A stretch of 64,000 nt of DNA from Spirochaetota bacterium (GTDB lineage: Bacteria; Spirochaetota; UBA4802; UBA5550), in the NCBI GenBank assembly GCA_017999915.1, contig JAGNKX010000022.1:1-64000 (forward strand), read 5' to 3'. A program made the position numbers and the translations under genes. Shown here piece after piece: positions 1 through 64,000 of the stretch. The stretch's first letter is position 1. Each line of letters starts with the position of its first letter. Under the pieces are notes generated by a model that saw only the letters and a program-made list of their open reading frames with translations, was not told the origin of the DNA and ran no database searches.

Positions 1-362
1 TGGCACAAGGTGATTGCCTCAATAAAATATTTCTTTCCGTATTTGCCTTGAAGTAAATTTCTCTTTCCGTGACACATGGAATAAGCGTGATGGGTTGATC
101 CCTGTGCGATTTTTCGAGTTGGTCGTGACATTGGGTTCTTCCTAAATGGTGTTTTACAGGTATACGAATGAGGATGGAGGATTTGAAAAAAAAGTTGTGG
201 AATGGTGTGAAAATCGTAGGGGGGTCAGAGCCCATTTCCCATTTCTAAGGGCAGGGGGGGGTGGGGTCAGAGCCTTCCTTTCCAGAGTAAGTGTCTTCGG
301 ATGGTTTGATTGTATTAATGAAGCTCTGCCCCCCCCATTTTTTTAATCCTACGAGCATAAAA
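1..362. other. Intergenic left end, no supported gene
   Basis: No reading frame here has a convincing start, ribosome site or recognisable protein. A 66-codon frame at 146-346 is low-complexity and runs through two copies of the dispersed GGGGTCAGAGC word and a C-rich tract, so I do not call it. A degenerate complement of the word (GCTCTG followed by a C run) lies near 323-336. Confidence 0.6.
221..273 (+). repeat. Two GGGGTCAGAGC dispersed repeat units
   Basis: The word GGGGTCAGAGC occurs at 221-231 and 263-273, separated by a short purine/C-rich spacer. The same word or its complement recurs in many gaps of this window, often immediately after stop codons. The pattern resembles REP-type extragenic repeats; that link is an inference because no REP-associated transposase is present here. 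Confidence 0.7.
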
Positions 363-390
363 AAAGGCGGCATGTTTCCATGCCGCCTTT
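363..390 (-). terminator. Rho-independent terminator of fadN-fadA
   Basis: A perfect 12-bp inverted repeat (363-374 with 379-390) has a 4-nt loop. On the minus strand it is followed by a T run. It lies 27 bp beyond the fadA stop codon and ends the operon. Confidence 0.85.
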
Positions 391-416
391 CGGTTTCATT
401 CGGTTAGTAAGCGATA

Positions 417-1634
417 TTAGTCGCAGAGCTCGAACATAGCAGCCGCGCCCATGCCGCCGCCGATACACATTGACTCGATGCCGTACTTGACGCCCTTCCG
501 GACCATGTTGGCTACGAGGGTGGCGAAGATCTTGGAGCCGGTGCATCCCAGCGGGTGGCCCAGAGCGATGGCGCCTCCGCTGATGTTGATCCTGCAATCC
601 GGTGAATCGGTCAGCCAGTACTTCTTGTCGGCGATGCCGAGCTGCTGAGCGCAGTAGATTGCCTGTGACGCGAAAGCCTCGTTGAGTTCGAAGATGAGGC
701 TTTCTGTCTGGAGCTTCTTGATGTCCCATCCGACCTGTTTGCAGAGCTTAGGAATCGCGTATGCGGGACCAACGCCCATTTCGTCGGCTTTGCAGCCGGC
801 CACGGTGTATCCAACCAGCTTGACGAGGGGCTTCATGCCGTATTTCTTCACGGCGTCTCCGCTCATGATAATCGATGCCGCTGCGCCGTCGGTGGTCTGG
901 GAAGAGTTTCCGGCGGTGACGGAACCGGTGGAAGAGAAAGCCGGTTTCAGCTTCTTAAGGCCGTCTATCGTGGTCTCGGCGCGGACACCGTCGTCGAAAT
1001 CCTGCGTGAAAGTTTCCCTCACGATGGTTCCGTCCGGCTTCTCGACGAACTTGTCGGCCGTGGTGGGAACTATCTCTGTGAAGTACTTGTTCTTCTGGGC
1101 TGCTGCAGCCTTCATGTTTGAATGATAGGCGAACTCGTCCTGCATTTCCCGGGTAATGCCGTACCGCTTGGCGACGTTCTCCGCGGTGATACCCATGGAC
1201 ATGTAGACATCAGCGTTTTCCTTCGCCCACTCGGCCATCGGCCGGGGGAGGTTGCCGCCCATGGGAACGATCGACATCGATTCGCAGCCGCCGGCCATGT
1301 TTACTTCCGACCAGCCGGCCATTACCTTCAGGGATGATATGGCTATCGACTCGAGGCCGGAAGAGCAGAAACGGTTTACCGTCGCGCCGGAAACTGAATC
1401 GGGGAACTTCGCGATTTGCAGGGCGACGCGGCCCAGGTTAAGCCCCTGTTCCGCCTCGGGGAAGGCGCATCCGAGCATAAAATCGTCGATGGCGCTCCTG
1501 TCGAGTTTGATCCTGTCAACCGCAGCGTTCATCGCCTGGACGATAAGTTTCTCGGGTCTCGTTTGAGCAAGGGCACCCTTGCCGCGGCGGCATCCGGGTG
1601 TTCTTACTGCACTGACTATATAAGCATCTCTCAT
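417..1634 (-). CDS. fadA: Acetyl-CoA C-acyltransferase (thiolase), beta-oxidation
   Basis: Thiolase of 405 residues, a normal family length. It cleaves 3-ketoacyl-CoA with CoA to give acetyl-CoA and a shortened acyl-CoA in the cytoplasm. The acyl-accepting cysteine is Cys90 in NRFCSSGLES. The NEAFA motif is at 318-322, His360 lies in GHPLGCTG, and the second catalytic cysteine is Cys390 in CIGGGMGAA, so all active-site residues are present. The start is supported by an AGGAGG site a few bases upstream. It lies 28 bp downstream of the multifunctional dehydrogenase/hydratase gene and ends at a strong terminator, so the two form an operon that performs the last three steps of beta-oxidation. A biosynthetic acetoacetyl-CoA thiolase is possible from sequence alone, but the partner gene favours degradation. 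Confidence 0.95.
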   Translation of the reverse strand: MRDAYIVSAVRTPGCRRGKGALAQTRPEKLIVQAMNAAVDRIKLDRSAIDDFMLGCAFPEAEQGLNLGRVALQIAKFPDSVSGATVNRFCSSGLESIAISSLKVMAGWSEVNMAGGCESMSIVPMGGNLPRPMAEWAKENADVYMSMGITAENVAKRYGITREMQDEFAYHSNMKAAAAQKNKYFTEIVPTTADKFVEKPDGTIVRETFTQDFDDGVRAETTIDGLKKLKPAFSSTGSVTAGNSSQTTDGAAASIIMSGDAVKKYGMKPLVKLVGYTVAGCKADEMGVGPAYAIPKLCKQVGWDIKKLQTESLIFELNEAFASQAIYCAQQLGIADKKYWLTDSPDCRINISGGAIALGHPLGCTGSKIFATLVANMVRKGVKYGIESMCIGGGMGAAAMFELCD

Positions 1635-1662
1635 ATGTTTCCTCCTGTATTCGGTTTAATTG

Positions 1663-4071
1663 TTATATCATCAACGGCTTGCCGGTAGTCAGAATATGCT
1701 CAGCCATCTTCTGGGTTTCTTCGGTCTTCCACAGGTCGACGAAAGCTTCCCGCTCAAGCTTGGTGAGATAATCTTCTGATACGAGGTTGCCCTGATGGGC
1801 TTCGCCGCCGGACATACAGTAGGCGATCTTCTTGGCGATGAATTCCATGTGCTTCGGAATGTACCCGCCGTTCCTCATGTTGAGCATTTCCGCCCAGATC
1901 ATACCCTGGGCTTCAAGGCCCATGACCGGGTATTTTTTCTTCGCGGGAGGCGCATAACCGTCGTCCAGGAGCTTCAGGCACTCTTTCTTCGCTTCGCCTA
2001 AGAGGTTGTCCTTGTTGAAGACGATGCGGTCGGTGGCGCGAAGGAAGCCGTTCTTGCGGGCTTCGGCCGCTGACATGCCGACTTTCGCCTGGGCTACCAG
2101 CATGAAGGCCGGGATGAAGTACGCCGCGTAGTCGGCGAGCTTCACGTTGCCCGGGATGGTGTCCATGACGCGCTGCCACAGGTGGATCATGCCGCATCCG
2201 CCCGGTACGAGGCCGGCGCCGATCTCAACGAGACCCATATAGAGTTCAGCGTGCGCGACGATCTTGTCGGCCGCGAGGCAGACTTCGCATCCGCCGCCAA
2301 GGGTCATGCCGTAGGGAGCTGCAACGACCGGAATGGGGGCGTATTTCATGCCCATGATCCCTTCATGAACAGTCTTGATGAACCCATCGATTTCGCTGAA
2401 TTTCTTGGCTTTGGCGAGGCTGAGCATGAAGCCCAGGTCTCCTCCGGCGGAGAAGGCTCCCGGGAATCCCGGCGCCTGGTTTCCGAGTACGAGACCGCGG
2501 CCGTTTTCGACCGTGTATTCAGCGGCGACTTGCATGAAGTCGACCATGTTCTTGTTCACGGCGTTCATCTTGGAATGGAACTCGATGTTGAAGATGCCGT
2601 CGCCCAGGTCGATGAGGGAAGCGGAATCGTTCCCCTTGATGAACTTCTTGTTTGCGCGGAGGTTCACGAGGCTGATCGCCAGATCGCTGGTCGGGACTTC
2701 TTTGTACTTCATGGTCTTGAGGTCAAAGAACATCTTCTTGCCCTTCTCGATCTTGTAGAAGGTCTGCACCTTTTTGGTGAGCATTTGCTGGACTTTCTTC
2801 GGAATCTTCATCCCTTCTTTCTTCATCTTGTCAACGGATTTCTTGACGCCAATGGCATCCCACAATTCAAAGGGACCCAGTTCCCAGTTATATCCCCATT
2901 TCATCGCGTTGTCGATGTCGACGATGGTGTCGGATATCTCGGGAATTCTGTTGGCGGAATAGATGATCGTACCGGCTATGGATTTCCATGCGTACTGCGC
3001 GCCCTTGTCGGTGCCGTACACAACGGCAGCGACTTTTTCGGCCGCGGTCGATTTCTTCTTCGCTGCCTGGAGGCAGGGGAAGTCGACCTTGTCAAAGGTA
3101 ACATATTCCATCGTATTGTAGTCGAGGACCTTGTTGACCTTCTTCCAGTCGGGGGTTATTTCTTTCTTGTAGAAACCGCCTTTGGTCTTGTTGCCGAGCC
3201 ATTTGTTGGCGACCATCTTGGCGACGAAATCCGGCAGCTTGAGGCCTTCGCGGGACTCGTCTTTCGGGCAGAGCTCGTAGCAGTTGCCGGCAACGTGTGA
3301 GAACGTGTCGAGACCGACCATGTCAGCGGTCTTGAAGGAAGCTGTTTTCGGCCTTCCGATGGCGGGGCCTGACAGAGCGTCGACTTCGGGAACGGTCATC
3401 TTCATTTCCATCATTATTTGCATGGCGGAAACCATGGAATAAACGCCGATCCGGTTTCCGATGAAGTTCGGGGTATCCTTCGCCCAGACAATGCCTTTGC
3501 CCAGCCGTTTTTCAGCGAATTCAGCCATGAACTTGAGCAAGTCTTTTTTAGTTTCTTTGCCGGGAATAATTTCGAACAGATGCATGTAGCGCACCGGGTT
3601 GAAGAAGTGTGTTCCGAAGAAATTCTCTTTGAAAGCTTTGCTCCGGCCCTGGGATATTTTGTTCAGGGGAAGACCGGAAGTGTTCGTCGTGATGATGGTG
3701 CCTTTCTTCATGATCTTTTCAATCTTGGCGAAGAGTTCCTGCTTGATCTTCAGGTTCTCAACGACAACTTCAACGATCCAGTCGCAGTCGGCGAGTTTTT
3801 TGAAATCATCTTCCAGGTTTCCAAGGGAAACAAGTTTGGAGTCTTTTTCCTTGTCCATGAAAAGACCCGGTTTTGCTTTCATTACTGCCTCAAATCCGGC
3901 ATTGACAATCCTGTTCCTCGCTTTCGGATCTTTCTTCTCTTCGTCTTTTAGATCGAATGGAACGATATCCAGTAGCAGAGTAGGAATGCCCGCGCTGGCA
4001 CAGAGAGCGGCTATACCTCCACCCATTATGCCAGAGCCTATAACGGCTACTTTTTGGATCCTTCTAACCAT
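1663..4071 (-). CDS. fadN: 3-hydroxyacyl-CoA dehydrogenase / enoyl-CoA hydratase fusion
   Basis: Bifunctional beta-oxidation enzyme of 802 residues with the dehydrogenase half first and the crotonase half last. This is the FadN (Bacillus) order, opposite to E. coli FadB. The NAD-binding loop GSGIMGGG is at residues 12-19. The dehydrogenase catalytic histidine is His155 in GTHFFNPVRYMHLFE. The hydratase part, roughly 490-680, contains the oxyanion-hole region MTLGGGCE and the glycine-rich GLVPGGCG. The start is preceded by AGGAGG. First gene of the operon with the thiolase, which would complete the cycle on the product. Substrate chain length cannot be read from the sequence. No acyl-CoA dehydrogenase gene lies in the window. 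Confidence 0.93.
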   Translation of the reverse strand: MVRRIQKVAVIGSGIMGGGIAALCASAGIPTLLLDIVPFDLKDEEKKDPKARNRIVNAGFEAVMKAKPGLFMDKEKDSKLVSLGNLEDDFKKLADCDWIVEVVVENLKIKQELFAKIEKIMKKGTIITTNTSGLPLNKISQGRSKAFKENFFGTHFFNPVRYMHLFEIIPGKETKKDLLKFMAEFAEKRLGKGIVWAKDTPNFIGNRIGVYSMVSAMQIMMEMKMTVPEVDALSGPAIGRPKTASFKTADMVGLDTFSHVAGNCYELCPKDESREGLKLPDFVAKMVANKWLGNKTKGGFYKKEITPDWKKVNKVLDYNTMEYVTFDKVDFPCLQAAKKKSTAAEKVAAVVYGTDKGAQYAWKSIAGTIIYSANRIPEISDTIVDIDNAMKWGYNWELGPFELWDAIGVKKSVDKMKKEGMKIPKKVQQMLTKKVQTFYKIEKGKKMFFDLKTMKYKEVPTSDLAISLVNLRANKKFIKGNDSASLIDLGDGIFNIEFHSKMNAVNKNMVDFMQVAAEYTVENGRGLVLGNQAPGFPGAFSAGGDLGFMLSLAKAKKFSEIDGFIKTVHEGIMGMKYAPIPVVAAPYGMTLGGGCEVCLAADKIVAHAELYMGLVEIGAGLVPGGCGMIHLWQRVMDTIPGNVKLADYAAYFIPAFMLVAQAKVGMSAAEARKNGFLRATDRIVFNKDNLLGEAKKECLKLLDDGYAPPAKKKYPVMGLEAQGMIWAEMLNMRNGGYIPKHMEFIAKKIAYCMSGGEAHQGNLVSEDYLTKLEREAFVDLWKTEETQKMAEHILTTGKPLMI

Positions 4072-4191
4072 AGAGACCTCCTGTTTAAGTCTGATATTTT
4101 TGAATATATTTTTTTGGGAGAAAAGCTATCGTGAGACTATTGCTTATATAACAATGATTAAGTTTTTCTCCATTTCCAGTCCACGATAAAC

Positions 4192-4220
4192 TAAATAAAA
4201 TCATGATTCTTATAGGTCAA
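4192..4220 (-). promoter_or_regulatory. Candidate sigma70-type promoter for fadN-fadA
   Basis: On the minus strand TTGACC (complement of 4215-4220) is followed after 17 bp by TATTTA (complement of 4192-4197). It lies about 120 bp upstream of the fadN start in an AT-rich stretch. Prediction by eye only. Confidence 0.4.
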
Positions 4221-4573
4221 TCATTAATTTCTTGTACAAAATGTCAATTGATATAAGCACCGGCGCGTTGGATGCTCATAAAAAAGTTGTATTTTCATAT
4301 TGTAAAAAAATTTCTTGGAGGATATTGTTGATGCGCTTGATTTCGCCGGTATTGGCGTGCGACGGTGAGCGTTGATCCGAAAGAGCGACCTGCGGGCCAG
4401 TGATAGGCCTGCGGGCCAGTGATGAGCGGCTCTGACCCTTGTCCCGGGCTGTCTATCAGGTTCAGCCTCGGATAGGCGTTATTTCGGGCCTTCAATGGCC
4501 GAATTTTTGAATTAACCTCACTATTTTAAGTTGACAACATGACAGTTAATTCAAAAATGGATAAGAAAAAATC
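4221..4573. other. Intergenic region with short repeats before tRNA-Cys
   Basis: No gene is supported. A 16-bp sequence starting CCTGCGGGCC is directly repeated at 4389-4404 and 4408-4423. It is followed at 4429-4438 by GCTCTGACCC, a copy of the dispersed word. A TTGACA at 4531-4536 could be the -35 box of the tRNA pair, but the -10 box is weak. Confidence 0.5.
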
Positions 4574-4645
4574 GGCGCCGTACCCAAGTGGCAAGGGAGA
4601 GGTCTGCAAAACCTTTATGCAGCGGTTCGAATCCGCTCGGCGCCT
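4574..4645 (+). tRNA. tRNA-Cys (GCA)
   Basis: Complete cloverleaf: the acceptor stem GGCGCCG pairs with CGGCGCC (4638-4644), the T arm is AGCGG-TTCGAAT-CCGCT, and the anticodon loop CTGCAAA gives anticodon GCA. The 3' CCA is not encoded. It sits 8 bp before a tRNA-Leu and is probably cotranscribed with it. Confidence 0.95.
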
Positions 4646-4653
4646 CATATCCC

Positions 4654-4738
4654 GCCCAGGTGGTGGAATTGGTAGACACAAGGGACTTAAAATCCCTTGA
4701 CCATTTTGGTCGTGAGGGTTCAAGTCCCTCCCTGGGCA
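4654..4738 (+). tRNA. tRNA-Leu (TAA)
   Basis: Class II tRNA of 85 nt. The acceptor stem GCCCAGG pairs with CCTGGGC, the anticodon loop CTTAAAA gives TAA, and a long variable arm precedes the T arm GAGGG-TTCAAGT-CCCTC. CCA is not encoded. Confidence 0.95.
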
Positions 4739-4758
4739 ATGGCGCCATTGCCTTCAGA

Positions 4759-5532
4759 TCAGATCGGAAACCTCATTTTCAAGTAATAATCAATGTTTTT
4801 CATCAGGGTAGTGAGACGGGGCCGCAGAATATCAATCCCTTCCTGTATATCCGAAAAATAGTGAAAGAGTCCTGTATCCTCCGGTGATATCAACCCGTCT
4901 TTTACAAGGCGGTCAAAATTGATGATATCGCTCCAGAATTCCCTGTCATAGAGGAGTATGGGAATGTTCATCTTCTCCAGTTTGCGTGTCTGCACCATGG
5001 TCAGGGTCTCGAAGAGCTCGTCCATGGTTCCGTATCCGCCCGGAAATATGACAATTGCCTTGGCATGATAAAGAAACCAGAGTTTTCTCATGAAAAAATA
5101 GTGGAATTTAAATATTAGTTCTGGAGTGATATATTTGTTGGGAGCCTGCTCATAGGGCAGGTCGATGTTCAGTCCGATGCTTTCCATTCCGGCCCGCGTG
5201 GCTCCCAGGTTGGCGGCCTCCATAATGCCGGGCCCGCCGCCGGTGCAGATATAAAAGAGATGACCCGTTTCTTTTTCGATCTCCTTGCTCAGGTTGGCCA
5301 GGGCAAAGGCGAAATCCGCGGCCATGTTGTAATACCGCGCCTCCTTCTCGTCACCTCCGCCGTCGGGCCGGGTGCGGGCCGAACCGAAAAAAACCACCGT
5401 ATGCCCTATGTCTCTTTCCCTTAAGCGCTTTTCCGGGTCGATATACTCGCTCAGGATGCGAATGACCCGTGCCTCCCGTGAATGCATGAAATCGGGGTCG
5501 TCGAAGGCTGTAACCGGTTTTTTATCTTTCAT
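4759..5532 (-). CDS. LOG family protein (nucleotide phosphoribohydrolase-like)
   Basis: Protein of 257 residues with the Rossmann-like LOG fold, often mislabelled as lysine decarboxylase. GGGPGIMEAAN is at 98-108 and PGGYGTMDELFE at 164-175, the signature of this family, with the glutamate expected for nucleotide hydrolysis. Characterised members release the base from nucleoside 5'-monophosphates (cytokinin activation or AMP/pyrimidine nucleotide hydrolysis), but the substrate here is unknown. Its start overlaps the stop of the upstream RsbW-like gene by 4 bp (ATGA), so translation is probably coupled. A 20-30 residue N-terminal extension precedes the fold. Confidence 0.85.
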   Translation of the reverse strand: MKDKKPVTAFDDPDFMHSREARVIRILSEYIDPEKRLRERDIGHTVVFFGSARTRPDGGGDEKEARYYNMAADFAFALANLSKEIEKETGHLFYICTGGGPGIMEAANLGATRAGMESIGLNIDLPYEQAPNKYITPELIFKFHYFFMRKLWFLYHAKAIVIFPGGYGTMDELFETLTMVQTRKLEKMNIPILLYDREFWSDIINFDRLVKDGLISPEDTGLFHYFSDIQEGIDILRPRLTTLMKNIDYYLKMRFPI

Positions 5533-6119
5533 TTATATCTGCGTTTACGTTTCATGTTGAAGATGGTGCCGTCGGTATGCTCTGAAACGGATTGGGACAG
5601 TATTGTTTCCTTGTCGATAAGGTCGATAGTGATGGCGTCCATGAAGTTGAGTATGACTTTCAGGCCCGCCCCAACGCCGCGGAGAGGGATTTCCTCGCCG
5701 TTCAACCGCACCTTGATCTTGCTTTTTTCCGATTCGGTGGCGTAGCTGATTATCTGGTTCATGTACGACGTTGAACCGGACTGGGGCGTCGAGTGAAGGA
5801 TATTGAAGATGTCAAGGCCCTTGCCATGGTCGATGATGGTGGCGTCGAAGATGTCCCGCGATATGGTGTACCGGACGGTGATATCACGGCGGTCGTCATC
5901 GGCCTCGACCTTGCGCCGGAAGTCCTGGTTGGTTTTCATGGTTTCCTGGATGGCGTTGGTGATCGCTTCATCCATGGAGAGCACAATCTCGTCGATTTCA
6001 TCCTGGTTGTACCGGGTCTTGCGCAGGTCGCCGATAAGCCGCTCAATGACCTCGGGGACCACTGAGGTGTTGGCGGAATAACTGTTGAGGAAATCTATGT
6101 CGGGATTGTAATTGCTCAT
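5529..6119 (-). CDS. RsbW-like ATP-binding regulator (HATPase_c_2)
   Basis: Protein of 196 residues that looks like a stand-alone GHKL ATPase domain of the anti-sigma-factor serine-kinase type. The N box has Glu51 and Asn55 in MDEAITNAI, the G1 box is DHGKGLDIF at 97-105, and the G2 box is RGVGAGLKVI at 147-156. Family members phosphorylate anti-anti-sigma proteins or bind sigma factors; no such partner is adjacent. A SpoIIE-type phosphatase encoded at 54324-56531 could belong to the same partner-switching pathway, but that is inference. It forms a coupled pair with the LOG protein gene. Confidence 0.85.
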   Translation of the reverse strand: MSNYNPDIDFLNSYSANTSVVPEVIERLIGDLRKTRYNQDEIDEIVLSMDEAITNAIQETMKTNQDFRRKVEADDDRRDITVRYTISRDIFDATIIDHGKGLDIFNILHSTPQSGSTSYMNQIISYATESEKSKIKVRLNGEEIPLRGVGAGLKVILNFMDAITIDLIDKETILSQSVSEHTDGTIFNMKRKRRYK

Positions 6120-6444
6120 GCCATGAAAATTACATAATAATACGGGACATAAACATATGTTGAAATTTTATAAAAAAAAATCAATTATTAATTTATCGCT
6201 CCATAGGATAATACGTAATTTTCTGGAATAAAGCAAATCATTTTTCACACAAGGCAGGGTTATGTCCACAAGGCGGGGTTATGTGATACTGCCTTCCGAC
6301 ATAATATGCATTAAAAACCGTCAGCGTAACAAATATGTCTTGTTAGAGTGCATTGTTTTTTAGTTGCCATGGGACCCTGCTGCGATCATATGTCATCGTT
6401 GACCGTCATTTTTTCATATCTGTACAAAAGGACCGGTGTATCCG
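6120..6444. other. Intergenic between divergent genes, with a 19-bp tandem repeat
   Basis: AT-rich spacer that must hold the promoters of both flanking transcripts. Two adjacent near-identical 19-bp units starting CACAAGGC lie at 6248-6266 and 6267-6285, differing at two positions. They could be a duplicated binding site. No gene is seen. Confidence 0.5.
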
Positions 6445-8082
6445 ATGAAAAATATTTTATTCGTGCCTGTCATAATTGCCGTTATAACCGCCGGTTGTGT
6501 CCAGAAACGATATACCGATGAAGCAACGGCCCTGACCGGCGCCATGAAGCTTGATTGGAAGATCGGCCAGATGATCATGGCCGCCATCCCCGGCAACGCC
6601 ATGAACCGCGAAGTGGACATGATATTGAAAGAATACCGTCCGGGCGGTGTGATTTTATTCGGATACAATCTTTCCACTTCTGAAAAAAACAGGAAATTTA
6701 TCGATGATATGCAGGACGCGTCCTTCCGGTACGCCGGAATCCCCCTTTTCGTGTCCATCGACCAGGAGGGGGGACGGGTGGTGCGTCTCGTCGACGGCGT
6801 TACGCTCTTCCCCGGCAACATGGCCGCCGGTGTAAGCGGCGACCGGGACCTGGCGTACCGGTGGGGCAGGGCCCTGGGCCTGCAGCTGCGACAGGCCGGC
6901 GTCAACATGAACCTGGCCCCGGCCATTGACGTCAACAACAACCCCCGCAATCCGGTCATCAATACGCGCTCTTTCGGGAGCGATCCGAAGCTGGTGTCAG
7001 AGCTGGGAGCGGCCTATCTCCTCGGCCTTCAGGAGTCCCGCTGCATCGCCGTGGGAAAGCACTTTCCCGGCCACGGCGACACCAACAAGGATTCCCATCT
7101 CACCCTGCCGGTGATTCCCTACGATATGAAGCGGCTGGAAAAGGTGGAGCTTGTACCCTTCAGGAAGGCCATCGCCGCCGGCGTTGACGGTATCATGACG
7201 GCCCACATCGCCTATCCGGCTATCCTGGGAGGCTCTGACCCCGCCACGGTCTCGAAAAAATTCCTGACCGACATCCTCCGCGACGATCTCCGCTTCAAGG
7301 GCCTGGTCATTACCGATGACATGGAGATGCACGCCATCGCGCGCAGGCAGGACATTGGAGAGGCGGCGGTGCGCTCCATCCTGGCCGGTACGGATATCAT
7401 CCTCTTCAGCTCCTGGGAGCGGAGCATCCCCGCGATCGTGAACGCCATCAGGAAGGCGGTGCGGGACAAGAGGATAACCGAAGCCAGGATCGACCGGTCG
7501 GTGAACCGGATCCTGGAGACGAAGATCCGATACGGGATCATGTCAGTGGATAACAACCGGGCGCGGCCGGGCCGTTTCGCCCTCGACGACGGCGACCGAC
7601 GGGCCCTAGCCGATGCGGGCCGGGTGAACAGGGAGCTGTCGCGCCGGGGGATTTTCTTTTTCGGGGACAGAGCCCTGCTGAAGCCGGCCCCGGGCACGAC
7701 CCGCGTGTTCATGACTGGCAGCCGCGTCCTCCGCGAGGAGCTGTCGCGTAACAGGGACAATGTCATCATCGGCGGTCTCGGTGAGCTGGTCCGGTACAGG
7801 CCGGCGGCCGGGAAAAAGACGGTGTTCTATCTCCACCTTTCCGGCTCTGACCCCGGCCCGGCGCGGGACGCCGCCGCGCTGTGCGATAATCTGGGGATGG
7901 CCTTCGTGGCGGTATCGAGCGGCAATCCCTTCCCCCTGACGGTGAGCGGCGCTGCCCGGTCCGGGCTCCTGTCGTTTTCCGACACGCCCGAATCGGTGCG
8001 CCAGCTGGGAAAATGCCTCAACGGTGAATTCGCTCCGGCCACGGGCGGGACCCTTCTTCTTGGAATTGACAGGGGTAAATGA
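6445..8082 (+). CDS. nagZ: Beta-N-acetylhexosaminidase, GH3, lipoprotein
   Basis: Glycoside hydrolase family 3 protein of 545 residues, predicted to remove N-acetylglucosamine from muropeptides. The N-terminus MKNILFVPVI...ITAGC is a lipoprotein signal with Cys18, so it should act at the membrane surface rather than in the cytoplasm like E. coli NagZ. The family signature KHFPGHGDTNKDSH spans 205-218 and carries the His-Asp general acid/base dyad. Asp291 in TDDMEM is the expected nucleophile. About 190 residues after the barrel form a C-terminal domain. I chose the ATG at 6445 over a GTG at 6436 because AAAGGA lies at a proper distance. Its stop overlaps the next gene by 4 bp. It carries two in-frame copies of GCTCTGACCCC (7232, 7844). 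Confidence 0.92.
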   Translation: MKNILFVPVIIAVITAGCVQKRYTDEATALTGAMKLDWKIGQMIMAAIPGNAMNREVDMILKEYRPGGVILFGYNLSTSEKNRKFIDDMQDASFRYAGIPLFVSIDQEGGRVVRLVDGVTLFPGNMAAGVSGDRDLAYRWGRALGLQLRQAGVNMNLAPAIDVNNNPRNPVINTRSFGSDPKLVSELGAAYLLGLQESRCIAVGKHFPGHGDTNKDSHLTLPVIPYDMKRLEKVELVPFRKAIAAGVDGIMTAHIAYPAILGGSDPATVSKKFLTDILRDDLRFKGLVITDDMEMHAIARRQDIGEAAVRSILAGTDIILFSSWERSIPAIVNAIRKAVRDKRITEARIDRSVNRILETKIRYGIMSVDNNRARPGRFALDDGDRRALADAGRVNRELSRRGIFFFGDRALLKPAPGTTRVFMTGSRVLREELSRNRDNVIIGGLGELVRYRPAAGKKTVFYLHLSGSDPGPARDAAALCDNLGMAFVAVSSGNPFPLTVSGAARSGLLSFSDTPESVRQLGKCLNGEFAPATGGTLLLGIDRGK

Positions 8083-9224
8083 CCGGCGGCATCTATATCC
8101 ACGTACCCTTCTGCAGAAGGAAATGCGACTACTGCGCCTTTTATTCCGTGCCGGCCCCATGCGCGCTGCCGGGCTTCCTCGTTCCCGAACGTTATATCCG
8201 CGTCCTGACCGATGAAATACGGGAGCGCCTTCTCGCCGCGGGCTTCGCCAGTGCGGACACGGTCTATTTCGGCGGCGGCACGCCATCCCTGATGTCGGCC
8301 GATCAGGTAAGCGCTGTACTCGGCGTTGTGCGGCAATGCGCGGAGCTGGATGACGGCGCGGAGATAACCCTGGAGATGAACCCGGGCGATGTGTCCGCTG
8401 CGGCGCTGGAGGGCTACAGGGACGCCGGCGTGAACAGGATCGTCCTGGGCGTGCAGACCCTGAATGGGCGCCTCCACGGTGTTATTGGAAGATCGGCGGC
8501 CTTCTGCACAACCGGTGACCTGGATGTTTTCTTCGGAGTGCCCGGCATAGTCCATTGCGCCGATATCATAACCGGCATCCCGACGCAGAGCGCCGATGAG
8601 CTGGCCCGCGACATCGACCTGGTCGCCCAATACCGGCCGTCCCACATCTCCGCCTACAGCCTTTCCGTGGAAAAGAACACGCCCCTCGCCGGAAGGATGT
8701 CCCTGGACGCGGCCGCCGAATCGGAGCAGGCCGCGCTCTTCGAAGCGGCCATGGAGCGGCTGAAAGGGCACGGGTATGAGCACTATGAGATATCCAACTA
8801 CGCCCTGCCGGGGTTCCGGTCGCGGCACAACCTGAAGTACTGGCGCTTCGATCCCTACATCGGCTTCGGTCCCGGGGCCCATTCCTTCGTCCGGGGCGAG
8901 CGGTACATCAACGCCATGACCGTTGAGGATTATATGGCCTCCGGGCGCGTCGTCCTAGACCATGATGAGCGGCGCCCCGGCTCAGCGGCAGCTGAATACA
9001 TCATGACGGGGCTCCGCCTCCTTGACGGCATCTCCCTCGATGAGTTGGAGGAGCGCCTCGGCCTTCGCCTTCCTGGACCGGTCATGGTGAGGATGCGAAA
9101 AGCGGAAGCCGACGGACTGGCGGTGTTGTCGGATACAGGGGAAGGGCGACTGATACGGCTCACGACACGGGGCATCATGATCGCCGACCGGGTCATCTAC
9201 GGCATCGTGGAGCCGCTGTTGTAA
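8079..9224 (+). CDS. hemW: HemW-like radical SAM protein
   Basis: Protein of 381 residues in the coproporphyrinogen III oxidase-like/HemW family. The radical SAM cluster motif is Cys12-x3-Cys16-x2-Cys19 in PFCRRKCDYC, and YFGGGTPSLM follows near residue 67. HemW proteins act as haem chaperones; true HemN enzymes have a different N-terminal cysteine pattern and are longer. The start codon overlaps the stop of the hexosaminidase gene (ATGA), although no functional link is known. It converges with the following minus-strand gene across an inverted repeat. Confidence 0.9.
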   Translation: MTGGIYIHVPFCRRKCDYCAFYSVPAPCALPGFLVPERYIRVLTDEIRERLLAAGFASADTVYFGGGTPSLMSADQVSAVLGVVRQCAELDDGAEITLEMNPGDVSAAALEGYRDAGVNRIVLGVQTLNGRLHGVIGRSAAFCTTGDLDVFFGVPGIVHCADIITGIPTQSADELARDIDLVAQYRPSHISAYSLSVEKNTPLAGRMSLDAAAESEQAALFEAAMERLKGHGYEHYEISNYALPGFRSRHNLKYWRFDPYIGFGPGAHSFVRGERYINAMTVEDYMASGRVVLDHDERRPGSAAAEYIMTGLRLLDGISLDELEERLGLRLPGPVMVRMRKAEADGLAVLSDTGEGRLIRLTTRGIMIADRVIYGIVEPLL

Positions 9225-9256
9225 TTACATAATTCCATTATAGCCGAAAGATCGAT

Positions 9257-9354
9257 CTCGCAGAGTCGCCGAGACGCTGAGGTGCGCAGAGGAAAGGGTT
9301 CGCGTACTCTGATAATTAGTTAACAAAACCTCAGAGTCTCCGTGCCTCCGCGAG
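9257..9354. repeat. Imperfect inverted repeat between convergent genes
   Basis: A 26-nt arm at 9257-9282 matches the complement of 9329-9354 at 21 of 26 positions, with a 46-nt AT-rich centre. The arms resemble GCAGAG/CGGAGAC-type repeats common in environmental genomes. It may also terminate both convergent transcripts. Confidence 0.6.
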
Positions 9355-9381
9355 AGCATAGTTGCATAGCTTCCTGAGGGA

Positions 9382-10290
9382 TTAGTCCGCGTCGCGGATG
9401 ATGAAGTACTTCTTGTAATTATCGTGCATGCGGCGGTAGTACTCCTCCGCCTTGTTGTCGCCCACGGCGAGATAGTAATAGGCGAGGAGCTGGCTTGCCC
9501 GTATGACGAAGGTGTTGAGGTCCCTTCCTTTAAGCCCCTTGGTGATCTCGAAGTCGCCGATCTTCATGAGCTGCACGGCGATGTTCAGGTGCTGGATGTA
9601 CCTGACGACGTCGCTCTTGAGCTCCTTGTTGTTGCTCAGCACCATCTGGGAGATCTTCTCGCGGTCCAGGGAGCCGGACAGAAGAAAATATTTCTTTATT
9701 GAAAGCATCGACGTGCTCAGGAGGGCCTTGTTGTAGCCGATCTTCAGCCTGTTCCGGAGCATCTCGTAGGCGTTGAGCCTCTGGTTGTCCGATTCCGGCA
9801 AGATGCGGTGCTTGGCCCTGAAGAGCTGGAAGGCCACTGTCTCGATCTCCTTGCAGTCCGGATCCGAGTTGATGACGGCCGCGAGCTTGTTGTAGTTGTT
9901 CGGGTTCCGCTCCAGTATCTTGATGAAGACCTCCACACCCTTCATCGCCTCCGCGTAGACCTGCGGAGTATTGGCTGTGAAATCCTTCATGGTGAGGCAC
10001 TTGAGGCCTTCGATGATGAGGGATGACTGGGCGGTTATTACCAGCGCGTCCATGTCGGGCTGGAAATCCTCGGAGGAGCGCCGCTTGTGCGAAGGGGCGG
10101 CGGCGCGCTGATGCTCAATATCCTCGTCCTGTATGCCGAAGCGCTCTTCCGGCTCCGGTGGCGCCGGTTTTTTTCCAGCCGGTTTCTGCGGCGCCGGCTC
10201 GTCGAACGTGAAAAGCTCGTCGGCTTCCTTGTTTTTTTTATTATCTTCCGGGTTCTCGTCGAACAATGAATCAAATTCGTCTGTAGCCAT
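9382..10290 (-). CDS. Uncharacterised acidic/proline-rich protein
   Basis: 302 residues with no domain that I recognise. Residues 1-75 are low-complexity and highly charged (FDSLFDENPEDNKK, then a Pro/Lys/Glu segment), probably disordered. Residues 80-300 look alpha-helical with no signal peptide or membrane segment, suggesting a cytoplasmic protein with a flexible N-terminal tail. The frame is well supported by GC-rich third positions and by an AGGG just upstream of the start. No operon partner: it is flanked by a convergent hemW and a divergent acylase gene. Function unknown. Confidence 0.75.
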   Translation of the reverse strand: MATDEFDSLFDENPEDNKKNKEADELFTFDEPAPQKPAGKKPAPPEPEERFGIQDEDIEHQRAAAPSHKRRSSEDFQPDMDALVITAQSSLIIEGLKCLTMKDFTANTPQVYAEAMKGVEVFIKILERNPNNYNKLAAVINSDPDCKEIETVAFQLFRAKHRILPESDNQRLNAYEMLRNRLKIGYNKALLSTSMLSIKKYFLLSGSLDREKISQMVLSNNKELKSDVVRYIQHLNIAVQLMKIGDFEITKGLKGRDLNTFVIRASQLLAYYYLAVGDNKAEEYYRRMHDNYKKYFIIRDAD

Positions 10291-10544
10291 GATACCCTGT
10301 CTCCATCCCTGACGTGTGTGGCCTTCATCCGCGCGGGAGCGGCCTCCTGTCCGCTCCGGTTGAAGTGCCTGCCAAGCCCTTTATTTCAATACACGGCAGG
10401 AGCATTTTGTCAAGCCTGTTTTGCCGTTCCTCTATCTCGGAACTGAAGGCCGCCGGTGTCAATAATTAACTTGATTTATTAGGGCCTCTATGCGATATTT
10501 TTCACAATGTTTTTGTATCGAGAATCAGGAGCCGGAGCAGTCCC

Positions 10545-13055
10545 ATGAAAACCGCCAAGACCGTGTTCATCATACTTGTCATTGCCGTCACTGCAGTTAT
10601 ATCCTTCAGCTTTCACCTGAAACAGCAGCTCGGCAAGTCCGTGGACGATCCGGACGGGACGGTGACGATCAAGGGAATCGTTGATAGAGTATCAATTCGC
10701 CGGGACAAGCTAGGCGTTCCCTATATCGAGGCAAAGAACGAGGAGGACCTCTTCTTCGGCGCCGGCTACGCCGCCGCCTCTGACCGCCTCTGGCAGATGA
10801 CGACGATGAAGATGATCATGCAGGGACGGCTCTCCGAGATCATCGGGGAGGAGGGGATGAAGATAGATCTTTTCATGAGGACCCTCGGCGTGGCCCCCGT
10901 CGTCGACGAGGCCGTGAAGAAGATGGATCCCCAGTGCCTGGCGGCTCTCGATAATTTCGCCAGGGGGGTCAACGCCTACACGGCGTCGCACCCCCATCAG
11001 CAGGCGGAGTTCTACCTCGCCCGCTACCGGCCGGAGCCGTGGAGGCCGGCCGATTGCCTCTATGTCTTCGCCATGCTGAGCCTCAACCTTTCCTTCAACT
11101 TCATCGAGGAGCTTGATTTCCTGAACCTCGCGAGCCGTGTCGGCTACGAGCGCGCGGCCTGGCTCGTTCCGATCTATCCCGACGAGGACCTGCCCTTCGA
11201 GGAGGCGAAAAAGCTGGAAGCCATAGGCCACCGCGACCTGAACCGCCTCGCGGCGGGCTGGGACGGCGTCAGGGACGAACTGCGGCGCCACATCTCCCTG
11301 GGCCTGCCGGCGTCCAACAACTGGGCAGTGGCCGGGTCCCGGACGAAGAGCGGCCGGCCCATCGTGTGCAACGACACCCACCTGGCGCTGCTGATGCCCA
11401 ACTCGTGGATGATGGTCCACCTGAAGTGCCCCACCTACGAGGCGGCCGGCGTGACCGTGGCGGGCATACCCATCGTGGCCCTGGGCTACAACGGCGCCGT
11501 TGCCTGGGGCGCCACCATGGTGATGGCCGACAACCAGGACATATTCGTGGAGAAATTGAGGACCGAGGGAAATGAGCGGCTCTATCTTTATAAGGGCCAG
11601 TGGCTTCCGCTCCAGACACGCAGTGAGGAATTCAAGATACGGGGCCGTAGGCCTGTGGTAAAAAAGATATCGGCGACGCAGCACGGACCTCTCCTGAACG
11701 AGGCGCTGGCATCGTTACCCTTTCCTCCCATGATGCCGGTGCAGCCCATGCCGGTCAGGACCGGCTACGGCCTGGCCCTTTCCTGGGCCATCGGCGACGG
11801 CGCCAGGACCTTCAAGGGGATCATGGATATGGGAAGGGTGAAGGACGCCAAGGCGGCGCAGCAGGCCCTGCTGAACGTCGAGAGCGTCTACCTGAACATC
11901 GTCTACGGCGACCGCGACGGCATCGGTTGGCAGGTGACGGGAAATTACCCCGTAAGGAAAAAGGGGACCGGTCAGCTCCCGTCTCCCGGCTGGGACGGCG
12001 ATTATGACTGGAACGGATTCGTGCCGATGGACAAGAATCCACATGTAGAGAACCCTCAGGCAGGATTTATCGCCACCGCGAACCACCGCACCGTGGACAA
12101 GAAATACCAGTATCACCTCACCTCGAGCTGGTTCTATCCTGAGCGGGCCGAGCGGATCAACCATGTGCTGGAACAGACGAAGAAGGCCACGGCCGGTGAC
12201 ATGATGAAGCTCCAGTTTGATCGCTATTCCCTCATGGCGAAGAAGATCCAGGACCTTCTCTTCCGGGGGGATTCGGCCGTCAAGGTCCGCAAGGCCATCG
12301 CCGCCATGGGAGAGGAAAAGGCCGGGAACGCCAGGGAGGCCCTGGAGTTCCTGAAGCCGGAGCGCTTCAACGCGATCATGGAAGAGAGCTCCCCGTCGGC
12401 GGCGGTGCTGGGCGCTTTCATGCACAGCGCGGCGAGGGAGATATTCCTCGACGACCTCGGCCCGGAAACCGGGATCGCCTGGGAATCCTTCCTGGCCATG
12501 TCCCTCATCCGGTACCCGGCCCTCCAGGACCACCTCCTGGGGAGGGAGGATTCACCCTTCTGGGACAACCTGAAGACGCCGCGTAAGAGGGAGACCAAGT
12601 GGGATATCATCGCCGGTGCTTTAAGCCAGGCCGTGGTCCTGTGCGAGGACAGGATGGGGAGCGCCCGGAGAAACTGGGAATGGGGGAAACTCCACGTCTA
12701 CCACTGGGAGCATGAAATCACCAGGAGCATCCCCGTTCTCCATGGCTTCTTCAACCGCGGGCCCTATCCGGCGGGCGGGGACGGGCATACGGTCAACGTG
12801 GCCATGCCCAAGTGGGGCAGCGACTTCAAGGTGATCGAGATCCCGGCCATGCGCCTCGTGGTGGATTTCGGCCGCTCCGAACCTGCCTTCCTGGTGCACA
12901 CGCCGGGGCAATCGGGCAATCCCTCCAGCGATCATTACGGCGACATGCTGCCCTACTGGCTGAACGGGAAAAATCATCCGCTCCCCTTCGGGAGAAAGGC
13001 GGTGAAGGAGCAGTACGAGGATGTGCTGGTGCTGAAGCCGGGCAAATCCCGTTAG
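10545..13055 (+). CDS. Penicillin acylase family Ntn hydrolase
   Basis: 836-residue precursor with an N-terminal hydrophobic segment (residues 8-24) that should export it to the periplasm. The family's autocatalytic processing site is visible: LPASNNWAV, with Ser257 becoming the N-terminal nucleophile of the large subunit. The small subunit would be about residues 25-230, followed by a spacer. YNGAVAWGAT, near 315-324, supplies oxyanion-hole elements. Related enzymes hydrolyse amide bonds in beta-lactams, acyl-homoserine lactones or lipid-like amides; the substrate cannot be predicted. The gene is monocistronic as far as visible, and a copy of the dispersed GCTCTGACCCC word begins 7 bp after the stop. 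Confidence 0.92.
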   Translation: MKTAKTVFIILVIAVTAVISFSFHLKQQLGKSVDDPDGTVTIKGIVDRVSIRRDKLGVPYIEAKNEEDLFFGAGYAAASDRLWQMTTMKMIMQGRLSEIIGEEGMKIDLFMRTLGVAPVVDEAVKKMDPQCLAALDNFARGVNAYTASHPHQQAEFYLARYRPEPWRPADCLYVFAMLSLNLSFNFIEELDFLNLASRVGYERAAWLVPIYPDEDLPFEEAKKLEAIGHRDLNRLAAGWDGVRDELRRHISLGLPASNNWAVAGSRTKSGRPIVCNDTHLALLMPNSWMMVHLKCPTYEAAGVTVAGIPIVALGYNGAVAWGATMVMADNQDIFVEKLRTEGNERLYLYKGQWLPLQTRSEEFKIRGRRPVVKKISATQHGPLLNEALASLPFPPMMPVQPMPVRTGYGLALSWAIGDGARTFKGIMDMGRVKDAKAAQQALLNVESVYLNIVYGDRDGIGWQVTGNYPVRKKGTGQLPSPGWDGDYDWNGFVPMDKNPHVENPQAGFIATANHRTVDKKYQYHLTSSWFYPERAERINHVLEQTKKATAGDMMKLQFDRYSLMAKKIQDLLFRGDSAVKVRKAIAAMGEEKAGNAREALEFLKPERFNAIMEESSPSAAVLGAFMHSAAREIFLDDLGPETGIAWESFLAMSLIRYPALQDHLLGREDSPFWDNLKTPRKRETKWDIIAGALSQAVVLCEDRMGSARRNWEWGKLHVYHWEHEITRSIPVLHGFFNRGPYPAGGDGHTVNVAMPKWGSDFKVIEIPAMRLVVDFGRSEPAFLVHTPGQSGNPSSDHYGDMLPYWLNGKNHPLPFGRKAVKEQYEDVLVLKPGKSR

Positions 13056-13061
13056 GAGGGG

Positions 13062-13182
13062 GCTCTGACCCCCGGTATTTTATCCTCACCCCTCGGTCCC
13101 CGGTAGGTCTTTTTCGGAATTCTCTACAAGCCACCCGGAGGGGGGAGTGGAGAGATCGCCCTGACTGGGGATGCTCTGACCC
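13062..13182 (-). repeat. Two complement-oriented GGGGTCAGAGC units
   Basis: GCTCTGACCCC at 13062-13072 starts just after the acylase stop codon. GCTCTGACCC follows at 13173-13182. The spacer of about 100 bp holds no gene. Confidence 0.65.
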
Positions 13183-13243
13183 TGGCATTTTGGGAGAATG
13201 AGGTTTTACGCTTTATCCACCCGGTTGAAAGGAGGTTAGCCCC

Positions 13244-13942
13244 ATGAAAAACAATCCAATGATCAAAACAAAGCGTTTCGTCATGGCCGGATCGCTGGCG
13301 GCCTGCCTTGCCGCAATGATTGGCGTTGGCGCGGCGCAGTACTTTGACATGGAGTATTTTCCCATAACCGCAGTGAAAGCTACGGCATCGTCCACCCTGG
13401 TCGAAAAGGGGAGGGCCGGAACTTTTTATTCCCCGGAAAAGGCCCTGGACAATGTTACTGCCACGGCATGGTGCGCGGCCTCGGGCAGGTCCGGAGGGGA
13501 GTACATCGAGGCCTTCTTTGAGCCCAGGGCCTTTTCGGGCCTGGCTCTGCTCAACGGCTGCGGCGGGTCGAAAAAATTGTACTTTGAAAACAACAGGGTT
13601 AAGGAGTATGCTCTGACCCTTTTTCTGAAGAACGGCGATAAGATCCTTAAAAAGGGGACATTATCTGCGAAGTCGTGCACCGACGAGCATCCGGCGGTTC
13701 CAAACAGGAGCGGCCACTGCTACCTGGAGTACAATGTGGGCGGCGAGCATATCGATTTCGGCAAACCCCTCTGCCTCCGAGGCTTCAGGCTCGGCATCGT
13801 CTCCGTTTACCGGGGAAGCAAATTCAACGATACCTGCATAGCCGAGATAAAGCGCCTGTCCTACCGTGACAGCGCTGAAGCGGACTTTGACAGCGAAGAT
13901 ATAAGGAAGAAGGCCGCTGTAGAGGCTGGAGCCTGCGATTAA
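13244..13942 (+). CDS. Secreted discoidin-like (NADase-type glycan-binding) protein
   Basis: 232 residues with a signal peptide (basic start, then hydrophobic segment ending near residue 31). The rest resembles the F5/8 type C-like NGD domain seen in spirochaetes: ASSTLVEKG, then YSPEKALDNVTATAWC, then NGCGGSKKLYFENNRVKEY. Its cysteines could form disulfides outside the cytoplasm. Such domains usually bind carbohydrate, often attached to an enzyme, but here it stands alone. A strong AAAGGAGG 8 bp before the ATG fixes the start. An in-frame GCTCTGACCCT copy lies at 13610-13620. Assignment is from motif resemblance only. Confidence 0.7.
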   Translation: MKNNPMIKTKRFVMAGSLAACLAAMIGVGAAQYFDMEYFPITAVKATASSTLVEKGRAGTFYSPEKALDNVTATAWCAASGRSGGEYIEAFFEPRAFSGLALLNGCGGSKKLYFENNRVKEYALTLFLKNGDKILKKGTLSAKSCTDEHPAVPNRSGHCYLEYNVGGEHIDFGKPLCLRGFRLGIVSVYRGSKFNDTCIAEIKRLSYRDSAEADFDSEDIRKKAAVEAGACD

Positions 13943-14309
13943 TAGGATAGAGAGCATCAAGGTACTGCTGCAACAGTTGCTCTGACCCCCAACCAAAGCC
14001 AGATGGACATCGTCTAATTACATTATTTTTCCTCCTTTTAAAAAATATACAGTTAATGTATTATGTTTAAATAAATTATTGACATATATTTAATTTCTGA
14101 TTAATTTCTAGTTATCCACTTGGTTGCAGTAAAATTTGAAAAAAAGAAAAATACAAAGCACGTTCAATATGCTTCTCACCTTGCTCAGAGTTACTCGACA
14201 AGCGACGGAGGGAGATACATTCGCCTGTTGATTTATCCGAATGACATATCGAGGCGAGCAGTTAGAAACAGACTGTTAGTTTTAATAAATATTTCGTGGG
14301 GGGATATTT
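13943..14309. other. AT-rich intergenic region
   Basis: Holds GCTCTGACCCCC at 13979-13990 shortly after the previous stop, then an AT-rich tract likely to contain the promoter of the next lipoprotein gene. An open frame from 14120 lacks a ribosome site and overlaps the next gene out of frame; not called. Confidence 0.5.
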
Positions 14310-14759
14310 ATGAAAACCAAATACCATGCCATAGCTTTCATAATAGCAGTGATTATCTCAGGAGTATCTGGTTGTGATACCAACAAGTCATCTCATGATA
14401 AAAATAGCAAGAACCTCGATAGTATAACGCTACTGACCTTGATATCACCATCCGTCCCTGTGCTGAACTACCTGGTCATCAGTGCAACCAATAACACTTC
14501 CATCACCCTGTCACAGCCGACCCTGGCAAGATCCGTCAGTACGGCGCCGACTATTATTGCTTATATTGGTTTTGAGGGCATTATTTCCATTTCGGGAACT
14601 ACGGTGTCAGGCTATGAGGAGGGGCCGGTGGATGTGTCATCGGGAGCATACACCTTTAACAGCCTAACATCATCGACCACGTACCGTATCATCGTGGTTG
14701 CCCAGAACAGCGCCGGATATTCGGTAGGGTCGATCCTACAGAGTACGACTGGTTTATAA
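14310..14759 (+). CDS. Small lipoprotein with fibronectin III-like region
   Basis: 149 residues. The N-terminus ends in SGVSGC with the lipid-accepting Cys at 22, followed by a polar linker. The C-terminal part (FNSLTSSTTYRIIVVAQNSAGYS) has the strand pattern of the end of a fibronectin type III domain. A GGGGGG stretch precedes the ATG. Base composition is less GC-rich than most neighbours, which may indicate a recent arrival or relaxed selection. Role unknown; probably a surface or periplasmic anchor protein. Confidence 0.7.
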   Translation: MKTKYHAIAFIIAVIISGVSGCDTNKSSHDKNSKNLDSITLLTLISPSVPVLNYLVISATNNTSITLSQPTLARSVSTAPTIIAYIGFEGIISISGTTVSGYEEGPVDVSSGAYTFNSLTSSTTYRIIVVAQNSAGYSVGSILQSTTGL

Positions 14760-14819
14760 CTATATTGAATAGTTCCGGCGGGGATCGTTATGCGGTTGGA
14801 TTCATAGGTTGAACAACAA

Positions 14820-15539
14820 TTAGGAATGGTCCTCGAGTAAATCCATTATCATTCCCTTAATGCCATCGATTGTTATCTTATTTATAATCCTTCCCGGCAC
14901 CTCCGAAAACAGCTCCACCCGTTCCTCCTTCGTGGGGTGCTTGAAGCTCATGAACACGGCATGAAGGCAGATGGCCCCGCCGGGAACACGCTCCTCCGAC
15001 CCATAGGTCTCGTCCCCCACGATGGGCATTCCCTCCAGGGAGAGTTGCGCCCTGATCTGGTGCTTCCTCCCGGTAAGGAGGTGCACCAGGAGGAGGGCGT
15101 GGCGCTCGTTGGACGCCAGGGCCCGGTATCGCAGTTTTGCGGTTTTAACGTTCCTGCTGCCGCTGTCGGCTTTCTCGGAGAAACCCCTTTTCCCGACCAG
15201 GTCGTCTTCACACTCTACCCATTCATCTTCTTGTAAAGGCTTGCTCTTCTCCACCAGGGCGGCATACATCTTGACCACGGTGCGGCCGGCGAATTCTTTG
15301 CTGAGCCGCTCCGCCGCTTTGGAAGTGCGGGCGAAGACCATGATGCCGGACACAGGCTTATCCAGGCGGTGCACCAGTCCGAGAAAGACCTTGCCAGGCT
15401 TATTGTATTTTTCCTTTATATAGTCCCTGGCCATGTCAAGGAGGGAAGGGGCCCCGCTGGAGTCGCCCTGGGAGAGGACCCCGGCTTCCTTTTCAACGGC
15501 TATGAGGTGGTTGTCTTCGTATAATATATTTAATTCCAT
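14820..15539 (-). CDS. RluA-family RNA pseudouridine synthase
   Basis: 239 residues, the size of family members that lack an S4 domain. The catalytic motif HRLDKPVSG places the nucleophile at Asp60, and LLTGRKHQIRAQLS is the second conserved block. It isomerises uridine in rRNA or tRNA; the exact site cannot be assigned from sequence. Monocistronic on the minus strand. About 260 bp without a gene separate its start from the divergent metalloprotease gene, enough for both promoters. Confidence 0.92.
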   Translation of the reverse strand: MELNILYEDNHLIAVEKEAGVLSQGDSSGAPSLLDMARDYIKEKYNKPGKVFLGLVHRLDKPVSGIMVFARTSKAAERLSKEFAGRTVVKMYAALVEKSKPLQEDEWVECEDDLVGKRGFSEKADSGSRNVKTAKLRYRALASNERHALLLVHLLTGRKHQIRAQLSLEGMPIVGDETYGSEERVPGGAICLHAVFMSFKHPTKEERVELFSEVPGRIINKITIDGIKGMIMDLLEDHS

Positions 15540-15803
15540 GGTCTAAATCGAATATCCCCTGACCCCGGAAGGGCCGCAAGAGATGCTATCTTCTTATTTA
15601 AGAATTGATAACATAGAGTGGAAGATTCCTTGTAATGCAACATAAAAAATTATTGTAATCAAGAGTTTTTTATTTCAGGTTAATTTGCAATATGTATCGC
15701 AGGAAGAGGCGAGGGATTTATCCTTGACTTTCATGAATGAGGATATATACTGGAAGCCAGCTATAGCATGAGCTTGCCGAAATCATTTGTATAAGGAATA
15801 TCT

Positions 15804-17363
15804 ATGCATTTCAAGACCTTTCTCCTGTTGCTCGGCGTCTTCATCCTGTCTCTGCCTGTCCCATCCACGGGCCAGTCGCAATCTCTCAAGATCATCCTCG
15901 ATTACCGTTTCGACGGCGGTTATTTCTCGAAGCACCCGGAGCGAAAAATCCCCCTTGCCTATGCGGCGGGACTGTGGGAGAAGGTGCTGAAAACCCCGCG
16001 GACCGTCCCGGCCGGAACCACGGTGACAATGCGTTCAGACTGCATATCGACAAAGACCACGAGGGTGACCTTCGACAGGACGATGGATGGATTTGTCGTC
16101 TTCGTCTATGCCCACGATTACAGGCTGGAGGTCGATGAAAACGGTAAGCCGACGCCGTCAACATCAAAGGCAGCCGGATACAATTTCGGCAAAGACCTGG
16201 CGGTGGGATACATGACCGTAAACACCAATCCCTCCCAGCCATGGTATTTCGACGCCACGCCGGAAACAGCAGACGACGTGCCGGTAAACGGCAATTATGA
16301 TATGATCACCACCGCGGCCCACGAATTCGGCCATATACTGGGATTCGTACATGGCCGGATGGCGCCCTTCATTAAAAACTTCGGAGCGAGGGACGAGCGG
16401 TTCTGCGGCCCGGCGGCAATGAAAGCCAATGGCGGTAAGCCAGTGCCGCTGCAGTATAGGGGCGACCATATCCGGGGCGACTGGTGGAACGAGAAGTACC
16501 TGCCGGCACCGCCCATTGACCGACACTCCATGCATACCGGCGACCCGGTGCAGGGGTACCGGTCCCTCATGACCGTGATCGATGTGGCCATCATGGAAGA
16601 CATCGGGTGGAAGGTAGACTACAGCGCGATCCCACCTGATCCGTATCTCATCAAAGACGACAGCCGGAAAGCCGACGTCGAGAGGCATTTCGGCATTTCA
16701 AAAAAAACCGTAAACCCCATCGGGCTCTGGATGTTTGAAAGCAGGGAGAGCGCGGGCAGCCCCATCATCGGCTATCCCCTGCGCTACTCGCCCCCGGCCG
16801 GAAAGTCGGGCGGCATCACGGGCCTGTTTATGAAAAAGGAGATCCAGGTGCCGGTGGGCGGGTGGCTCTACTGCGTGCCCGGGCTGAAAGCGAGCGGAAA
16901 AAACGGGAAGGAGAGCAACCGCTATACCCTGGTATTCGACGTACGGCTGCCGAAGGAAAACACTTTCTACTGCCTGTACAACACCAGCCCCTACAGCAAT
17001 AACGACGGCGAGTGTTTCATTAATCCGGACGGCTTTCTCGGCAGCGGCAATAACGGATACGGCAGTGTGAAAATCGAGGCAAAGCGGTGGTACCGCCTCG
17101 GCATCGTGGTCGATGCGGACAAAAAAAGCAGGCGCTATTATATAGATGGCGCATTCAGCCATGAGGTGAAAGACGTGGACATGGACGGACGCTATTCGAT
17201 CTACAATGCAAAGGCCGCGGCCCCCATCCTCTGCTTCTTCGGCGACGAAAACGGGGAGGACGGGGCCATCGATGCCAGGAGTATCGCCCTGTATGGCATT
17301 CCCCTGGATGACCTGCAGATGCGGAAACTGGGGAACAGCGGGAACTTCGTCTTCGGCCTATAG
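15804..17363 (+). CDS. Secreted zinc metalloprotease (metzincin-like) with LamG-like domain
   Basis: 519 residues with a signal peptide (MHFKTFLLLLGVFILSLPV). The full metzincin zinc site HEFGHILGFVH lies at His173, Glu174, His177, Gly180 and His183. RSLMTVIDVAIMEDIGW, about residues 252-268, supplies a plausible Met-turn. Residues 310-519 look like a concanavalin/LamG beta-sandwich (GLWMFES, RWYRLGIVVDADKKSRRYYIDG) with a putative carbohydrate- or surface-binding role. Expected to act outside the cytoplasm on protein. Five copies of the GGGGTCAGAGC word follow its stop. I do not recognise a named family for the whole architecture. Confidence 0.82.
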   Translation: MHFKTFLLLLGVFILSLPVPSTGQSQSLKIILDYRFDGGYFSKHPERKIPLAYAAGLWEKVLKTPRTVPAGTTVTMRSDCISTKTTRVTFDRTMDGFVVFVYAHDYRLEVDENGKPTPSTSKAAGYNFGKDLAVGYMTVNTNPSQPWYFDATPETADDVPVNGNYDMITTAAHEFGHILGFVHGRMAPFIKNFGARDERFCGPAAMKANGGKPVPLQYRGDHIRGDWWNEKYLPAPPIDRHSMHTGDPVQGYRSLMTVIDVAIMEDIGWKVDYSAIPPDPYLIKDDSRKADVERHFGISKKTVNPIGLWMFESRESAGSPIIGYPLRYSPPAGKSGGITGLFMKKEIQVPVGGWLYCVPGLKASGKNGKESNRYTLVFDVRLPKENTFYCLYNTSPYSNNDGECFINPDGFLGSGNNGYGSVKIEAKRWYRLGIVVDADKKSRRYYIDGAFSHEVKDVDMDGRYSIYNAKAAAPILCFFGDENGEDGAIDARSIALYGIPLDDLQMRKLGNSGNFVFGL

Positions 17364-17366
17364 TGG

Positions 17367-17510
17367 GGGGTCAGAGCCCCCTGGGGGGAGCAAATTGAAG
17401 CAGGGGGTCAGAGCCCCTCCGGGGAGCACCTCAATCGGGCTGGAGTCAGAGCATTTTCAAGCAGGACCGGGGGTCAGAGCACCCAGCGATAGGTTGGGGG
17501 TCAGAGCCCC
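17367..17510 (+). repeat. Cluster of five GGGGTCAGAGC units
   Basis: Copies begin at 17367, 17404, 17442 (one mismatch), 17470 and 17497, all in the same orientation. The first starts 3 bp after the metalloprotease stop. Three extend to the near-palindromic GGGGTCAGAGCCCC. This is the densest cluster in the window. Confidence 0.75.
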
Positions 17511-17567
17511 CTCCGCGGGCCCGACCGGCGTTTTATAGATAATGGCAAAAAAATCATAAAAATTTTA

Positions 17568-17596
17568 TTGACGCATTTTGACATTCCACGTATTTT
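17568..17596 (+). promoter_or_regulatory. Candidate promoter of the small cytochrome gene
   Basis: TTGACG (17568-17573), 17 bp, TATTTT (17591-17596). A second overlapping option starts with TTGACA at 17578. Either lies 30-50 bp before the AAGGAG ribosome site and ATG. Confidence 0.45.
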
Positions 17597-17636
17597 ACAT
17601 TACATTATTCGCAATAACTACATCAAGGAGATTTTA

Positions 17637-17870
17637 ATGAAAAAATTTCATATCTTCTCAGCGGTGATGGCCCTGGCCATGGCATTCGCGGTTTCCAATA
17701 TTATGGCTAACCCCGCCATACAGAAGCAGCACGCGGGAAAGAAAAAAGACGGCAAAAACGTCAATTGCGGTTATTGCCACACCGCCAACAAGATTGAAAA
17801 GAAAAAGGGACAGAACGTCAAGGCCCTTGAGAAGAAGCCGGCCTGTCTCGGTCCAGGCTGCCACAAGTAA
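17637..17870 (+). CDS. Small periplasmic diheme c-type cytochrome-like protein
   Basis: 77 residues from the ATG at 17637, which has AAGGAG 7 bp upstream; the longer upstream frame overlaps the promoter. A signal peptide (residues 1-24, ending NIMA) is followed by a Lys-rich mature protein of about 53 residues. One canonical haem site CGYCH is at Cys44, Cys47 and His48. A second CLGPGCH at Cys70, Cys75 and His76 is a CX4CH site as seen in some cytochromes c3. His32 could be a distal ligand. Probably shuttles electrons in the periplasm. No other cytochrome or maturation gene is near. tRNA-Leu starts about 50 bp downstream with no clear terminator between. Confidence 0.78.
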   Translation: MKKFHIFSAVMALAMAFAVSNIMANPAIQKQHAGKKKDGKNVNCGYCHTANKIEKKKGQNVKALEKKPACLGPGCHK

Positions 17871-17921
17871 AAAAAAGCTTGTAATTGGAAGGGGTCGAAC
17901 CATAGTTGCCATAGATTCCGC

Positions 17922-18003
17922 GCGAGCGTGGTGGAACTGGCAGACACGCTAGACTTAGGATCTAGTGCCGAAAGGCGTGGGGGTTCGATTCCCTTCGCTC
18001 GCA
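17922..18003 (+). tRNA. tRNA-Leu (TAG)
   Basis: Class II tRNA. The acceptor GCGAGCG pairs with CGCTCGC (17996-18002), the anticodon stem CTAGA/TCTAG holds the loop CTTAGGA giving TAG, and the variable arm is long. CCA is not encoded. Confidence 0.95.
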
Positions 18004-18009
18004 TTATAC

Positions 18010-18081
<72 letters not shown>

Positions 18082-18087
18082 CAGTAT

Positions 18088-18114
18088 AAAGGCCCCGGAA
18101 AACCTGGGGCCTTT
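18088..18114 (+). terminator. Hairpin terminator after tRNA-Leu/tRNA-Gly
   Basis: AAAGGCCCC pairs with GGGGCCTTT around a short inner stem, ending in a modest T-rich tail. Placed directly after the tRNA pair. Confidence 0.6.
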
Positions 18115-18564
18115 GCTTTGCCTGCCTTTTTAAAAACCGACCCTTGCCCGATAATCTTACTTGACAAAGCGGTACATTCTTAGCGGAGTAACTAAAAATA
18201 CAGAATTTCAATGTTTGGGTTGGATTGGGGCGAATCAGTTATCGCAGATGGCACCCGTTGTCACACGAGTATAGAGGTGCTTGAAATGTCGATTCATGCG
18301 ATTGAGGCATCCCTTCCGGCTGGACGATATTATTTCATAAGAATTAGCCGTGACTGTGCCAGGTTTCATGAATTTATGGGAACACCCATAGCGCCGCATC
18401 GAGGAGCGCCGCTTTTATCATCTGCGAGCTGTATTCATCTATAAATATCCTTCGATAACCGTCTTCCCTTAAAGGAATCGTTAGCGTCACCTCCCCTCTA
18501 TTCAAACATTGTCAGCGTTGATACATTGCGCGTTTCATGCGCGTGGAGAAAAGGGGTCCGCACT
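18115..18564. other. Intergenic region before the receiver-kinase gene
   Basis: About 450 bp. The 77-codon frame at 18211-18444 has no ribosome site and no recognisable protein features, so I leave it uncalled. The kinase promoter should lie here, but no clear -35/-10 pair stands out. Confidence 0.4.
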
Positions 18565-20712
18565 ATGGCTAATCTTGATTTCAGTGATAAAACCATTCTT
18601 GTTGTCGACGATGATTCAATCATCGCCCTGGCCATGGCCGAAAATATAACGCGGGAAGGCTACGGCGTAATCCAGGCCCATAGCGGAGAGGAGGCCCTGC
18701 GGGCCGTGAAATTGCGGCCGGACGGCGTCGACCTGATTCTCATGGATATCGAGCTTGGGGACGGCATGGACGGCACGGAGGCGGCGCGGGAGATCCTGAA
18801 AACACATGATATACCCATTGTCTTTCTTTCTTCTTATACCGACAGGGAGACCGTTGAAAGGACCAAGAAAATCACCTCCTACGGCTATGTCGTAAAAAAC
18901 ACCGGCATCGTCGTCCTCATCGCCTCGATTGAAATGGCCTTCAAGCTTCACGAGGCCAACAGGCTCCTGCGCATATCAAGCGATAACTTCTCCATGGTGT
19001 TTCATGCAAGCCCCAATGCCATGACAATAAGCCGCGCCGTTGACGGAATGATGCTCCAGGTCAATGACGCATACACCGAGCTTACAGGGTACACCCGTGA
19101 TGAGTCCGTCGGCCGCAGCGCGCTGACCGACCTTCATTTCTGGACGGATCCGGGAGACAGGGTTCGCATATCGGCGGAATTGGAAACGAAAGGGCGCGTT
19201 GATGGCCGGGAATGTTATTTCAAGATGAAAAAGGGCTCTCCCAGGCTGGTTCAGCTATCGATAAGCATGACGATCTATAATAACGAAAAGTGCTTTGTTA
19301 TTATCGCGCGGGATCTTACCGAGCGTAAACTGTCGGAGAATTTACTGCGCGAGAGCGAGGAGCGCTTTTCAAAGGCCTTCCGCTCCAGCCCGGCCGCCAT
19401 GGCCATTACGGATATCGATACGGGCCTCTTTATCGATGTAAATGAGAAATGGATCAGGATTATCGGACACTCCCGTGAAGAGATGATTGGCCGTACATCC
19501 AGGGAACTGGGGATCTTTCCCGACTGGGCGGAGCGGGAAAGAATCGTCGCCATGCTGCGTAACAAGGAATATCTCAGGGAAGTGCCTCTCAGGAGCGTCA
19601 CGAAATCAGGCGAGATGCTGGACGTCCTCTGGTCGATGGAAGTCATAGATTTAAGGGGGCGCAAGGTCCTGCTCTCCATGATATATGACATCACCAAGCG
19701 CAAGAAGGCGGAGCAGCTGCTCCGCGAGAGCGAGGAGCGCTTTTTGAAGGCCTTCCGCTCCAGTCCGGCGTCGATGATGATTTCCGATATCAAGACAGGT
19801 TGTTTCATAGACGTGAATGATCAATGGGTTAAATTGACCGGATATACCCGTGAGGAAATGATCGGGTACACCACCAAGGATCTGAAGCTCTTCACCGACT
19901 GGGGAGATCGGGAAAAGGTTGTGGACGATTTGCGCCGCCATGGGTCTGTCAGGGAGGCGGCCATTCAGGCTGTAACTAAATCGGGTGATATTCGTGATCT
20001 GCTCTGGTCCGTGGAAATAATCAAGGTGGCTGGTAACGATTACATGCTTTCCCTGGTCTATGACATCACCGAGCGCAAGCGGATCGAATCGGCGCTCCGT
20101 GATTCACTTGAAGAAAAGACAGTCCTGCTCCAGGAAGTGCATCATCGGGTCAAGAACAACATGCAGCTGATCACCAGCCTGCTGGGCCTCCAGGCAAACG
20201 GTGTTAAGGATGCCGAAGCATCCGCCGTGCTTGCCGACAGTATGCAGCGGATTTATTCCATGGCGCAGATCCATGAAAGGATGTACCGGTCCGGCAACAT
20301 GGCATCGATCGATTTTTTTGAATACCTGCGCGGATTGGCGAATGAAATTGTCAGATCTTATATAAAAGAACCGGATAGCATCAATATCGCCATGGACGTA
20401 GGGGATGTCCGATTATCGCTCAATAAGGCTGTTCCCTGCGGGCTCCTTGTCAATGAAATACTCACCAATGCGGTCAAGCATGGCTGCAAGGGCCCTGAAC
20501 CGTGTAATATTGAATTATCTTTCCTTACCATGGAGAATCATTACCGCTTGACAGTTAAGGATAACGGTCCTGGTATTCCGGATAGTGCTCTTGTGGACAA
20601 TAAAAAGACCCTGGGCATGATGTTGATACAGGCCCTTGGTAAACAGCTCAATGCCTCGATAACTATCGAGAGAAATATCGGGACCTGTTACCATATAACC
20701 ATCCCTGCGTAA
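18565..20712 (+). CDS. Receiver-PAS-PAS-PAS-HisKA_2 histidine kinase
   Basis: 715 residues from the ATG at 18565, which has AAAGGGG upstream. An N-terminal receiver domain (about 7-125, phosphoacceptor Asp61 in LMDIELGDG) is followed by three PAS domains (about 140-265, 270-390 and 395-510). A HisKA_2 dimerisation region follows, with EVHHRVKNN at 524-532 (His526/His527), then a HATPase domain ending KDNGPGIPD. PAS2 and PAS3 are close copies (both start LRESEERF.KAFRSSPA), pointing to internal duplication. No transmembrane segment, so it is a cytoplasmic sensor whose receiver is phosphorylated by another kinase or acts in cis. No cognate output regulator is adjacent. Confidence 0.88.
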   Translation: MANLDFSDKTILVVDDDSIIALAMAENITREGYGVIQAHSGEEALRAVKLRPDGVDLILMDIELGDGMDGTEAAREILKTHDIPIVFLSSYTDRETVERTKKITSYGYVVKNTGIVVLIASIEMAFKLHEANRLLRISSDNFSMVFHASPNAMTISRAVDGMMLQVNDAYTELTGYTRDESVGRSALTDLHFWTDPGDRVRISAELETKGRVDGRECYFKMKKGSPRLVQLSISMTIYNNEKCFVIIARDLTERKLSENLLRESEERFSKAFRSSPAAMAITDIDTGLFIDVNEKWIRIIGHSREEMIGRTSRELGIFPDWAERERIVAMLRNKEYLREVPLRSVTKSGEMLDVLWSMEVIDLRGRKVLLSMIYDITKRKKAEQLLRESEERFLKAFRSSPASMMISDIKTGCFIDVNDQWVKLTGYTREEMIGYTTKDLKLFTDWGDREKVVDDLRRHGSVREAAIQAVTKSGDIRDLLWSVEIIKVAGNDYMLSLVYDITERKRIESALRDSLEEKTVLLQEVHHRVKNNMQLITSLLGLQANGVKDAEASAVLADSMQRIYSMAQIHERMYRSGNMASIDFFEYLRGLANEIVRSYIKEPDSINIAMDVGDVRLSLNKAVPCGLLVNEILTNAVKHGCKGPEPCNIELSFLTMENHYRLTVKDNGPGIPDSALVDNKKTLGMMLIQALGKQLNASITIERNIGTCYHITIPA

Positions 20713-20776
20713 GATGGCCATGGAGCCATTCCCTGCGTCTGCCCTTGCACTGACCCCGGGCAATATCAGCGAGAAG

Positions 20777-20789
20777 GGGGTCAGAGCCC
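20777..20789 (+). repeat. Single GGGGTCAGAGCCC unit
   Basis: One copy of the dispersed word about 65 bp after the kinase stop. A related ACTGACCCC lies 30 bp earlier in the complementary orientation. Confidence 0.6.
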
Positions 20790-20882
20790 TTGAACTGAAA
20801 CGGGCGATTTTATCATTCATTATTATGTCGCGACAAACAATGATTTATGTCTTAATTCATTCACAAAAAAATAATGTACAAT

Positions 20883-20992
20883 AGAGTTGTTGCAAATCTG
20901 AATCTTTTAATCAGGGTTAAGGGGCGAAGCCCCTTAAAAGCCCCCAGCAGGGGCTCTCCTGCGAGCGCGAGACACAGTTTCGCAACAAGTCT
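20883..20992. repeat. Possible 110-bp MITE-like element
   Basis: Terminal 11-bp inverted repeats AGAGTTGTTGC (20883-20893) and GCAACAAGTCT (20982-20992) match at 10 of 11 positions. They are flanked on both sides by AAT, a possible 3-bp target duplication. Inside are a TTAAGGGG/CCCCTTAA hairpin and further short stems, with no coding frame. It would need a transposase in trans. Seen by eye in one copy only. Confidence 0.45.
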
Positions 20993-21148
20993 AATAATTA
21001 ATCATTGATGGTTTAACCACCGATCAGGAAGAGAAATTTCTTGACGAAAGGCGGCTCTGATCGTCCTATGAACTCCGGAATGAAAAGCTCCGGGTTTGCG
21101 GATTCCATCGGATGCGCCCGGAATCGGCTTCATTGCCGGGCAGTATAT

Positions 21149-21220
<72 letters not shown>

Positions 21221-21228
21221 CAGTGAAA

Positions 21229-21258
21229 GAGCCTTTGGAGGACCAGGGGCTTTTTTTA
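21229..21258 (+). terminator. Terminator after tRNA-Gly copy 2
   Basis: An imperfect hairpin (AGCC...GGGGCT) ends in a run of seven T. Located 9 bp after the tRNA. Confidence 0.65.
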
Positions 21259-21405
21259 TGCCTCATAATTAACATTTCCGGCATTGTGTAAAAAAATGTT
21301 TGACCTAATAGTCGGTGACTAAATATTTGATACCATCCGCCGTCGGGTGCGGCCTGTGACCGGATAACAAGGAACTACTATTATATATACGACAAGAGGA
21401 ACCTC

Positions 21406-22752
21406 ATGCTGAACATCACGGAGAAAAAGCTTGAAAACGCCACCATGGAGCTGCAGATCAGCGTTCCCGTGGAAAAGGTGGAGTTGGAATACAAGGCCGT
21501 TTTTGACAAATTCAAGAACTATGTGAAGATAGACGGCTTCCGGAAGGGGAAAGCGCCCCTGAACATGGTGGAGGCGCGGTTCCGTAAAGAGGCCGACCAG
21601 GAGGTGGCGGAAAATCTCCTGAAATCGATGTTCCTCGAAGCTGTGCAGGAGAAGCAATACACTCCCATCGCCTATCCGCGGTACGAATTTGAAAAGATCG
21701 CGCGGGAAGAGCCCTTTTCCTTCAAAGCCGTTTTCGAGGTTCCTCCCACGATGGAGCTCGGCAAGTACAAGGGACTGTCCGCCGATGAGCAGGTCTGCGA
21801 GATCGTCGATTCCGACGTCGAGGCCGAGATAACCGCAATGCGTGAGCGCATGGCGAAGATAGATAAAAAGGAAGAGGGCGCCCAGGTCCAGAACGGCGAC
21901 CTCGTGAAAATAAAGGTGAAGCGCGTCGACGACGTTGATCCCTCCGAGCGTGAGGGCGTCGATTTCAAGGAATACCAGATCGTGGTCGGCAGGAGCACGG
22001 ACGATTCCGCCCTGGACAAGCACATTGCCGGGATGAAGGCCGACGAGGAGAAAGAGGTAGAGGTCAAGTACCCGAAAGACTACTATATGACCGAGCTGGC
22101 CGGGCAGAAGGTGAAATACATCGTCAAGGTTGCCGAGATCGACTCCATGGAGCTGCCGGCCCTGGATGACGAATTCGCCAAGAAAATGGGCCACGAGACC
22201 GTCGATCAATTCAGGGCGAAGACCAGGGAATACCTCGAGAAATACCTTACCGAAAAAACGAAGGGAGACGCCAAGGCCCAGATCCTCAAGCAGATCGTCG
22301 AGGACTCCAAATATGACATCCCCGGCTCGATGGTGGAGAGCGAGATGAGCCGCCTTTTCAGAAGGACCTGCGAAAGCGTCGGGTACTATTCTGAAAACAT
22401 GGACGAGTTCGCCTCCCTGATGGGGATCGAGGCGGAAGCCTTCAGGAACAGGCTCCATGACGAGGCCACGCAGACGATAAAAACGACCCTCGCCCTTTCC
22501 GAGATCGCCAAGATGGAGGAGATGAAGGTCGACGAGAACCGCTATAAAGAGGTGGTGGAGAACATCGCCAAGCGCAACAACAAGACCGTGGAGGAGATCG
22601 AGAAGATCATCACTGAAAACGAATCGCGGGAAAACATAGAGACCGAGCTTCTCCTGGACAGCGCCATGGAATTCATCTACGACAACGCCAAGGTGAAGAA
22701 GCTGAAAGCCATAACCTTCGAGGAATTCACGCGGGCCCACTCCAGGAGATAG
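21406..22752 (+). CDS. tig: Trigger factor, ribosome-associated chaperone and PPIase
   Basis: 448 residues, normal length. The ribosome-docking signature GFRKGKAP is at about residues 45-52 in the N-terminal domain. An FKBP-like peptidyl-prolyl isomerase domain follows (roughly 155-245), and then the helical chaperone arms. It binds nascent chains at the exit tunnel. It is the first gene of tig-clpP-clpX-lon, a common bacterial order linking folding and proteolysis. The 414-bp gap to clpP suggests that the protease genes also have their own promoter. Confidence 0.95.
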   Translation: MLNITEKKLENATMELQISVPVEKVELEYKAVFDKFKNYVKIDGFRKGKAPLNMVEARFRKEADQEVAENLLKSMFLEAVQEKQYTPIAYPRYEFEKIAREEPFSFKAVFEVPPTMELGKYKGLSADEQVCEIVDSDVEAEITAMRERMAKIDKKEEGAQVQNGDLVKIKVKRVDDVDPSEREGVDFKEYQIVVGRSTDDSALDKHIAGMKADEEKEVEVKYPKDYYMTELAGQKVKYIVKVAEIDSMELPALDDEFAKKMGHETVDQFRAKTREYLEKYLTEKTKGDAKAQILKQIVEDSKYDIPGSMVESEMSRLFRRTCESVGYYSENMDEFASLMGIEAEAFRNRLHDEATQTIKTTLALSEIAKMEEMKVDENRYKEVVENIAKRNNKTVEEIEKIITENESRENIETELLLDSAMEFIYDNAKVKKLKAITFEEFTRAHSRR

Positions 22753-23166
22753 GTTTTTCTCCCCGGGTAAGGCCGCGCGCCAACCTTGTTGTTCCGTCTA
22801 AGTGTGTCCCTGAGAGAAGACAGAGGGAGAACCCTTAAAATGTTTGAAGGGAAGTCCCTCAACGCGGCTGTTCCGGTCATTGATTATCATCCAAACAGAC
22901 TCCAGGGACGGTATTTTAAAGAAGAGAAGGGGATTAATTGCTTGATATATGTCTCATTTTAGTATATCTTTATTAATTGATTGTATGAAGTTATAAAAAT
23001 GGGTACGTGGAATCCGATCGTTCTGCCGAAACTATTAATAATTAATTAAATCAAAAATTGTAACGATTTAGTGGATTCTAAATCATTAATTGTATATATT
23101 CTGATAAGCCATTGCGGGGAAGCAAAAGTAAATCCGCGATGAGAAAAAAAAGAGGTGATTAAGGAT
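22753..23166. other. tig-clpP intergenic region with candidate promoter
   Basis: A candidate promoter TTGATA (22942-22947), 17 bp, TATCTT (22965-22970) lies about 200 bp before clpP. The rest is AT-rich without a gene. I see no CIRCE-type or other heat-shock operator. Confidence 0.4.
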
Positions 23167-23751
23167 ATGAGTCTGGTTCCTTTTGTAATAGAACAAACGA
23201 GCCGCGGCGAACGCTCCTACGATATATACTCCCGTCTGCTGAAAGACAGGATCATTTTTCTCGGCGAAGGCATCGATGATCACATTTCGAGCCTTGTCAT
23301 AGCACAGATGCTCTTCCTCGAAGCGGAAGATCCCGACAAGGACATATACCTGTATATCAATTCGCCCGGCGGCATAGTGACCTCCGGTCTGGCGATATAC
23401 GATACCATGCAGTACATCAAGCCGGACGTGGCCACCATCTGCATCGGCCAGGCCGCCTCCATGGGCTCCCTCCTGCTGGCCGCGGGCGCCAAGGGCAAGC
23501 GCTCGGCGCTTCCCAACTCCAGGATCATGATACACCAGCCGGCAGGCGGCTTCCAGGGCCAGGCGTCGGACATCGAGATCCAGGCCAAGGAGATTATCAA
23601 GGTGAAGAAGAAGCTGAACGAGATATATTCCAGGCACACCGGGCAGGCCGTCGAAAAGGTCGAGAAAGATGTCGACCGCGATTACTTCATGTCTCCCCAG
23701 GAAGCCATGGAATACGGTCTCATCGACAAAGTTATTGAAAGAAGCAAGTAA
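23167..23751 (+). CDS. clpP: ATP-dependent Clp protease proteolytic subunit
   Basis: 194 residues from the ATG at 23167, preceded by AGAGGTG; an upstream GTG at 23155 would add four residues and is less likely. The catalytic triad is Ser98 (GQAASMGS), His123 (MIHQP) and Asp172, at the standard spacing. It forms the tetradecameric serine protease barrel and is fed by ClpX, whose gene starts 16 bp downstream. Confidence 0.97.
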
Positions 23752-23767
23752 ATAGAAAGGAGAGCCT

Positions 23768-25024
23768 ATGTCTTCCAAAAAGAAAGAAGAATCATCTCGG
23801 CTCAATTGTTCCTTTTGCGGCAAGAGCCAGGACATCGTGAAGAAGCTGGTAGCCGGGCCGGATGTGTATATCTGCGACGAGTGCATCGAGCTGTGCAACG
23901 AGATCGTCGCCGAGGACCGCTCCAAGGCCTTCGAGGAGGATTTTCACAATCTTCCGAAGCCGAAGGAGATCAAGGAGATCCTCGACAAGTATGTCATTGA
24001 CCAGGACGAGGCGAAAAAAATCCTTTCCGTGGCCGTGTACAACCATTACAAGCGGATCTATTCCAACAAGAATTTGAAGAAGAACGACGTCGAGCTGGAC
24101 AAGAGCAACATCCTCCTGGCCGGTCCCACCGGCTCCGGGAAGACCCTCCTGGCCCAGACCCTGGCCCGCATCCTCCAGGTGCCCTTCGCCATCGCGGACG
24201 CCACCTCCCTCACGGAGGCGGGCTACGTCGGCGAGGACGTCGAGAACATACTCCTCAGGCTGATCCAGAACGCCGACGGCGACGTGAAGAAGGCCGAGAT
24301 CGGCATCGTCTACATCGACGAGATCGACAAGATATCGAAGAAGTCCGACAATCCCTCCATCACCCGCGACGTGTCCGGGGAAGGGGTGCAGCAGGCGCTC
24401 CTGAAGATCATCGAGGGCACCGTTGCCAACGTGCCGCCCCAGGGCGGGCGCAAGCACCCGCACCAGGAGTTCATATCGATCAATACGACCAATATCCTCT
24501 TCATATGCGGCGGCGCCTTCGTGGGCCTCGACAAGATGGTGGAGCGGAGGATCGGGAACAAGCTCCTCGGCTTCGGAGCGGACATCAAGTCGCGGAAGGA
24601 GGAGGCCGGCGAGAACCAGCTGCGGCACCTGATACCGGAGGACCTCATCAAGTACGGCCTCATCCCGGAATTCGTCGGCAGGCTCCCGGTCATCGCGGTC
24701 CTGGACGAGCTTTCCCGGAGCGCCCTGATCAGGATACTGACGGAGCCGATGAACGCCTTTACCAAGCAATACAAGAAGATTTTCTCCTTCGAGGACGTGG
24801 ACCTCGAGTTCTCCGAAGGGGCCATAGAAGAGATCGCGATCCGGTCCATGGCGCGGGAATCCGGCGCCCGTGGCCTCAGGGCGGTCCTCGAGAAGCTGAT
24901 GCTCGATCTGATGTTCGACATTCCGTCCATGAACAACATAGCCAAGATCGTCATCACGCGGGAAATGGTCGCCGGAACCAAGGGACCGGATTTAAACTAC
25001 CGCGAGGAGGAAAAAACCGCCTGA
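23768..25024 (+). CDS. clpX: ClpX unfoldase, ATPase subunit of ClpXP
   Basis: 418 residues. The N-terminal C4 zinc finger uses Cys14, Cys17, Cys36 and Cys39 for dimerisation and adaptor binding. Walker A GPTGSGKT is at 119-126 and Walker B is YIDEIDK. The ClpP-docking loop LLGFGADI carries the expected Leu-Gly-Phe tripeptide. It unfolds tagged substrates and passes them to ClpP. Cotranscription with clpP is almost certain from the 16-bp gap. Confidence 0.97.
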
Positions 25025-25106
25025 AAAATGGGTGATGCTGTTGCAGCGAGCTTGTTGTTTCAGTATCTTTGAAGTAGCGGAATTCTAATTTATTATAACG
25101 TGTCAT

Positions 25107-25128
25107 TGCGCCCCGGAAACGGGGCGCA
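25107..25128 (+). promoter_or_regulatory. GNRA-capped hairpin in the lon leader
   Basis: A 9-bp stem (TGCGCCCCG with its complement) closed by a GAAA loop lies about 20 bp before the lon start. There is no T run, so it is not a terminator. It could affect lon mRNA stability or translation. Confidence 0.4.
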
Positions 25129-25149
25129 GCGCACCCATGAAAGGTCACC

Positions 25150-27594
25150 ATGAGAAAAACGATAGACTTTACAACCAATTACCCCCTGTTGCCCCTCAGA
25201 GACGTAGTAGTATTCCCGCACATGGTCATCCCCCTCTTCGTCGGGAGAGAAAAATCGGTCAAGGCCCTCGATAACGCCATGAAAAGCGACCGGCTTATCG
25301 TGCTCGCGACCCAGCGTGACGCCCATGTGTCGGTGCCCGGAAAGGATGATCTCTACGAGGTGGGCACCATCGCCGAGATACTGCAGCTCCTGAAGCTGCC
25401 TGACGGCACCATCAAGGTGCTGGTGGAAGGCATTGCCAGGGTCTACCTGTCCGATTTTATAACGGCCGACGAAACCATTGCGGTGTCCATCCGGGACATC
25501 GAGCGGGAAGTGGAAGGCGGGTCTGATGCCCAGGCCATAAAGAAAAATCTCCTCGAAGCCTTTGAGAAATACATCAAGCTCAACAAGAAAGTCCCGAAGG
25601 AGGCCTTTACCTCCGCTGAGAGCATCGACGACCTGTCGCACCTCTCCGACGTGATAGCCTCCCACGTGGAAATGAAGATAGCCTACAAGCAGTCGATCCT
25701 CGACATCGGCAATCCGGCGGACCGGATCCAGAAGCTGATCGAGTTCATCAACGGCGAGATCGAGGTCATGTACATCGAGAAGAAGATACAGGGCCAGGTC
25801 CGCAAGCAGATGGAGAAGACCCAGAAGGAGTACTACCTGAACGAGCAGATGAAGGTCATCAAGAAGGAGCTCGGCCAGGGGGACGGCGAGGTCGACGAGA
25901 TCGAGGAGCTTAAGAAATCGATCGAAGAGACTAAGATGAGCGACGAGGCGCGGACCAAGGCCCTCCAGGAGGTCAAGCGCCTCGAGAAGATGCCTCCCAT
26001 GTCGGCCGAGTCCGCGGTGGTGCGCAATTACATAGAATGGCTGCGCGACGTTCCCTGGCATAAGAAGACCAAGGACAACCGCGACATCGAGCTGGCCATG
26101 CAGATCCTCAACGAGGACCATTACGGCCTGGAGGACGTGAAGGAGCGCATCATCGAATACATAGCTGTCCGCCAGCTCTCGAAAAAGCTGAAGGGACCCA
26201 TCCTCTGCTTCGTGGGCCCTCCGGGCGTCGGCAAGACGTCGCTGGGCAAGTCCGTGGCGCGGGCCCTGGGCAGGAATTTCGTGCGGATGTCCCTGGGCGG
26301 CGTGCGCGACGAGGCCGAGATACGGGGCCACCGGCGCACCTATGTGGGGGCGCTTCCCGGCAGGATCGTCCAGCTCATGAAGAAGGCCGGCACGGTCAAT
26401 CCCCTCATTCTCCTGGACGAGGTGGACAAGATGTCGATGGATTTCCGCGGCGACCCGTCATCGGCGCTTCTCGAGGTCCTTGATCCGGAGCAGAACAACG
26501 CCTTCGTCGACCATTATATGGAAGTCAACTACGACCTGAGCCAGGTCATGTTCATAACCACGGCCAACGTGCAGCACAAGATACCGGCGCCGCTCCTTGA
26601 CCGGATGGAGATCATCGAGATAACCAGCTACACCGAGCCGGAGAAGCTCAACATAGCGATCAATTTCCTCCTCGCCAAGCAGATCGAGGAGAACGGCCTC
26701 CAGAGGGAGAACATAGAATACTCCGAGGACGCCATGCTCTACACCATTCGGCATTATACCCGGGAGGCCGGCGTCCGGAGCCTCGAGCGGGTCATCGCCA
26801 AGGTGTGCCGCAAGGTCGCCCGGGAGGTGGTGCTCCACGGGAGCGAGTACAAGCGGGTCGTCAACGAGGAGGTCCTGCACCAGTTCCTGGGACCCATCAA
26901 GTTCAAGTACGGCGTCAAGGAAGTGCAGAGCGAGATAGGCCTTGCCAACGGCCTGGCATGGACCGAGGTGGGCGGGGACATCCTCAATATAGAAGCCTCC
27001 CTCATCAAGGGGAAAGGAAAGCTTACCCTTACCGGAAAGCTGGGAGAGGTGATGCAGGAATCGGCCCAGGCCGCCTTCACCTTCGTCAAGGCGAACCAGC
27101 AGTTCTTCAACGTTAATGACGAGTACATGCGCAACAGGGACATCCACCTCCACGTGCCCGAGGGCGCTATCCCCAAGGACGGCCCCTCCGCCGGCATCAC
27201 CATGGCGGTGGTCATGGCCTCGCTCCTGTCGGGGATACCGGTCCACCGCGACGTGGCCATGACCGGCGAGATCACCCTGCGGGGCAAGGTGCTCCCCATC
27301 GGCGGCCTCAAGGAGAAGGTCCTTGCCGCTCACCGGGCCGAGATCAAGCACGTGATCATACCCCAGGAAAACGAGAAGGACCTGGAAAAGATACCGGAAT
27401 ACGTGAAGGAGCGGATGATCTTCCATCCCGTGAGCACCATGGAGGAGGTCCTGTTCCTGGCCCTGGAGAGCCCCGAGAAGTTCTTCAAGGACGAGAAAAA
27501 GACCAGGATACTCTACGACCGCTGGAAAGGGACCATGGACGACTGGAAGGTCGAGATAACCGGCACGGAAGCAGAGCCCACGGTGCAGATGTAG
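25150..27594 (+). CDS. lon: ATP-dependent Lon protease
   Basis: 814 residues, full length. An N-terminal LON substrate-binding domain ([15 protein letters not shown]) is followed by an AAA+ module with Walker A GPPGVGKT at 356-363, and a C-terminal serine protease domain. Ser680 in PKDGPSAG and Lys723 in GGLKEK form the catalytic dyad. It degrades misfolded and regulatory proteins. It is the last gene of the tig-clpP-clpX-lon block, with a strong terminator 24 bp after its stop. A 125-bp gap with a possible -10 box (TATAAC) allows separate control. Confidence 0.97.
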
Positions 27595-27617
27595 ATAACA
27601 TCAAAATAGTAAATTTA

Positions 27618-27646
27618 AAAAATCGCCGCCACAAGCGGCGATTTTT
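27618..27646 (+). terminator. Strong terminator of lon
   Basis: Perfect 12-bp inverted repeat AAAAATCGCCGC (27618-27629) with its complement (27635-27646), 5-nt loop and a following T-rich tail. Confidence 0.9.
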
Positions 27647-27649
27647 ATT

Positions 27650-28390
27650 TTTAGAAATACTCGCGCATTGCAATCTCGCATTCATGTGCCCTGGGCCAGG
27701 GCAGGGTATGCCCGGGTTCCCCGGGCGGGGATTTGTGCGAGAGGAAGAGGGGTGACTTCCCCTCTTCCTCTCGCGCTCACCATCACCCCCGCCGCCTCAA
27801 CGCCGGCGGGGGCTCATGGTTGATGATTTTTGCGGTCTTTTGGTGTATCTGTTTTTGTTAATATGTTGTTATTTTTTGCTTTTTAAGAATGTAAGAAGTA
27901 TCTGTTGGCTTTCGCTCCGGAAGCCACATCCTGTGGCATCCTCGCACCGCCGCGCTTCCTGCGCGGCGACTGGTTTTTTTTAATACATCTATTCTGGTGT
28001 GGACAATTTGGTGTTTATAATATGAGTAAATGTAAGAATTAATACCCGCGGCAAGGAGGCCGCGGGTTTGCACGCTTACATATAACCGCTATATCCAGCT
28101 ACTCAAAACATCCGCCCGAAGGGCGGATACCGATAGGCGATTGTTGTCTGAGGCTGCACCGAGCGAAGCGAATGCAGCCGAGTTAATCGCCAAGCCCGTC
28201 GCGGCGTCTGAGCGACCGGGGTGAGTGGGAGCACGAGGGAGAGAGGGCAAGGAGCCCTCTCTCCCTCGTAATCTTGCCAGACCCGCTCCGGGTCAAAAAC
28301 CTACTCCCTTTCAAATGAACCTGCCCCGGTCCGGGGCAAACAAAAAACGAGATCTTTTTTCATGACATCCCTGTCTCACCTGCATAACCG
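27650..28390. repeat. Geneless region packed with perfect hairpins
   Basis: No gene is seen in about 740 bp. Stems, in order: 27737-27752/27759-27774 (16 bp); a GC-rich stem near 27785-27811; 27923-27937; 27948-27955/27961-27968; 28044-28052/28059-28067; 28110-28117/28121-28128; a nested pair 28136-28142/28185-28191 enclosing 28152-28158/28173-28179; 28234-28248/28254-28268 (15 bp); and 28323-28339. It could be accreted repeat elements or a structured RNA; the sequence does not decide. Confidence 0.6.
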
Positions 28391-28406
28391 GGAAGGAGTA
28401 ACCGTC

Positions 28407-29414
28407 ATGAAAAAGAAAGTATTTTTAAGCGCAGTGTTATTATGCTTTATCGCAACGATCGGCATCCGCGCCGGGGGTGAGCCGGCCGATGATTGCACGG
28501 TGTCGGGCCCTTATACGCACAAGAACATGTCCATCTATCTCGTACACGGCAAAAGCACCGCAGGCGCCGACAAGTACCTCACCCTGGAGGAGGCGATGGA
28601 GCGGAAGAAGATCACGGTCCACGAGACCGAGAACGTGAACCAGCTTTCCGTCACCAACAGCTCCAACGTGAATATCTTCATCATGTCTGGTGATATCGTC
28701 AAGGGCGGCAAGCAGGACCGTGTCATGCAGTACAATTACATCGTTCCGCCGGGGATCAAGCGGATGCCCGTGCAGTCTTTCTGCGTCGAGAGCGGGCGGT
28801 GGGAGAAACGCGGCGGCGAAAACGACGAGAGTTTCAGCTCGTCACGAGAGATGATCGCCTCCAAAGACCTGAAGATGAGCGTGAAAAAGGACAAGTCCCA
28901 GTCCCAGGTCTGGTCAAAGGTGGCGGAAATGCAGGACAACCTAGAGAAGAACCTCGGCGCTCCGGTGAAGGGCAGGTCGGAATCGAGCCTCCAGCTTACC
29001 CTCGAAAACGGGAAGGTCAGGGAAGCGCGGCAGGAATATGCAAAGGCCTTTGAAAAGATAATGAAGGACAGGAAGGATGTCGTCGGCTATTCCTGCGTGA
29101 TAAACGGAAAAATCAGCAGCGCGGAGGTTTTTTCTTCAAGCGTTCTCTTTGGTAAGCTCTGGCCCAAGCTGCTGAAATCGAGCATCGTCGAAGCTGTCGC
29201 GGCCTCTGGAACAGGGGCGAAACACACGCCCAGGCCGGCAGCGGACGTCAAGCAATTCATCGTTGATTCGGAAAAGGCCGGTACCGTGGCCGCGCAGGAC
29301 GTGAACCGGAGAACGAAGATCGTGGAAAGGGAGGCCGATGACCGGCTCTATTACGAAACACGGGACGCCGCAAATGAAGGGCGATGGATCAACAAGAGTT
29401 ATTTGGCGAAATGA
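28407..29414 (+). CDS. Exported ARPP-1 domain protein
   Basis: 335 residues from the ATG at 28407, which has GGAAGGAG 8 bp before it; an upstream start at 28362 lacks a ribosome site. A signal peptide (MKKKVFLSAVLLCFIATIGIRAG) precedes a region resembling the ARPP-1 domain: MSIYLVHGKS, KYLTLEEAMERKKITVHE, VNQLSVTNSSNVNIFIMSGDIVKGGKQDR. The biochemical role of ARPP-1 is not established. The middle (about 130-230) is Lys/Ser/Gln-rich and probably helical. It sits alone after the hairpin-rich gap and converges with a methyltransferase gene. Confidence 0.75.
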   Translation: MKKKVFLSAVLLCFIATIGIRAGGEPADDCTVSGPYTHKNMSIYLVHGKSTAGADKYLTLEEAMERKKITVHETENVNQLSVTNSSNVNIFIMSGDIVKGGKQDRVMQYNYIVPPGIKRMPVQSFCVESGRWEKRGGENDESFSSSREMIASKDLKMSVKKDKSQSQVWSKVAEMQDNLEKNLGAPVKGRSESSLQLTLENGKVREARQEYAKAFEKIMKDRKDVVGYSCVINGKISSAEVFSSSVLFGKLWPKLLKSSIVEAVAASGTGAKHTPRPAADVKQFIVDSEKAGTVAAQDVNRRTKIVEREADDRLYYETRDAANEGRWINKSYLAK

Positions 29415-29570
29415 TTATAGTATATGCCCTCATCCCCCGGCCCCTTCTCGCATTAAGAAATGAAGAAAGGAGAAGGGGGCTGTGTACACAATATTTCCCG
29501 CAGAAACCCTCTCCTTTTTTCCAGACTTCATGGGAGAGGGTGCCCCGGAGGGGCGGGTGAGGGTGCGCGG

Positions 29571-29616
29571 AGCGCAATTGAAGGCGAGATTGCGCAACCT
29601 CGCCTTCAATTGCGCT
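29571..29616. terminator. Shared hairpin between convergent genes
   Basis: Perfect 18-bp inverted repeat (29571-29588 with 29599-29616), 10-nt loop. The right arm includes the stop codon of the minus-strand methyltransferase gene. It can end transcription from both sides, although T runs are short. Confidence 0.65.
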
Positions 29617-30358
29617 CAAACAGCACCACCATCCTGTTCGAATTCTCCTCGTAGGGCTCGGAATTGAAATTGGCGAAAATATTCCTGACCGTGAATCCGG
29701 CTTTTGCGATGAAATGCCTGATCTCGGCTGCGGTGAAGCACCTCATGACGTGGCGGTCTCGGATATTCTTAAACCCGCCGGGACCGTCGACGCTGTACCG
29801 GTAATTTACCTCGACAACGGTCTTGAAAGCGTCCTCGCGGAGCTTGAATCCCCTCTCCCGCTTGATTATGGAGTCCCCGTGGCTGGTCGTCGATACGGGG
29901 CCGATCTCCTTTTCCCGTATCTTCAGGATGGGAGGGGAGTTCCATATCTCGAAAATGACGATACCCCCGGGGACAAGGGCGTTGCGGATCTTCAGGAGCA
30001 TCGACTCGACCTCGGCGTCATGGATGAGGTAGTTGAAGGACCCGAAAAGGGAGATGACCATGTCAAAAGCGTTTTCGTATTCGATATCGGACATGCTGGA
30101 ACGGATAAACTCGATGCCGGCCGGATAGCGCTCCCGCGCCTGGACCAGCATGTCGGCGCTGATGTCGATCCCGGTGCAGCGGATGCCCGTTTTCACGAGC
30201 ATGCCCAGGTGCTCGCCGGTGCCGCAGCCAAGGTCGAGGAGGGAGGGATACTCTTTGTTTTCAAGAAGGGCGGTGATGAACCGCACGTCGGTCCGTATAT
30301 CGCGATGGTTTTTTTCTATGGCGAAGTAATGTTCGGCCAGTTCATGGTAGAGCTTCAT
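29606..30358 (-). CDS. SAM-dependent class I methyltransferase
   Basis: 250 residues. Motif I LLDLGCGTG at 40-48 binds S-adenosylmethionine, and CTGIDISADML follows as the acidic motif II. The substrate is unknown; the fold family includes small-molecule and quinone methylases. Its start overlaps the stop of ptsI by 4 bp (ATGA), implying translational coupling, which is an unusual partnership. The last codons fall in the shared hairpin. Confidence 0.85.
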   Translation of the reverse strand: MKLYHELAEHYFAIEKNHRDIRTDVRFITALLENKEYPSLLDLGCGTGEHLGMLVKTGIRCTGIDISADMLVQARERYPAGIEFIRSSMSDIEYENAFDMVISLFGSFNYLIHDAEVESMLLKIRNALVPGGIVIFEIWNSPPILKIREKEIGPVSTTSHGDSIIKRERGFKLREDAFKTVVEVNYRYSVDGPGGFKNIRDRHVMRCFTAAEIRHFIAKAGFTVRNIFANFNSEPYEENSNRMVVLFERN

Positions 30359-32097
30359 TGGGAATGATCGAATTTTTCCTTAAATTTCTTGCGGACCACG
30401 TTTTCGATGTCTTCCGTATCCTCAAGGGACAGGAGCGTCCGGACCATGTCTTCGCATTCGCGTATCGAGACCGAGCGGATGATCTTCTTCACCTGGTGCA
30501 TGTATACGGGGCTCATGGAAAAGTGGCGGAAGCCGAGGCCCAGGAGAACCATGGTGTACTGGGGCTCGCCGGCCATCTCCCCGCAAATCGAAAGCTGTAT
30601 CGAGTTGCCGTTGGCCGTGTCCGCGATGCGCTTAAGGAAGCGCAGCACCGAAAGGTTGAGGGGATTGTACAGGTACGCGATCTTCTCGCTGATGCGGTCC
30701 ACCGCGAGAAGGTACTGGACCAGGTCGTTGGTCCCCACGGAGAAGAAGTCGGCGTACTTCGCCAGGACGTCGGCGTAAACCACCGCCGAAGGGACTTCGA
30801 TCATGAGCCCGATCTTTATCTTGTCGTCGAAAGGAATCTTCTCCTTCCGGAGCTCCTCCATGATTTCAAGGGTGATCTTTTTGGCGCGCTTGAATTCCTC
30901 GATGGCCGTTATCATCGGGAACATGAGCTTCAGGGTGCCATGGGCGCTCGCCCTGAGGATGGCGCGCAGCTGGATCCTGAACAGCTCCTCGTTCTCCAGG
31001 CTGAAGCGGATGGCCCGGCACCCCAGGAAGGGGTTCCGCTCCTTGTAATGGTTCGTGTAGGCGTAGACCTTGTCCGCGCCCACGTCGATGGTGCGGATCG
31101 TCACCGGCAGGGGTCTGAAGTACTCGACCACGCGCTTGTACTCCTGGAACTGCTTTTCCTCATCCGGGAGCGACTGGTCCATGAAGAGGAACTCGGAGCG
31201 GAACAGGCCGATGCCCTGGGCGCCGTGGTCCCTGATGATCTTCATCTCCTCCGGTATCTCGATGTTGCCGTATATGAAGACGTCCACGGAATCGGTGGTC
31301 TTGGACGGAAGGTTGGTCAGCTTCGACAGCTCCAGCTCAAGCTCCTCGAATTCCTCCTTGGCCTGGCGGTACTCGGCGATCTCTTCCGGCGTCGGCTCGA
31401 TGATGATGCGGCCATGGACCGCGTCGAGGATCACTGTGTCGCCGTTCTTGACCATGGAGGTGGCGTTCATGGTTCCTACCATGGCCGGGATCTCCAGGGC
31501 CCGGGCCATGATCGCCGTGTGGGAGGTGCGGCCGCCGCGGTCCGTTACGAAGGCGAGGATCCGTTCCTTGTTCATCAGGGCCGTCTCGGACGGCGTGAGG
31601 TCCTGGGCGAAGACGATGACCTCTTCCGTGATGTCCTGGAGCGACGAGGTCTCGGTCTTCTGGAGGTTCGAGATGATGCGCTTGTTGATATCGGATATGT
31701 CGATGATCCGCTCGCGCAGGTAGTCGTCCTTTATCGTGGAGAGGCTGTTGATCAGCTCCAGGGAGATGTCGTTGATGGCCCATTCGGCGTTGCGGCGCTG
31801 TTCGATGATAGTCTTCCGGTATTTCTCCTCGAGCTGGGGGTCCTCCAGCACCATGATGTGGCTGGTGAAGATGTCTCCCATGTCCCGGGAAAGGCTCTTG
31901 GCGATCTGTTCCTGGATGGCCTTCAGCTCGGTCTTCGTTTTCTCGATGGCGCTTTCAAGCCGGGATATCTCGAAGGTGACGTCTTCCTCCCGGATTGTGT
32001 ATTTCTGGATGATGATCGTGTCTCCGTGGTACACGTAGGCCTTGCCTATGCGTATTCCCGGAGATGCTATGATTCCTTTTTCTATCTTTATTGACAT
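30355..32097 (-). CDS. ptsI: PTS enzyme I (phosphoenolpyruvate-protein phosphotransferase)
   Basis: 580 residues, full length. The phosphorylated histidine is His193 in GGRTSHTAIMAR. The PEP-binding barrel contains FLGCRAIR and the catalytic cysteine in SICGEMAGEP. It transfers phosphate from PEP to HPr in the cytoplasm. No HPr or enzyme II gene is present, so its partners must lie elsewhere. It lacks an N-terminal GAF domain, so it is not the nitrogen-type PtsP. Coupled to the downstream methyltransferase. Confidence 0.95.
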   Translation of the reverse strand: MSIKIEKGIIASPGIRIGKAYVYHGDTIIIQKYTIREEDVTFEISRLESAIEKTKTELKAIQEQIAKSLSRDMGDIFTSHIMVLEDPQLEEKYRKTIIEQRRNAEWAINDISLELINSLSTIKDDYLRERIIDISDINKRIISNLQKTETSSLQDITEEVIVFAQDLTPSETALMNKERILAFVTDRGGRTSHTAIMARALEIPAMVGTMNATSMVKNGDTVILDAVHGRIIIEPTPEEIAEYRQAKEEFEELELELSKLTNLPSKTTDSVDVFIYGNIEIPEEMKIIRDHGAQGIGLFRSEFLFMDQSLPDEEKQFQEYKRVVEYFRPLPVTIRTIDVGADKVYAYTNHYKERNPFLGCRAIRFSLENEELFRIQLRAILRASAHGTLKLMFPMITAIEEFKRAKKITLEIMEELRKEKIPFDDKIKIGLMIEVPSAVVYADVLAKYADFFSVGTNDLVQYLLAVDRISEKIAYLYNPLNLSVLRFLKRIADTANGNSIQLSICGEMAGEPQYTMVLLGLGFRHFSMSPVYMHQVKKIIRSVSIRECEDMVRTLLSLEDTEDIENVVRKKFKEKFDHSQ

Positions 32098-32207
32098 AAT
32101 AAATGGTTAGGTGCGAGCCCCCCCTCCCACCGGTGGATTTTCTCATAGTACATGTTTTTTTTCCTGTCAAGTCTTTTCGGTTTTAAGGGACCGGCACCCC
32201 GGGCGCC

Positions 32208-33254
32208 TCAGGGGTAAAAGGCCGGCACGTCGAGGCCCGTTGTCTCATCGAACCCGAGCATCAGGTTTGCGCACTGGATCGCGTTGCCCGCCTGTCCCTT
32301 GACAAGGTTGTCGATGGCGGACACGACCAGGAGCTTTCCCGTCCGCCCGTCCACGAGAGGGCGGATGAGGCAGCGGTTCGATCCCCTGACGTCCGCAGTG
32401 TTGGGGGATTTGTCGGTAATGACGACGAAGGGCTTGTCCCTGTAGTAGTCCCGGTACAGCTTCAGTACCGAGGCGGTGTCATGGCCTCCGGCGATGTCGC
32501 AATAACTTGTCATCAGGATGCCCCGGTTCAGCGGAAGTACCTGCGGGACGAAGAGCACCTTGATCCCGGCCTTTGAATGGGCGTTCAGCACATTTTCCAC
32601 CTCCACCAGGTGCTGGTGCTTTCCCTCGCGGTAGGTGTTGACGTTTTCGTGGCGCTGGGGATAGAGGTTCGCCTCTCCGGAGCTTTTCCCCGCCCCGGAT
32701 ACGCCGCTCTTGCCGTCGCAGACGATGGTTCCTGATGAGATAATGCCGGATTCCACCGCGGGAAGCAGCCCCAGTGTCATGGAGATGGCGAAGCATCCGC
32801 TGTTGCCGACGATCCTGGCGGTCTTTATTTTATCCGCGTACTTCTCGGGGAGGCCGTAGACGGTTTCTGGCAGCCGCTCCGGCGCCAGGTGCTTGTCGTC
32901 TATTCCCTTGTTCCGGGCGTACACGCCATAGTCTTCCGCGCTGTGGAACCGGAAATCTCCGCTGAAGTCGATGACCCGTATGCCCCGGTTGTAGAAATCG
33001 TTTATCATGGTCATGCCGGCGCGGTCCGGGGTCGAGAAGAAGGCGATGTCGACGCCGTCGTATACGATCTCTTCCGGCATCTGCACCGGCATTTCGCAGA
33101 ACCCCTTCAGGTGCGGATACACCTCACTCACCGGCCTGCCGGCGTCCTTGCGCGCCACCAGCTGCTTGATCCTCATCTCAGGGTGGCGGAGCAGGATCTC
33201 GATGAGGCCGAGACCGCCGAAACCGGTGGCCCCGATGATGGATGCGTTTTTCAT
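32208..33254 (-). CDS. argC: N-acetyl-gamma-glutamyl-phosphate reductase
   Basis: 348 residues from the ATG at 33254 (MKNASIIGATGFGGLG, the typical NADP-binding start); an upstream start would add 20 unrelated residues. The catalytic cysteine is Cys154 in GNSGCFA. It reduces N-acetylglutamyl phosphate in arginine synthesis. No other arg gene is in the window, so the pathway is dispersed. The region PHLKG...SEVYP is normal for type 1 ArgC. Confidence 0.95.
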   Translation of the reverse strand: MKNASIIGATGFGGLGLIEILLRHPEMRIKQLVARKDAGRPVSEVYPHLKGFCEMPVQMPEEIVYDGVDIAFFSTPDRAGMTMINDFYNRGIRVIDFSGDFRFHSAEDYGVYARNKGIDDKHLAPERLPETVYGLPEKYADKIKTARIVGNSGCFAISMTLGLLPAVESGIISSGTIVCDGKSGVSGAGKSSGEANLYPQRHENVNTYREGKHQHLVEVENVLNAHSKAGIKVLFVPQVLPLNRGILMTSYCDIAGGHDTASVLKLYRDYYRDKPFVVITDKSPNTADVRGSNRCLIRPLVDGRTGKLLVVSAIDNLVKGQAGNAIQCANLMLGFDETTGLDVPAFYP

Positions 33255-33376
33255 GGCGATACCCCCGGTGGCGCGGTCATCTAAGTAATGCGTCCCGTGC
33301 CGGTCGTTGTTCATTATTAAAAATGAGCATTTAAATTAATGGCCGAATTTGTAAAGATATTTTTAATAAATATTGT

Positions 33377-33413
33377 GCGTTGTGCAGGGGCACGGCGTGC
33401 CCCTGCACAACGC
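33377..33413 (-). terminator. Long hairpin after the membrane-protein gene
   Basis: A perfect 18-bp inverted repeat (33377-33394 with 33396-33413) around one central base sits 3 bp beyond the stop of the gene at 33416-34159. The minus-strand tail is AT-rich rather than a pure T run. It could be a repeat element acting as terminator. Confidence 0.6.
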
Positions 33414-33415
33414 GC

Positions 33416-34159
33416 CTACCGGGAACGCCAAAAAACATAACCTCCATGGATAGTCGATACCAGCCAACCGATCATGTTTAAGGAGGCGGCCGTCTCTATC
33501 AGGGCACGCCGGGAAGACGCCGTTAGGGCCGTTATACCCAGAACAGCGGATACGGCATATAGGAGGGGGATGAGGATTCCCGGTGATTTCTTGAAAATCA
33601 GAACATAGAAGTAGATGATGATGAGCCCTGCCGCTGTTATGGCGCCGCTCTTTATGTTCGTTGAAACGATGAGTTTTGTTATAACTGCGGGATCGATCCT
33701 TGAAAGATCGGCATAGGCCGTAAGTTTCAGGAGTTGCTGGTTCTCGTAGGCGTCAGCGAAGATGACGATGATGGACAGGCATATCCCCGCGGCCGTGAGC
33801 GTCGTCACGAGGGGCGGCTTTTGCCCCGTATCATCCAGGCGGCTCCTGAGAAAAAGGATAAGGGCGATAAGAAGGAGGGGATAGCATACAAGAAAGATAT
33901 AATCCAGCCTGTTCGTCATGTCCATGGCATGGCGCAGGCGAATTCCCGTTTCGGTGCTCGGCTCTCCCAGCGCGGACTTGATCTCTTCCGGGCTCCGCGC
34001 CATCTCGAAGAAGAATATGGCCTGGGAGAAGCCTACCTTGTTGGGATATTCGGCCGGCCTGGCTATCTCGCCCCCGCTCAGGGCGATCATCAGGATCAGA
34101 GACGCGAAGGTGGCGATACCGGCAATCAGTACAAAAAGGGCGTATCGTTTTGATCTCAT
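33416..34159 (-). CDS. Uncharacterised six-helix membrane protein
   Basis: 247 residues with about six hydrophobic helices, near 5-27, 86-108, 118-140, 168-188, 192-212 and 222-243. The first loop (residues 28-85) is long and polar. I recognise no family. The frame is supported by the transmembrane pattern and by GGAGATCC just before the ATG. It is divergent from the DUF362 gene across a 154-bp spacer. Confidence 0.7.
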   Translation of the reverse strand: MRSKRYALFVLIAGIATFASLILMIALSGGEIARPAEYPNKVGFSQAIFFFEMARSPEEIKSALGEPSTETGIRLRHAMDMTNRLDYIFLVCYPLLLIALILFLRSRLDDTGQKPPLVTTLTAAGICLSIIVIFADAYENQQLLKLTAYADLSRIDPAVITKLIVSTNIKSGAITAAGLIIIYFYVLIFKKSPGILIPLLYAVSAVLGITALTASSRRALIETAASLNMIGWLVSTIHGGYVFWRSR

Positions 34160-34245
34160 GGGATCTCCTTTTCCTCATGTTAATGTATTGACAGGGTATA
34201 TAATTAAAATATTAAATTTGAGGAGTCAATATTAAAAATATTTTG

Positions 34246-34287
34246 TGTATTTGAAGGCGGGGTCGCGTGACCCCACCTTCAAATACA
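34246..34287. repeat. 19-bp inverted repeat upstream of the DUF362 gene
   Basis: Arms 34246-34264 and 34269-34287 pair with one mismatch around a GCGT loop. It lies 26 bp before the ATG of the next gene, so if transcribed it would form a very stable leader hairpin. The inner arms contain GGGGTC/GACCCC. Confidence 0.65.
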
Positions 34288-34313
34288 TTGCGTGACATGG
34301 GGAGGTTCCAATC

Positions 34314-35447
34314 ATGAAGAAGCAGGAACAGCATAAGAAAACCAGGGTCGCCATCGCCGAGGCGACATATGAAACGATGGATGCCGCCGTTGAATCCCTC
34401 ATGAGCCTCCTCGGCATGGGCCCCTGGCTGAAGAAGATCAAGGGAAAAAAAGTCTTCATCAAACCAAACCTTCTCGGGATGTTTCCCCGGGAAAACCAGG
34501 CGACGACGGACCCGTCTCTTGTTTCAGCCATAGTGCGCCTTGTCCGAGACGCGGGAGGGCGGGTTACCGTCGGGGACAACTGCGGCGTCGGCGGCTACGG
34601 TTTGAACGAGAAGGTGGCGCGCCATGCAGGCGTATTCGACGCATCCATGGGCGCCTACAAGAACGTGGCCCAGGCAACGAAGCTCGTGAAGCTCGATTCC
34701 CGATACCTGGACTCCCTGGTGGTGTCGAAGGACATGGTCGAGGCGGATATCCTCATCAGCCTGGCCAAGATGAAGACCCATTCCCTCACCATTGTCACCG
34801 GCGCGGTGAAGAACATGTTCGGCCTAGTGGCCGGGGCGGGCAAGGGGAAGAGCCACGCCGCGGCTCCGGCGGCAGGGGACTTCGGCAGGATCCTCGCCGA
34901 GATTTTTTCCATACGCCCGCCGGACCTGACCGTTATGGATGCGGTCATGGCCATGGAGGGGAACGGCCCTTCGGCCGGCAAGCCGAAGTTCGTGGGCAGG
35001 GTCCTGGCGTCGGAAAACGCCGTGGCCCTTGACGCGGTCATGTGCCGCATCATGGGGATCAGCCCGGAGCTGGTCCATCATATCCGGGAGGCCTCCTCTC
35101 TGGGACATGGACCCATCGACGATGCTTCCATAGAAGTGCTCGGGGCCATGCCGGGAAACCTGAAATTCAAGCTCCCGGTGACCGTGAGCAGGTTCGGCCT
35201 CAGCCGCATCGTGAACAGCGGCTTTTTCGCCAGCCTGGTCCGCAGCAGCCTTGTCCTCGACAGGGATAAATGCAGGAAATGCGGGATCTGTAAAAAGGAG
35301 TGCCCCACCGGGGCCATGGGGATGGACGATTATCCCTCCATAGACCAGGCGAAGTGCATCAAGTGCCTCTGCTGCCAGGAGCTCTGTCCCGATGCCGCGT
35401 GGAGCGTGAAAGGCCTCATGGGAAGGCTGCAGGGTTACGGCGGTTAG
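34314..35447 (+). CDS. DUF362 protein with two 4Fe-4S clusters
   Basis: 377 residues. The first 300 match the DUF362 family (KVFIKPNLLG, GDNCGVGGYG, DILISLAKMKTHSLTIVTGAVKNMFG). The C-terminus is a bacterial ferredoxin domain with Cys320, Cys323, Cys326, Cys330 and Cys348, Cys351, Cys354, Cys358. It is probably a cytoplasmic redox protein; DUF362 has no settled activity. GGGGAGG precedes the ATG. Monocistronic. Confidence 0.88.
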   Translation: MKKQEQHKKTRVAIAEATYETMDAAVESLMSLLGMGPWLKKIKGKKVFIKPNLLGMFPRENQATTDPSLVSAIVRLVRDAGGRVTVGDNCGVGGYGLNEKVARHAGVFDASMGAYKNVAQATKLVKLDSRYLDSLVVSKDMVEADILISLAKMKTHSLTIVTGAVKNMFGLVAGAGKGKSHAAAPAAGDFGRILAEIFSIRPPDLTVMDAVMAMEGNGPSAGKPKFVGRVLASENAVALDAVMCRIMGISPELVHHIREASSLGHGPIDDASIEVLGAMPGNLKFKLPVTVSRFGLSRIVNSGFFASLVRSSLVLDRDKCRKCGICKKECPTGAMGMDDYPSIDQAKCIKCLCCQELCPDAAWSVKGLMGRLQGYGG

Positions 35448-35880
35448 GATTTATCCTGTGATCGGGCATTCGTCGACGGTTATGCAGCAGGCTTAAGGGC
35501 TTTCCACTGGCTGCTCCATCAATTACAAGATCGATTCGCTGTGCCCGCGATGACGGGTGTCTTGAAATTTTTTGAAAAAAAAGTGGACGATTATATTATT
35601 AATTAGTATATTATAAATTAATGAAATACTTGCTTTATGGATGCAGGAGCAGATAATATTTAACAGCACATGTTATCCTACTAACTTAAAGTGTTTACCT
35701 CCAACCCCGCGCAAGCGGGTTTTTTTTATTTAAAATCAAGAATAAGTATCTCAAGGTCGGGATAGCCCCGACATGAATAGTAATGTAGCCCTTTTTGGAT
35801 AATAAAGATAATTTTTACTTTACTGATTCATGATTGATGTCTACAGGTTTACAATGTCGGATAATAATCTGATCGGAGAT
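35448..35880. other. Intergenic region with terminator
   Basis: No gene is seen. Includes a short terminator at 35703-35728 and a CCCGCGATGACGGGTGTC segment around 35540 resembling widespread environmental repeat fragments. A second small hairpin GTCGGG/CCCGAC is near 35757-35773. Confidence 0.45.
35703..35728 (+). terminator. Rho-independent terminator
   Basis: CCCGC (35706-35710), GCAA loop, GCGGG, then eight T. It is about 260 bp after the DUF362 gene, so it may end a longer 3' region. Confidence 0.7.
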
Positions 35881-36387
35881 ATGTCCTTGAAATTCATCGC
35901 CGATTTTCACATACACTCCCACTTTTCCGTGGCCACGAGCGGGAACCTTGTGCCGGAGCACCTGGAGCACTGGGCGCGCCTCAAGGGGATCGACGTGGTG
36001 GGCACCGGCGACTGCATCCATCCCGGATGGCTCGACGAGATCAGGGAAAAGATGGAGCCCGCCGGAAACGGCCTCTACCGGCTTAAAAGCCGGTACCGCC
36101 TTGAAGAGTCGCGCTACCTCACGGGAACAAACATGCCCCGGGACGTGTATTTCGTCCTCACCGGCGAGATCAGCAGCATCTACAAGAAGAACGGCAAGGT
36201 CCGCAAGGTGCACAACCTCTGCGTGTTTCCCGATATCGCCGCGGCCGAAAAGGTCCAGTCCAGGCTCGACCGCATGGGGAACATCAGGTCCGACGGAAGG
36301 CCTATCCTCGGCATCGATTCCAAGATCATCCTGGAAATGGTGCTGGAGTCGTCGGAGCAGTCGTTCCTCATACCCTGCCATATATAG
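35881..36387 (+). CDS. Endonuclease Q-like PHP domain, N-terminal part (interrupted by TAG)
   Basis: About 168 residues from the ATG at 35881, which gives the family-like start MSLKFIADFHIHSHFS; ATGs at 35830 and 35854 are also in frame. The PHP metal ligands HIHSHFS and GTGDCIHPGW match the EndoQ (TIGR00375) family, which nicks DNA 5' of deaminated bases. The frame ends at TAG 36385-36387 right after IPCHI. Homologues read tryptophan there (PAHIWTPWF), and the same frame continues immediately with TPWFSVLGSKSGFDS into the next entry. So this is the head of one 1,060-codon gene broken by a TGG-to-TAG change, either real or a sequencing error. Confidence 0.82.
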   Translation: MSLKFIADFHIHSHFSVATSGNLVPEHLEHWARLKGIDVVGTGDCIHPGWLDEIREKMEPAGNGLYRLKSRYRLEESRYLTGTNMPRDVYFVLTGEISSIYKKNGKVRKVHNLCVFPDIAAAEKVQSRLDRMGNIRSDGRPILGIDSKIILEMVLESSEQSFLIPCHI

Positions 36388-36402
36388 ACCCCCTGGTTTT
36401 CC

Positions 36403-39060
36403 GTGCTCGGGTCGAAGTCTGGATTCGACAGCATCGATGAGTGCTATGACGACCTGACGAAGCACATCTTCGCCCTGGAAACGGGCCTGTCCAGCGATCC
36501 CCCCATGAACCGGGCCTGCGGCTTCCTCGACTGTTTCACCCTGGTGTCCAACTCCGACGCCCATTCTCCGGAGAAGCTCGGCAGGGAGGCCAACATATTC
36601 GACACGGAGCTCTCCTATGGCGCCATCTTCAATGCGCTCCGGGACGGCGAAGGCTTCAACGGCACCATAGAGTTTTTCCCCCAGGAAGGGAAGTACCACT
36701 ACGACGGGCACCGGAAATGCGGCATCCGCTGGGACCCCCTTGAGACGATGCGGCACCGGGGGATATGCCCGGTGTGCGGGAAACCGGTGACCCGGGGCGT
36801 CATGTACCGCGTGGCTGAGCTGGCCGACCGGCAGGAGCCCGGCGGCCTCGCGAAGGCCACCTTCAACTCGATTACCCAGCTCCCGGACCTCCTGGCGGAG
36901 CTCCTGGGCCAGAAGAGCGCAAAGTCGGGAAAGGTGACAAAGGAATACCACCGCCTGATCAACGCCCTGGGATCGGAATTTTACATTCTCCTTGACGCGT
37001 CCCCGGCCGAGTTGCAGGAGGCCGGCGGGGAGGTCCTGGCCGAGGGGATAAGACGCCTCAGAAGCGGCAATGTCATCATAGAAGAAGGCTATGACGGAGA
37101 ATTCGGCCGCGTTAAGGTCTTCAAGGAAGGGGAGGCGCGGTCCTTCACCGGCGGAGGCCTCTTCGGCGGCGCGGCCGCTCCGGCCTCCGCTGAATCGTCG
37201 TCCTCTGTCACATTCAATATCGCCGAGTTCAAGGAGCTTCATGAGAAGCTGGGCCTTCAGCAGAGCGGGCCCCGCGTCCTCTTCGACCTGCCCGAGGGAG
37301 CGGCCGGCCAGGCCCTGACGAAGGGCCTCACCGATGACCAGCGCGCCGGCATCGAGCATGGCGAGGGCCCCTGCATGGTCATTGCGGGCCCCGGCACCGG
37401 CAAGACCGCCATCCTTACAAGAAGGATCCTTCACCTGGTGAAGAACCTGGAGGTGCCGCCGGAGGAGATCCTCGCCGTCACCTTCTCGAACCGCGCCGCC
37501 CGGGAGATGCGGGAGAGGGTCGAGGCGATCATGGAAGCCGACAAACTCGCCATATCCACTTTCCATGCCTTCGGCCTCGGCATCCTCAGGGAGCAGTGCG
37601 CCGCCGTCGGCAGGAGGGAGGATTTCGTCATAGTCGACGAGGATGACATCCCGGAGATCATGGCGGGCATCATCAAGGATGAAAAGAAGTTGAGCCGGAT
37701 GGTCCGCGCCATCGAAGCCGCCAAGCAGGGCGGTGAAGCCGATGCCGAGACCGCCAAGGCCATGGGTAAGTACGACGAGGAGCTGAAGCGCCTCAACGCC
37801 GTGGACCTGGCCGACCTCATCGCCCTGCCGGCGGCGCTCCTGAAGCAGAATCCGGATATCCTCGCCGAATACCGCCGCCGCTGCCGGTGGATACTTGTGG
37901 ACGAGTTCCAGGACATCAACGCCGCACAGTACGAATTGCTGAAAATCCTCGCCGGGGAGGGGAGTCCCAATCTCTTCATGATCGGCGACCCGGACCAGGC
38001 GATCTACGGGTTCCGCGGCTCCGATGCGCGGTTCCTCGCCCGCATGATCGAGGAATATCCTGCCACGCGTTTGATCCGCCTTGACCGGAGCTTCCGCTGT
38101 CCGGACCCGGTCATGCGCGCCGCCTCCCAGGTCCTGGGCAGGGAGAGCGCCGTCGCGGGCCGCGACATCGACATGAAGGTGCAGATCCAGGAGATGAACA
38201 CCGACCTCTCCGAGGCTGACTGGATCGCCGCGACCATCGAGAAGGCCATGGGAGGCCTCCGGAGCTTTTCCATGGACAGCGGCATTGCCGAGGGTGATGC
38301 GGATGATGACGGGGTGAGTCTCGGCGATTTCGCGGTCCTGTGCCGCTCCTCGTTCCTCTTCGACGCCATCATCGAGGCCTTCAATAACCACGCGGTGCCG
38401 TACCAGGTGGCGGGGAGCGAATCCCTGGTGCGCCGCGAGCCCTACCGGCAGGCGGTGCGGTCCCTGAAAAAGATATTCTATTCCGGCTCTGACCCCGCGG
38501 TGTCCCTGGCGGTGACCAGCGACATCTGGGGGATGATAAAAAAGGGCGACCGCGTCGCCGACGTGCTCAAGTTCCTGATGGTCTTCAACGACGCGCCGGA
38601 GGACGCCGTCCGCCGCATGGTATCCTTCGCCGAGCCCTACGGCGGCTCCTACCATGATTTCTTCAGGGCCTGCTCCCTGCGCCAGGGCGCCGACGACAGG
38701 GACGACCGCGCCGAGGCGGTGTCCCTCATGACCATTCACGCCTCCAAGGGCCTGGAATTCGACACGGTCTTCATTCCCGCCTGCGAAAAGAGGATCATAC
38801 CCTTCGAGCTCTTCGGGGATAAAGACGACAATGAGCTGGCCGAGGAGGAGCGGCTTTTTTACGTGGGGGTGACCAGGACCGTGAAAAACCTCTATCTCAC
38901 ATACGCGAAAAAGCGCGCTGTCAAGGGGAGGATCCTTAAGCAGGAGCGGAGCCCCTTCCTGGACCGTCTCGAGGAAAAGCTTATAAAGAAGGGAAAGCGG
39001 GAGCCGGGGAAGAAGTCGAAATCCGACGACCTTCAGCTGGACATGTTCAAGGACGAGTAG
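36403..39060 (+). CDS. Endonuclease Q C-terminal part fused to UvrD-type helicase
   Basis: This is the same reading frame as 35881-36387, continuing after the amber codon; 36403 is only the first possible start (GTG). Residues 1-150 finish the EndoQ part: VSNSDAHSPEKLG (PHP ligands) and the zinc-binding CPVCGKPVTRGVMYRVAELAD. From about 300 follows a superfamily 1A helicase: AGPGTGKT near 327-334, DEFQDINAAQYELL, GDPDQAIYGFRGSD, ASKGLEFDTVF, and YVGVTRTVKNLYL. The fusion would join cutting at deaminated bases with strand unwinding. If the stop is real, only internal starts could make the helicase. A GCTCTGACCCC word lies in frame at 38486. Confidence 0.88.
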   Translation: MLGSKSGFDSIDECYDDLTKHIFALETGLSSDPPMNRACGFLDCFTLVSNSDAHSPEKLGREANIFDTELSYGAIFNALRDGEGFNGTIEFFPQEGKYHYDGHRKCGIRWDPLETMRHRGICPVCGKPVTRGVMYRVAELADRQEPGGLAKATFNSITQLPDLLAELLGQKSAKSGKVTKEYHRLINALGSEFYILLDASPAELQEAGGEVLAEGIRRLRSGNVIIEEGYDGEFGRVKVFKEGEARSFTGGGLFGGAAAPASAESSSSVTFNIAEFKELHEKLGLQQSGPRVLFDLPEGAAGQALTKGLTDDQRAGIEHGEGPCMVIAGPGTGKTAILTRRILHLVKNLEVPPEEILAVTFSNRAAREMRERVEAIMEADKLAISTFHAFGLGILREQCAAVGRREDFVIVDEDDIPEIMAGIIKDEKKLSRMVRAIEAAKQGGEADAETAKAMGKYDEELKRLNAVDLADLIALPAALLKQNPDILAEYRRRCRWILVDEFQDINAAQYELLKILAGEGSPNLFMIGDPDQAIYGFRGSDARFLARMIEEYPATRLIRLDRSFRCPDPVMRAASQVLGRESAVAGRDIDMKVQIQEMNTDLSEADWIAATIEKAMGGLRSFSMDSGIAEGDADDDGVSLGDFAVLCRSSFLFDAIIEAFNNHAVPYQVAGSESLVRREPYRQAVRSLKKIFYSGSDPAVSLAVTSDIWGMIKKGDRVADVLKFLMVFNDAPEDAVRRMVSFAEPYGGSYHDFFRACSLRQGADDRDDRAEAVSLMTIHASKGLEFDTVFIPACEKRIIPFELFGDKDDNELAEEERLFYVGVTRTVKNLYLTYAKKRAVKGRILKQERSPFLDRLEEKLIKKGKREPGKKSKSDDLQLDMFKDE

Positions 39061-39330
39061 CGGGGTCAGGGGAGGGCCTTTTCGGTCAAAAAGATATAAT
39101 GGCCCTAATGCCCTGTCCGGAATAATTATTACTTGACCGGTATTATGGTCTGACTGTATTATTACCACAGTTAATCTTAATCTTTAATCGAACCACCATG
39201 ATTGCAGTATGTCTTTGTGCCGGCCCGTGGAATGCGTGGGAACAGGTGTCCGTCGGCGACGCTTTAATGCTGTCTCAATTCGCGGTCCGTGGTCCCCGTA
39301 TGTTATGCGGCAACGGGCAAGGTTTTTCTG

Positions 39331-41823
39331 ATGATTCAGAACAGTGAAAAAATAGTGCACATGCTTCCCGACATCATCTACAAGCTGGATGATAACGGGT
39401 GCTTTACCTATGTGAATAATTCGGTGCGCAACCTCGGGTACGAGCCTTCTGACCTTATCAGCAAGCATTTCAGCCAGCTGATCCATCCGGAGGATATCGG
39501 CGGGGTGCGGCGCGACGAAGTCCTCAGGCTGTCGGCCGGAAAGACTCCCCCTGAGGAAAATCAGCCGAAACTTTTCGACGAACGGAGGACAGGAAAGCGC
39601 ATCACCAGGGACCTCCAGGTGCGTCTTATCCCGAAAAATTTTAACGTGGTCAGCGACAGGTGTGCCGATATCACGGCTTCCTGCCGGGTCATCGCAGTCG
39701 GTTCCTATGCCGTGAACGCGGGCGGGATAGACCGGGAGTTTACCGGTACCCTGGGGATCATCAGAGATGTGATGAACGTCAAGAAGTCCGAGGAGACCCT
39801 GGCCCGCTGCATCGATTATTACCACTCCCTCGTCGAGCTTTCCAATGACATATTCTTTGTCGTCGCCACCGACGGCACCGTCATGTTCTCGAGCCCGTCC
39901 CTTCGCCGGATCCTCGGGTACGTGCCGCAGGAGCTGGCGGGAGAGAACATAATAGACTATCTTCCCGGTGAAGACTACAAGGCCGTGGTCAGCGCCTTCC
40001 GGAAAACCAGGCCGGAGGAGCCTCTCTTCTGCGTGCAGTGCGAAATCATCCATCGCGACGGCTCTCCGCTGACCTTCGAAACCAAGGGGAGGACGGTCTT
40101 CGACGACCTCGGCAGGGCGATGTACCTCACGATAATCACCCATGACGTGACCATGCGGGTCGAGACCGAAGAGAAGTTGAGGAGCGCCCACTCGGAGCTG
40201 GAGGAGCGTGTCGCCGAACGGACGGCCCAGCTGGAGCGGGCCAACGAGCTCCTCAGGGTCGAGATAGAGAACCGGAACAGGCAGGACGCCATCATCATCG
40301 ATTCGGAAAGAAAATACCGGACCCTGGTCAACAGCATCGACGATATCGTGCTGAATATCGACCCGGAGGGGGTCATCCTTTTCGTTAACCAGGCGATCCA
40401 GAAGATAGCCGGCCATGACCACCGCGATGTCATCGGGTGCAGCCTGCTGGAATTCATCCACGGCGACGATATGAGCGGCTTCCTCTCGCTGCTCCTGAAC
40501 GCCGGGGGCGACGGTCCGGTGGATCCGCGGGCGCTCGTCGGTATGATATGCGCAGGCAGCGAGTTCAGGATGGTGAAGAAGGACGGCTCCTGCATCTGGG
40601 TCGAGCTGCGGTGCAATCCGATGAAGGACAACGACGGGGCGGTCATCGGCTTCAGGGGGATCGCCCATGATATAACCAGGAGGAAGATGACCGAAGAGGA
40701 GATGCTCAGGGAAAGCAAGATCGAGTCCCTGGGGATCCTCGCGGCCGGGATAGCCCATGACTATAACAACCTACTGACGGCCATCATCGGCAATATATCC
40801 CTGGCGAAGATAACCCTCCCCAGGGACGATCCCAACTATACCATCCTCACCGACGCCGAAAACGCCTCGGCCATGGCGAAGAACCTGACGCAGCAGCTCA
40901 TGGCGTTCTCGAAGGGCGGCTCGCCGGTGAGGAAGAACACCTCCATCCGGAATCTTCTGGTCGATACGGCCTATTTCGTGCTGCGGGGCTCGCAGGTGCG
41001 AATCGTCTTTGACGTCGATGACCTCCTCTGGGACGCCGTCATCGACCGGGGCCAGATCGGGCAGGTGGTGAACAACATCATCCTGAACGCCCGGCAGTCG
41101 ATGCCGGAGGGGGGCATGATCCGGATTGGGGCGGAAAACGCCGTCATAGGCGATAATGCCATGGTGCCCCTGAAAAAGGGGAACTATATCAGGATCTCCA
41201 TCGAAGACCAGGGCCAGGGCATACCGGACGACGTCCTCCCGAGAATATTCGACCCCTATTTTTCCACGAAGGAGACCGGCACCGGCCTCGGGCTGGCCAT
41301 ATCATACACCATCGTCAAGAAGCACGAGGGCGTGATAACCGTCGCATCGCACAGGGGAGTCGGGACCGTCTTCGCGATATACCTTCCCGCATCGCTGCGG
41401 AGGGAAGGGGAGCCCTTCAGCGAGGAGCCGAAGAAGGTGTCCGCCAGCGGCAGGATACTGCTGATGGACGACGAGATGATCATCCTTGACCTGGGACTCA
41501 AGGCGCTGCGGCACCTGGGTTACGAAGTCGTCACCGCGGCGAACGGATCGGAGGCGGTGAGGCTTTTCAGGGAAGCCGTACAGGCGGGGAATCCCTTCAG
41601 TGCCGTCATACTGGACCTGATCATCCCCGGAGGCGCCGGCGCCGACAGGGTCATAGCTGACCTGAAGGCGATCGACCCGGTGATCAAGGCGGTCGTTACC
41701 AGCGGGTACGCCGACGACCCGGTCATGGTCGATTACGACAAACACGGTTTTTCCGGCGTCCTGGTCAAGCCCTTCGGACTGGATGATATCGAGCAGGAGC
41801 TGGCGAGAGTCCTGGCCCAATGA
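39331..41823 (+). CDS. PAS-PAS-PAS hybrid histidine kinase with C-terminal receiver
   Basis: 831 residues from the ATG at 39331; a GTG at 39289 is an alternative. Three PAS sensor domains (about 5-140, 160-285 and 325-455) surround a coiled coil (RSAHSELEERVAERTAQL). The HisKA phosphoacceptor is His476 in GIAHDYNNLLTA. The ATPase has NNIILNARQ, DQGQGIPDD and GTGLGLAI. A receiver follows with Asp762 in VILDLIIPGG and Lys in LVKPF. No transmembrane helix: a soluble sensor. No regulator partner is adjacent. The NtrB-like ATPase suggests a sigma54-type output, but that is inference. Confidence 0.9.
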   Translation: MIQNSEKIVHMLPDIIYKLDDNGCFTYVNNSVRNLGYEPSDLISKHFSQLIHPEDIGGVRRDEVLRLSAGKTPPEENQPKLFDERRTGKRITRDLQVRLIPKNFNVVSDRCADITASCRVIAVGSYAVNAGGIDREFTGTLGIIRDVMNVKKSEETLARCIDYYHSLVELSNDIFFVVATDGTVMFSSPSLRRILGYVPQELAGENIIDYLPGEDYKAVVSAFRKTRPEEPLFCVQCEIIHRDGSPLTFETKGRTVFDDLGRAMYLTIITHDVTMRVETEEKLRSAHSELEERVAERTAQLERANELLRVEIENRNRQDAIIIDSERKYRTLVNSIDDIVLNIDPEGVILFVNQAIQKIAGHDHRDVIGCSLLEFIHGDDMSGFLSLLLNAGGDGPVDPRALVGMICAGSEFRMVKKDGSCIWVELRCNPMKDNDGAVIGFRGIAHDITRRKMTEEEMLRESKIESLGILAAGIAHDYNNLLTAIIGNISLAKITLPRDDPNYTILTDAENASAMAKNLTQQLMAFSKGGSPVRKNTSIRNLLVDTAYFVLRGSQVRIVFDVDDLLWDAVIDRGQIGQVVNNIILNARQSMPEGGMIRIGAENAVIGDNAMVPLKKGNYIRISIEDQGQGIPDDVLPRIFDPYFSTKETGTGLGLAISYTIVKKHEGVITVASHRGVGTVFAIYLPASLRREGEPFSEEPKKVSASGRILLMDDEMIILDLGLKALRHLGYEVVTAANGSEAVRLFREAVQAGNPFSAVILDLIIPGGAGADRVIADLKAIDPVIKAVVTSGYADDPVMVDYDKHGFSGVLVKPFGLDDIEQELARVLAQ

Positions 41824-41905
41824 CGTTTTTTCATCCCATGAAAAGGCCGTCCCCGATAATTCTTGACATCTGGATAATCACCGCATAATATCCCTCACGT
41901 GTCGA

Positions 41906-42538
41906 ATGCACCGCGCTATGAACATGAAAAAGAATAAAACATTATCGGAACTGAAAGAAAAAGAAAAGGACGCCCGGCGGAAGATCATCGTTGACGCGGC
42001 CGAGACTGAATTCGCCACCAAGCCCTTCAACAAGGTCACCATGCGGGATATCGCCAGGCGGGCCGGCATATCGCCCGCCCTGATCTACCGCCATTTCCCG
42101 GACCAGCAGTCCCTCTTTGCCGAGACCTTTTACCGCGGCGTGCAGGTGGTTTTCCAGGGGCTCTACAGCACGATCGAAGAGTCCCCCGACGGCTCCATCG
42201 AGGAAGTCTCCCGGGTCTTCATAGAGTACTTCACCCTCCATGACCAGTATTTCAGGATGCTGATGAATTTTTTCATGGAGGGTTCGGTCGACAGGGACCT
42301 CTTCGATAAGCTCAACGTCATGGAGCGGCAGATGCTGGATAACTTCGATATCATTTTCAGGAAAATGAACGTCAAGGGCGATATCCGCCTCCATTCCCAT
42401 ACCATGTTCGCCGCGTTGACCGGGATCGTGGCCACGTTCCGCAACCATCCAGCGAAGAGCGACGAAGAGATCTTGAAGCATAGGAAACTTGTCGCTGAAA
42501 ATCTTGCACGCCTATTTATTGGAATTTCTTCTTGTTGA
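41906..42538 (+). CDS. TetR/AcrR family regulator
   Basis: 210 residues. The N-terminal helix-turn-helix is clear (VTMRDIARRAGISPALIYRHFPDQQSLF, about 46-74), preceded by a basic coiled segment. The C-terminal ligand domain is helical and not diagnostic. It is followed at 268 bp by the ADP-forming acyl-CoA synthetase operon, whose promoter carries two operator-like repeats, so it is the likely local repressor responding to a CoA ester or acid. A start at 41918 or 41924 is also possible. Confidence 0.88.
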   Translation: MHRAMNMKKNKTLSELKEKEKDARRKIIVDAAETEFATKPFNKVTMRDIARRAGISPALIYRHFPDQQSLFAETFYRGVQVVFQGLYSTIEESPDGSIEEVSRVFIEYFTLHDQYFRMLMNFFMEGSVDRDLFDKLNVMERQMLDNFDIIFRKMNVKGDIRLHSHTMFAALTGIVATFRNHPAKSDEEILKHRKLVAENLARLFIGISSC

Positions 42539-42570
42539 AAAGTGTTCAATTTTAAAATTATGTAAATTTT

Positions 42571-42599
42571 ATATGATAATGCCTGTGGGCATATCATAT
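42571..42599. terminator. Hairpin after the TetR gene
   Basis: ATATGATA-A-TGCC pairs with GGCATATCATAT around TGTG, with one bulged A. AT-rich stem, 33 bp after the stop. It could act as a terminator or as a binding site. Confidence 0.5.
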
Positions 42600-42619
42600 C
42601 TCGCTTGTCTTTTTTGTAT

Positions 42620-42632
42620 GCTCTGACCCCCC
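42620..42632 (-). repeat. Single complement GGGGTCAGAGC unit
   Basis: GCTCTGACCCCCC lies 80 bp after the TetR stop codon, again in a 3' position relative to a gene. Confidence 0.6.
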
Positions 42633-42739
42633 GGCTATTCTCTATTTCAATTTACTCTGGCACCCAATGATAGCAACATACTGATTTACAATTAATATGT
42701 ATGTTTTTTTATACAGCCGCATTTTTTTTGTAAATATAC

Positions 42740-42782
42740 TTGACACATATAAACGTTGTTTGTTATGGTAAACATTGTTTAC
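42740..42782 (+). promoter_or_regulatory. Promoter with two operator-like sites for the acyl-CoA synthetase operon
   Basis: Perfect -35 TTGACA (42740-42745) and a -10 candidate TATGGT (42764-42769) after 18 bp. AAACGTTGTTT (42751-42761) and AAACATTGTTT (42771-42781) are near-identical sites exactly 20 bp apart. The second sits in the palindrome GTAAAC-ATT-GTTTAC (42768-42782). They overlap the spacer and the start region, as expected for repression by a TetR dimer pair on one helix face. Confidence 0.65.
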
Positions 42783-42806
42783 TATTAAATATTCTGGCGG
42801 TCGGCG

Positions 42807-44225
42807 ATGAATGTTAAAATGAAAGATTCAGCCCTCGATAAGTTTTTTGATCCTGCCTCTGTAGTTGTCATCGGGGCATCCAATTCTCCGTTCAATCTGG
42901 GCTCTACCATCTGCGCGTGCCTCAGCAGTTATATACCCTATAAAGGGATTGTGTATGCCGTCAACCGAAAGGGGGAGGATGTTCACGGCTGCGCTGGCTA
43001 TTCCTCCGTTGCCGAAATTCCCGGCCAGGTCGACCTGGCGGTCATCATCACCCCGGCAGGCGTGGTTCCGCAGTTCATCCGTGATTGCGGTGAAAAGGGA
43101 ATCCTCAACATTGTTATTGAAAGCGCCGGATTCAATGAGCAGGGAGAGGAGGGACGGAGGCTGCAGCGGGAAATCGATGAGGCGATTAAAAAGTACGGCA
43201 TCCGTGTCATTGGGCCCAACTGCCTGGGAGTGCTCAATAGTCAATCGTACTTTTGCTGTTTTTACGGCGCCTACAAGGAATTGATTGATGTGTTCAAAAA
43301 GCCCGGCGGCGTTTCATATATCATCCAGAGCGGCGGTGTTGCCGTTGTGGTCATCGAGTCGCTGATGGATGACCTGGAGGGGATCAACAAGATGGTCTGC
43401 ATCGGCAACAAGACGGACGTCGACGAGGCTGACCTGGTCGAGTATTTCAACCACGACAGCACGAAGGTCATCGCCATGTACCTTGAGAGCATCATGAGCG
43501 GCGAAAAGCTGATGAGCGTGGCCCGGAGGGTCTCCAAGCCGATCATGATATACAAGACGGGACGGACCGAGGAGGGCACCGCCGCGGCCATGTCTCACAC
43601 CGCGGGCATGGCCAATAACGACGCCGTATTCGAGAGCGCCTGCCGGCAGGCGGGGATCATAAGGCTCAAATCGATAAGCGAGATTCACTCCATGCCCAAG
43701 ATGCTGACCGAGATGCCCCTCCTGCGCGGGAACCGCATCGCCGCCTTCACCAATACCGGGGCCTTCGGCAGCATGTCGGCCGACCTGATGGTGGAGGCGG
43801 GCCTGAAGATGCCCCGCCTGGCGCCGGAAACGCGGGAGCGCCTGCGCTCGCTGAAGGGGGTCTTCAACGTGAACAATCCCGTCGACATCGGGCCGGCGCC
43901 GCCGCAGATCTACCTCGATATATTCGAAATACTGCTTTCCGCTCCGGAGGTGGACGGGATGCTCCTGATGTCCAGCATCTGGCGGGAATTTATCATTGAC
44001 GTGATGAAAGAGCTTATGAAAATGTGCAGACAGTATGATAAGCCCGCGGCGATATACACGCCGAATTCCGTGGGCCGCATCATTTCCGTGCGGCGCGATC
44101 ACAAGCTTCCCCTGTTCGACAGCGTGGAGGAGGCGGTGCGGGCGCTGGTCGTGTCCCATGAGCAATACAGATATTCATTAAAAAAGGAGAAACCCTATGG
44201 AGCAGATCATAAAGAAAGCGCTTGA
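42807..44225 (+). CDS. ADP-forming acyl-CoA synthetase, alpha subunit
   Basis: 472 residues. A CoA-binding domain (FFDPASVVVIGASNSPFNLG) is followed by two succinyl-CoA-ligase-like domains. The conserved phospho-histidine is His264 in MSHTAGMA. With the beta subunit it converts acyl-CoA, ADP and phosphate to acid, CoA and ATP, conserving energy in fermentation, or works in reverse for activation. Acetate, branched or aryl acids are all possible substrates. The gene lies behind a promoter with operator-like repeats. Its last 29 bases overlap the beta gene. Confidence 0.9.
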   Translation: MNVKMKDSALDKFFDPASVVVIGASNSPFNLGSTICACLSSYIPYKGIVYAVNRKGEDVHGCAGYSSVAEIPGQVDLAVIITPAGVVPQFIRDCGEKGILNIVIESAGFNEQGEEGRRLQREIDEAIKKYGIRVIGPNCLGVLNSQSYFCCFYGAYKELIDVFKKPGGVSYIIQSGGVAVVVIESLMDDLEGINKMVCIGNKTDVDEADLVEYFNHDSTKVIAMYLESIMSGEKLMSVARRVSKPIMIYKTGRTEEGTAAAMSHTAGMANNDAVFESACRQAGIIRLKSISEIHSMPKMLTEMPLLRGNRIAAFTNTGAFGSMSADLMVEAGLKMPRLAPETRERLRSLKGVFNVNNPVDIGPAPPQIYLDIFEILLSAPEVDGMLLMSSIWREFIIDVMKELMKMCRQYDKPAAIYTPNSVGRIISVRRDHKLPLFDSVEEAVRALVVSHEQYRYSLKKEKPYGADHKESA

Positions 44226-44874
44226 TCGGGGCCAGAAGACCCTGTCGGAATATGACTCGAAGCAGGTCATCCAGTCCGTCGGTATCCCGGTCACCAGGGA
44301 GAAGCTGGCCACGTCGAAGGATGAGGCGGTGAAATTCGCCGGGGAGATCGGCTATCCAGTGGTGCTGAAAGGCTGCTCCGACAAGGCCGCCCACAAGACG
44401 GAGATGGGCCTGGTGAAGCTCAAGCTCGCCAACGCCGATGAGGTCAAAAAGGCCTATGACGAGATCACCGGCAAGGGTGTCGACCTCGACGGCGTCCTGG
44501 TCCAGGAGATGATCAAGGGCGATCGCGAGTTCGTCATCGGCCTGAGCCGCGACCCGCAGTTCGGCCCCTGCGTCATGTTCGGCATCGGCGGCATCTTCAC
44601 CGAGGTCATCAAGGATGTGAGCTTCCGGGTCACCCCCCTGACCGAGATGGACGCGGAGGAGATGATCGAGGAGATACGGATGAAAAAGCTCCTGGACGAG
44701 TTTCGCGGCAGTCCCGCGGTGGACAAAAAGCAGCTGGTCAGGGCCCTGGTGGGCATCGGCGACATCGGCTACAAGAACAGCGAGATCGCCGAGATCGACA
44801 TCAACCCCCTCATCATATCGGGCAGCAAGCCGGTCGTGGTGGACGCCCTGGTGGTGCTGGCGAATCCGAATTGA
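44197..44874 (+). CDS. ADP-forming acyl-CoA synthetase, beta subunit (ATP-grasp)
   Basis: 225 residues, an ATP-grasp_5 domain typical of the separate beta subunit. YPVVLKGCSDKAAHKTEMGLVKL carries the family's HKTE block, and VLVQEMIKGDREFVIGLSRDPQFG and GIGGIFTEV line the nucleotide site. The start is set by AAAAGGAG. It overlaps the alpha gene by 29 bp, so the two are made together. In many bacteria the two parts are fused; here they are split, as in hyperthermophilic archaea. Confidence 0.9.
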   Translation: MEQIIKKALDRGQKTLSEYDSKQVIQSVGIPVTREKLATSKDEAVKFAGEIGYPVVLKGCSDKAAHKTEMGLVKLKLANADEVKKAYDEITGKGVDLDGVLVQEMIKGDREFVIGLSRDPQFGPCVMFGIGGIFTEVIKDVSFRVTPLTEMDAEEMIEEIRMKKLLDEFRGSPAVDKKQLVRALVGIGDIGYKNSEIAEIDINPLIISGSKPVVVDALVVLANPN

Positions 44875-44880
44875 CCCCCC

Positions 44881-44950
44881 TCGTTTAGCCCCGGTTAGCC
44901 CCGCTTAGCCCCGGTTAGCCCCGGGTTTAAACCCGGGGCTAAGCGGGGCT
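44881..44950. repeat. Tandem TTAGCCCC repeats ending in a palindrome
   Basis: Four TTAGCCCC units at about 10-bp spacing are followed by GGGTTTAAACCC and then the complement GGGGCTAAGCGGGGCT. The array can fold back on itself. It lies just before the promoter of the next gene and just after the synthetase operon, so it may also stop transcription. Confidence 0.7.
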
Positions 44951-44963
44951 CATTTATAAATTA

Positions 44964-44993
44964 TTGACAATGATACCGGTTTATCCGTATAAT
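44964..44993 (+). promoter_or_regulatory. Consensus sigma70 promoter adjoining the start codon
   Basis: TTGACA (44964-44969), 18 bp, TATAAT (44988-44993), both perfect matches. Transcription should begin about 6-8 bp downstream, at or next to the ATG at 45000, predicting a leaderless mRNA. Confidence 0.65.
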
Positions 44994-44999
44994 ATACAT

Positions 45000-47330
45000 A
45001 TGAATAGTGCATTGTCAAAAATCTCCTCCGGGAAAGCCGCTATATTAAAAAAGATCGTGGCTCTCCTCATTATAATTGCAACCATGCCCTTTGTGAATGC
45101 CTGCACAAAGGTTTCCATCGACTATACCAATTTATTGGAATACCTGTGGCTTACCAGGCCCAGGATATCGGTTACCGGCATCACCCTCAATAAAGAAAGG
45201 ACCACGGTGCTGGTTTCCGGCACCGAACAGCTGACGGCGCTGATACTGCCCCTGACCGCCACGAACCAGGCTGTGACCTGGACAAGCTCCGACGCGGCGG
45301 TGGTGGCAGTGACAACGGGCGGCCTTCTCAACGGCGTAGCGGCGGGGAGCGCAACGGTAACCGCAACCAGCGCCGACAGGGGCTTCACCGCCTCCTGTAG
45401 TGTTACGGTATCGTCCGTGGCTGTCCCCGTGGCAAGCATCGTGACCAACAAAAAGAGCACCACCATCCTGGCCGGCTCGGCGGAACAGCTGATGGCAACG
45501 ATACTCCCCTTAGCCGCCACGAACCAGAATGTGACATGGGCTTCATCCAATCCCTGGATTGTCACTGTTGGGCCGGGCGGCCTGGTCAGCGCCGTGGCGG
45601 CCGGGAGCGCTGTCATTACGGTAACAAGCAACGACGGCGTCTATAGCGCGTCATTCACGGTGACGGTAGCCACTGTGGCGGTGGCGGCGGCGGGGGTTAC
45701 CCTGAACAAATCTTCATTGACCCTCGGGACCGGATCCTTTGAACAGCTCACGGTGGCGCTCTCGCCTTCCAACGCCACGAACCAGAATATAACATGGACA
45801 TCATCCAACCAGGCCGTTGCCACGGTGGGCCCGGGCGGGCTGGTGACGGCCGTTGCCGCCGGCGCTGCGGTCATAACGGCGCGGACTGTCGACGGCGGCT
45901 ATACGGCCACCTGCGTGGTCACGGTGACAGGCTCAGCCGCGGCCCAGTGGGCCCGGACGGTTGTATCGGCAACCGATGCTTCATATATTTACAATATTGC
46001 GGCCGTATCGGACGGTTCTGTTTACGCTGCAGGCATTATCATGGGAACCGGCGTCTTTGACTTCGGTAACGGCTCAACGGCAACCGCCAATTTTGCCTCA
46101 CGGAATTGCCTGCTGGTCAAATATGATGACACCGGCCTGGCCCAGTGGGCGGTAACGGTGCTTAACGGTGGTGATGATTCATATTTCAGGGGAGTGGCGG
46201 TCGCGTCCGACGGATCGGTCTATGCCGTGGGGGAAATCGACAATTCCGGAATCTTCGACTTCGGCAACGGCGTGACGGCCACGGCGCCGGGGGGCACCAA
46301 TGCCGTAATTGTTAAATATGACAGCTCCGGTCTGACCCTATGGGCGCTGCCCGTAACGACCGCCGCCGCCGGCGCTTCAATGTTCCAGGGAGTTGCGGCC
46401 GCCCCGGACGGCTCGGTTTATGTTGCGGGAGAAATCAGCGGTAATGAAATGTATGATTTCGGCAACGGCGTAACGGTAACGGGGTCAGCAGCCGGTTCCT
46501 CCTATGCCGTACTGGTCAAATACGACAACTCCGGCCTTGCCCAGTGGGCCGCCACGGTCGCGGCGACCGACAGCTCGATGTTCAATGTCGTGTCAGTGGG
46601 GCCGGACGGGTCAGTGTACGCGGCGGGAGGCATTATCGGAACCAGCACCCATGACTTCGGCAACGGCGCAACGGCAACCGGGACCTGCGCCACCGGAAAT
46701 ATCGTAGTGTTAAAATACAGCAGCTCAGGCGTAGCCCAGTGGGCGCGGTCCGTCATCTCGGGTAGCGACGAATCAATATTTTATGGGATATCGATCGCGC
46801 CGGACGGGTCCGTGTATGCGTCCGGTATGATTAATAATACCACTACCTATGACTTCGACTACGGCATAACGGCTACCGGGACCGCCGCCGGAGCCAGCAG
46901 CTCCAATGGGGTACTGGTCAAGTATGACAGCGCCGGCGTGACCCAGTGGGCCCAAACAGTTATATCCGGCAGCGGCATAACTGGTTTTCTCAGGGTATCG
47001 GCGGCGCCGGATGGCACCGTGTTCGTGGGAGGAGGCATCCAGGGAACCATCACCTATGATTTCGGCAATGGGGTCACCGCCGTGGGGACCTATGGCGGGG
47101 GCATGAATCCCCTGCTGTTAAAATATAGCAGCGCCGGCGTACCCCAATGGGCAAGCTACCTGACGGCGGGAACCGATGAATCATTCTTCTGGGGCGTGTC
47201 TGTCGCTCCGGATGGATCCATATACGCGGGCGGATCGTTGACCAATACCGTTGCCTATGACTTCGGCAATGGCTCTGTGGTAATCGGGCCGTATACAGGC
47301 GATAACATCCTCCTGGTTAAATATAAGTAA
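45000..47330 (+). CDS. Lipoprotein with three Ig-like (BIG2) domains and seven propeller repeats
   Basis: 776 residues from ATG 45000. The signal ends FVNAC with Cys35 as lipid site. Three Ig-like group 2 domains follow (about 57-135, 140-217 and 220-300), each with TATNQ.(V/I)TW and GLV.AVAAG. Then come seven repeats of about 65 residues, each with DGSVYA-type and YDFGNG-type motifs, the number needed for a seven-bladed beta-propeller (SBBP-like). Probably surface-exposed, perhaps in adhesion or binding. No ribosome site precedes the ATG; the promoter position suggests leaderless translation. The Ser/Thr/Ala-rich composition differs from the neighbours. Confidence 0.82.
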   Translation: MNSALSKISSGKAAILKKIVALLIIIATMPFVNACTKVSIDYTNLLEYLWLTRPRISVTGITLNKERTTVLVSGTEQLTALILPLTATNQAVTWTSSDAAVVAVTTGGLLNGVAAGSATVTATSADRGFTASCSVTVSSVAVPVASIVTNKKSTTILAGSAEQLMATILPLAATNQNVTWASSNPWIVTVGPGGLVSAVAAGSAVITVTSNDGVYSASFTVTVATVAVAAAGVTLNKSSLTLGTGSFEQLTVALSPSNATNQNITWTSSNQAVATVGPGGLVTAVAAGAAVITARTVDGGYTATCVVTVTGSAAAQWARTVVSATDASYIYNIAAVSDGSVYAAGIIMGTGVFDFGNGSTATANFASRNCLLVKYDDTGLAQWAVTVLNGGDDSYFRGVAVASDGSVYAVGEIDNSGIFDFGNGVTATAPGGTNAVIVKYDSSGLTLWALPVTTAAAGASMFQGVAAAPDGSVYVAGEISGNEMYDFGNGVTVTGSAAGSSYAVLVKYDNSGLAQWAATVAATDSSMFNVVSVGPDGSVYAAGGIIGTSTHDFGNGATATGTCATGNIVVLKYSSSGVAQWARSVISGSDESIFYGISIAPDGSVYASGMINNTTTYDFDYGITATGTAAGASSSNGVLVKYDSAGVTQWAQTVISGSGITGFLRVSAAPDGTVFVGGGIQGTITYDFGNGVTAVGTYGGGMNPLLLKYSSAGVPQWASYLTAGTDESFFWGVSVAPDGSIYAGGSLTNTVAYDFGNGSVVIGPYTGDNILLVKYK

Positions 47331-47341
47331 TTATTGTGATT

Positions 47342-47395
47342 TGATATGACCCACGAAGGCGAGGATGCGCATCCTCGCCTTCGTGGGTCATATCA
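47342..47395. terminator. Perfect 54-bp palindrome
   Basis: Bases 47342-47368 are the exact complement of 47369-47395, with no loop. It begins 12 bp after the propeller lipoprotein stop. It would form a long hairpin in RNA and a cruciform in DNA. A terminator role is likely, though no T run follows. Confidence 0.6.
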
Positions 47396-47494
47396 TCCCC
47401 AATCCTTCTTGACACTCAATTCACCCCTGTATACTATGTCAGCCTGATGCAAAGGCAACACCTGTCGCTTAAGCCTGTCGATTAATTAAGACAA

Positions 47495-49096
47495 TTGGTG
47501 AACTTATTGAGAACCAAACGGCTCTTACAGGCCCTTGAATACATTTTCATCGTGATGATCCTCGCCGGATGCTCCGGGCTCGCGCCGGAAAAGGACCCCT
47601 ATACCCTTACCGCCCACATGGGGGCGGAGCCGGGCACCCTGAACCCGATCACAGCCACAGATTCCTACGCCCACGCCATCAATCTGAAGATTTACGAGAC
47701 CCTGGTTGACCGCGATTACGACACCCTGGAAGTCAAGCCGATGCTGGCGGAGCGGTGGCAAATCTCGCCGGATCACCTGAAGTTCCGCTTTTACCTGAAA
47801 AAGGGGATTGTCTGGAGTGACGGGGCCGCGTTCACGGCGGACGACGTGGTGTATTCATACAACAGGATCATGGACCCGAAGGTCTCCAGCTCCCAGCTCA
47901 AGGTCTATTACATTGACATCAAGAGCTGTAAAAAGATCGATCCATATACCGTGGAGTTCATATACTCCAGGCCCTATTACCTGGCCCTCATTTTCTGCGG
48001 CGGCATGCCCATCGTGCCGAAGCATATTTTCGATAACGGCGCTGATTTCAATACCCATAAGAACAACCGCTTTCCAGTCGGGACCGGGCCTTTCAGGTTC
48101 GAGCGGTGGGACACCGGAAAGAACATCATCCTCGTCCGCAACGAGCGTTACCGCGGCCCGAAGCCCGAGATCCGCAGGGTGGTTTACAAGATCATAGCCG
48201 AAGGGAGCGTCGCCCTGCAGATGCTCAAGAAGGGCGAGATCGACCTCATGGGCGTCCGCGACATCGAGTGGGTGCGCCAGACCAATTCGAAAAAGTTTAC
48301 TGATAATTTCTACAAGCTGAAATATTTTATGCCCACCTTCAGCTATATCGGATGGAACTCGCAGAGGCCCTTCTTCAGCGACCGGAGGGTCCGCCTGGCC
48401 ATGACGCACCTCATAAACCGGAAGGAGATACTGGACAAGCTCCTCTTCGGGCTGGGCGAGATCGTCACCGGTCCCTTCTACATTTTCGGGAAGGCCAATG
48501 ACCCGGCCATCAGGCCGTGGCCCTACGATCCTGAGCGGGCCAAGGCTCTGCTGAAAGAGGCCGGCTGGATCGACCATGACGGCGACGGCATCCTCGACAG
48601 GGACGGGAAGAAGTTCTCCTTCACCTTCACCATATCGTCGGGGAGCAAGTTCACGGAGCGCCTGGTGAGCATCCTGAAGGAAGACTTCGCCAGGGCCGGT
48701 ATCGACATGGACATCAACCGGTACGAATGGGCCGTGTATCTCGACAAGATCCAGAGCAGGAATTTCGACGCCACTTCCCTCGGCTGGTCCGATCCCGATT
48801 TCCAGGACGATCCGTACCAGATCTGGCACTCTTCCCAGATAAAGGGCGGGTCCAACTATATCGGGTTCAGCAACAGGGAAGCGGACCTGATCATAGAAAA
48901 GGCGCGCGTGGAATTCGATGAAGGCAGGCGTAACAGGATGTACCACCGGTTCCACCGGATACTCCACGATGAACAGCCGTACACCTTCATGTACACCGGC
49001 CCCGCCCTGGCGGTGGTGAGCAGGCGCTTTACCAACGTGAAGGTGCATACACGGGGCTTGAATTACCTCGAATGGAAGGTGGGAAAACGGCAATGA
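47495..49096 (+). CDS. Oligopeptide/dipeptide ABC transporter binding lipoprotein
   Basis: About 533 residues, SBP_bac_5 family. The lipobox is ILAGC with Cys26. The core signatures PGTLNPITATD, YETLVDRD and WSDGAAFTADDVVYSYNRIMD are present. It captures peptides or other solutes for the permeases encoded directly downstream. The start is uncertain: TTG 47495 or GTG 47498, neither with a good ribosome site. The stop overlaps the first permease gene by 4 bp (ATGA). Confidence 0.9.
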   Translation: MVNLLRTKRLLQALEYIFIVMILAGCSGLAPEKDPYTLTAHMGAEPGTLNPITATDSYAHAINLKIYETLVDRDYDTLEVKPMLAERWQISPDHLKFRFYLKKGIVWSDGAAFTADDVVYSYNRIMDPKVSSSQLKVYYIDIKSCKKIDPYTVEFIYSRPYYLALIFCGGMPIVPKHIFDNGADFNTHKNNRFPVGTGPFRFERWDTGKNIILVRNERYRGPKPEIRRVVYKIIAEGSVALQMLKKGEIDLMGVRDIEWVRQTNSKKFTDNFYKLKYFMPTFSYIGWNSQRPFFSDRRVRLAMTHLINRKEILDKLLFGLGEIVTGPFYIFGKANDPAIRPWPYDPERAKALLKEAGWIDHDGDGILDRDGKKFSFTFTISSGSKFTERLVSILKEDFARAGIDMDINRYEWAVYLDKIQSRNFDATSLGWSDPDFQDDPYQIWHSSQIKGGSNYIGFSNREADLIIEKARVEFDEGRRNRMYHRFHRILHDEQPYTFMYTGPALAVVSRRFTNVKVHTRGLNYLEWKVGKRQ

Positions 49097-50094
49097 AGAA
49101 ATACCTGGTAAAAAGGATTCTCCTCATCGTTCCCACGCTCCTGGGGATCACCTTCATAACGTATATGATGATTCGCCTCGCGCCCGGCGATTACACGAAG
49201 CTCAAGATGGGCATGGAGGGCGCCCTGAAGGGCGGCTCCATCTCGAAGGAGATCCTGGAGCAGGAGAAGAAGCTCTACGGCCTTGACAAGCCGATCATCG
49301 TCGGGTACATCGACTGGCTCGCCAAGTCGGCGCGCCTCGATTTCGGCACCTCCCGCAAGGACGGGAGACCGGTGTCGAAGCGCATCGCCGAGGCGCTCCC
49401 CATAACCCTGACGCTGAACATCATCTCGATGATCATCATCTATATCATCTCTATACCCATGGGCGTCTTTTCCGCCGTACGCAAGGACAGCGCCTTTGAC
49501 CGGGGGTCGAGCCTTGTCCTGTTCATCCTCTACTCGCTGCCGACCTTCTGGGTCGGGCTTCTCCTGCTCCTCTACCTGGGGAGCGGCGAGTACCTGAACC
49601 TCTTTCCCCTGGGCGGGTTCCGCTCCGACTGGGCGGCCGAGGCGGGTTTCGTCACCCGTGTCCTCGACGTGGGATGGCACCTGGTGCTGCCGGTGGCGAC
49701 CCTGACCTACGGCGGCTTCGCCTTCCTGGCGCGGTACACCAGGGCGAACATGCTGGAGGTGATCAACCAGCAGTACATCATGACGGCCCGGGCCAAGGGC
49801 CTGTCAGAAAAGAAGGTCATCTTCGTCCACGCTTTCAGAAATTCACTGATTCCCCTCATCACCCTGATGGCGACGCTACTCCCGGGGCTCCTGGGCGGGA
49901 GCGTTATCGTGGAATCGATCTTTTCCGTGCCGGGCATGGGGATGCTGGCCTTCGAGGCGATACTCTCCCGGGACATCCCGGTCATCATGGCCATCGAGAC
50001 CATTGCCGCGCTCCTCACCCTGGCGGGCATACTCATCGCGGACCTGGCCTACGCCCTGGCGGACCCGCGGATCAGGCTGGAGGCGAAGATATGA
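49093..50094 (+). CDS. Peptide-type ABC transporter permease (DppB-like)
   Basis: 333 residues from the ATG at 49093, which overlaps the previous stop. Six transmembrane helices; the N-terminal helix RILLIVPTLLGITFITYMMIRLAPGD is typical of DppB/OppB. The ATPase-contact loop RAKGLSEKKVIFVHAFRNS is intact. It forms the channel with the following permease. An ATPase subunit is needed, but none is encoded nearby. Confidence 0.93.
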   Translation: MKKYLVKRILLIVPTLLGITFITYMMIRLAPGDYTKLKMGMEGALKGGSISKEILEQEKKLYGLDKPIIVGYIDWLAKSARLDFGTSRKDGRPVSKRIAEALPITLTLNIISMIIIYIISIPMGVFSAVRKDSAFDRGSSLVLFILYSLPTFWVGLLLLLYLGSGEYLNLFPLGGFRSDWAAEAGFVTRVLDVGWHLVLPVATLTYGGFAFLARYTRANMLEVINQQYIMTARAKGLSEKKVIFVHAFRNSLIPLITLMATLLPGLLGGSVIVESIFSVPGMGMLAFEAILSRDIPVIMAIETIAALLTLAGILIADLAYALADPRIRLEAKI

Positions 50095-51068
50095 GGCGCG
50101 GATACTGGGCACGGGTATGGAGGGAGTTCAGGAAGAACCGCCTCGCCTTCGGCGGGCTGATCTTCGTCGCCGTCCTGTTCTGCGTCGCCATCTTCGCGCC
50201 GCTCCTGGCGAACAGCAAACCCTACATCTACGCGGACAAGGGGCGCGTCTACTTCCCGATCCTTTTCAACTACCCGGAGCTCAAGGACGCGGATCTGCGC
50301 AAGGATACCTACGGTGGATTCAAGATCTTCCCGCCCATAGCCTATTCCTATTCCGAATACGACCTGAACAGCATCGTCATCGCCCCCTGCGCGAAGCACC
50401 TGATGGGGACCGACGAGCAGGGCAGGGACCTGACGGCGCGCATGATCCACGGGAGCAGGGTGTCCATATTCATCGGCTTCATCGCCGTGGCCATCTACGT
50501 GGCCATCGGCATAATCATCGGCGCCGTGGCCGGGTATTACGGCGGCTGGATCGACATAACCATATCGCGGCTGATCGAGATCATCATGTGCTTCCCGACC
50601 TTTTTCCTTATCCTTACCATCCTGGCCCTGGTGGGCCCCAACCTGGTGAACGTCATGGTGGTCATCGGCCTGACCAGCTGGCCGGGGATCGCGCGGATCG
50701 TCCGCGGCGAGTTCATGAAGCTCCGGGAAACCGATTTCGTCATCGCATCCCGCGCCGTGGGGGCTAGGGACGCGCGCATCATCCTGCGCCACATCCTTCC
50801 CAATTCACTGGCGCCGGTCCTGGTCTCGGCCACTTTCGGGATCGCTTCCACGATCCTCATCGAGTCGTCGTTGAGCTTCCTCGGCTTCGGGGTCCAACCG
50901 CCCACGCCAAGCTGGGGCGATATCCTCTCCCAGTCGCGGGACTTCATGGACTTCGCCTGGTGGCTGACGCTGATCCCCGGCTTCGCCATTTTCCTGACCA
51001 TAACTGCCTACAACCTGGTGGGGGAGGGCCTGCAGGACGCAATAGACCCGAAGGCGATCAGCAAGTAA
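50091..51068 (+). CDS. Peptide-type ABC transporter permease (DppC-like)
   Basis: 325 residues from the ATG at 50091 (4-bp overlap); longer upstream frames are shadows of the previous gene. TM1 is followed by a long periplasmic segment (about 38-98), larger than usual for DppC and reminiscent of the YejE type. The contact loop ASRAVGARDARIILRHILPNS and the C-terminal NLVGEGLQDAIDPK are conserved. The operon ends here without dppD/dppF-type ATPase genes. Confidence 0.92.
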   Translation: MRRGYWARVWREFRKNRLAFGGLIFVAVLFCVAIFAPLLANSKPYIYADKGRVYFPILFNYPELKDADLRKDTYGGFKIFPPIAYSYSEYDLNSIVIAPCAKHLMGTDEQGRDLTARMIHGSRVSIFIGFIAVAIYVAIGIIIGAVAGYYGGWIDITISRLIEIIMCFPTFFLILTILALVGPNLVNVMVVIGLTSWPGIARIVRGEFMKLRETDFVIASRAVGARDARIILRHILPNSLAPVLVSATFGIASTILIESSLSFLGFGVQPPTPSWGDILSQSRDFMDFAWWLTLIPGFAIFLTITAYNLVGEGLQDAIDPKAISK

Positions 51069-51110
51069 GGGAAACATTTATCAGCCGGGATGTATCATAT
51101 TATTGATATT

Positions 51111-51213
51111 CCCCTCCCTTGATGGGAGGGGTAAGGGGAGGGTGAAAGATTTTAAGACGCGCGATAATTTCTGTTACACCCCCACCCCGACCCTCCCCCA
51201 TTAAGGGGGAGGG
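51111..51213. repeat. GC-rich paired hairpins after the transporter operon
   Basis: CCCCTCCC/GGGAGGGG (51111-51131) and CCCTCCCCC/GGGGGAGGG (51191-51199/51205-51213) form two hairpins that can also pair with each other. Likely a repeat element that also ends the operon. Confidence 0.55.
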
Positions 51214-51275
51214 AGTGCCGCAACCAGCACATTCATAAAGTTGATTTAAAAAATATAACGCGAGCTCAGCTCCCT

Positions 51276-52187
51276 ATGAAAAAAGCATTAATATCAATCA
51301 TATATGCCTCTCTTCTCGCAACAGCCTTCCCCTCCTGCGGCCTTTTTCCCCGCACCGCCACCATATCGGATTCGATGCCCCGGGAAACCGACGTGCCCGG
51401 CTGGACGGTGGAGCGCCAGTACCGCACCAGGAGCGCCAGGAAGATAGGGCAGTTCAGCGCCCTCTACGGGGAGCATAGACCGGCCGAGCTGGCCATTACG
51501 GAATACGCGCGCCTCTCGGATAAATCCATGACCGTCAGGGTCGAGATGATACGGCTCGGGTCGGTGCCGGATGCCTTCGGATTTTTCACCAGGGAGCGGG
51601 GCCTGGGCGGCTCCATTCGCTTCATCGACGACAACACCTATGTCTCGGAGCGGGGCCTTTTCTCCCGGATCGGCAATTATTACCTGAAAATAAGCCATGA
51701 AAACCTGGGCGAGCAGGAGGGAAACGCGGCGGAGCAGTTTCTCGGCGTGGTGCGGGAGAACCTGAAAAACCTGGCCGGCGACGAGCCCCTGCCTGAGCAC
51801 ATGCTCATCTTCGCGAACAGGCGCTCCACCAGGGAGATCATCTATTACAAGGGCGATGTTGACGGGATCCCCGGCCTGAAAGACGCGGTTGTGGCGCGGC
51901 GGTCCCTGGGCGCGAAAAAATACGACCTGGTATGGGCGATGGCGCCATCGGCCTATGACGCGGAGCAGGAATACCTCGACATATTGAAAAGAGGCGGCAG
52001 CGCCTATGTCCTGACCAGGATCGGGAAGCTCCAGCCAGCCATCAGGATCGTCAGCGAAACGGAATACGTCTATATCTGCCAGTATAAACAGTGGATATTT
52101 GGCGTCCTCAATGCCGATACTATGAAGGAGGGGAATCTCATTATCGGGTATATGCTGACGGAGATCAAGAACAGGGCCGGGAAATGA
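51276..52187 (+). CDS. Lipoprotein, DUF6599-like
   Basis: 303 residues. The N-terminus ends AFPSC with Cys21 as lipid site. The body (LYGEHRPAELAITEYARL, MIRLGSVPDAFGFFTRER, YYLKISH) resembles DUF6599 proteins of unknown function. It lies 24 bp before a phosphatase gene, probably in one transcript. The family call is from memory of motifs and is tentative. Confidence 0.7.
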   Translation: MKKALISIIYASLLATAFPSCGLFPRTATISDSMPRETDVPGWTVERQYRTRSARKIGQFSALYGEHRPAELAITEYARLSDKSMTVRVEMIRLGSVPDAFGFFTRERGLGGSIRFIDDNTYVSERGLFSRIGNYYLKISHENLGEQEGNAAEQFLGVVRENLKNLAGDEPLPEHMLIFANRRSTREIIYYKGDVDGIPGLKDAVVARRSLGAKKYDLVWAMAPSAYDAEQEYLDILKRGGSAYVLTRIGKLQPAIRIVSETEYVYICQYKQWIFGVLNADTMKEGNLIIGYMLTEIKNRAGK

Positions 52188-52211
52188 GATACGACGGGAG
52201 CGGCCGGTAAC

Positions 52212-52898
52212 ATGATCCGGCGGCGGTCGGGGGTGTCTTTTTTGTATTATATAATCGGCGATATCCATGGGTATTTCAAGCGCCTGGTCGGTATACTGGA
52301 CCGGTTGATGAAACGCATACAGCCGACGGATACATTGCTGTTCCTGGGTGATTATATCGACCGGGGGCCCCAATCATACGAGGTGATAGATTTTCTCATT
52401 GAACTTTCACGGACCCCGACGCTCGACACGGTGTTCCTGAAGGGGAACCATGAAGACATGTTCCTAACCTATCTGCGGGGCGAAGACAGCGCCGGCGTGT
52501 ATATCATAAACGGGGGGGACGCCACGATCAGGAGCTATATCGCCCACCGGGGCGTCTTCGAGCTGCCCAAGCACCACCGGGAGTTTTTCAACGGTCTCCG
52601 CCCTTATTACGAGGGGGAGGACTTCATCGCGGTCCACGCGGGGCTCAATCCCGATACGGACCGTCTCGAGGCGCAGGATGAATTCGACCTCCTCTGGATA
52701 CGGGAAAAATTCTTCCGCAATGATAAGCGCTGGGATAAAACGGTGGTATTCGGCCATACGCCGGTGACGTATCTCTCCCGGGAGGGACCCATCTATGACG
52801 ACCCCCGGCGCAATATAATAGGCATCGATTCGGGCGTGATATACGGCAACCCGCTGACCTGCCTGGTCTGGCCGACGCGGGAGATCATCAGGGGATGA
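52212..52898 (+). CDS. PPP-family metallophosphoesterase (Ser/Thr phosphatase-like)
   Basis: 228 residues with the three PPP motifs: GDIHG, GDYIDRGPQS and GNHE. They bind two metals. Bacterial members of this size dephosphorylate proteins or hydrolyse Ap4A (PrpE/ApaH-like), and sequence alone does not separate these. No signal peptide. It probably shares a transcript with the lipoprotein gene 24 bp upstream. It is followed by an inverted repeat. Confidence 0.88.
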   Translation: MIRRRSGVSFLYYIIGDIHGYFKRLVGILDRLMKRIQPTDTLLFLGDYIDRGPQSYEVIDFLIELSRTPTLDTVFLKGNHEDMFLTYLRGEDSAGVYIINGGDATIRSYIAHRGVFELPKHHREFFNGLRPYYEGEDFIAVHAGLNPDTDRLEAQDEFDLLWIREKFFRNDKRWDKTVVFGHTPVTYLSREGPIYDDPRRNIIGIDSGVIYGNPLTCLVWPTREIIRG

Positions 52899-52928
52899 TG
52901 GGTGAATGCGGAGTAATATAGTATTCAG

Positions 52929-52992
52929 GATTTCTCCTCGTTTCACTCGTCGAAATGACATGATGTTGTCATTTCGAGCGAAGCGAGAAATC
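52929..52992. repeat. Inverted repeat of the TCATTTCGAGCGAAGCGAG type
   Basis: The right arm 52967-52992 and a longer, imperfect left arm 52929-52960 pair over most of their length. This sequence type is scattered through many unrelated environmental bacteria. It separates the phosphatase and SUMF1-like genes. Confidence 0.6.
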
Positions 52993-53025
52993 TTGATATG
53001 AAACTAAAATATTAAAGGAAAGCCA

Positions 53026-54228
53026 ATGGCCTCGAAAAAATCAAAATATCTGCCGGCCGCTTTATTGACCGCGGCGCTCTGTGTCATGTGTGATCTCTCC
53101 GCTCAAACGGAATTCGGCATCACGGGAAGGATCGAGTCCATAGGGAAGATAAACAGCATCGTTATTCTCTTTAACGATCGGCCGACTGAAACGGCCTATT
53201 TCATGATAGAGGACAAGACGGTGTACGGATCGGTCGAGATATCGTCGGTCATGTATACCCGGAGCGGAAGCTACAAGTACCGCGCCATCGCCCGGTACAC
53301 CCTGTCGAACAGGCAGTACGCCCGGCAGATCCGGGCCGGGGTTGATATCGCTCTTGTGAAGACCGGGAGCCGTCGCGAGAGCGATTATCCGGACGAGCCC
53401 GGCGTAGTGGAAAGGAATTACCGGCCCTCGATGGTTTCTTCCAAAGACGGCAGGCGGATGGTCCTTGTTCCGGAAGGTAAATTCATGTTCGGATCCAACC
53501 AGGGCGATCGGGACGAATCGCCGGAGCAGGCGCAATATCTCGATAATTATTACATTGATGCCTGCGAAGTCTCCAATGATGATTATCTCAAGTTCGTGGA
53601 GAACAGCAACGTCAAGCCGCCCCTCTCCTGGAACGGCGCCAGGTACCGGGACGGGGAGGGAAACCTCCCCGTGATGGTCACCTATTATGAGGCCGAAGCC
53701 TACGCGAAGTGGGCCGGAAAGCGCCTGCCCACGGAAGAGGAATGGGAAAAGGCCGCCCGCGGTCCGGGGAAAGCCGCCAAAGGCGAGGGCGGGAAAAACC
53801 TTGTCTATCCCTGGGGAAATAATTTCGATCCTGAAAAGGCCAACACCGCCGAATTCTGGGCTGATGAAAAAACCGGGGCCCACCTCAAGCTCCGCCATGG
53901 AATCTCGAATCGCGGATCGATGCCGGTGGGGGCCTTCGATCCCGAGGGATCCTCGCCCTTCGGCGTTCTTAACATGGCAGGCAACGCCAGGGAATGGACC
54001 TCCAGCTGGTACATGCCCTATGAGGGAAACCGGTCAAGGCAGGGAAAGGAATACAGGCGCTATGGGAAGCAATTCAAGGTGGTCCGGGGCGGTTCCTGGT
54101 ATAGCCCCAGGTACCGGGTGCGCGTAACCGGCAGGGAGACCGGCGGAATGCCGAGCCTGCGCAGCGACAATCTTGCCGGTTTTCGCTGTGTCAAGGAAGT
54201 TGACGTAATTGACCTGGAAAGAGAATGA
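53026..54228 (+). CDS. Exported SUMF1/formylglycine-generating-enzyme-like protein
   Basis: 400 residues. A signal peptide (residues 1-25, ending LSAQ) and a 110-residue N-terminal domain precede an FGE-sulfatase domain (about 145-395): MVLVPEGKFMFGS, GKRLPTEEEWEKAARG, GNAREWTSSW, VVRGGSWY, NLAGFRC. No sulfatase is nearby, and the catalytic cysteine pair of true FGE is not evident, so a non-catalytic or ligand-binding role is likely, as in many secreted SUMF1-like proteins. Confidence 0.85.
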   Translation: MASKKSKYLPAALLTAALCVMCDLSAQTEFGITGRIESIGKINSIVILFNDRPTETAYFMIEDKTVYGSVEISSVMYTRSGSYKYRAIARYTLSNRQYARQIRAGVDIALVKTGSRRESDYPDEPGVVERNYRPSMVSSKDGRRMVLVPEGKFMFGSNQGDRDESPEQAQYLDNYYIDACEVSNDDYLKFVENSNVKPPLSWNGARYRDGEGNLPVMVTYYEAEAYAKWAGKRLPTEEEWEKAARGPGKAAKGEGGKNLVYPWGNNFDPEKANTAEFWADEKTGAHLKLRHGISNRGSMPVGAFDPEGSSPFGVLNMAGNAREWTSSWYMPYEGNRSRQGKEYRRYGKQFKVVRGGSWYSPRYRVRVTGRETGGMPSLRSDNLAGFRCVKEVDVIDLERE

Positions 54229-54323
54229 GGCGCCTGTATTTTGCTTGATTTTGTGGCAATGGTGCTGATTATTTCATATAAAAACGCCGGTTTTTTTCCG
54301 ATACGTATACAAAAGGGGATGTC

Positions 54324-56531
54324 ATGAAGTTTTTCCAATTTCTGGCGAAGAATATCACTTACACCTTCGCCCTTTCCGCCATTACCGTCGCGACCAGCTG
54401 GGTGCTGGGCGTGTTCGCCTTTTTCCTGGGCACGTCATTCATCATGATCTCCTATGAGAAGCTCACCCTGTTCTATATGAAATGGATGCCCGTGGCGGTG
54501 GCGATCCCCACGGTGCTGCACTGGTTTCTCTTCGGCATGCTTAACCCTCTCGGGATCCCGGCGTACATGGAACCCCTCAGGGCGGTCAACAGGGCTTACA
54601 AGAACAATCTCGACATACCGGAGGAAGACCTGGCAAAGGTGTACACTAACTTTTCCGATCTCCCCATGTACAATCTCCTGACATCGACAGTCCTTACGGC
54701 CGTGGCCGGGATCATCATACTCGCCCTGAGCTATTATGAATACCGGTTCGGGGTCGGTTATACGACCGCGGAATTCTTTGCCATGACAAAGGCGTCCGGG
54801 CTCACGGTCATCATCGTTATCATTCTGTACGGGATGTCAACGTACCTTTTCACCGAATCCCTGACAAACCCCGAGCGGACCGCCATATACAACAAGATCA
54901 TGAGCGCCGGCGCGAGCGTAAAGCCGCGGGCCCTTATCGGCATCAGGCTCAAGTTCCTGTTCTTCGTATGGCTCATGGTCATCACGCTGCTGACCTTTGC
55001 CGCCCTGATGGAAAGGGTTCGCTTTTTCGAGGAATTCAGCATAGCGGTCATATTCGTATATTTCGGCATATCGATCCTGGCCAGCTTTTTCCTGATGCAG
55101 ATCACCACCGGCTCCATCATGCGGATCCTGAACGACCTTATCCGCATGACCCGGACGATCGCGTCAGGCGGCACCGCCGGGTACGAGGTCCTATCGCTGG
55201 AGCGGGAATTTACCGCCATCCAGTTCGCCGTCATGGAAACGGCCCGGGAGATCGACGATTTCAGGCGCGACATCGAGGGGAAGGTCGCCAAGCGGACAGA
55301 GGAGCTCGAGGACGCGCTGACGAGCCTGCGGAGCAGGGACGAGCAGATCCAGAAGCAGCTGGACATGGCCAGCGTCATCCAGCGGAGCATCCTCCCCGGC
55401 AAGATAGACGACTGGAACGAGCTGAAGTTCGCGGTGCGTTACCTCGCCATGGAGAAGATCGGCGGCGACTTCTATGACGTGCACCTCCTGAGGGAGGACA
55501 AGATAGGCGTCATGATCGCCGACGTATCGGGCCACGGCATCCCGGCCGCCCTCGTCACCACCATGGCGAAGATGTCCTTCGGCAACGCGGGGGCGAAGTA
55601 TGATTCCCCGAAAAAGATTTTCCAGGAAATGAACCAGAACATCCTTGACCACGTCAAGACCCAGGACTACATGACCTGCTTCATGCTGGCGGTCGACGAC
55701 GATTATAACGTGGTATATTCAAACGCCAGCCACCAGAAGGCGATTCTCCTCAGGCATGATGGCGAGATCGAGCTCCTCGACACCAACGGCCTGTTCATCG
55801 GCGCCATAGAGGAGGCGCGGGAATCCTATGACGAAAAGAAGACGAAGCTCGAGTACGGCGACCGGATCATACTCTACACCGACGGTATCCCGGAGGCCAT
55901 CAACGAGGAGCGCGTCGAGTACTCCAACAAGCGCCTTGAGGACGCGATCCGGATGCACCGGCACCTGCCCGCGGAGGATTTCGCCGAGGCGATCATCGGC
56001 GACGTGCGCCGGTACATGGGCAGCGCCCAGCTCGTCGACGACATCACCTTTCTGGTCCTGGAGCTTGCCCGGGACGAGGCCGTCGACATCATCAAGAATT
56101 CGAAGCGTCTCATCAACGCCCACCAGTACCAGGAGGCGAGCGAGGTCCTGGAGAAGGGCTTCAAGAAGTACCCTGAGAACCAGAAGATACTCTACAACCT
56201 CGCCAAGAACTATTTCCGGGTAAACAGCTTCCGCAAGGCCATTGACAGGATCCAGGCCTATATCGAGAACGACAAGATGAACAAGAACGCCTATTACATA
56301 GGAGGCGCCTCCTATTACCAGCTGGGCGACTTTGAAAACGCCATTACCTATTTTGATAAGGCCCTTGAGATCGATCCCGGTTTCGTGAACGCCCTCTTTG
56401 CCATGGGCATGGCCCTCAAAAAGAAAGGTGATGAGGACGGCGCCGTGACGCTCTTCGAAAAGGTCATTAATATTGACCCGGACAACAAGATGGCCATGTT
56501 CGAGATACGGAGCATCACTGAGAAGAAGTAG
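54324..56531 (+). CDS. Membrane SpoIIE-type phosphatase with TPR tail
   Basis: 735 residues. The N-terminal half has about six membrane helices (10-260) and a HAMP-like linker (about 262-310). A coiled coil (KVAKRTEELEDALTSLR) leads to a PP2C/SpoIIE domain (about 340-590) with GGDFYDVH and MIADVSGHGIPAALV for metal binding, and LYTDGIPEA. The last 130 residues hold three TPR units (YYIGGASYYQLGDFENAITYFDKALEIDPG). It likely dephosphorylates an anti-anti-sigma protein in a partner switch with an RsbW-type kinase, such as the one at 5529-6119. Confidence 0.9.
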   Translation: MKFFQFLAKNITYTFALSAITVATSWVLGVFAFFLGTSFIMISYEKLTLFYMKWMPVAVAIPTVLHWFLFGMLNPLGIPAYMEPLRAVNRAYKNNLDIPEEDLAKVYTNFSDLPMYNLLTSTVLTAVAGIIILALSYYEYRFGVGYTTAEFFAMTKASGLTVIIVIILYGMSTYLFTESLTNPERTAIYNKIMSAGASVKPRALIGIRLKFLFFVWLMVITLLTFAALMERVRFFEEFSIAVIFVYFGISILASFFLMQITTGSIMRILNDLIRMTRTIASGGTAGYEVLSLEREFTAIQFAVMETAREIDDFRRDIEGKVAKRTEELEDALTSLRSRDEQIQKQLDMASVIQRSILPGKIDDWNELKFAVRYLAMEKIGGDFYDVHLLREDKIGVMIADVSGHGIPAALVTTMAKMSFGNAGAKYDSPKKIFQEMNQNILDHVKTQDYMTCFMLAVDDDYNVVYSNASHQKAILLRHDGEIELLDTNGLFIGAIEEARESYDEKKTKLEYGDRIILYTDGIPEAINEERVEYSNKRLEDAIRMHRHLPAEDFAEAIIGDVRRYMGSAQLVDDITFLVLELARDEAVDIIKNSKRLINAHQYQEASEVLEKGFKKYPENQKILYNLAKNYFRVNSFRKAIDRIQAYIENDKMNKNAYYIGGASYYQLGDFENAITYFDKALEIDPGFVNALFAMGMALKKKGDEDGAVTLFEKVINIDPDNKMAMFEIRSITEKK

Positions 56532-56590
56532 CACCATTCCTTGATGCGCAGCGCCGGTTCAGGCGTACGCGCCAATATGGATTGCCATGG

Positions 56591-56617
56591 AAGCCCGCCT
56601 TAACAAGGCGGGTTTTT
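56591..56617 (+). terminator. Rho-independent terminator of the SpoIIE gene
   Basis: CCCGCCTT (56594-56601), AAC loop, AAGGCGGG (56605-56612) and five T. It lies 60 bp after the stop. Confidence 0.85.
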
Positions 56618-56694
56618 CATCGTGTTGTGATTATATGAAGCTATAAAACGCCGTGGAGAGCTTGGGTTAGGGCGGATCCGCCTACCGGCTTATT

Positions 56695-56865
56695 GCTCTG
56701 ACCCCCTCTGTATGACCAATACCGATAACTATCGGTATATAGTGGGGTCAGAGCAATCATTCACATTGACCGATAACTATCTGCCCTCGGCGGGGTCAGA
56801 ACCCATTCACCGATAACTATCGACCCCCGGCGGGGTCAGAGCACCCATTGACCGATAACTATCGG
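56695..56865. repeat. Composite repeat: GGGGTCAGAGC units alternating with ACCGATAACTATCGG
   Basis: GCTCTGACCCC at 56695 and GGGGTCAGAGC-type copies at 56743, 56792 (one mismatch) and 56832 alternate with ACCGATAACTATC units at 56721, 56769, 56809 and 56851. The latter contain the hairpin CCGATA-AC-TATCGG. Together they form four rough tandem units in the 580-bp geneless space before the DUF2975 gene; the rest of that space is AT-rich. Confidence 0.75.
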
Positions 56866-57011
56866 CGCACGCCTTTTTATATACATTTTGCCAAAAATCA
56901 ATAAAAATATATCGAAATATAATAAAAATATATTGAAATTCAATAATTAATACTTGACTCTCAATATATTAATTATTACTATTGAACATGTTATAAAACA
57001 TAATAATTAAC

Positions 57012-57052
57012 TATATTTACCCCCGCCGCCGAAGGCGGCGGAAGTAAATATA
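57012..57052. promoter_or_regulatory. Two-part inverted repeat upstream of the DUF2975 gene
   Basis: Outer arms TATATTTAC (57012-57020) and GTAAATATA (57044-57052) flank a GC stem 57023-57030/57034-57041. It is centred about 80 bp before the ATG in very AT-rich DNA. It might be a binding site for the XRE regulator encoded downstream, or a terminator of upstream transcription. Confidence 0.45.
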
Positions 57053-57110
57053 AATAGTTTTGAACTAGTTTATAACTATTTATATAGCAAATTAAACAGG
57101 GAGAACTCAA

Positions 57111-57623
57111 ATGAAATATTTTGGCGAGAAATCATTATCATCTTTCTTTAGCGGGTTCCTTAAAGTATGCTGGTATGTTGTCCTGGTGGGATCGATCATC
57201 GGGGCTGTGGCGGGGATAGTGTTTATTCTATACTCGTCTTTGGGAGACAAGTTTGGCATGGGAATCCCCCAATGCGCTCCCAATGATCTCGGGATGGATC
57301 CAAAGGAGAAGCAGGATTGGGAAACATTCAAAAACCTTCCTATTGCCATCAAATTCATAATCCTGCCCTATTGCGCGGTGGTCGTAGTGTTTCTTCTCAA
57401 GATCATCAAAAAGTCCCAGGAGGTCTTCACCAATTTCAAGAACGATATCGTGTTCAACAGGAGCAATGTGCTACTCATCTCGAAAATCAGCAAGCTCCTG
57501 ATCGTTTTTTCGATAATCACATTCAGTTTCAACTCCCTGCTGGTAAGCGTGTTGCTCCTCGTGTTCTGCGAAGTCGTTAAAAGCGGAACGGCCCTCCAGG
57601 AAGAGCACGATCTGACGGTATAG
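57111..57623 (+). CDS. DUF2975 membrane protein
   Basis: 170 residues, four hydrophobic segments (about 15-43, 83-102, 124-148 and 149-160). The pattern and the tail ending EVVKSGTALQEEHDLTV match DUF2975 proteins, which are typically followed by a small XRE regulator, as here 10 bp downstream. The function is unknown; the pair acts like a membrane protein with its own regulator. GGGAG precedes the ATG. Confidence 0.85.
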   Translation: MKYFGEKSLSSFFSGFLKVCWYVVLVGSIIGAVAGIVFILYSSLGDKFGMGIPQCAPNDLGMDPKEKQDWETFKNLPIAIKFIILPYCAVVVVFLLKIIKKSQEVFTNFKNDIVFNRSNVLLISKISKLLIVFSIITFSFNSLLVSVLLLVFCEVVKSGTALQEEHDLTV

Positions 57624-57633
57624 GCAGGTTCCC

Positions 57634-57870
57634 ATGAGCATTATCTTCAGACTGGACAGGGTCATGGCGGACCGTAAGATCTCCCTCAACGAGCTGGCGA
57701 AGCGGATTGACCTTACCGATTCCAACCTGTCGATACTCAAAACCGGAAAGGCCAGGGCCATACGAATCGTGACCCTGGACGCGATTTGCAGGGAGCTGGG
57801 CTGCCAGCCCGGAGACCTGCTGGAATACCGGCCCGGTGAAGGCAGCGACAGCGAGGAAAGTGATCAATGA
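57634..57870 (+). CDS. XRE-family helix-turn-helix regulator (YozG-like)
   Basis: 78 residues, nearly all one HTH_3 domain: LNELAKRIDLTDSNLSILKTGKARAIRIVTLDAICRELGC, then the typical QPGDLLEY. The acidic C-terminal tail is short. Ten bp after the DUF2975 gene, so cotranscribed; probably regulates that operon. Confidence 0.88.
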   Translation: MSIIFRLDRVMADRKISLNELAKRIDLTDSNLSILKTGKARAIRIVTLDAICRELGCQPGDLLEYRPGEGSDSEESDQ

Positions 57871-57915
57871 AAGCGGTGCTATCAGTATTATAAATTGTGA
57901 TTTACAGACAAATGG

Positions 57916-58755
57916 ATGGTTGTTATGGATTCACCAGTGAATGATACCAGGAAAGTTTTTTCAAAAATGGGGTCCTGCTCCAGGACCTTCTGCTTTTTAT
58001 TGAACCGCGAATTCGGCTGTCCCATGGAAGCCGAGGAGCGCGCGGCCGACCCCCTGGCCGGGGGCATCGTGATGCGGGGGCACCAGTGCGGCATGCTCTG
58101 GGGGTCCACGCTGGCCGCCGGGGCGGAGTCTTATCGGGCCCACAGTGATCGCGGCAGGGCCGTTGCTTCGGCCATTACCGCCGCCAGGTACCTCCGGGAA
58201 ACCTACTCGCAGAGGGCGGGAAGCGTCAACTGCCGGGACGTGTGCGGCTACGATCTCACCAGGAGGCTTAATATGCTGAAGTTCATGGTGAAGTTCATTC
58301 TCCATATAAACAGGCACTGCTTCGATCTTGCGGAGCAATGGGCCCCGGAGGCGATGCGCGCCGCGGCGGAAGGAATATCCGGAAACCAGGAAGGCCTGTC
58401 ACTGGAGCCGGTAAGCTGCGCTTCCGAGGTTGTGAAAAGAATGGGCGCCGGCGATATGGAGGCGGTCATGGTGGCCGGCCTGGCCGGCGGCCTTGGACTG
58501 GGAGGCCACGGATGCGGCGCCCTGGCAGCGGCCATATGGCTCAAGTGCCTCCGCTGGTGCCGGGAGCATCCGGGAAAATCCGCCTATGGCAACCCGGAGG
58601 CCGATCGCGTTCTCAAGGTGTTCACCGACGCCGTGGGCGAGGAGCTGCGCTGTGAAAAGCTCGTCGGCCGGCGTTTCACGTCCATAGATGATCACACTGA
58701 ATTCATACAGAAGGGCGGGTGCGCAAAGATCATAGACGCGCTGGCGAGATCATAG
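57916..58755 (+). CDS. C_GCAxxG_C_C family protein with two halves
   Basis: 279 residues, about 11 cysteines. The signature region appears twice: residues 38-80 (FGCPMEAEERAADPLAGGIVMRGHQCGMLWGS) and 160-200 (GLAGGLGLGGHGCGALAAA). This indicates duplication or pairing of the family domain. Members are thought to be redox-active or metal-binding, without an established reaction. No signal peptide. The start is uncertain (57916 or 57925) and without a strong ribosome site. Confidence 0.75.
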   Translation: MVVMDSPVNDTRKVFSKMGSCSRTFCFLLNREFGCPMEAEERAADPLAGGIVMRGHQCGMLWGSTLAAGAESYRAHSDRGRAVASAITAARYLRETYSQRAGSVNCRDVCGYDLTRRLNMLKFMVKFILHINRHCFDLAEQWAPEAMRAAAEGISGNQEGLSLEPVSCASEVVKRMGAGDMEAVMVAGLAGGLGLGGHGCGALAAAIWLKCLRWCREHPGKSAYGNPEADRVLKVFTDAVGEELRCEKLVGRRFTSIDDHTEFIQKGGCAKIIDALARS

Positions 58756-58809
58756 GCGGCAGTGTCATTGAGGACACCGGGTAAAATTTATTGATACAGG
58801 GGCTGAATC

Positions 58810-59256
58810 ATGGTTGTAGATAAAATTGAGAACAGCAAGCTCTATGCCTGCCTCGGCGCGGGGATTGAAAAGGCATTGAACTACATTGCGGATACCGACT
58901 TTGCCATCCTCAAGCCCGGGCGCTATGAATTGGATGGAGACGACATCTATGCGATTGTGAGCGATTATGTGACGAAGGACAGAAACGAATGCAGGCTTGA
59001 AGCGCACAGGAAATACATAGACGTCCAGTATGTCGCGGCCGGAAGCGAGATCGCCGGCTATGCGCCGCTGGGCGGCCAGGCCCCATTGACCGGCTATGAC
59101 GATTCAAAGGACTGCGTCTTTTACGGGGGCGACGCTTCATTCATCCGGTTGGGCGAGGGAACATTCGCGATATTTTTCCCAGACGATCTCCACATGCCCG
59201 GTACGGGCGTCAGCCCCTCGCCCGTGCGGAAGGTTGTCGTAAAGGTGAAAATCTGA
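58810..59256 (+). CDS. YhcH/YjgK/YiaL family protein
   Basis: 148 residues, a cupin-like single domain. LEAHRKYIDVQYVAAGSE and FFPDDLHMPGTG carry the conserved metal-binding His/Glu residues. Relatives are linked to handling of sugar acids or anomers, in EbgC and NanQ for example. No sugar operon is adjacent, so the substrate is unknown. Confidence 0.88.
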   Translation: MVVDKIENSKLYACLGAGIEKALNYIADTDFAILKPGRYELDGDDIYAIVSDYVTKDRNECRLEAHRKYIDVQYVAAGSEIAGYAPLGGQAPLTGYDDSKDCVFYGGDASFIRLGEGTFAIFFPDDLHMPGTGVSPSPVRKVVVKVKI

Positions 59257-59319
59257 GTTCATTCCCGGGTTGAAAAATTTTCTTGCCCTGGCAGGTCGAT
59301 CCACCCTATCTTGTCATTG

Positions 59320-60387
59320 ATGGAAAAAAAATTTATAAAGAGCTGTACCCTGGACGAGCTGGAGGAGTACTTCCGCTCCATCGGCGAGAAGCCGTACCGG
59401 GCGAAGCAGATACTGATGTGGCTCTACGAGAAGAATATCGACTCCTTTGATGCCATGACCAACGTGTCCCGGGAGCTCCGGGCCCGCCTCGATGAAGACT
59501 TTTCCGTGAACGCCCTTTCCCTGGAGGAGCGGCTGGTTTCCCGGATAGACGGATCGGAGAAGTATCTCTTCAAGACGGGCGACGGCAATTTTATCGAAAG
59601 CGTGCTGATCAGGAGCGACGACTCGGAAGAGGGGCGGGTAACGGTGTGCATTTCCAGCCAGGTGGGGTGCGCAATGGGGTGCCGCTTCTGCGAGACCGCC
59701 AGGCTCGGCTTTATCCGCAGCCTTGAAACGGGGGAGATCCTCGACCAGCTCTGCCAGATCCGTAGGGTCTCGGGCCTGAGGAACAACAACGTGGTGTTCA
59801 TGGGCATGGGGGAGCCCTTCATGAATTACGACAACGTGATCCGGGCCGCGGAGATCATGAACTACAGCTTCGGCTTCCACGTATCGGTCCGGAAGATCAC
59901 CATCTCCACCTCGGGGGTGCGCGCCGGGATCGAACGCTTCATCGACGAGGAGCGGCCCTACAACCTGGCCATATCCCTCAACGATACCCTGCCTGAAAAA
60001 AGGGAGCGGATCATGCCGGTGGAGCGCTCCAATCCCTTCGAGGAGATATCCCGCATGCTGAACGAGAAGTTCCCGGCCTCGCGGAACAGGCTCACCGTGG
60101 TCTACGTGATGCGCGGCGACAATATCTCCCCGGAAGACGCGAAGCGCCTCAAGAAGATGTTCAGGTACAACCGGATCAAGCTGAACCTCATCCCCCTGAA
60201 CGAGGGGGGCCACGGCTACGACCCGCCTTCCGAGGAGCAGGTCAGGCGCTTCGTCCATGAGCTGGAGATCATGAACGTGCCCATCACGGTGCGCAAGAGC
60301 TTCGGCCGGGACATCAGCGGCGCCTGCGGCCAGCTCTCGGGGAAGCGCTACGCCGCGGGGGGCTGCGATATGGGGGAACTGCCGTAG
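59320..60387 (+). CDS. rlmN: 23S rRNA/tRNA adenine-C2 methyltransferase RlmN
   Basis: 355 residues from the ATG at 59320 (a TTG at 59311 is less likely). The radical SAM cluster motif is Cys117-x3-Cys121-x2-Cys124 in CAMGCRFC. The methyl-carrying cysteine near the C-terminus is Cys336 in SGACGQLSGK. It methylates A2503 of 23S rRNA and A37 of some tRNAs. GQL next to the cysteine fits RlmN rather than Cfr. Confidence 0.95.
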   Translation: MEKKFIKSCTLDELEEYFRSIGEKPYRAKQILMWLYEKNIDSFDAMTNVSRELRARLDEDFSVNALSLEERLVSRIDGSEKYLFKTGDGNFIESVLIRSDDSEEGRVTVCISSQVGCAMGCRFCETARLGFIRSLETGEILDQLCQIRRVSGLRNNNVVFMGMGEPFMNYDNVIRAAEIMNYSFGFHVSVRKITISTSGVRAGIERFIDEERPYNLAISLNDTLPEKRERIMPVERSNPFEEISRMLNEKFPASRNRLTVVYVMRGDNISPEDAKRLKKMFRYNRIKLNLIPLNEGGHGYDPPSEEQVRRFVHELEIMNVPITVRKSFGRDISGACGQLSGKRYAAGGCDMGELP

Positions 60388-60511
60388 GAATGTATTTGAC
60401 TTTTAGCGGGATGATTTTATAGAATAACTGAAATGACCCCCCTGCCATTGCCTGAACGGGGGGTCTATTATTGGCTGATTGCGGGCCTTTGGCCGCGCGA
60501 GGATATTGCAC

Positions 60512-62854
60512 ATGGGCGGAATCAACTGGGGAAGGGCGGCGGGCACGGCCGCTGAAATCGCGAAGAAGGCAGTCGCCTGGATCGCCGCGCACAAGAAGAT
60601 CGTTTTTATATATGTGCCGGCGGGGCTGGCAATAGCCCTGTCCGCCTATGTCACGGTGATATTCTTCATGTGGCAGGGCGACCGCGACGCCGCCCTCAAG
60701 AAGCTGACCAAGTACAAGCAGCTGATCGACCGGACCGAGGAGCTCCGCAAGGGGTATTCCTACAACTACAGCGACGTGGACCTGAAGGCCAAGGTGGTCG
60801 ATATCCCCACGCGCATCTACGATCGTAACGATGAGATCATCGGCGAATTTTTCGAGCAGAAGCGGGAGATCGTGCCCTACGATCACATTCCCCAGTGGCT
60901 GGTGAAGGCGGTCATCGCCAGCGAGGACCGCGATTTTTATCAGCATCGCGGGATAAACTACCGGGGCATTCTCCGCGCGGTCCTCGTCAACATGGTCCAC
61001 TTCCGGGTCGTCCAGGGAGGGAGCACCATCACCCAGCAGCTGGCGAAGGTCCTCTTCACCGACATGGAGCGCAACCTGAAGCGGAAGATATACGAGGCCT
61101 TCTGCGCCCGCGAGATCGAGAAGCGCTACGACAAGCAGGACATACTGTCCATGTACCTGAACCTCATCTATTTCGGCAACGGCGCCTACGGGGTCGAGTC
61201 CGCCTCCAAGATGTTTTTCGGCGCCTCCGTGAAGGAGCTTTCCATCGCGGAATGCGCCATGATCGTCGCCACCATATCCAATCCCAAGATATATTCGCCC
61301 ATCTCCGACATCGACGTGTCCCTGCGCAAGACGAAGAGGATACTGGAGTCCATGTCCGACGCCGGGTACCTTAAGGGCAGGGACACCGGGCGCATCTTCC
61401 GGATGTTCCTCCGGAAGTGGGAGGTCGTGTACGATGAGAAGGGGAAGGCCTCGTCCTCCCTCATCGGGAATTTCATATTCAGCTCCTACCGGGTCAACCG
61501 CGCCCCCTTCTTCAATGAGAGCATACGCCGTGTCCTGGTCGACAAGTTCGGCGAGGAGGCGGTGAAGAGGGGCGGCCTGAAGGTCTACACCACCATCGAC
61601 GCGGAGAAGCAGGACGCCGCCACCGCGGCCCTCAGGGCGGGAATCATGCGCCAGAGGGAATTCCACCTGAAGCTGGCGGGGCGCACAAGGGACAAGCTCA
61701 AGGCCGACGCGGAGATGAAAAAGGCCCAGAACATCGAGGGGGCCCTGATCTCCATAGACCCGGTCACCGGGGAGATGCTCGCCTACGTGGGCGGCTATGA
61801 ATTTTCCTCGAAGAACCAGAACGACCATGTGGCCCAGATCAGGCGGCAGCCGGGATCGTCTTTTAAGCCGGTGGTCTACGCCGCCGCCATGGAGGCGAAG
61901 GACATCACCCCATCGACCGTCATGGTCGACGAGAAAACGAAATTTTCCGGCGGATACGAGCCGCGCAACTACGACGGGAAATACCTGGGCGAAGTCATTA
62001 TCCGCGAAGCCCTCAAAAAATCGATCAACGTGATCGCCGTCAAGGTCCTCGACAAGACCGGTTACGACGGCGTGTTCAAAATTCTGAAGAAGAGCCTCTA
62101 CCTTGACGACGCGGAGCTGAAGGAGCGCTTCGGCAGGACACTTTCCCTGGCCCTGGGGACCTACGAGGTCTCGCCCCTGGAAAGCTGCGTGCTTCACTCC
62201 GTCATCGTCAACGGCGGGGAATACGTGCTTCCCTACGGCATACGGCAGGTAAAGGACTACAACGATAACGTTGTCTGGAACAATGAGGAGGAGATCCGCA
62301 AGGCCGCCGAGGAGCGGAAGAAAGAGACCGGCTCGATCATAGACCCCGCGGCCTGCGCGATCACCGTAGCGATGCTGAAAAGCGTCTTCGACGAGGGAGG
62401 CACCGCCGCCGGGGCCTTCAAGGGAAGCAGGATAGATTTCCCCGTGGCCGGAAAGACGGGCACCTCCGCCAATTACAACGACGCCTGGTTCGTCGGGTAT
62501 GCGTCGAACCTTGTTACTTCAGTATGGATAGGCAATAAGGAGGGAGCCATCTCCCTCGGATGGGGCAGGGCCGGCGGGGCCGTGGCCGCCCCGGTCTGGG
62601 TTGAATACATCTCCTCCATTTTCCGCGGCGACCGGCCCCCTGACTTCAAGAAGCCGGAGCAGGGACTGTCCATGGAGACGATCTGCCTCGATTCGGGAGA
62701 GGTGGCCGGCAGGGACGGCGAGTGCCCCCGGGTCGCCCGCGACGTCCTCTTCTATTCCGGCACCGAGCCCGGCACCTTCTGCCGCCTCCATACCGGCAAG
62801 GAAAAGCCGAAGGAAGATGAAAAGGATAAAGAACACAAGGAAGGAACCAAATGA
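60512..62854 (+). CDS. Class A penicillin-binding protein (PBP1A type)
   Basis: 780 residues from the ATG at 60512, with GAGGAT upstream. One membrane anchor (about 30-55) precedes a GT51 glycosyltransferase domain with catalytic Glu138 in EDRDFYQHRG and GGSTITQQLAK. A transpeptidase follows with Ser449 and Lys452 in GSSFKPV and KTG at 648-650. It polymerises and cross-links peptidoglycan. It overlaps the M23-like gene by 4 bp, forming a cell-wall operon. Confidence 0.95.
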   Translation: MGGINWGRAAGTAAEIAKKAVAWIAAHKKIVFIYVPAGLAIALSAYVTVIFFMWQGDRDAALKKLTKYKQLIDRTEELRKGYSYNYSDVDLKAKVVDIPTRIYDRNDEIIGEFFEQKREIVPYDHIPQWLVKAVIASEDRDFYQHRGINYRGILRAVLVNMVHFRVVQGGSTITQQLAKVLFTDMERNLKRKIYEAFCAREIEKRYDKQDILSMYLNLIYFGNGAYGVESASKMFFGASVKELSIAECAMIVATISNPKIYSPISDIDVSLRKTKRILESMSDAGYLKGRDTGRIFRMFLRKWEVVYDEKGKASSSLIGNFIFSSYRVNRAPFFNESIRRVLVDKFGEEAVKRGGLKVYTTIDAEKQDAATAALRAGIMRQREFHLKLAGRTRDKLKADAEMKKAQNIEGALISIDPVTGEMLAYVGGYEFSSKNQNDHVAQIRRQPGSSFKPVVYAAAMEAKDITPSTVMVDEKTKFSGGYEPRNYDGKYLGEVIIREALKKSINVIAVKVLDKTGYDGVFKILKKSLYLDDAELKERFGRTLSLALGTYEVSPLESCVLHSVIVNGGEYVLPYGIRQVKDYNDNVVWNNEEEIRKAAEERKKETGSIIDPAACAITVAMLKSVFDEGGTAAGAFKGSRIDFPVAGKTGTSANYNDAWFVGYASNLVTSVWIGNKEGAISLGWGRAGGAVAAPVWVEYISSIFRGDRPPDFKKPEQGLSMETICLDSGEVAGRDGECPRVARDVLFYSGTEPGTFCRLHTGKEKPKEDEKDKEHKEGTK

Positions 62855-63717
62855 ATTATCGTCCCGCGCTCTGCGCGCTCCTCATCATGATGGCCCTGTC
62901 ATTCGTATCGTTCCGGTGGCCCGTCAATAACGGCACCGTAACATCGACCTTCTGCGAGTCGCGGTGGGACCACTTCCATGACGGCATTGACATGACTTCC
63001 CCGGACGACAAGATCTATCCCGTGGAACCGGGCACCCTGGTGTTCTACTGGGACAAGGCCCTGTTTCCCCTCGATAATTATCCCGGCGGCGGCAATTACA
63101 AGGTTCTCAGGCACCGCAACGGCATGTATTCCATCTACATGCACCTCGAGAACGGACTGACGGCGAAAAAAACGTACGCGAAGGACGACACCGTGGGCTT
63201 GATGGGGAACACCGGCCACTCCATGAACAAGCATATCCATTTTTCCCTCCTGCAGGCGGGACGGCGCGTCTCCGTCAACCCCATAAAGATGCTCCCCGCC
63301 CGGGAGGACACCAAGGCCCCGGTGGTCTCGGATATCGCCTTCCACATCGGCGACAAGATCATCATCGTGCGGGACAAGTCCAGCATCAGGCTCACCAGGC
63401 ATTATCCCCTGCTGGTGAAGATCACCGACGCCATGACGGGGCGCGAGAACCTGGGGATATACCGCATCGTCGTCGAGTTCAACGGGAAGAAGGCCCTCGA
63501 CAAGAAGTTCGACGCCATCGGAGTCGCCAAGGGAAGGCTCGCCGTGGACGGCAGGAAGTTCGAGAGCCTTTTTGACCCGAAGGGCTATTACAAGATCGAG
63601 GGACTGACCTACGCCGGAGGCGAGAACACGGTCAAGGTCACGGCGTCGGATTTCGCCGGAAACACGGCCGAGAAGGAATACACGTTCACCGTGAAGCTCG
63701 ATATCAGCCAAGAGTGA
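62851..63717 (+). CDS. M23/LytM-like exported peptidase domain protein
   Basis: 288 residues with an N-terminal signal/anchor. The LytM metal ligands are visible: His and Asp in HDGIDM (about 48-53), and KHIHF (about 128-132), the HxH motif. So an active zinc endopeptidase on peptidoglycan cross-links is possible. Residues 150-288 form an Ig-like C-terminal domain (ENTVKVTASDFAGNTAEKEYTF). Coupled to PBP1A by overlap, suggesting coordinated synthesis and cleavage. Confidence 0.88.
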   Translation: MNYRPALCALLIMMALSFVSFRWPVNNGTVTSTFCESRWDHFHDGIDMTSPDDKIYPVEPGTLVFYWDKALFPLDNYPGGGNYKVLRHRNGMYSIYMHLENGLTAKKTYAKDDTVGLMGNTGHSMNKHIHFSLLQAGRRVSVNPIKMLPAREDTKAPVVSDIAFHIGDKIIIVRDKSSIRLTRHYPLLVKITDAMTGRENLGIYRIVVEFNGKKALDKKFDAIGVAKGRLAVDGRKFESLFDPKGYYKIEGLTYAGGENTVKVTASDFAGNTAEKEYTFTVKLDISQE

Positions 63718-64000
63718 TGGACCAGATCTACCTGGAAATCGGCACCCTCATCGTCTGCCTCGTGCTGTCCGCCTTTTTTTCCGGGTCGGAGAGCGCCCTG
63801 TTTTCCCTCAAAAAATCGGATCTCCACCGCTTTGCCCATTCCTCCCTGAAAAGGGAAAAGGCCATTTCCCTCTTCATGAAGGACCCGCAGAAGATCCTGA
63901 TCACGCTGCTGGCCGGGAACCTCTTCGTCAACCTGGTGGTGTCGACGCTGACGACAAGCATACTCCTGCAGGTGTGGCGGAAGTGGGGGGACGTGATCTC
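63717..64000 (+). CDS. CNNM/CorC-type membrane protein, 5' part (runs off the window)
   Basis: 94 codons are visible, open to the window end. The start ATG shares one base with the previous stop (TGATG). The N-terminal helix and FSGSESALFSLKKSDLHRF are typical of the DUF21/CNNM domain of HlyC/CorC proteins, which carry CBS domains later and are implicated in magnesium or cobalt transport. The third gene of the cell-wall cluster. Confidence 0.85.
   Translation, partial: MDQIYLEIGTLIVCLVLSAFFSGSESALFSLKKSDLHRFAHSSLKREKAISLFMKDPQKILITLLAGNLFVNLVVSTLTTSILLQVWRKWGDVI

Follow-up and report, generated by a model that had tools for sequence, protein, structure and literature searches.

An in-frame TAG in an EndoQ-UvrD fusion gene of a Spirochaetota bacterium: the evidence points to a recent nonsense mutation or a consensus error

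The question raised by this locus is whether a TAG codon lying within an otherwise open gene, predicted to encode an endonuclease joined to a helicase, represents a new reading of the code, a loss of the gene or an error in the assembled sequence. The gene is located on the forward strand of a stretch of 64,000 nucleotides (hereafter, the window). Positions 35881-39060, translated directly, comprise 1060 codons, and the only internal stop among them is a TAG, codon 169 (36385-36387), as the sequence-only reading had reported. Apart from this codon, the frame is open from 35881 to 39057, the catalytic residues and helicase motifs are kept, and the normal stop is again a TAG (39058-39060). A putative ribosome-binding site, GGAG (35875-35878), is placed 2 nt before ATG 35881 and 8 nt before TTG 35887; judging from this spacing, the true start may be the TTG rather than the ATG.

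The part preceding the TAG (35881-36384, 168 codons ending in PCHI) matches the Pyrococcus furiosus endonuclease Q (PfuEndoQ) of the PDB with E = 2.2e-13 and positions 2-62 of the TIGR00375 profile; the part following it (the remainder of the domain, 36388-37185, including the SDAH motif and cysteines) takes up PfuEndoQ from residue 142 (E = 8.7e-22) and positions 137-374 of the profile. The same match resumes after the TAG, in agreement with the earlier idea that the two segments form one continuous EndoQ (PHP) domain, and an intact relative aligns with PfuEndoQ residues 5-413. The TIGR00375 scores of the two parts, 32.4 and 92.1 bits when scored separately, are both below the curated cut-off of 326.6, and under translation table 11 the EndoQ reading frame of this genome is interrupted by the TAG at 36385. 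The metal/catalytic set (E94, H109, H165 and S223-H226 in the alignment numbering) is invariant in 38 rows; it corresponds to Glu76, His84 and His139 of PfuEndoQ, whose equivalents all precede the TAG, plus the SDAH motif. The catalytic roles of these three residues are described in PMC8307549, and roles of the EndoQ catalytic residues also in PMC4357722. In a structure model built with the TAG read as W, residues 1-433 match PfuEndoQ (5zb8_B) with Z 42.8 over 391 residues and an rmsd of 2.5; the pTM of the model is 0.61, and the fold comparison covers each half singly and not the packing between them. Thus, the domain as a whole resembles endonuclease Q (PfuEndoQ; TIGR00375; PDB 5zb8 and 7k30) in sequence, fold and catalytic residues; it differs from it in the fused helicase, in the Trp that the relatives carry in place of Phe141 and in the TAG that interrupts the domain in this genome. 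Since the TAG falls exactly at this Phe141 position, two residues past the equivalent of the catalytic His139, a product terminated there would be without the remaining nuclease and the helicase.

Downstream of a poorly conserved linker, modelled with low confidence (37153-37323), the frame continues into an SF1A helicase of the UvrD/PcrA/Rep kind (37303-38994). PF00580 (E = 1e-70) and PF13361 are both matched, the UvrD N- and C-terminal domains, the Walker A and the DEFQD motifs are all present, and model residues 473-1036 match UvrD, PcrA and Rep with fold Z values of 33-35. This half is therefore like those 3'-5' DNA helicases in its Pfam domains and fold; unlike them, it remains far under each equivalog cut-off (pcrA, 345.8 vs 911.2; uvrD, 270 vs 1144.45; rep, 336 vs 951.45).

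Other genomes share the fusion. Indeed, among the best 80 of the 457 loci found in genome contigs, 76 carry the post-site EndoQ part and the helicase Walker A in one frame, which supports the EndoQ-UvrD fusion proposed from the letters alone; two others (L105 and L108, 59-60% identical) are EndoQ genes without a same-frame helicase. The record titles of the 80 closest loci span many phyla and, on the basis of its sequence, the gene belongs to a family of EndoQ-UvrD fusions widespread among bacteria. None of the matches listed in the open-access literature was a paper on such a fusion; one may be drawn in Figure 9A of PMC4357722, a figure on bacterial EndoQ domain structures, and a figure legend of that paper proposes helicase-mediated removal after incision by EndoQ and EndoV. 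At the site of the TAG, a TGG is present in all of these best 80 of 457 loci and in 20 out of 20 relatives read (22 were matched, two being unread at the site); the two sets overlap, several contigs being common to both, and no stop was found at this site in any relative read. Hence, the single TGG-to-TAG difference first suggested holds. The motif given with it, PAHIWTPWF, stands in part: the W does not vary among the bacterial fusions, and the Phe141 of PfuEndoQ implies that it is not EndoQ-wide.

A possible explanation of the stop is that the gene has become split, the TAG being tolerated since the helicase part is made alone from an internal start. The long downstream frame (GTG 36403 opens 885 codons) is still constrained, and the fifth of the five same-genus relatives (G005, L084) has the same arrangement and is likewise broken only in the EndoQ half, by a frameshift of its own; both facts fit this idea. 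However, 10 of the 11 in-frame ATG, GTG or TTG codons between 36388 and 37400 fall within the EndoQ domain, the last one, ATG 37375, is just before Walker A, and none of them gives a complete helicase free of any EndoQ fragment; nor was a clear ribosome-binding site seen, by eye, at any of the 11. Moreover, the post-stop EndoQ part is strongly constrained, and this constraint would not be kept up if only the helicase were made. The sequence-only reading had named a separate N-terminal gene with a dedicated helicase start in close relatives as the observation that would contradict it, and none was found among the five same-genus relatives, the other four of which have an open frame spanning EndoQ and helicase. 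We consider a split gene very improbable.

The age of the stop can be approached from the constraint on the rest of the frame. Compared with the sister species, dN/dS is 0.044 before the TAG, 0.093 in the rest of EndoQ and 0.096 in the helicase. In 612 columns where three outgroups agree, 13 private changes were counted on this branch vs 13 on the sister branch, and a simulation in which 5% of the branch evolves neutrally gives about 27-29 additional changes. An old pseudogene is ruled out by this intact, constrained frame, and the lack of decay implies that the stop arose very recently, is an error or is bypassed by readthrough. These data do not discriminate further, being equally expected under a base error in the assembly or a readthrough of the codon.

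If readthrough of the UAG took place, whether through a natural suppressor or in a site-specific manner, some full-length EndoQ-UvrD would be made and, at a low level of readthrough, the stop would set the amount of the fusion. The constraint not relaxed after the stop would agree with this. Nevertheless, RF1 is intact (523.6 bits vs a cut-off of 423.25), and TAG terminates 323 of 1515 long frames in 2.47 Mb (45% of the genome), as well as tig, lon and the fusion gene itself, where the sequence-only reading had already described it as a normal stop. A CTA anticodon was found in none of the 51 tRNA family hits of the whole genome, in a search that also missed a tRNA-Sec found by ARAGORN, nor by ARAGORN with default settings on the 2.47 Mb; under relaxed settings (-ps80), ARAGORN listed three "CTA" hits in a very large set that we took as spurious. 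The best hit to pyrrolysyl-tRNA synthetase (PylS) reached 28.5 bits against a curated cut-off of 178.15. Although the gene resembles cases of pyrrolysine/UAG reassignment in having an in-frame UAG with coding sequence on either side, it differs from them in all these respects, and a genome-wide reassignment, which had been judged unlikely from the window alone, is rejected. A readthrough driven by RNA structure is rejected as well, since the folding of the 100 nt downstream of the stop is not stronger than that of shuffled sequences (z 0.14). On the whole, and given that no relative read has a stop at the site, readthrough appears unlikely, though somewhat less so than a split gene.

Other in-gene stops of the genome bear both on this idea and on that of an error. 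A codon-usage scan missed the target, used as a positive control, and was discarded in favour of a hexamer scan, which recovered it among 59 candidates in 1.27 Mb; over 2.47 Mb, a stricter version gave 111 candidates (47 TAA, 34 TGA and 30 TAG). Besides the target, four in-gene TAGs emerged, supported to differing degrees, plus one that is unconfirmed. The PrsW gene has a TAG here and a CAG in the sister G003; that at C2:322599 is spanned by a Pfam profile and has no homologue in 19 other genomes; at C4:85912 and C7:98307 the frames of the relatives run through, the codon at the site being unread; and that at C2:139405, in a phage-structural-like gene, passed the 1.27-Mb scan and failed the 2.47-Mb one. 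In two other cases, C1:25585 and C1:778301, closer inspection revealed neighbouring genes. Leaving selenocysteine codons aside, the five in-gene stops with the best support in this 45% of the genome are all TAG (chance 0.03-0.11), a soft count, as 27 of the 111 candidates, those without a nearby start codon, were inspected, mostly by eye, and in-gene TAA or TGA may hide among the other 84. This bias favours readthrough and mildly argues for some tolerance of amber codons, against a recent mutation. Even so, the codons replaced are not the same (TGG in the fusion gene, CAG for PrsW in G003), so that no single residue would be dedicated to UAG.

A consensus or assembly error, in which case the organism has TGG and makes a normal fusion protein, is the most serious competitor, even if less probable than a true mutation. 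It would account for a single changed base in a gene without decay; the handful of other in-gene TAGs and an apparent frameshift in a UDG gene would fit a modest error rate, and the same-genus relatives identified by name are metagenome assemblies. On the other hand, only one of 36 genes matched between the contig of the window and G003 (15,221 aligned codons) has a stop in its body, which suggests that errors are infrequent here, and random errors should also give TAA and TGA, the expected TAG share being about 0.5 without a transition bias.

Taken together, the evidence points to a recent nonsense mutation or a consensus error, and not to a new reading of the code. The reading that we prefer, with a probability of about 0.5, is that of a fusion-family member in which a single recent TGG to TAG nonsense mutation ends translation early. 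It is suggested by the single substitution at a codon that is TGG in all relatives read, in a frame otherwise open and constrained; by the intact RF1, the use of TAG as a normal stop, the CTA tRNA not found and the ordinary downstream RNA; and by the other lesions, that is, the further in-gene TAGs, the split UDG gene and the EndoQ frameshift of the same-genus relative. Most likely, as the two families suggest, the EndoQ half of the intact fusion would nick DNA on the 5' side of bases that are deaminated or absent, and the UvrD half would unwind from the nick, so that the damaged stretch could be replaced. With the mutation, translation would stop just beyond the His139 equivalent, no fusion would be produced, the cell would contain nothing more than an inactive fragment about 168 residues long, and the lesion would be too young for decay of the remaining gene. 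Of the three options originally listed (error, recent loss and readthrough), the field has been narrowed, an old loss being excluded and readthrough left without support; error and recent mutation are not fully separated.

Recent bacterial pseudogenes and "pseudo-pseudogenes" carry one premature stop in a gene otherwise intact and conserved, and the present gene, known from its sequence, is similar to them. This comparison draws in part on a review (PMC11078800).

Two wider readings can be advanced. It is conceivable, but quite doubtful, that this Spirochaetota lineage tolerates in-gene amber codons through low-level decoding of UAG, owing to a tRNA that has escaped recognition or to near-cognate reading; just as doubtfully, this would explain why TAGs replacing W and Q codons persist within genes, that of the EndoQ-UvrD fusion among them. 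If so, this would be an unusual case of decoding; taken by itself, the amber codon is probably nothing unusual. A bolder speculation is that a large part of the repair of deaminated bases has just disappeared from the lineage. Besides the stopped EndoQ, the strongest-scoring UDG gene is split as if frameshifted, a weaker-scoring UDG stays open, and no EndoV was found in the genome search; the transitions producing TAG (from TGG here, from the CAG of the sister) might then be the first footprint of a mutator state. Should the stop be real, the lineage would be a natural knock-out of a protein family deserving attention in itself, as a lesion-specific nicking enzyme joined to a UvrD-type helicase would allow a single polypeptide to start excision repair where bases are deaminated. 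As regards helicases of this kind, the genome also contains a separate UvrD/PcrA-like helicase gene at C1 (L002).

The frame running from 35881 to 39060 on the forward strand contains a single internal stop, a TAG at 36385-36387, and closes with a TAG at 39058-39060. The sequence-only reading had described it as one frame in which an EndoQ domain is continuous across the stop, and this proved right: upstream of the TAG the translated protein matches P. furiosus endonuclease Q (PfuEndoQ) and the EndoQ profile TIGR00375, and the same matches resume directly downstream, the UvrD-like helicase portion following from about 37303 on. Judging from the sequence, translation likely starts at TTG 35887, which a GGAG precedes by 8 nt, or else at ATG 35881. 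The proposal of a single TGG-to-TAG difference agrees with the relatives. Indeed, in a set of 59 genomes (our own plus 58 relatives), 23 had a match to the fusion gene, 22 of them relatives, and the codon was TGG in all 20 relatives read, G018 (whose match stops short of the site) and G054 (a weak match) being left out; TGG was also found in 80 of 80 loci, the best 80 of 457 relatives found in a species-representative collection, a set that overlaps the former. The idea of a conserved tryptophan holds in part: the column is invariant across 38 aligned fusion proteins, our own row being assumed (TAG written as W), but the equivalent residue of PfuEndoQ is Phe141. This lies two residues past His139 which, according to passages of PMC8307549, coordinates the active-site zinc together with Glu76 and His84, a single alanine substitution of any of the three abolishing cleavage. 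Thus, a product terminated at the TAG would end within the active-site region.

The lasting outcome is the EndoQ-UvrD family itself, a description of which was not found among the open-access papers listed. The fusion is borne out by the best 80 of the 457 relatives, as motif patterns place the post-site EndoQ part and the Walker A motif in one open frame in 76 loci; two of the other four encode EndoQ without helicase and two reach the contig end ahead of it. The N-terminal PHP motif is also in frame in 73 of the 76, two starting at a contig edge and one (L084) having lost it to a frameshift, and the helicase motif VI pattern is absent in 11 of the 76, and eight reach the contig end before it. 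Record titles among these 80 name Spirochaetes, Elusimicrobia, Cloacimonadota, Aminicenantes, Bacteroidales, Calditrichaceae and others. When the structure of the read-through protein was modelled (mean pLDDT 82.1, pTM 0.61), residues 1-433 resembled PfuEndoQ (Z 42.8) and residues 473-1036 UvrD/PcrA/Rep (Z 33-35). Passages of PMC4357722, PMC8307549 and PMC6202378 report that EndoQ nicks DNA on the 5' side of uracil, hypoxanthine, xanthine or AP sites; its fusion with a UvrD motor therefore suggests a form of repair in which the EndoQ half would nick and the motor would then unwind.

Concerning the age of the stop, dN/dS against the sister species G003 was 0.044 before the TAG, 0.093 in the remaining EndoQ part and 0.096 in the helicase, and each of the two lineages carries 13 private changes over the 612 columns where three outgroups agree. 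In simulations, with branch lengths that we chose from pairwise dS, unconstrained evolution for 5% of the branch added about 27-29 changes, and for 3% about 15-17. Taken together, these data imply that the stop arose within the last few percent of the branch, that the protein is still made, or that the base is wrong. We assign a probability of about one half to a very recent nonsense mutation, and regard a plain error as possible and clearly less probable; these two are the most likely explanations, with readthrough and an internal re-start ranking below them.

Readthrough is improbable and lacks support. RF1 is intact (523.6 bits versus a profile cut-off of 423.25) and no PylS scored above its cut-off (best 28.5 bits versus 178.15). 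The search for an amber suppressor tRNA, suggested by the sequence-only reading, yielded no CTA anticodon among 51 whole-genome tRNA hits (anticodons named by ARAGORN, 49 at default and two with relaxed or intron settings), nor did ARAGORN at default find one on 2.47 Mb of the 5.45-Mb genome, where it detected tRNA-Sec and tmRNA. Because this tRNA-Sec (C1:334899-334990) is missing from the 51 hits, an unusual suppressor may lie in the remaining 55% of the genome. The RNA downstream of the TAG shows no excess of structure over shuffles (z 0.14); the corresponding stop-less RNA of G003 folds somewhat better than shuffles (z -1.90) and that of another relative, G004, no better (z -0.16). An internal re-start downstream of the TAG, the least probable explanation, also lacks support. 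Among the tRNA genes, a tRNA-Ile(GAT)-like one (C4:288254-288354, reverse strand, L072) has 27 nt inserted in its anticodon region.

Other in-gene stops were sought by comparison. Of 116 G003 frames (from C38:1-140000), 36 matched the window's contig at an identity of at least 50%, all at least 80% covered (15,221 codons), and in our reading the fusion TAG was the sole stop within a gene body; 11 other stop columns belonged to five frames that we read as predicted too long, and lay in their first 15% or last 3%. With G004, 29 of 77 frames matched, and 12 further stop columns lay, in our reading, near frame ends or in frames antisense to known genes. A scan of 2.47 Mb of the 5.45-Mb genome gave four more TAGs inside genes, each supported to some degree: C2:46609, in a gene combining PrsW with a cNMP domain, where G003 has CAG; C2:322599, which is spanned by an acyltransferase profile; and C4:85912 and C7:98307, past which open frames continue in relatives. 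A candidate at C2:139405 is unconfirmed. The four further genes, each with a single in-frame TAG in an otherwise open frame, occupy L221:5619-7709, L235:2129-3418 (reverse), L309:4886-6322 and L288:17804-19258 (reverse). An AhpC/TSA-family frame shortly beyond the window's right end (C22:66742-67347, reverse; L175:2742-3347), with a TGA at C22:67080 in FNRGFA*PYC, is probably a selenoprotein, tRNA-Sec being present in the genome, and a DUF1573 protein (L288:15426-15815, reverse), with a TGA at C7:95602 in SAG*GCT, is probably a second. All five supported non-selenocysteine stops are TAG, the share among new stops expected from codon usage being 50-65% (chance 0.03-0.11), a mere hint because only 27 of the 111 scan candidates were looked at individually.

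Regarding other repair genes, no EndoV was found in our genome at E 0.001. Ten of 20 genomes searched encode, in a single frame, a UDG that matches the full 141 positions of the profile (E 2e-39 to 6e-37), and nine others gave weaker matches only. The best UDG (PF03167) match of our genome is split between two frames (C4:210195-210667, profile positions 1-84 and 61-141), so that another gene of uracil repair looks frameshifted; a second, weaker match (C2:102603) has an open frame. In one same-genus relative, G005, the fusion gene is itself frameshifted within the EndoQ half (L084, about 4400-4900). Therefore, such lesions, whether real or technical, are not confined to the gene studied here. 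As regards the assembly, the ends of C3, C4, C9, C23 and C26 and the start of C15 are no more than about 100 bases away from a tRNA gene, and some coincide with one, which suggests that repeats or integrated elements at tRNAs broke the assembly.
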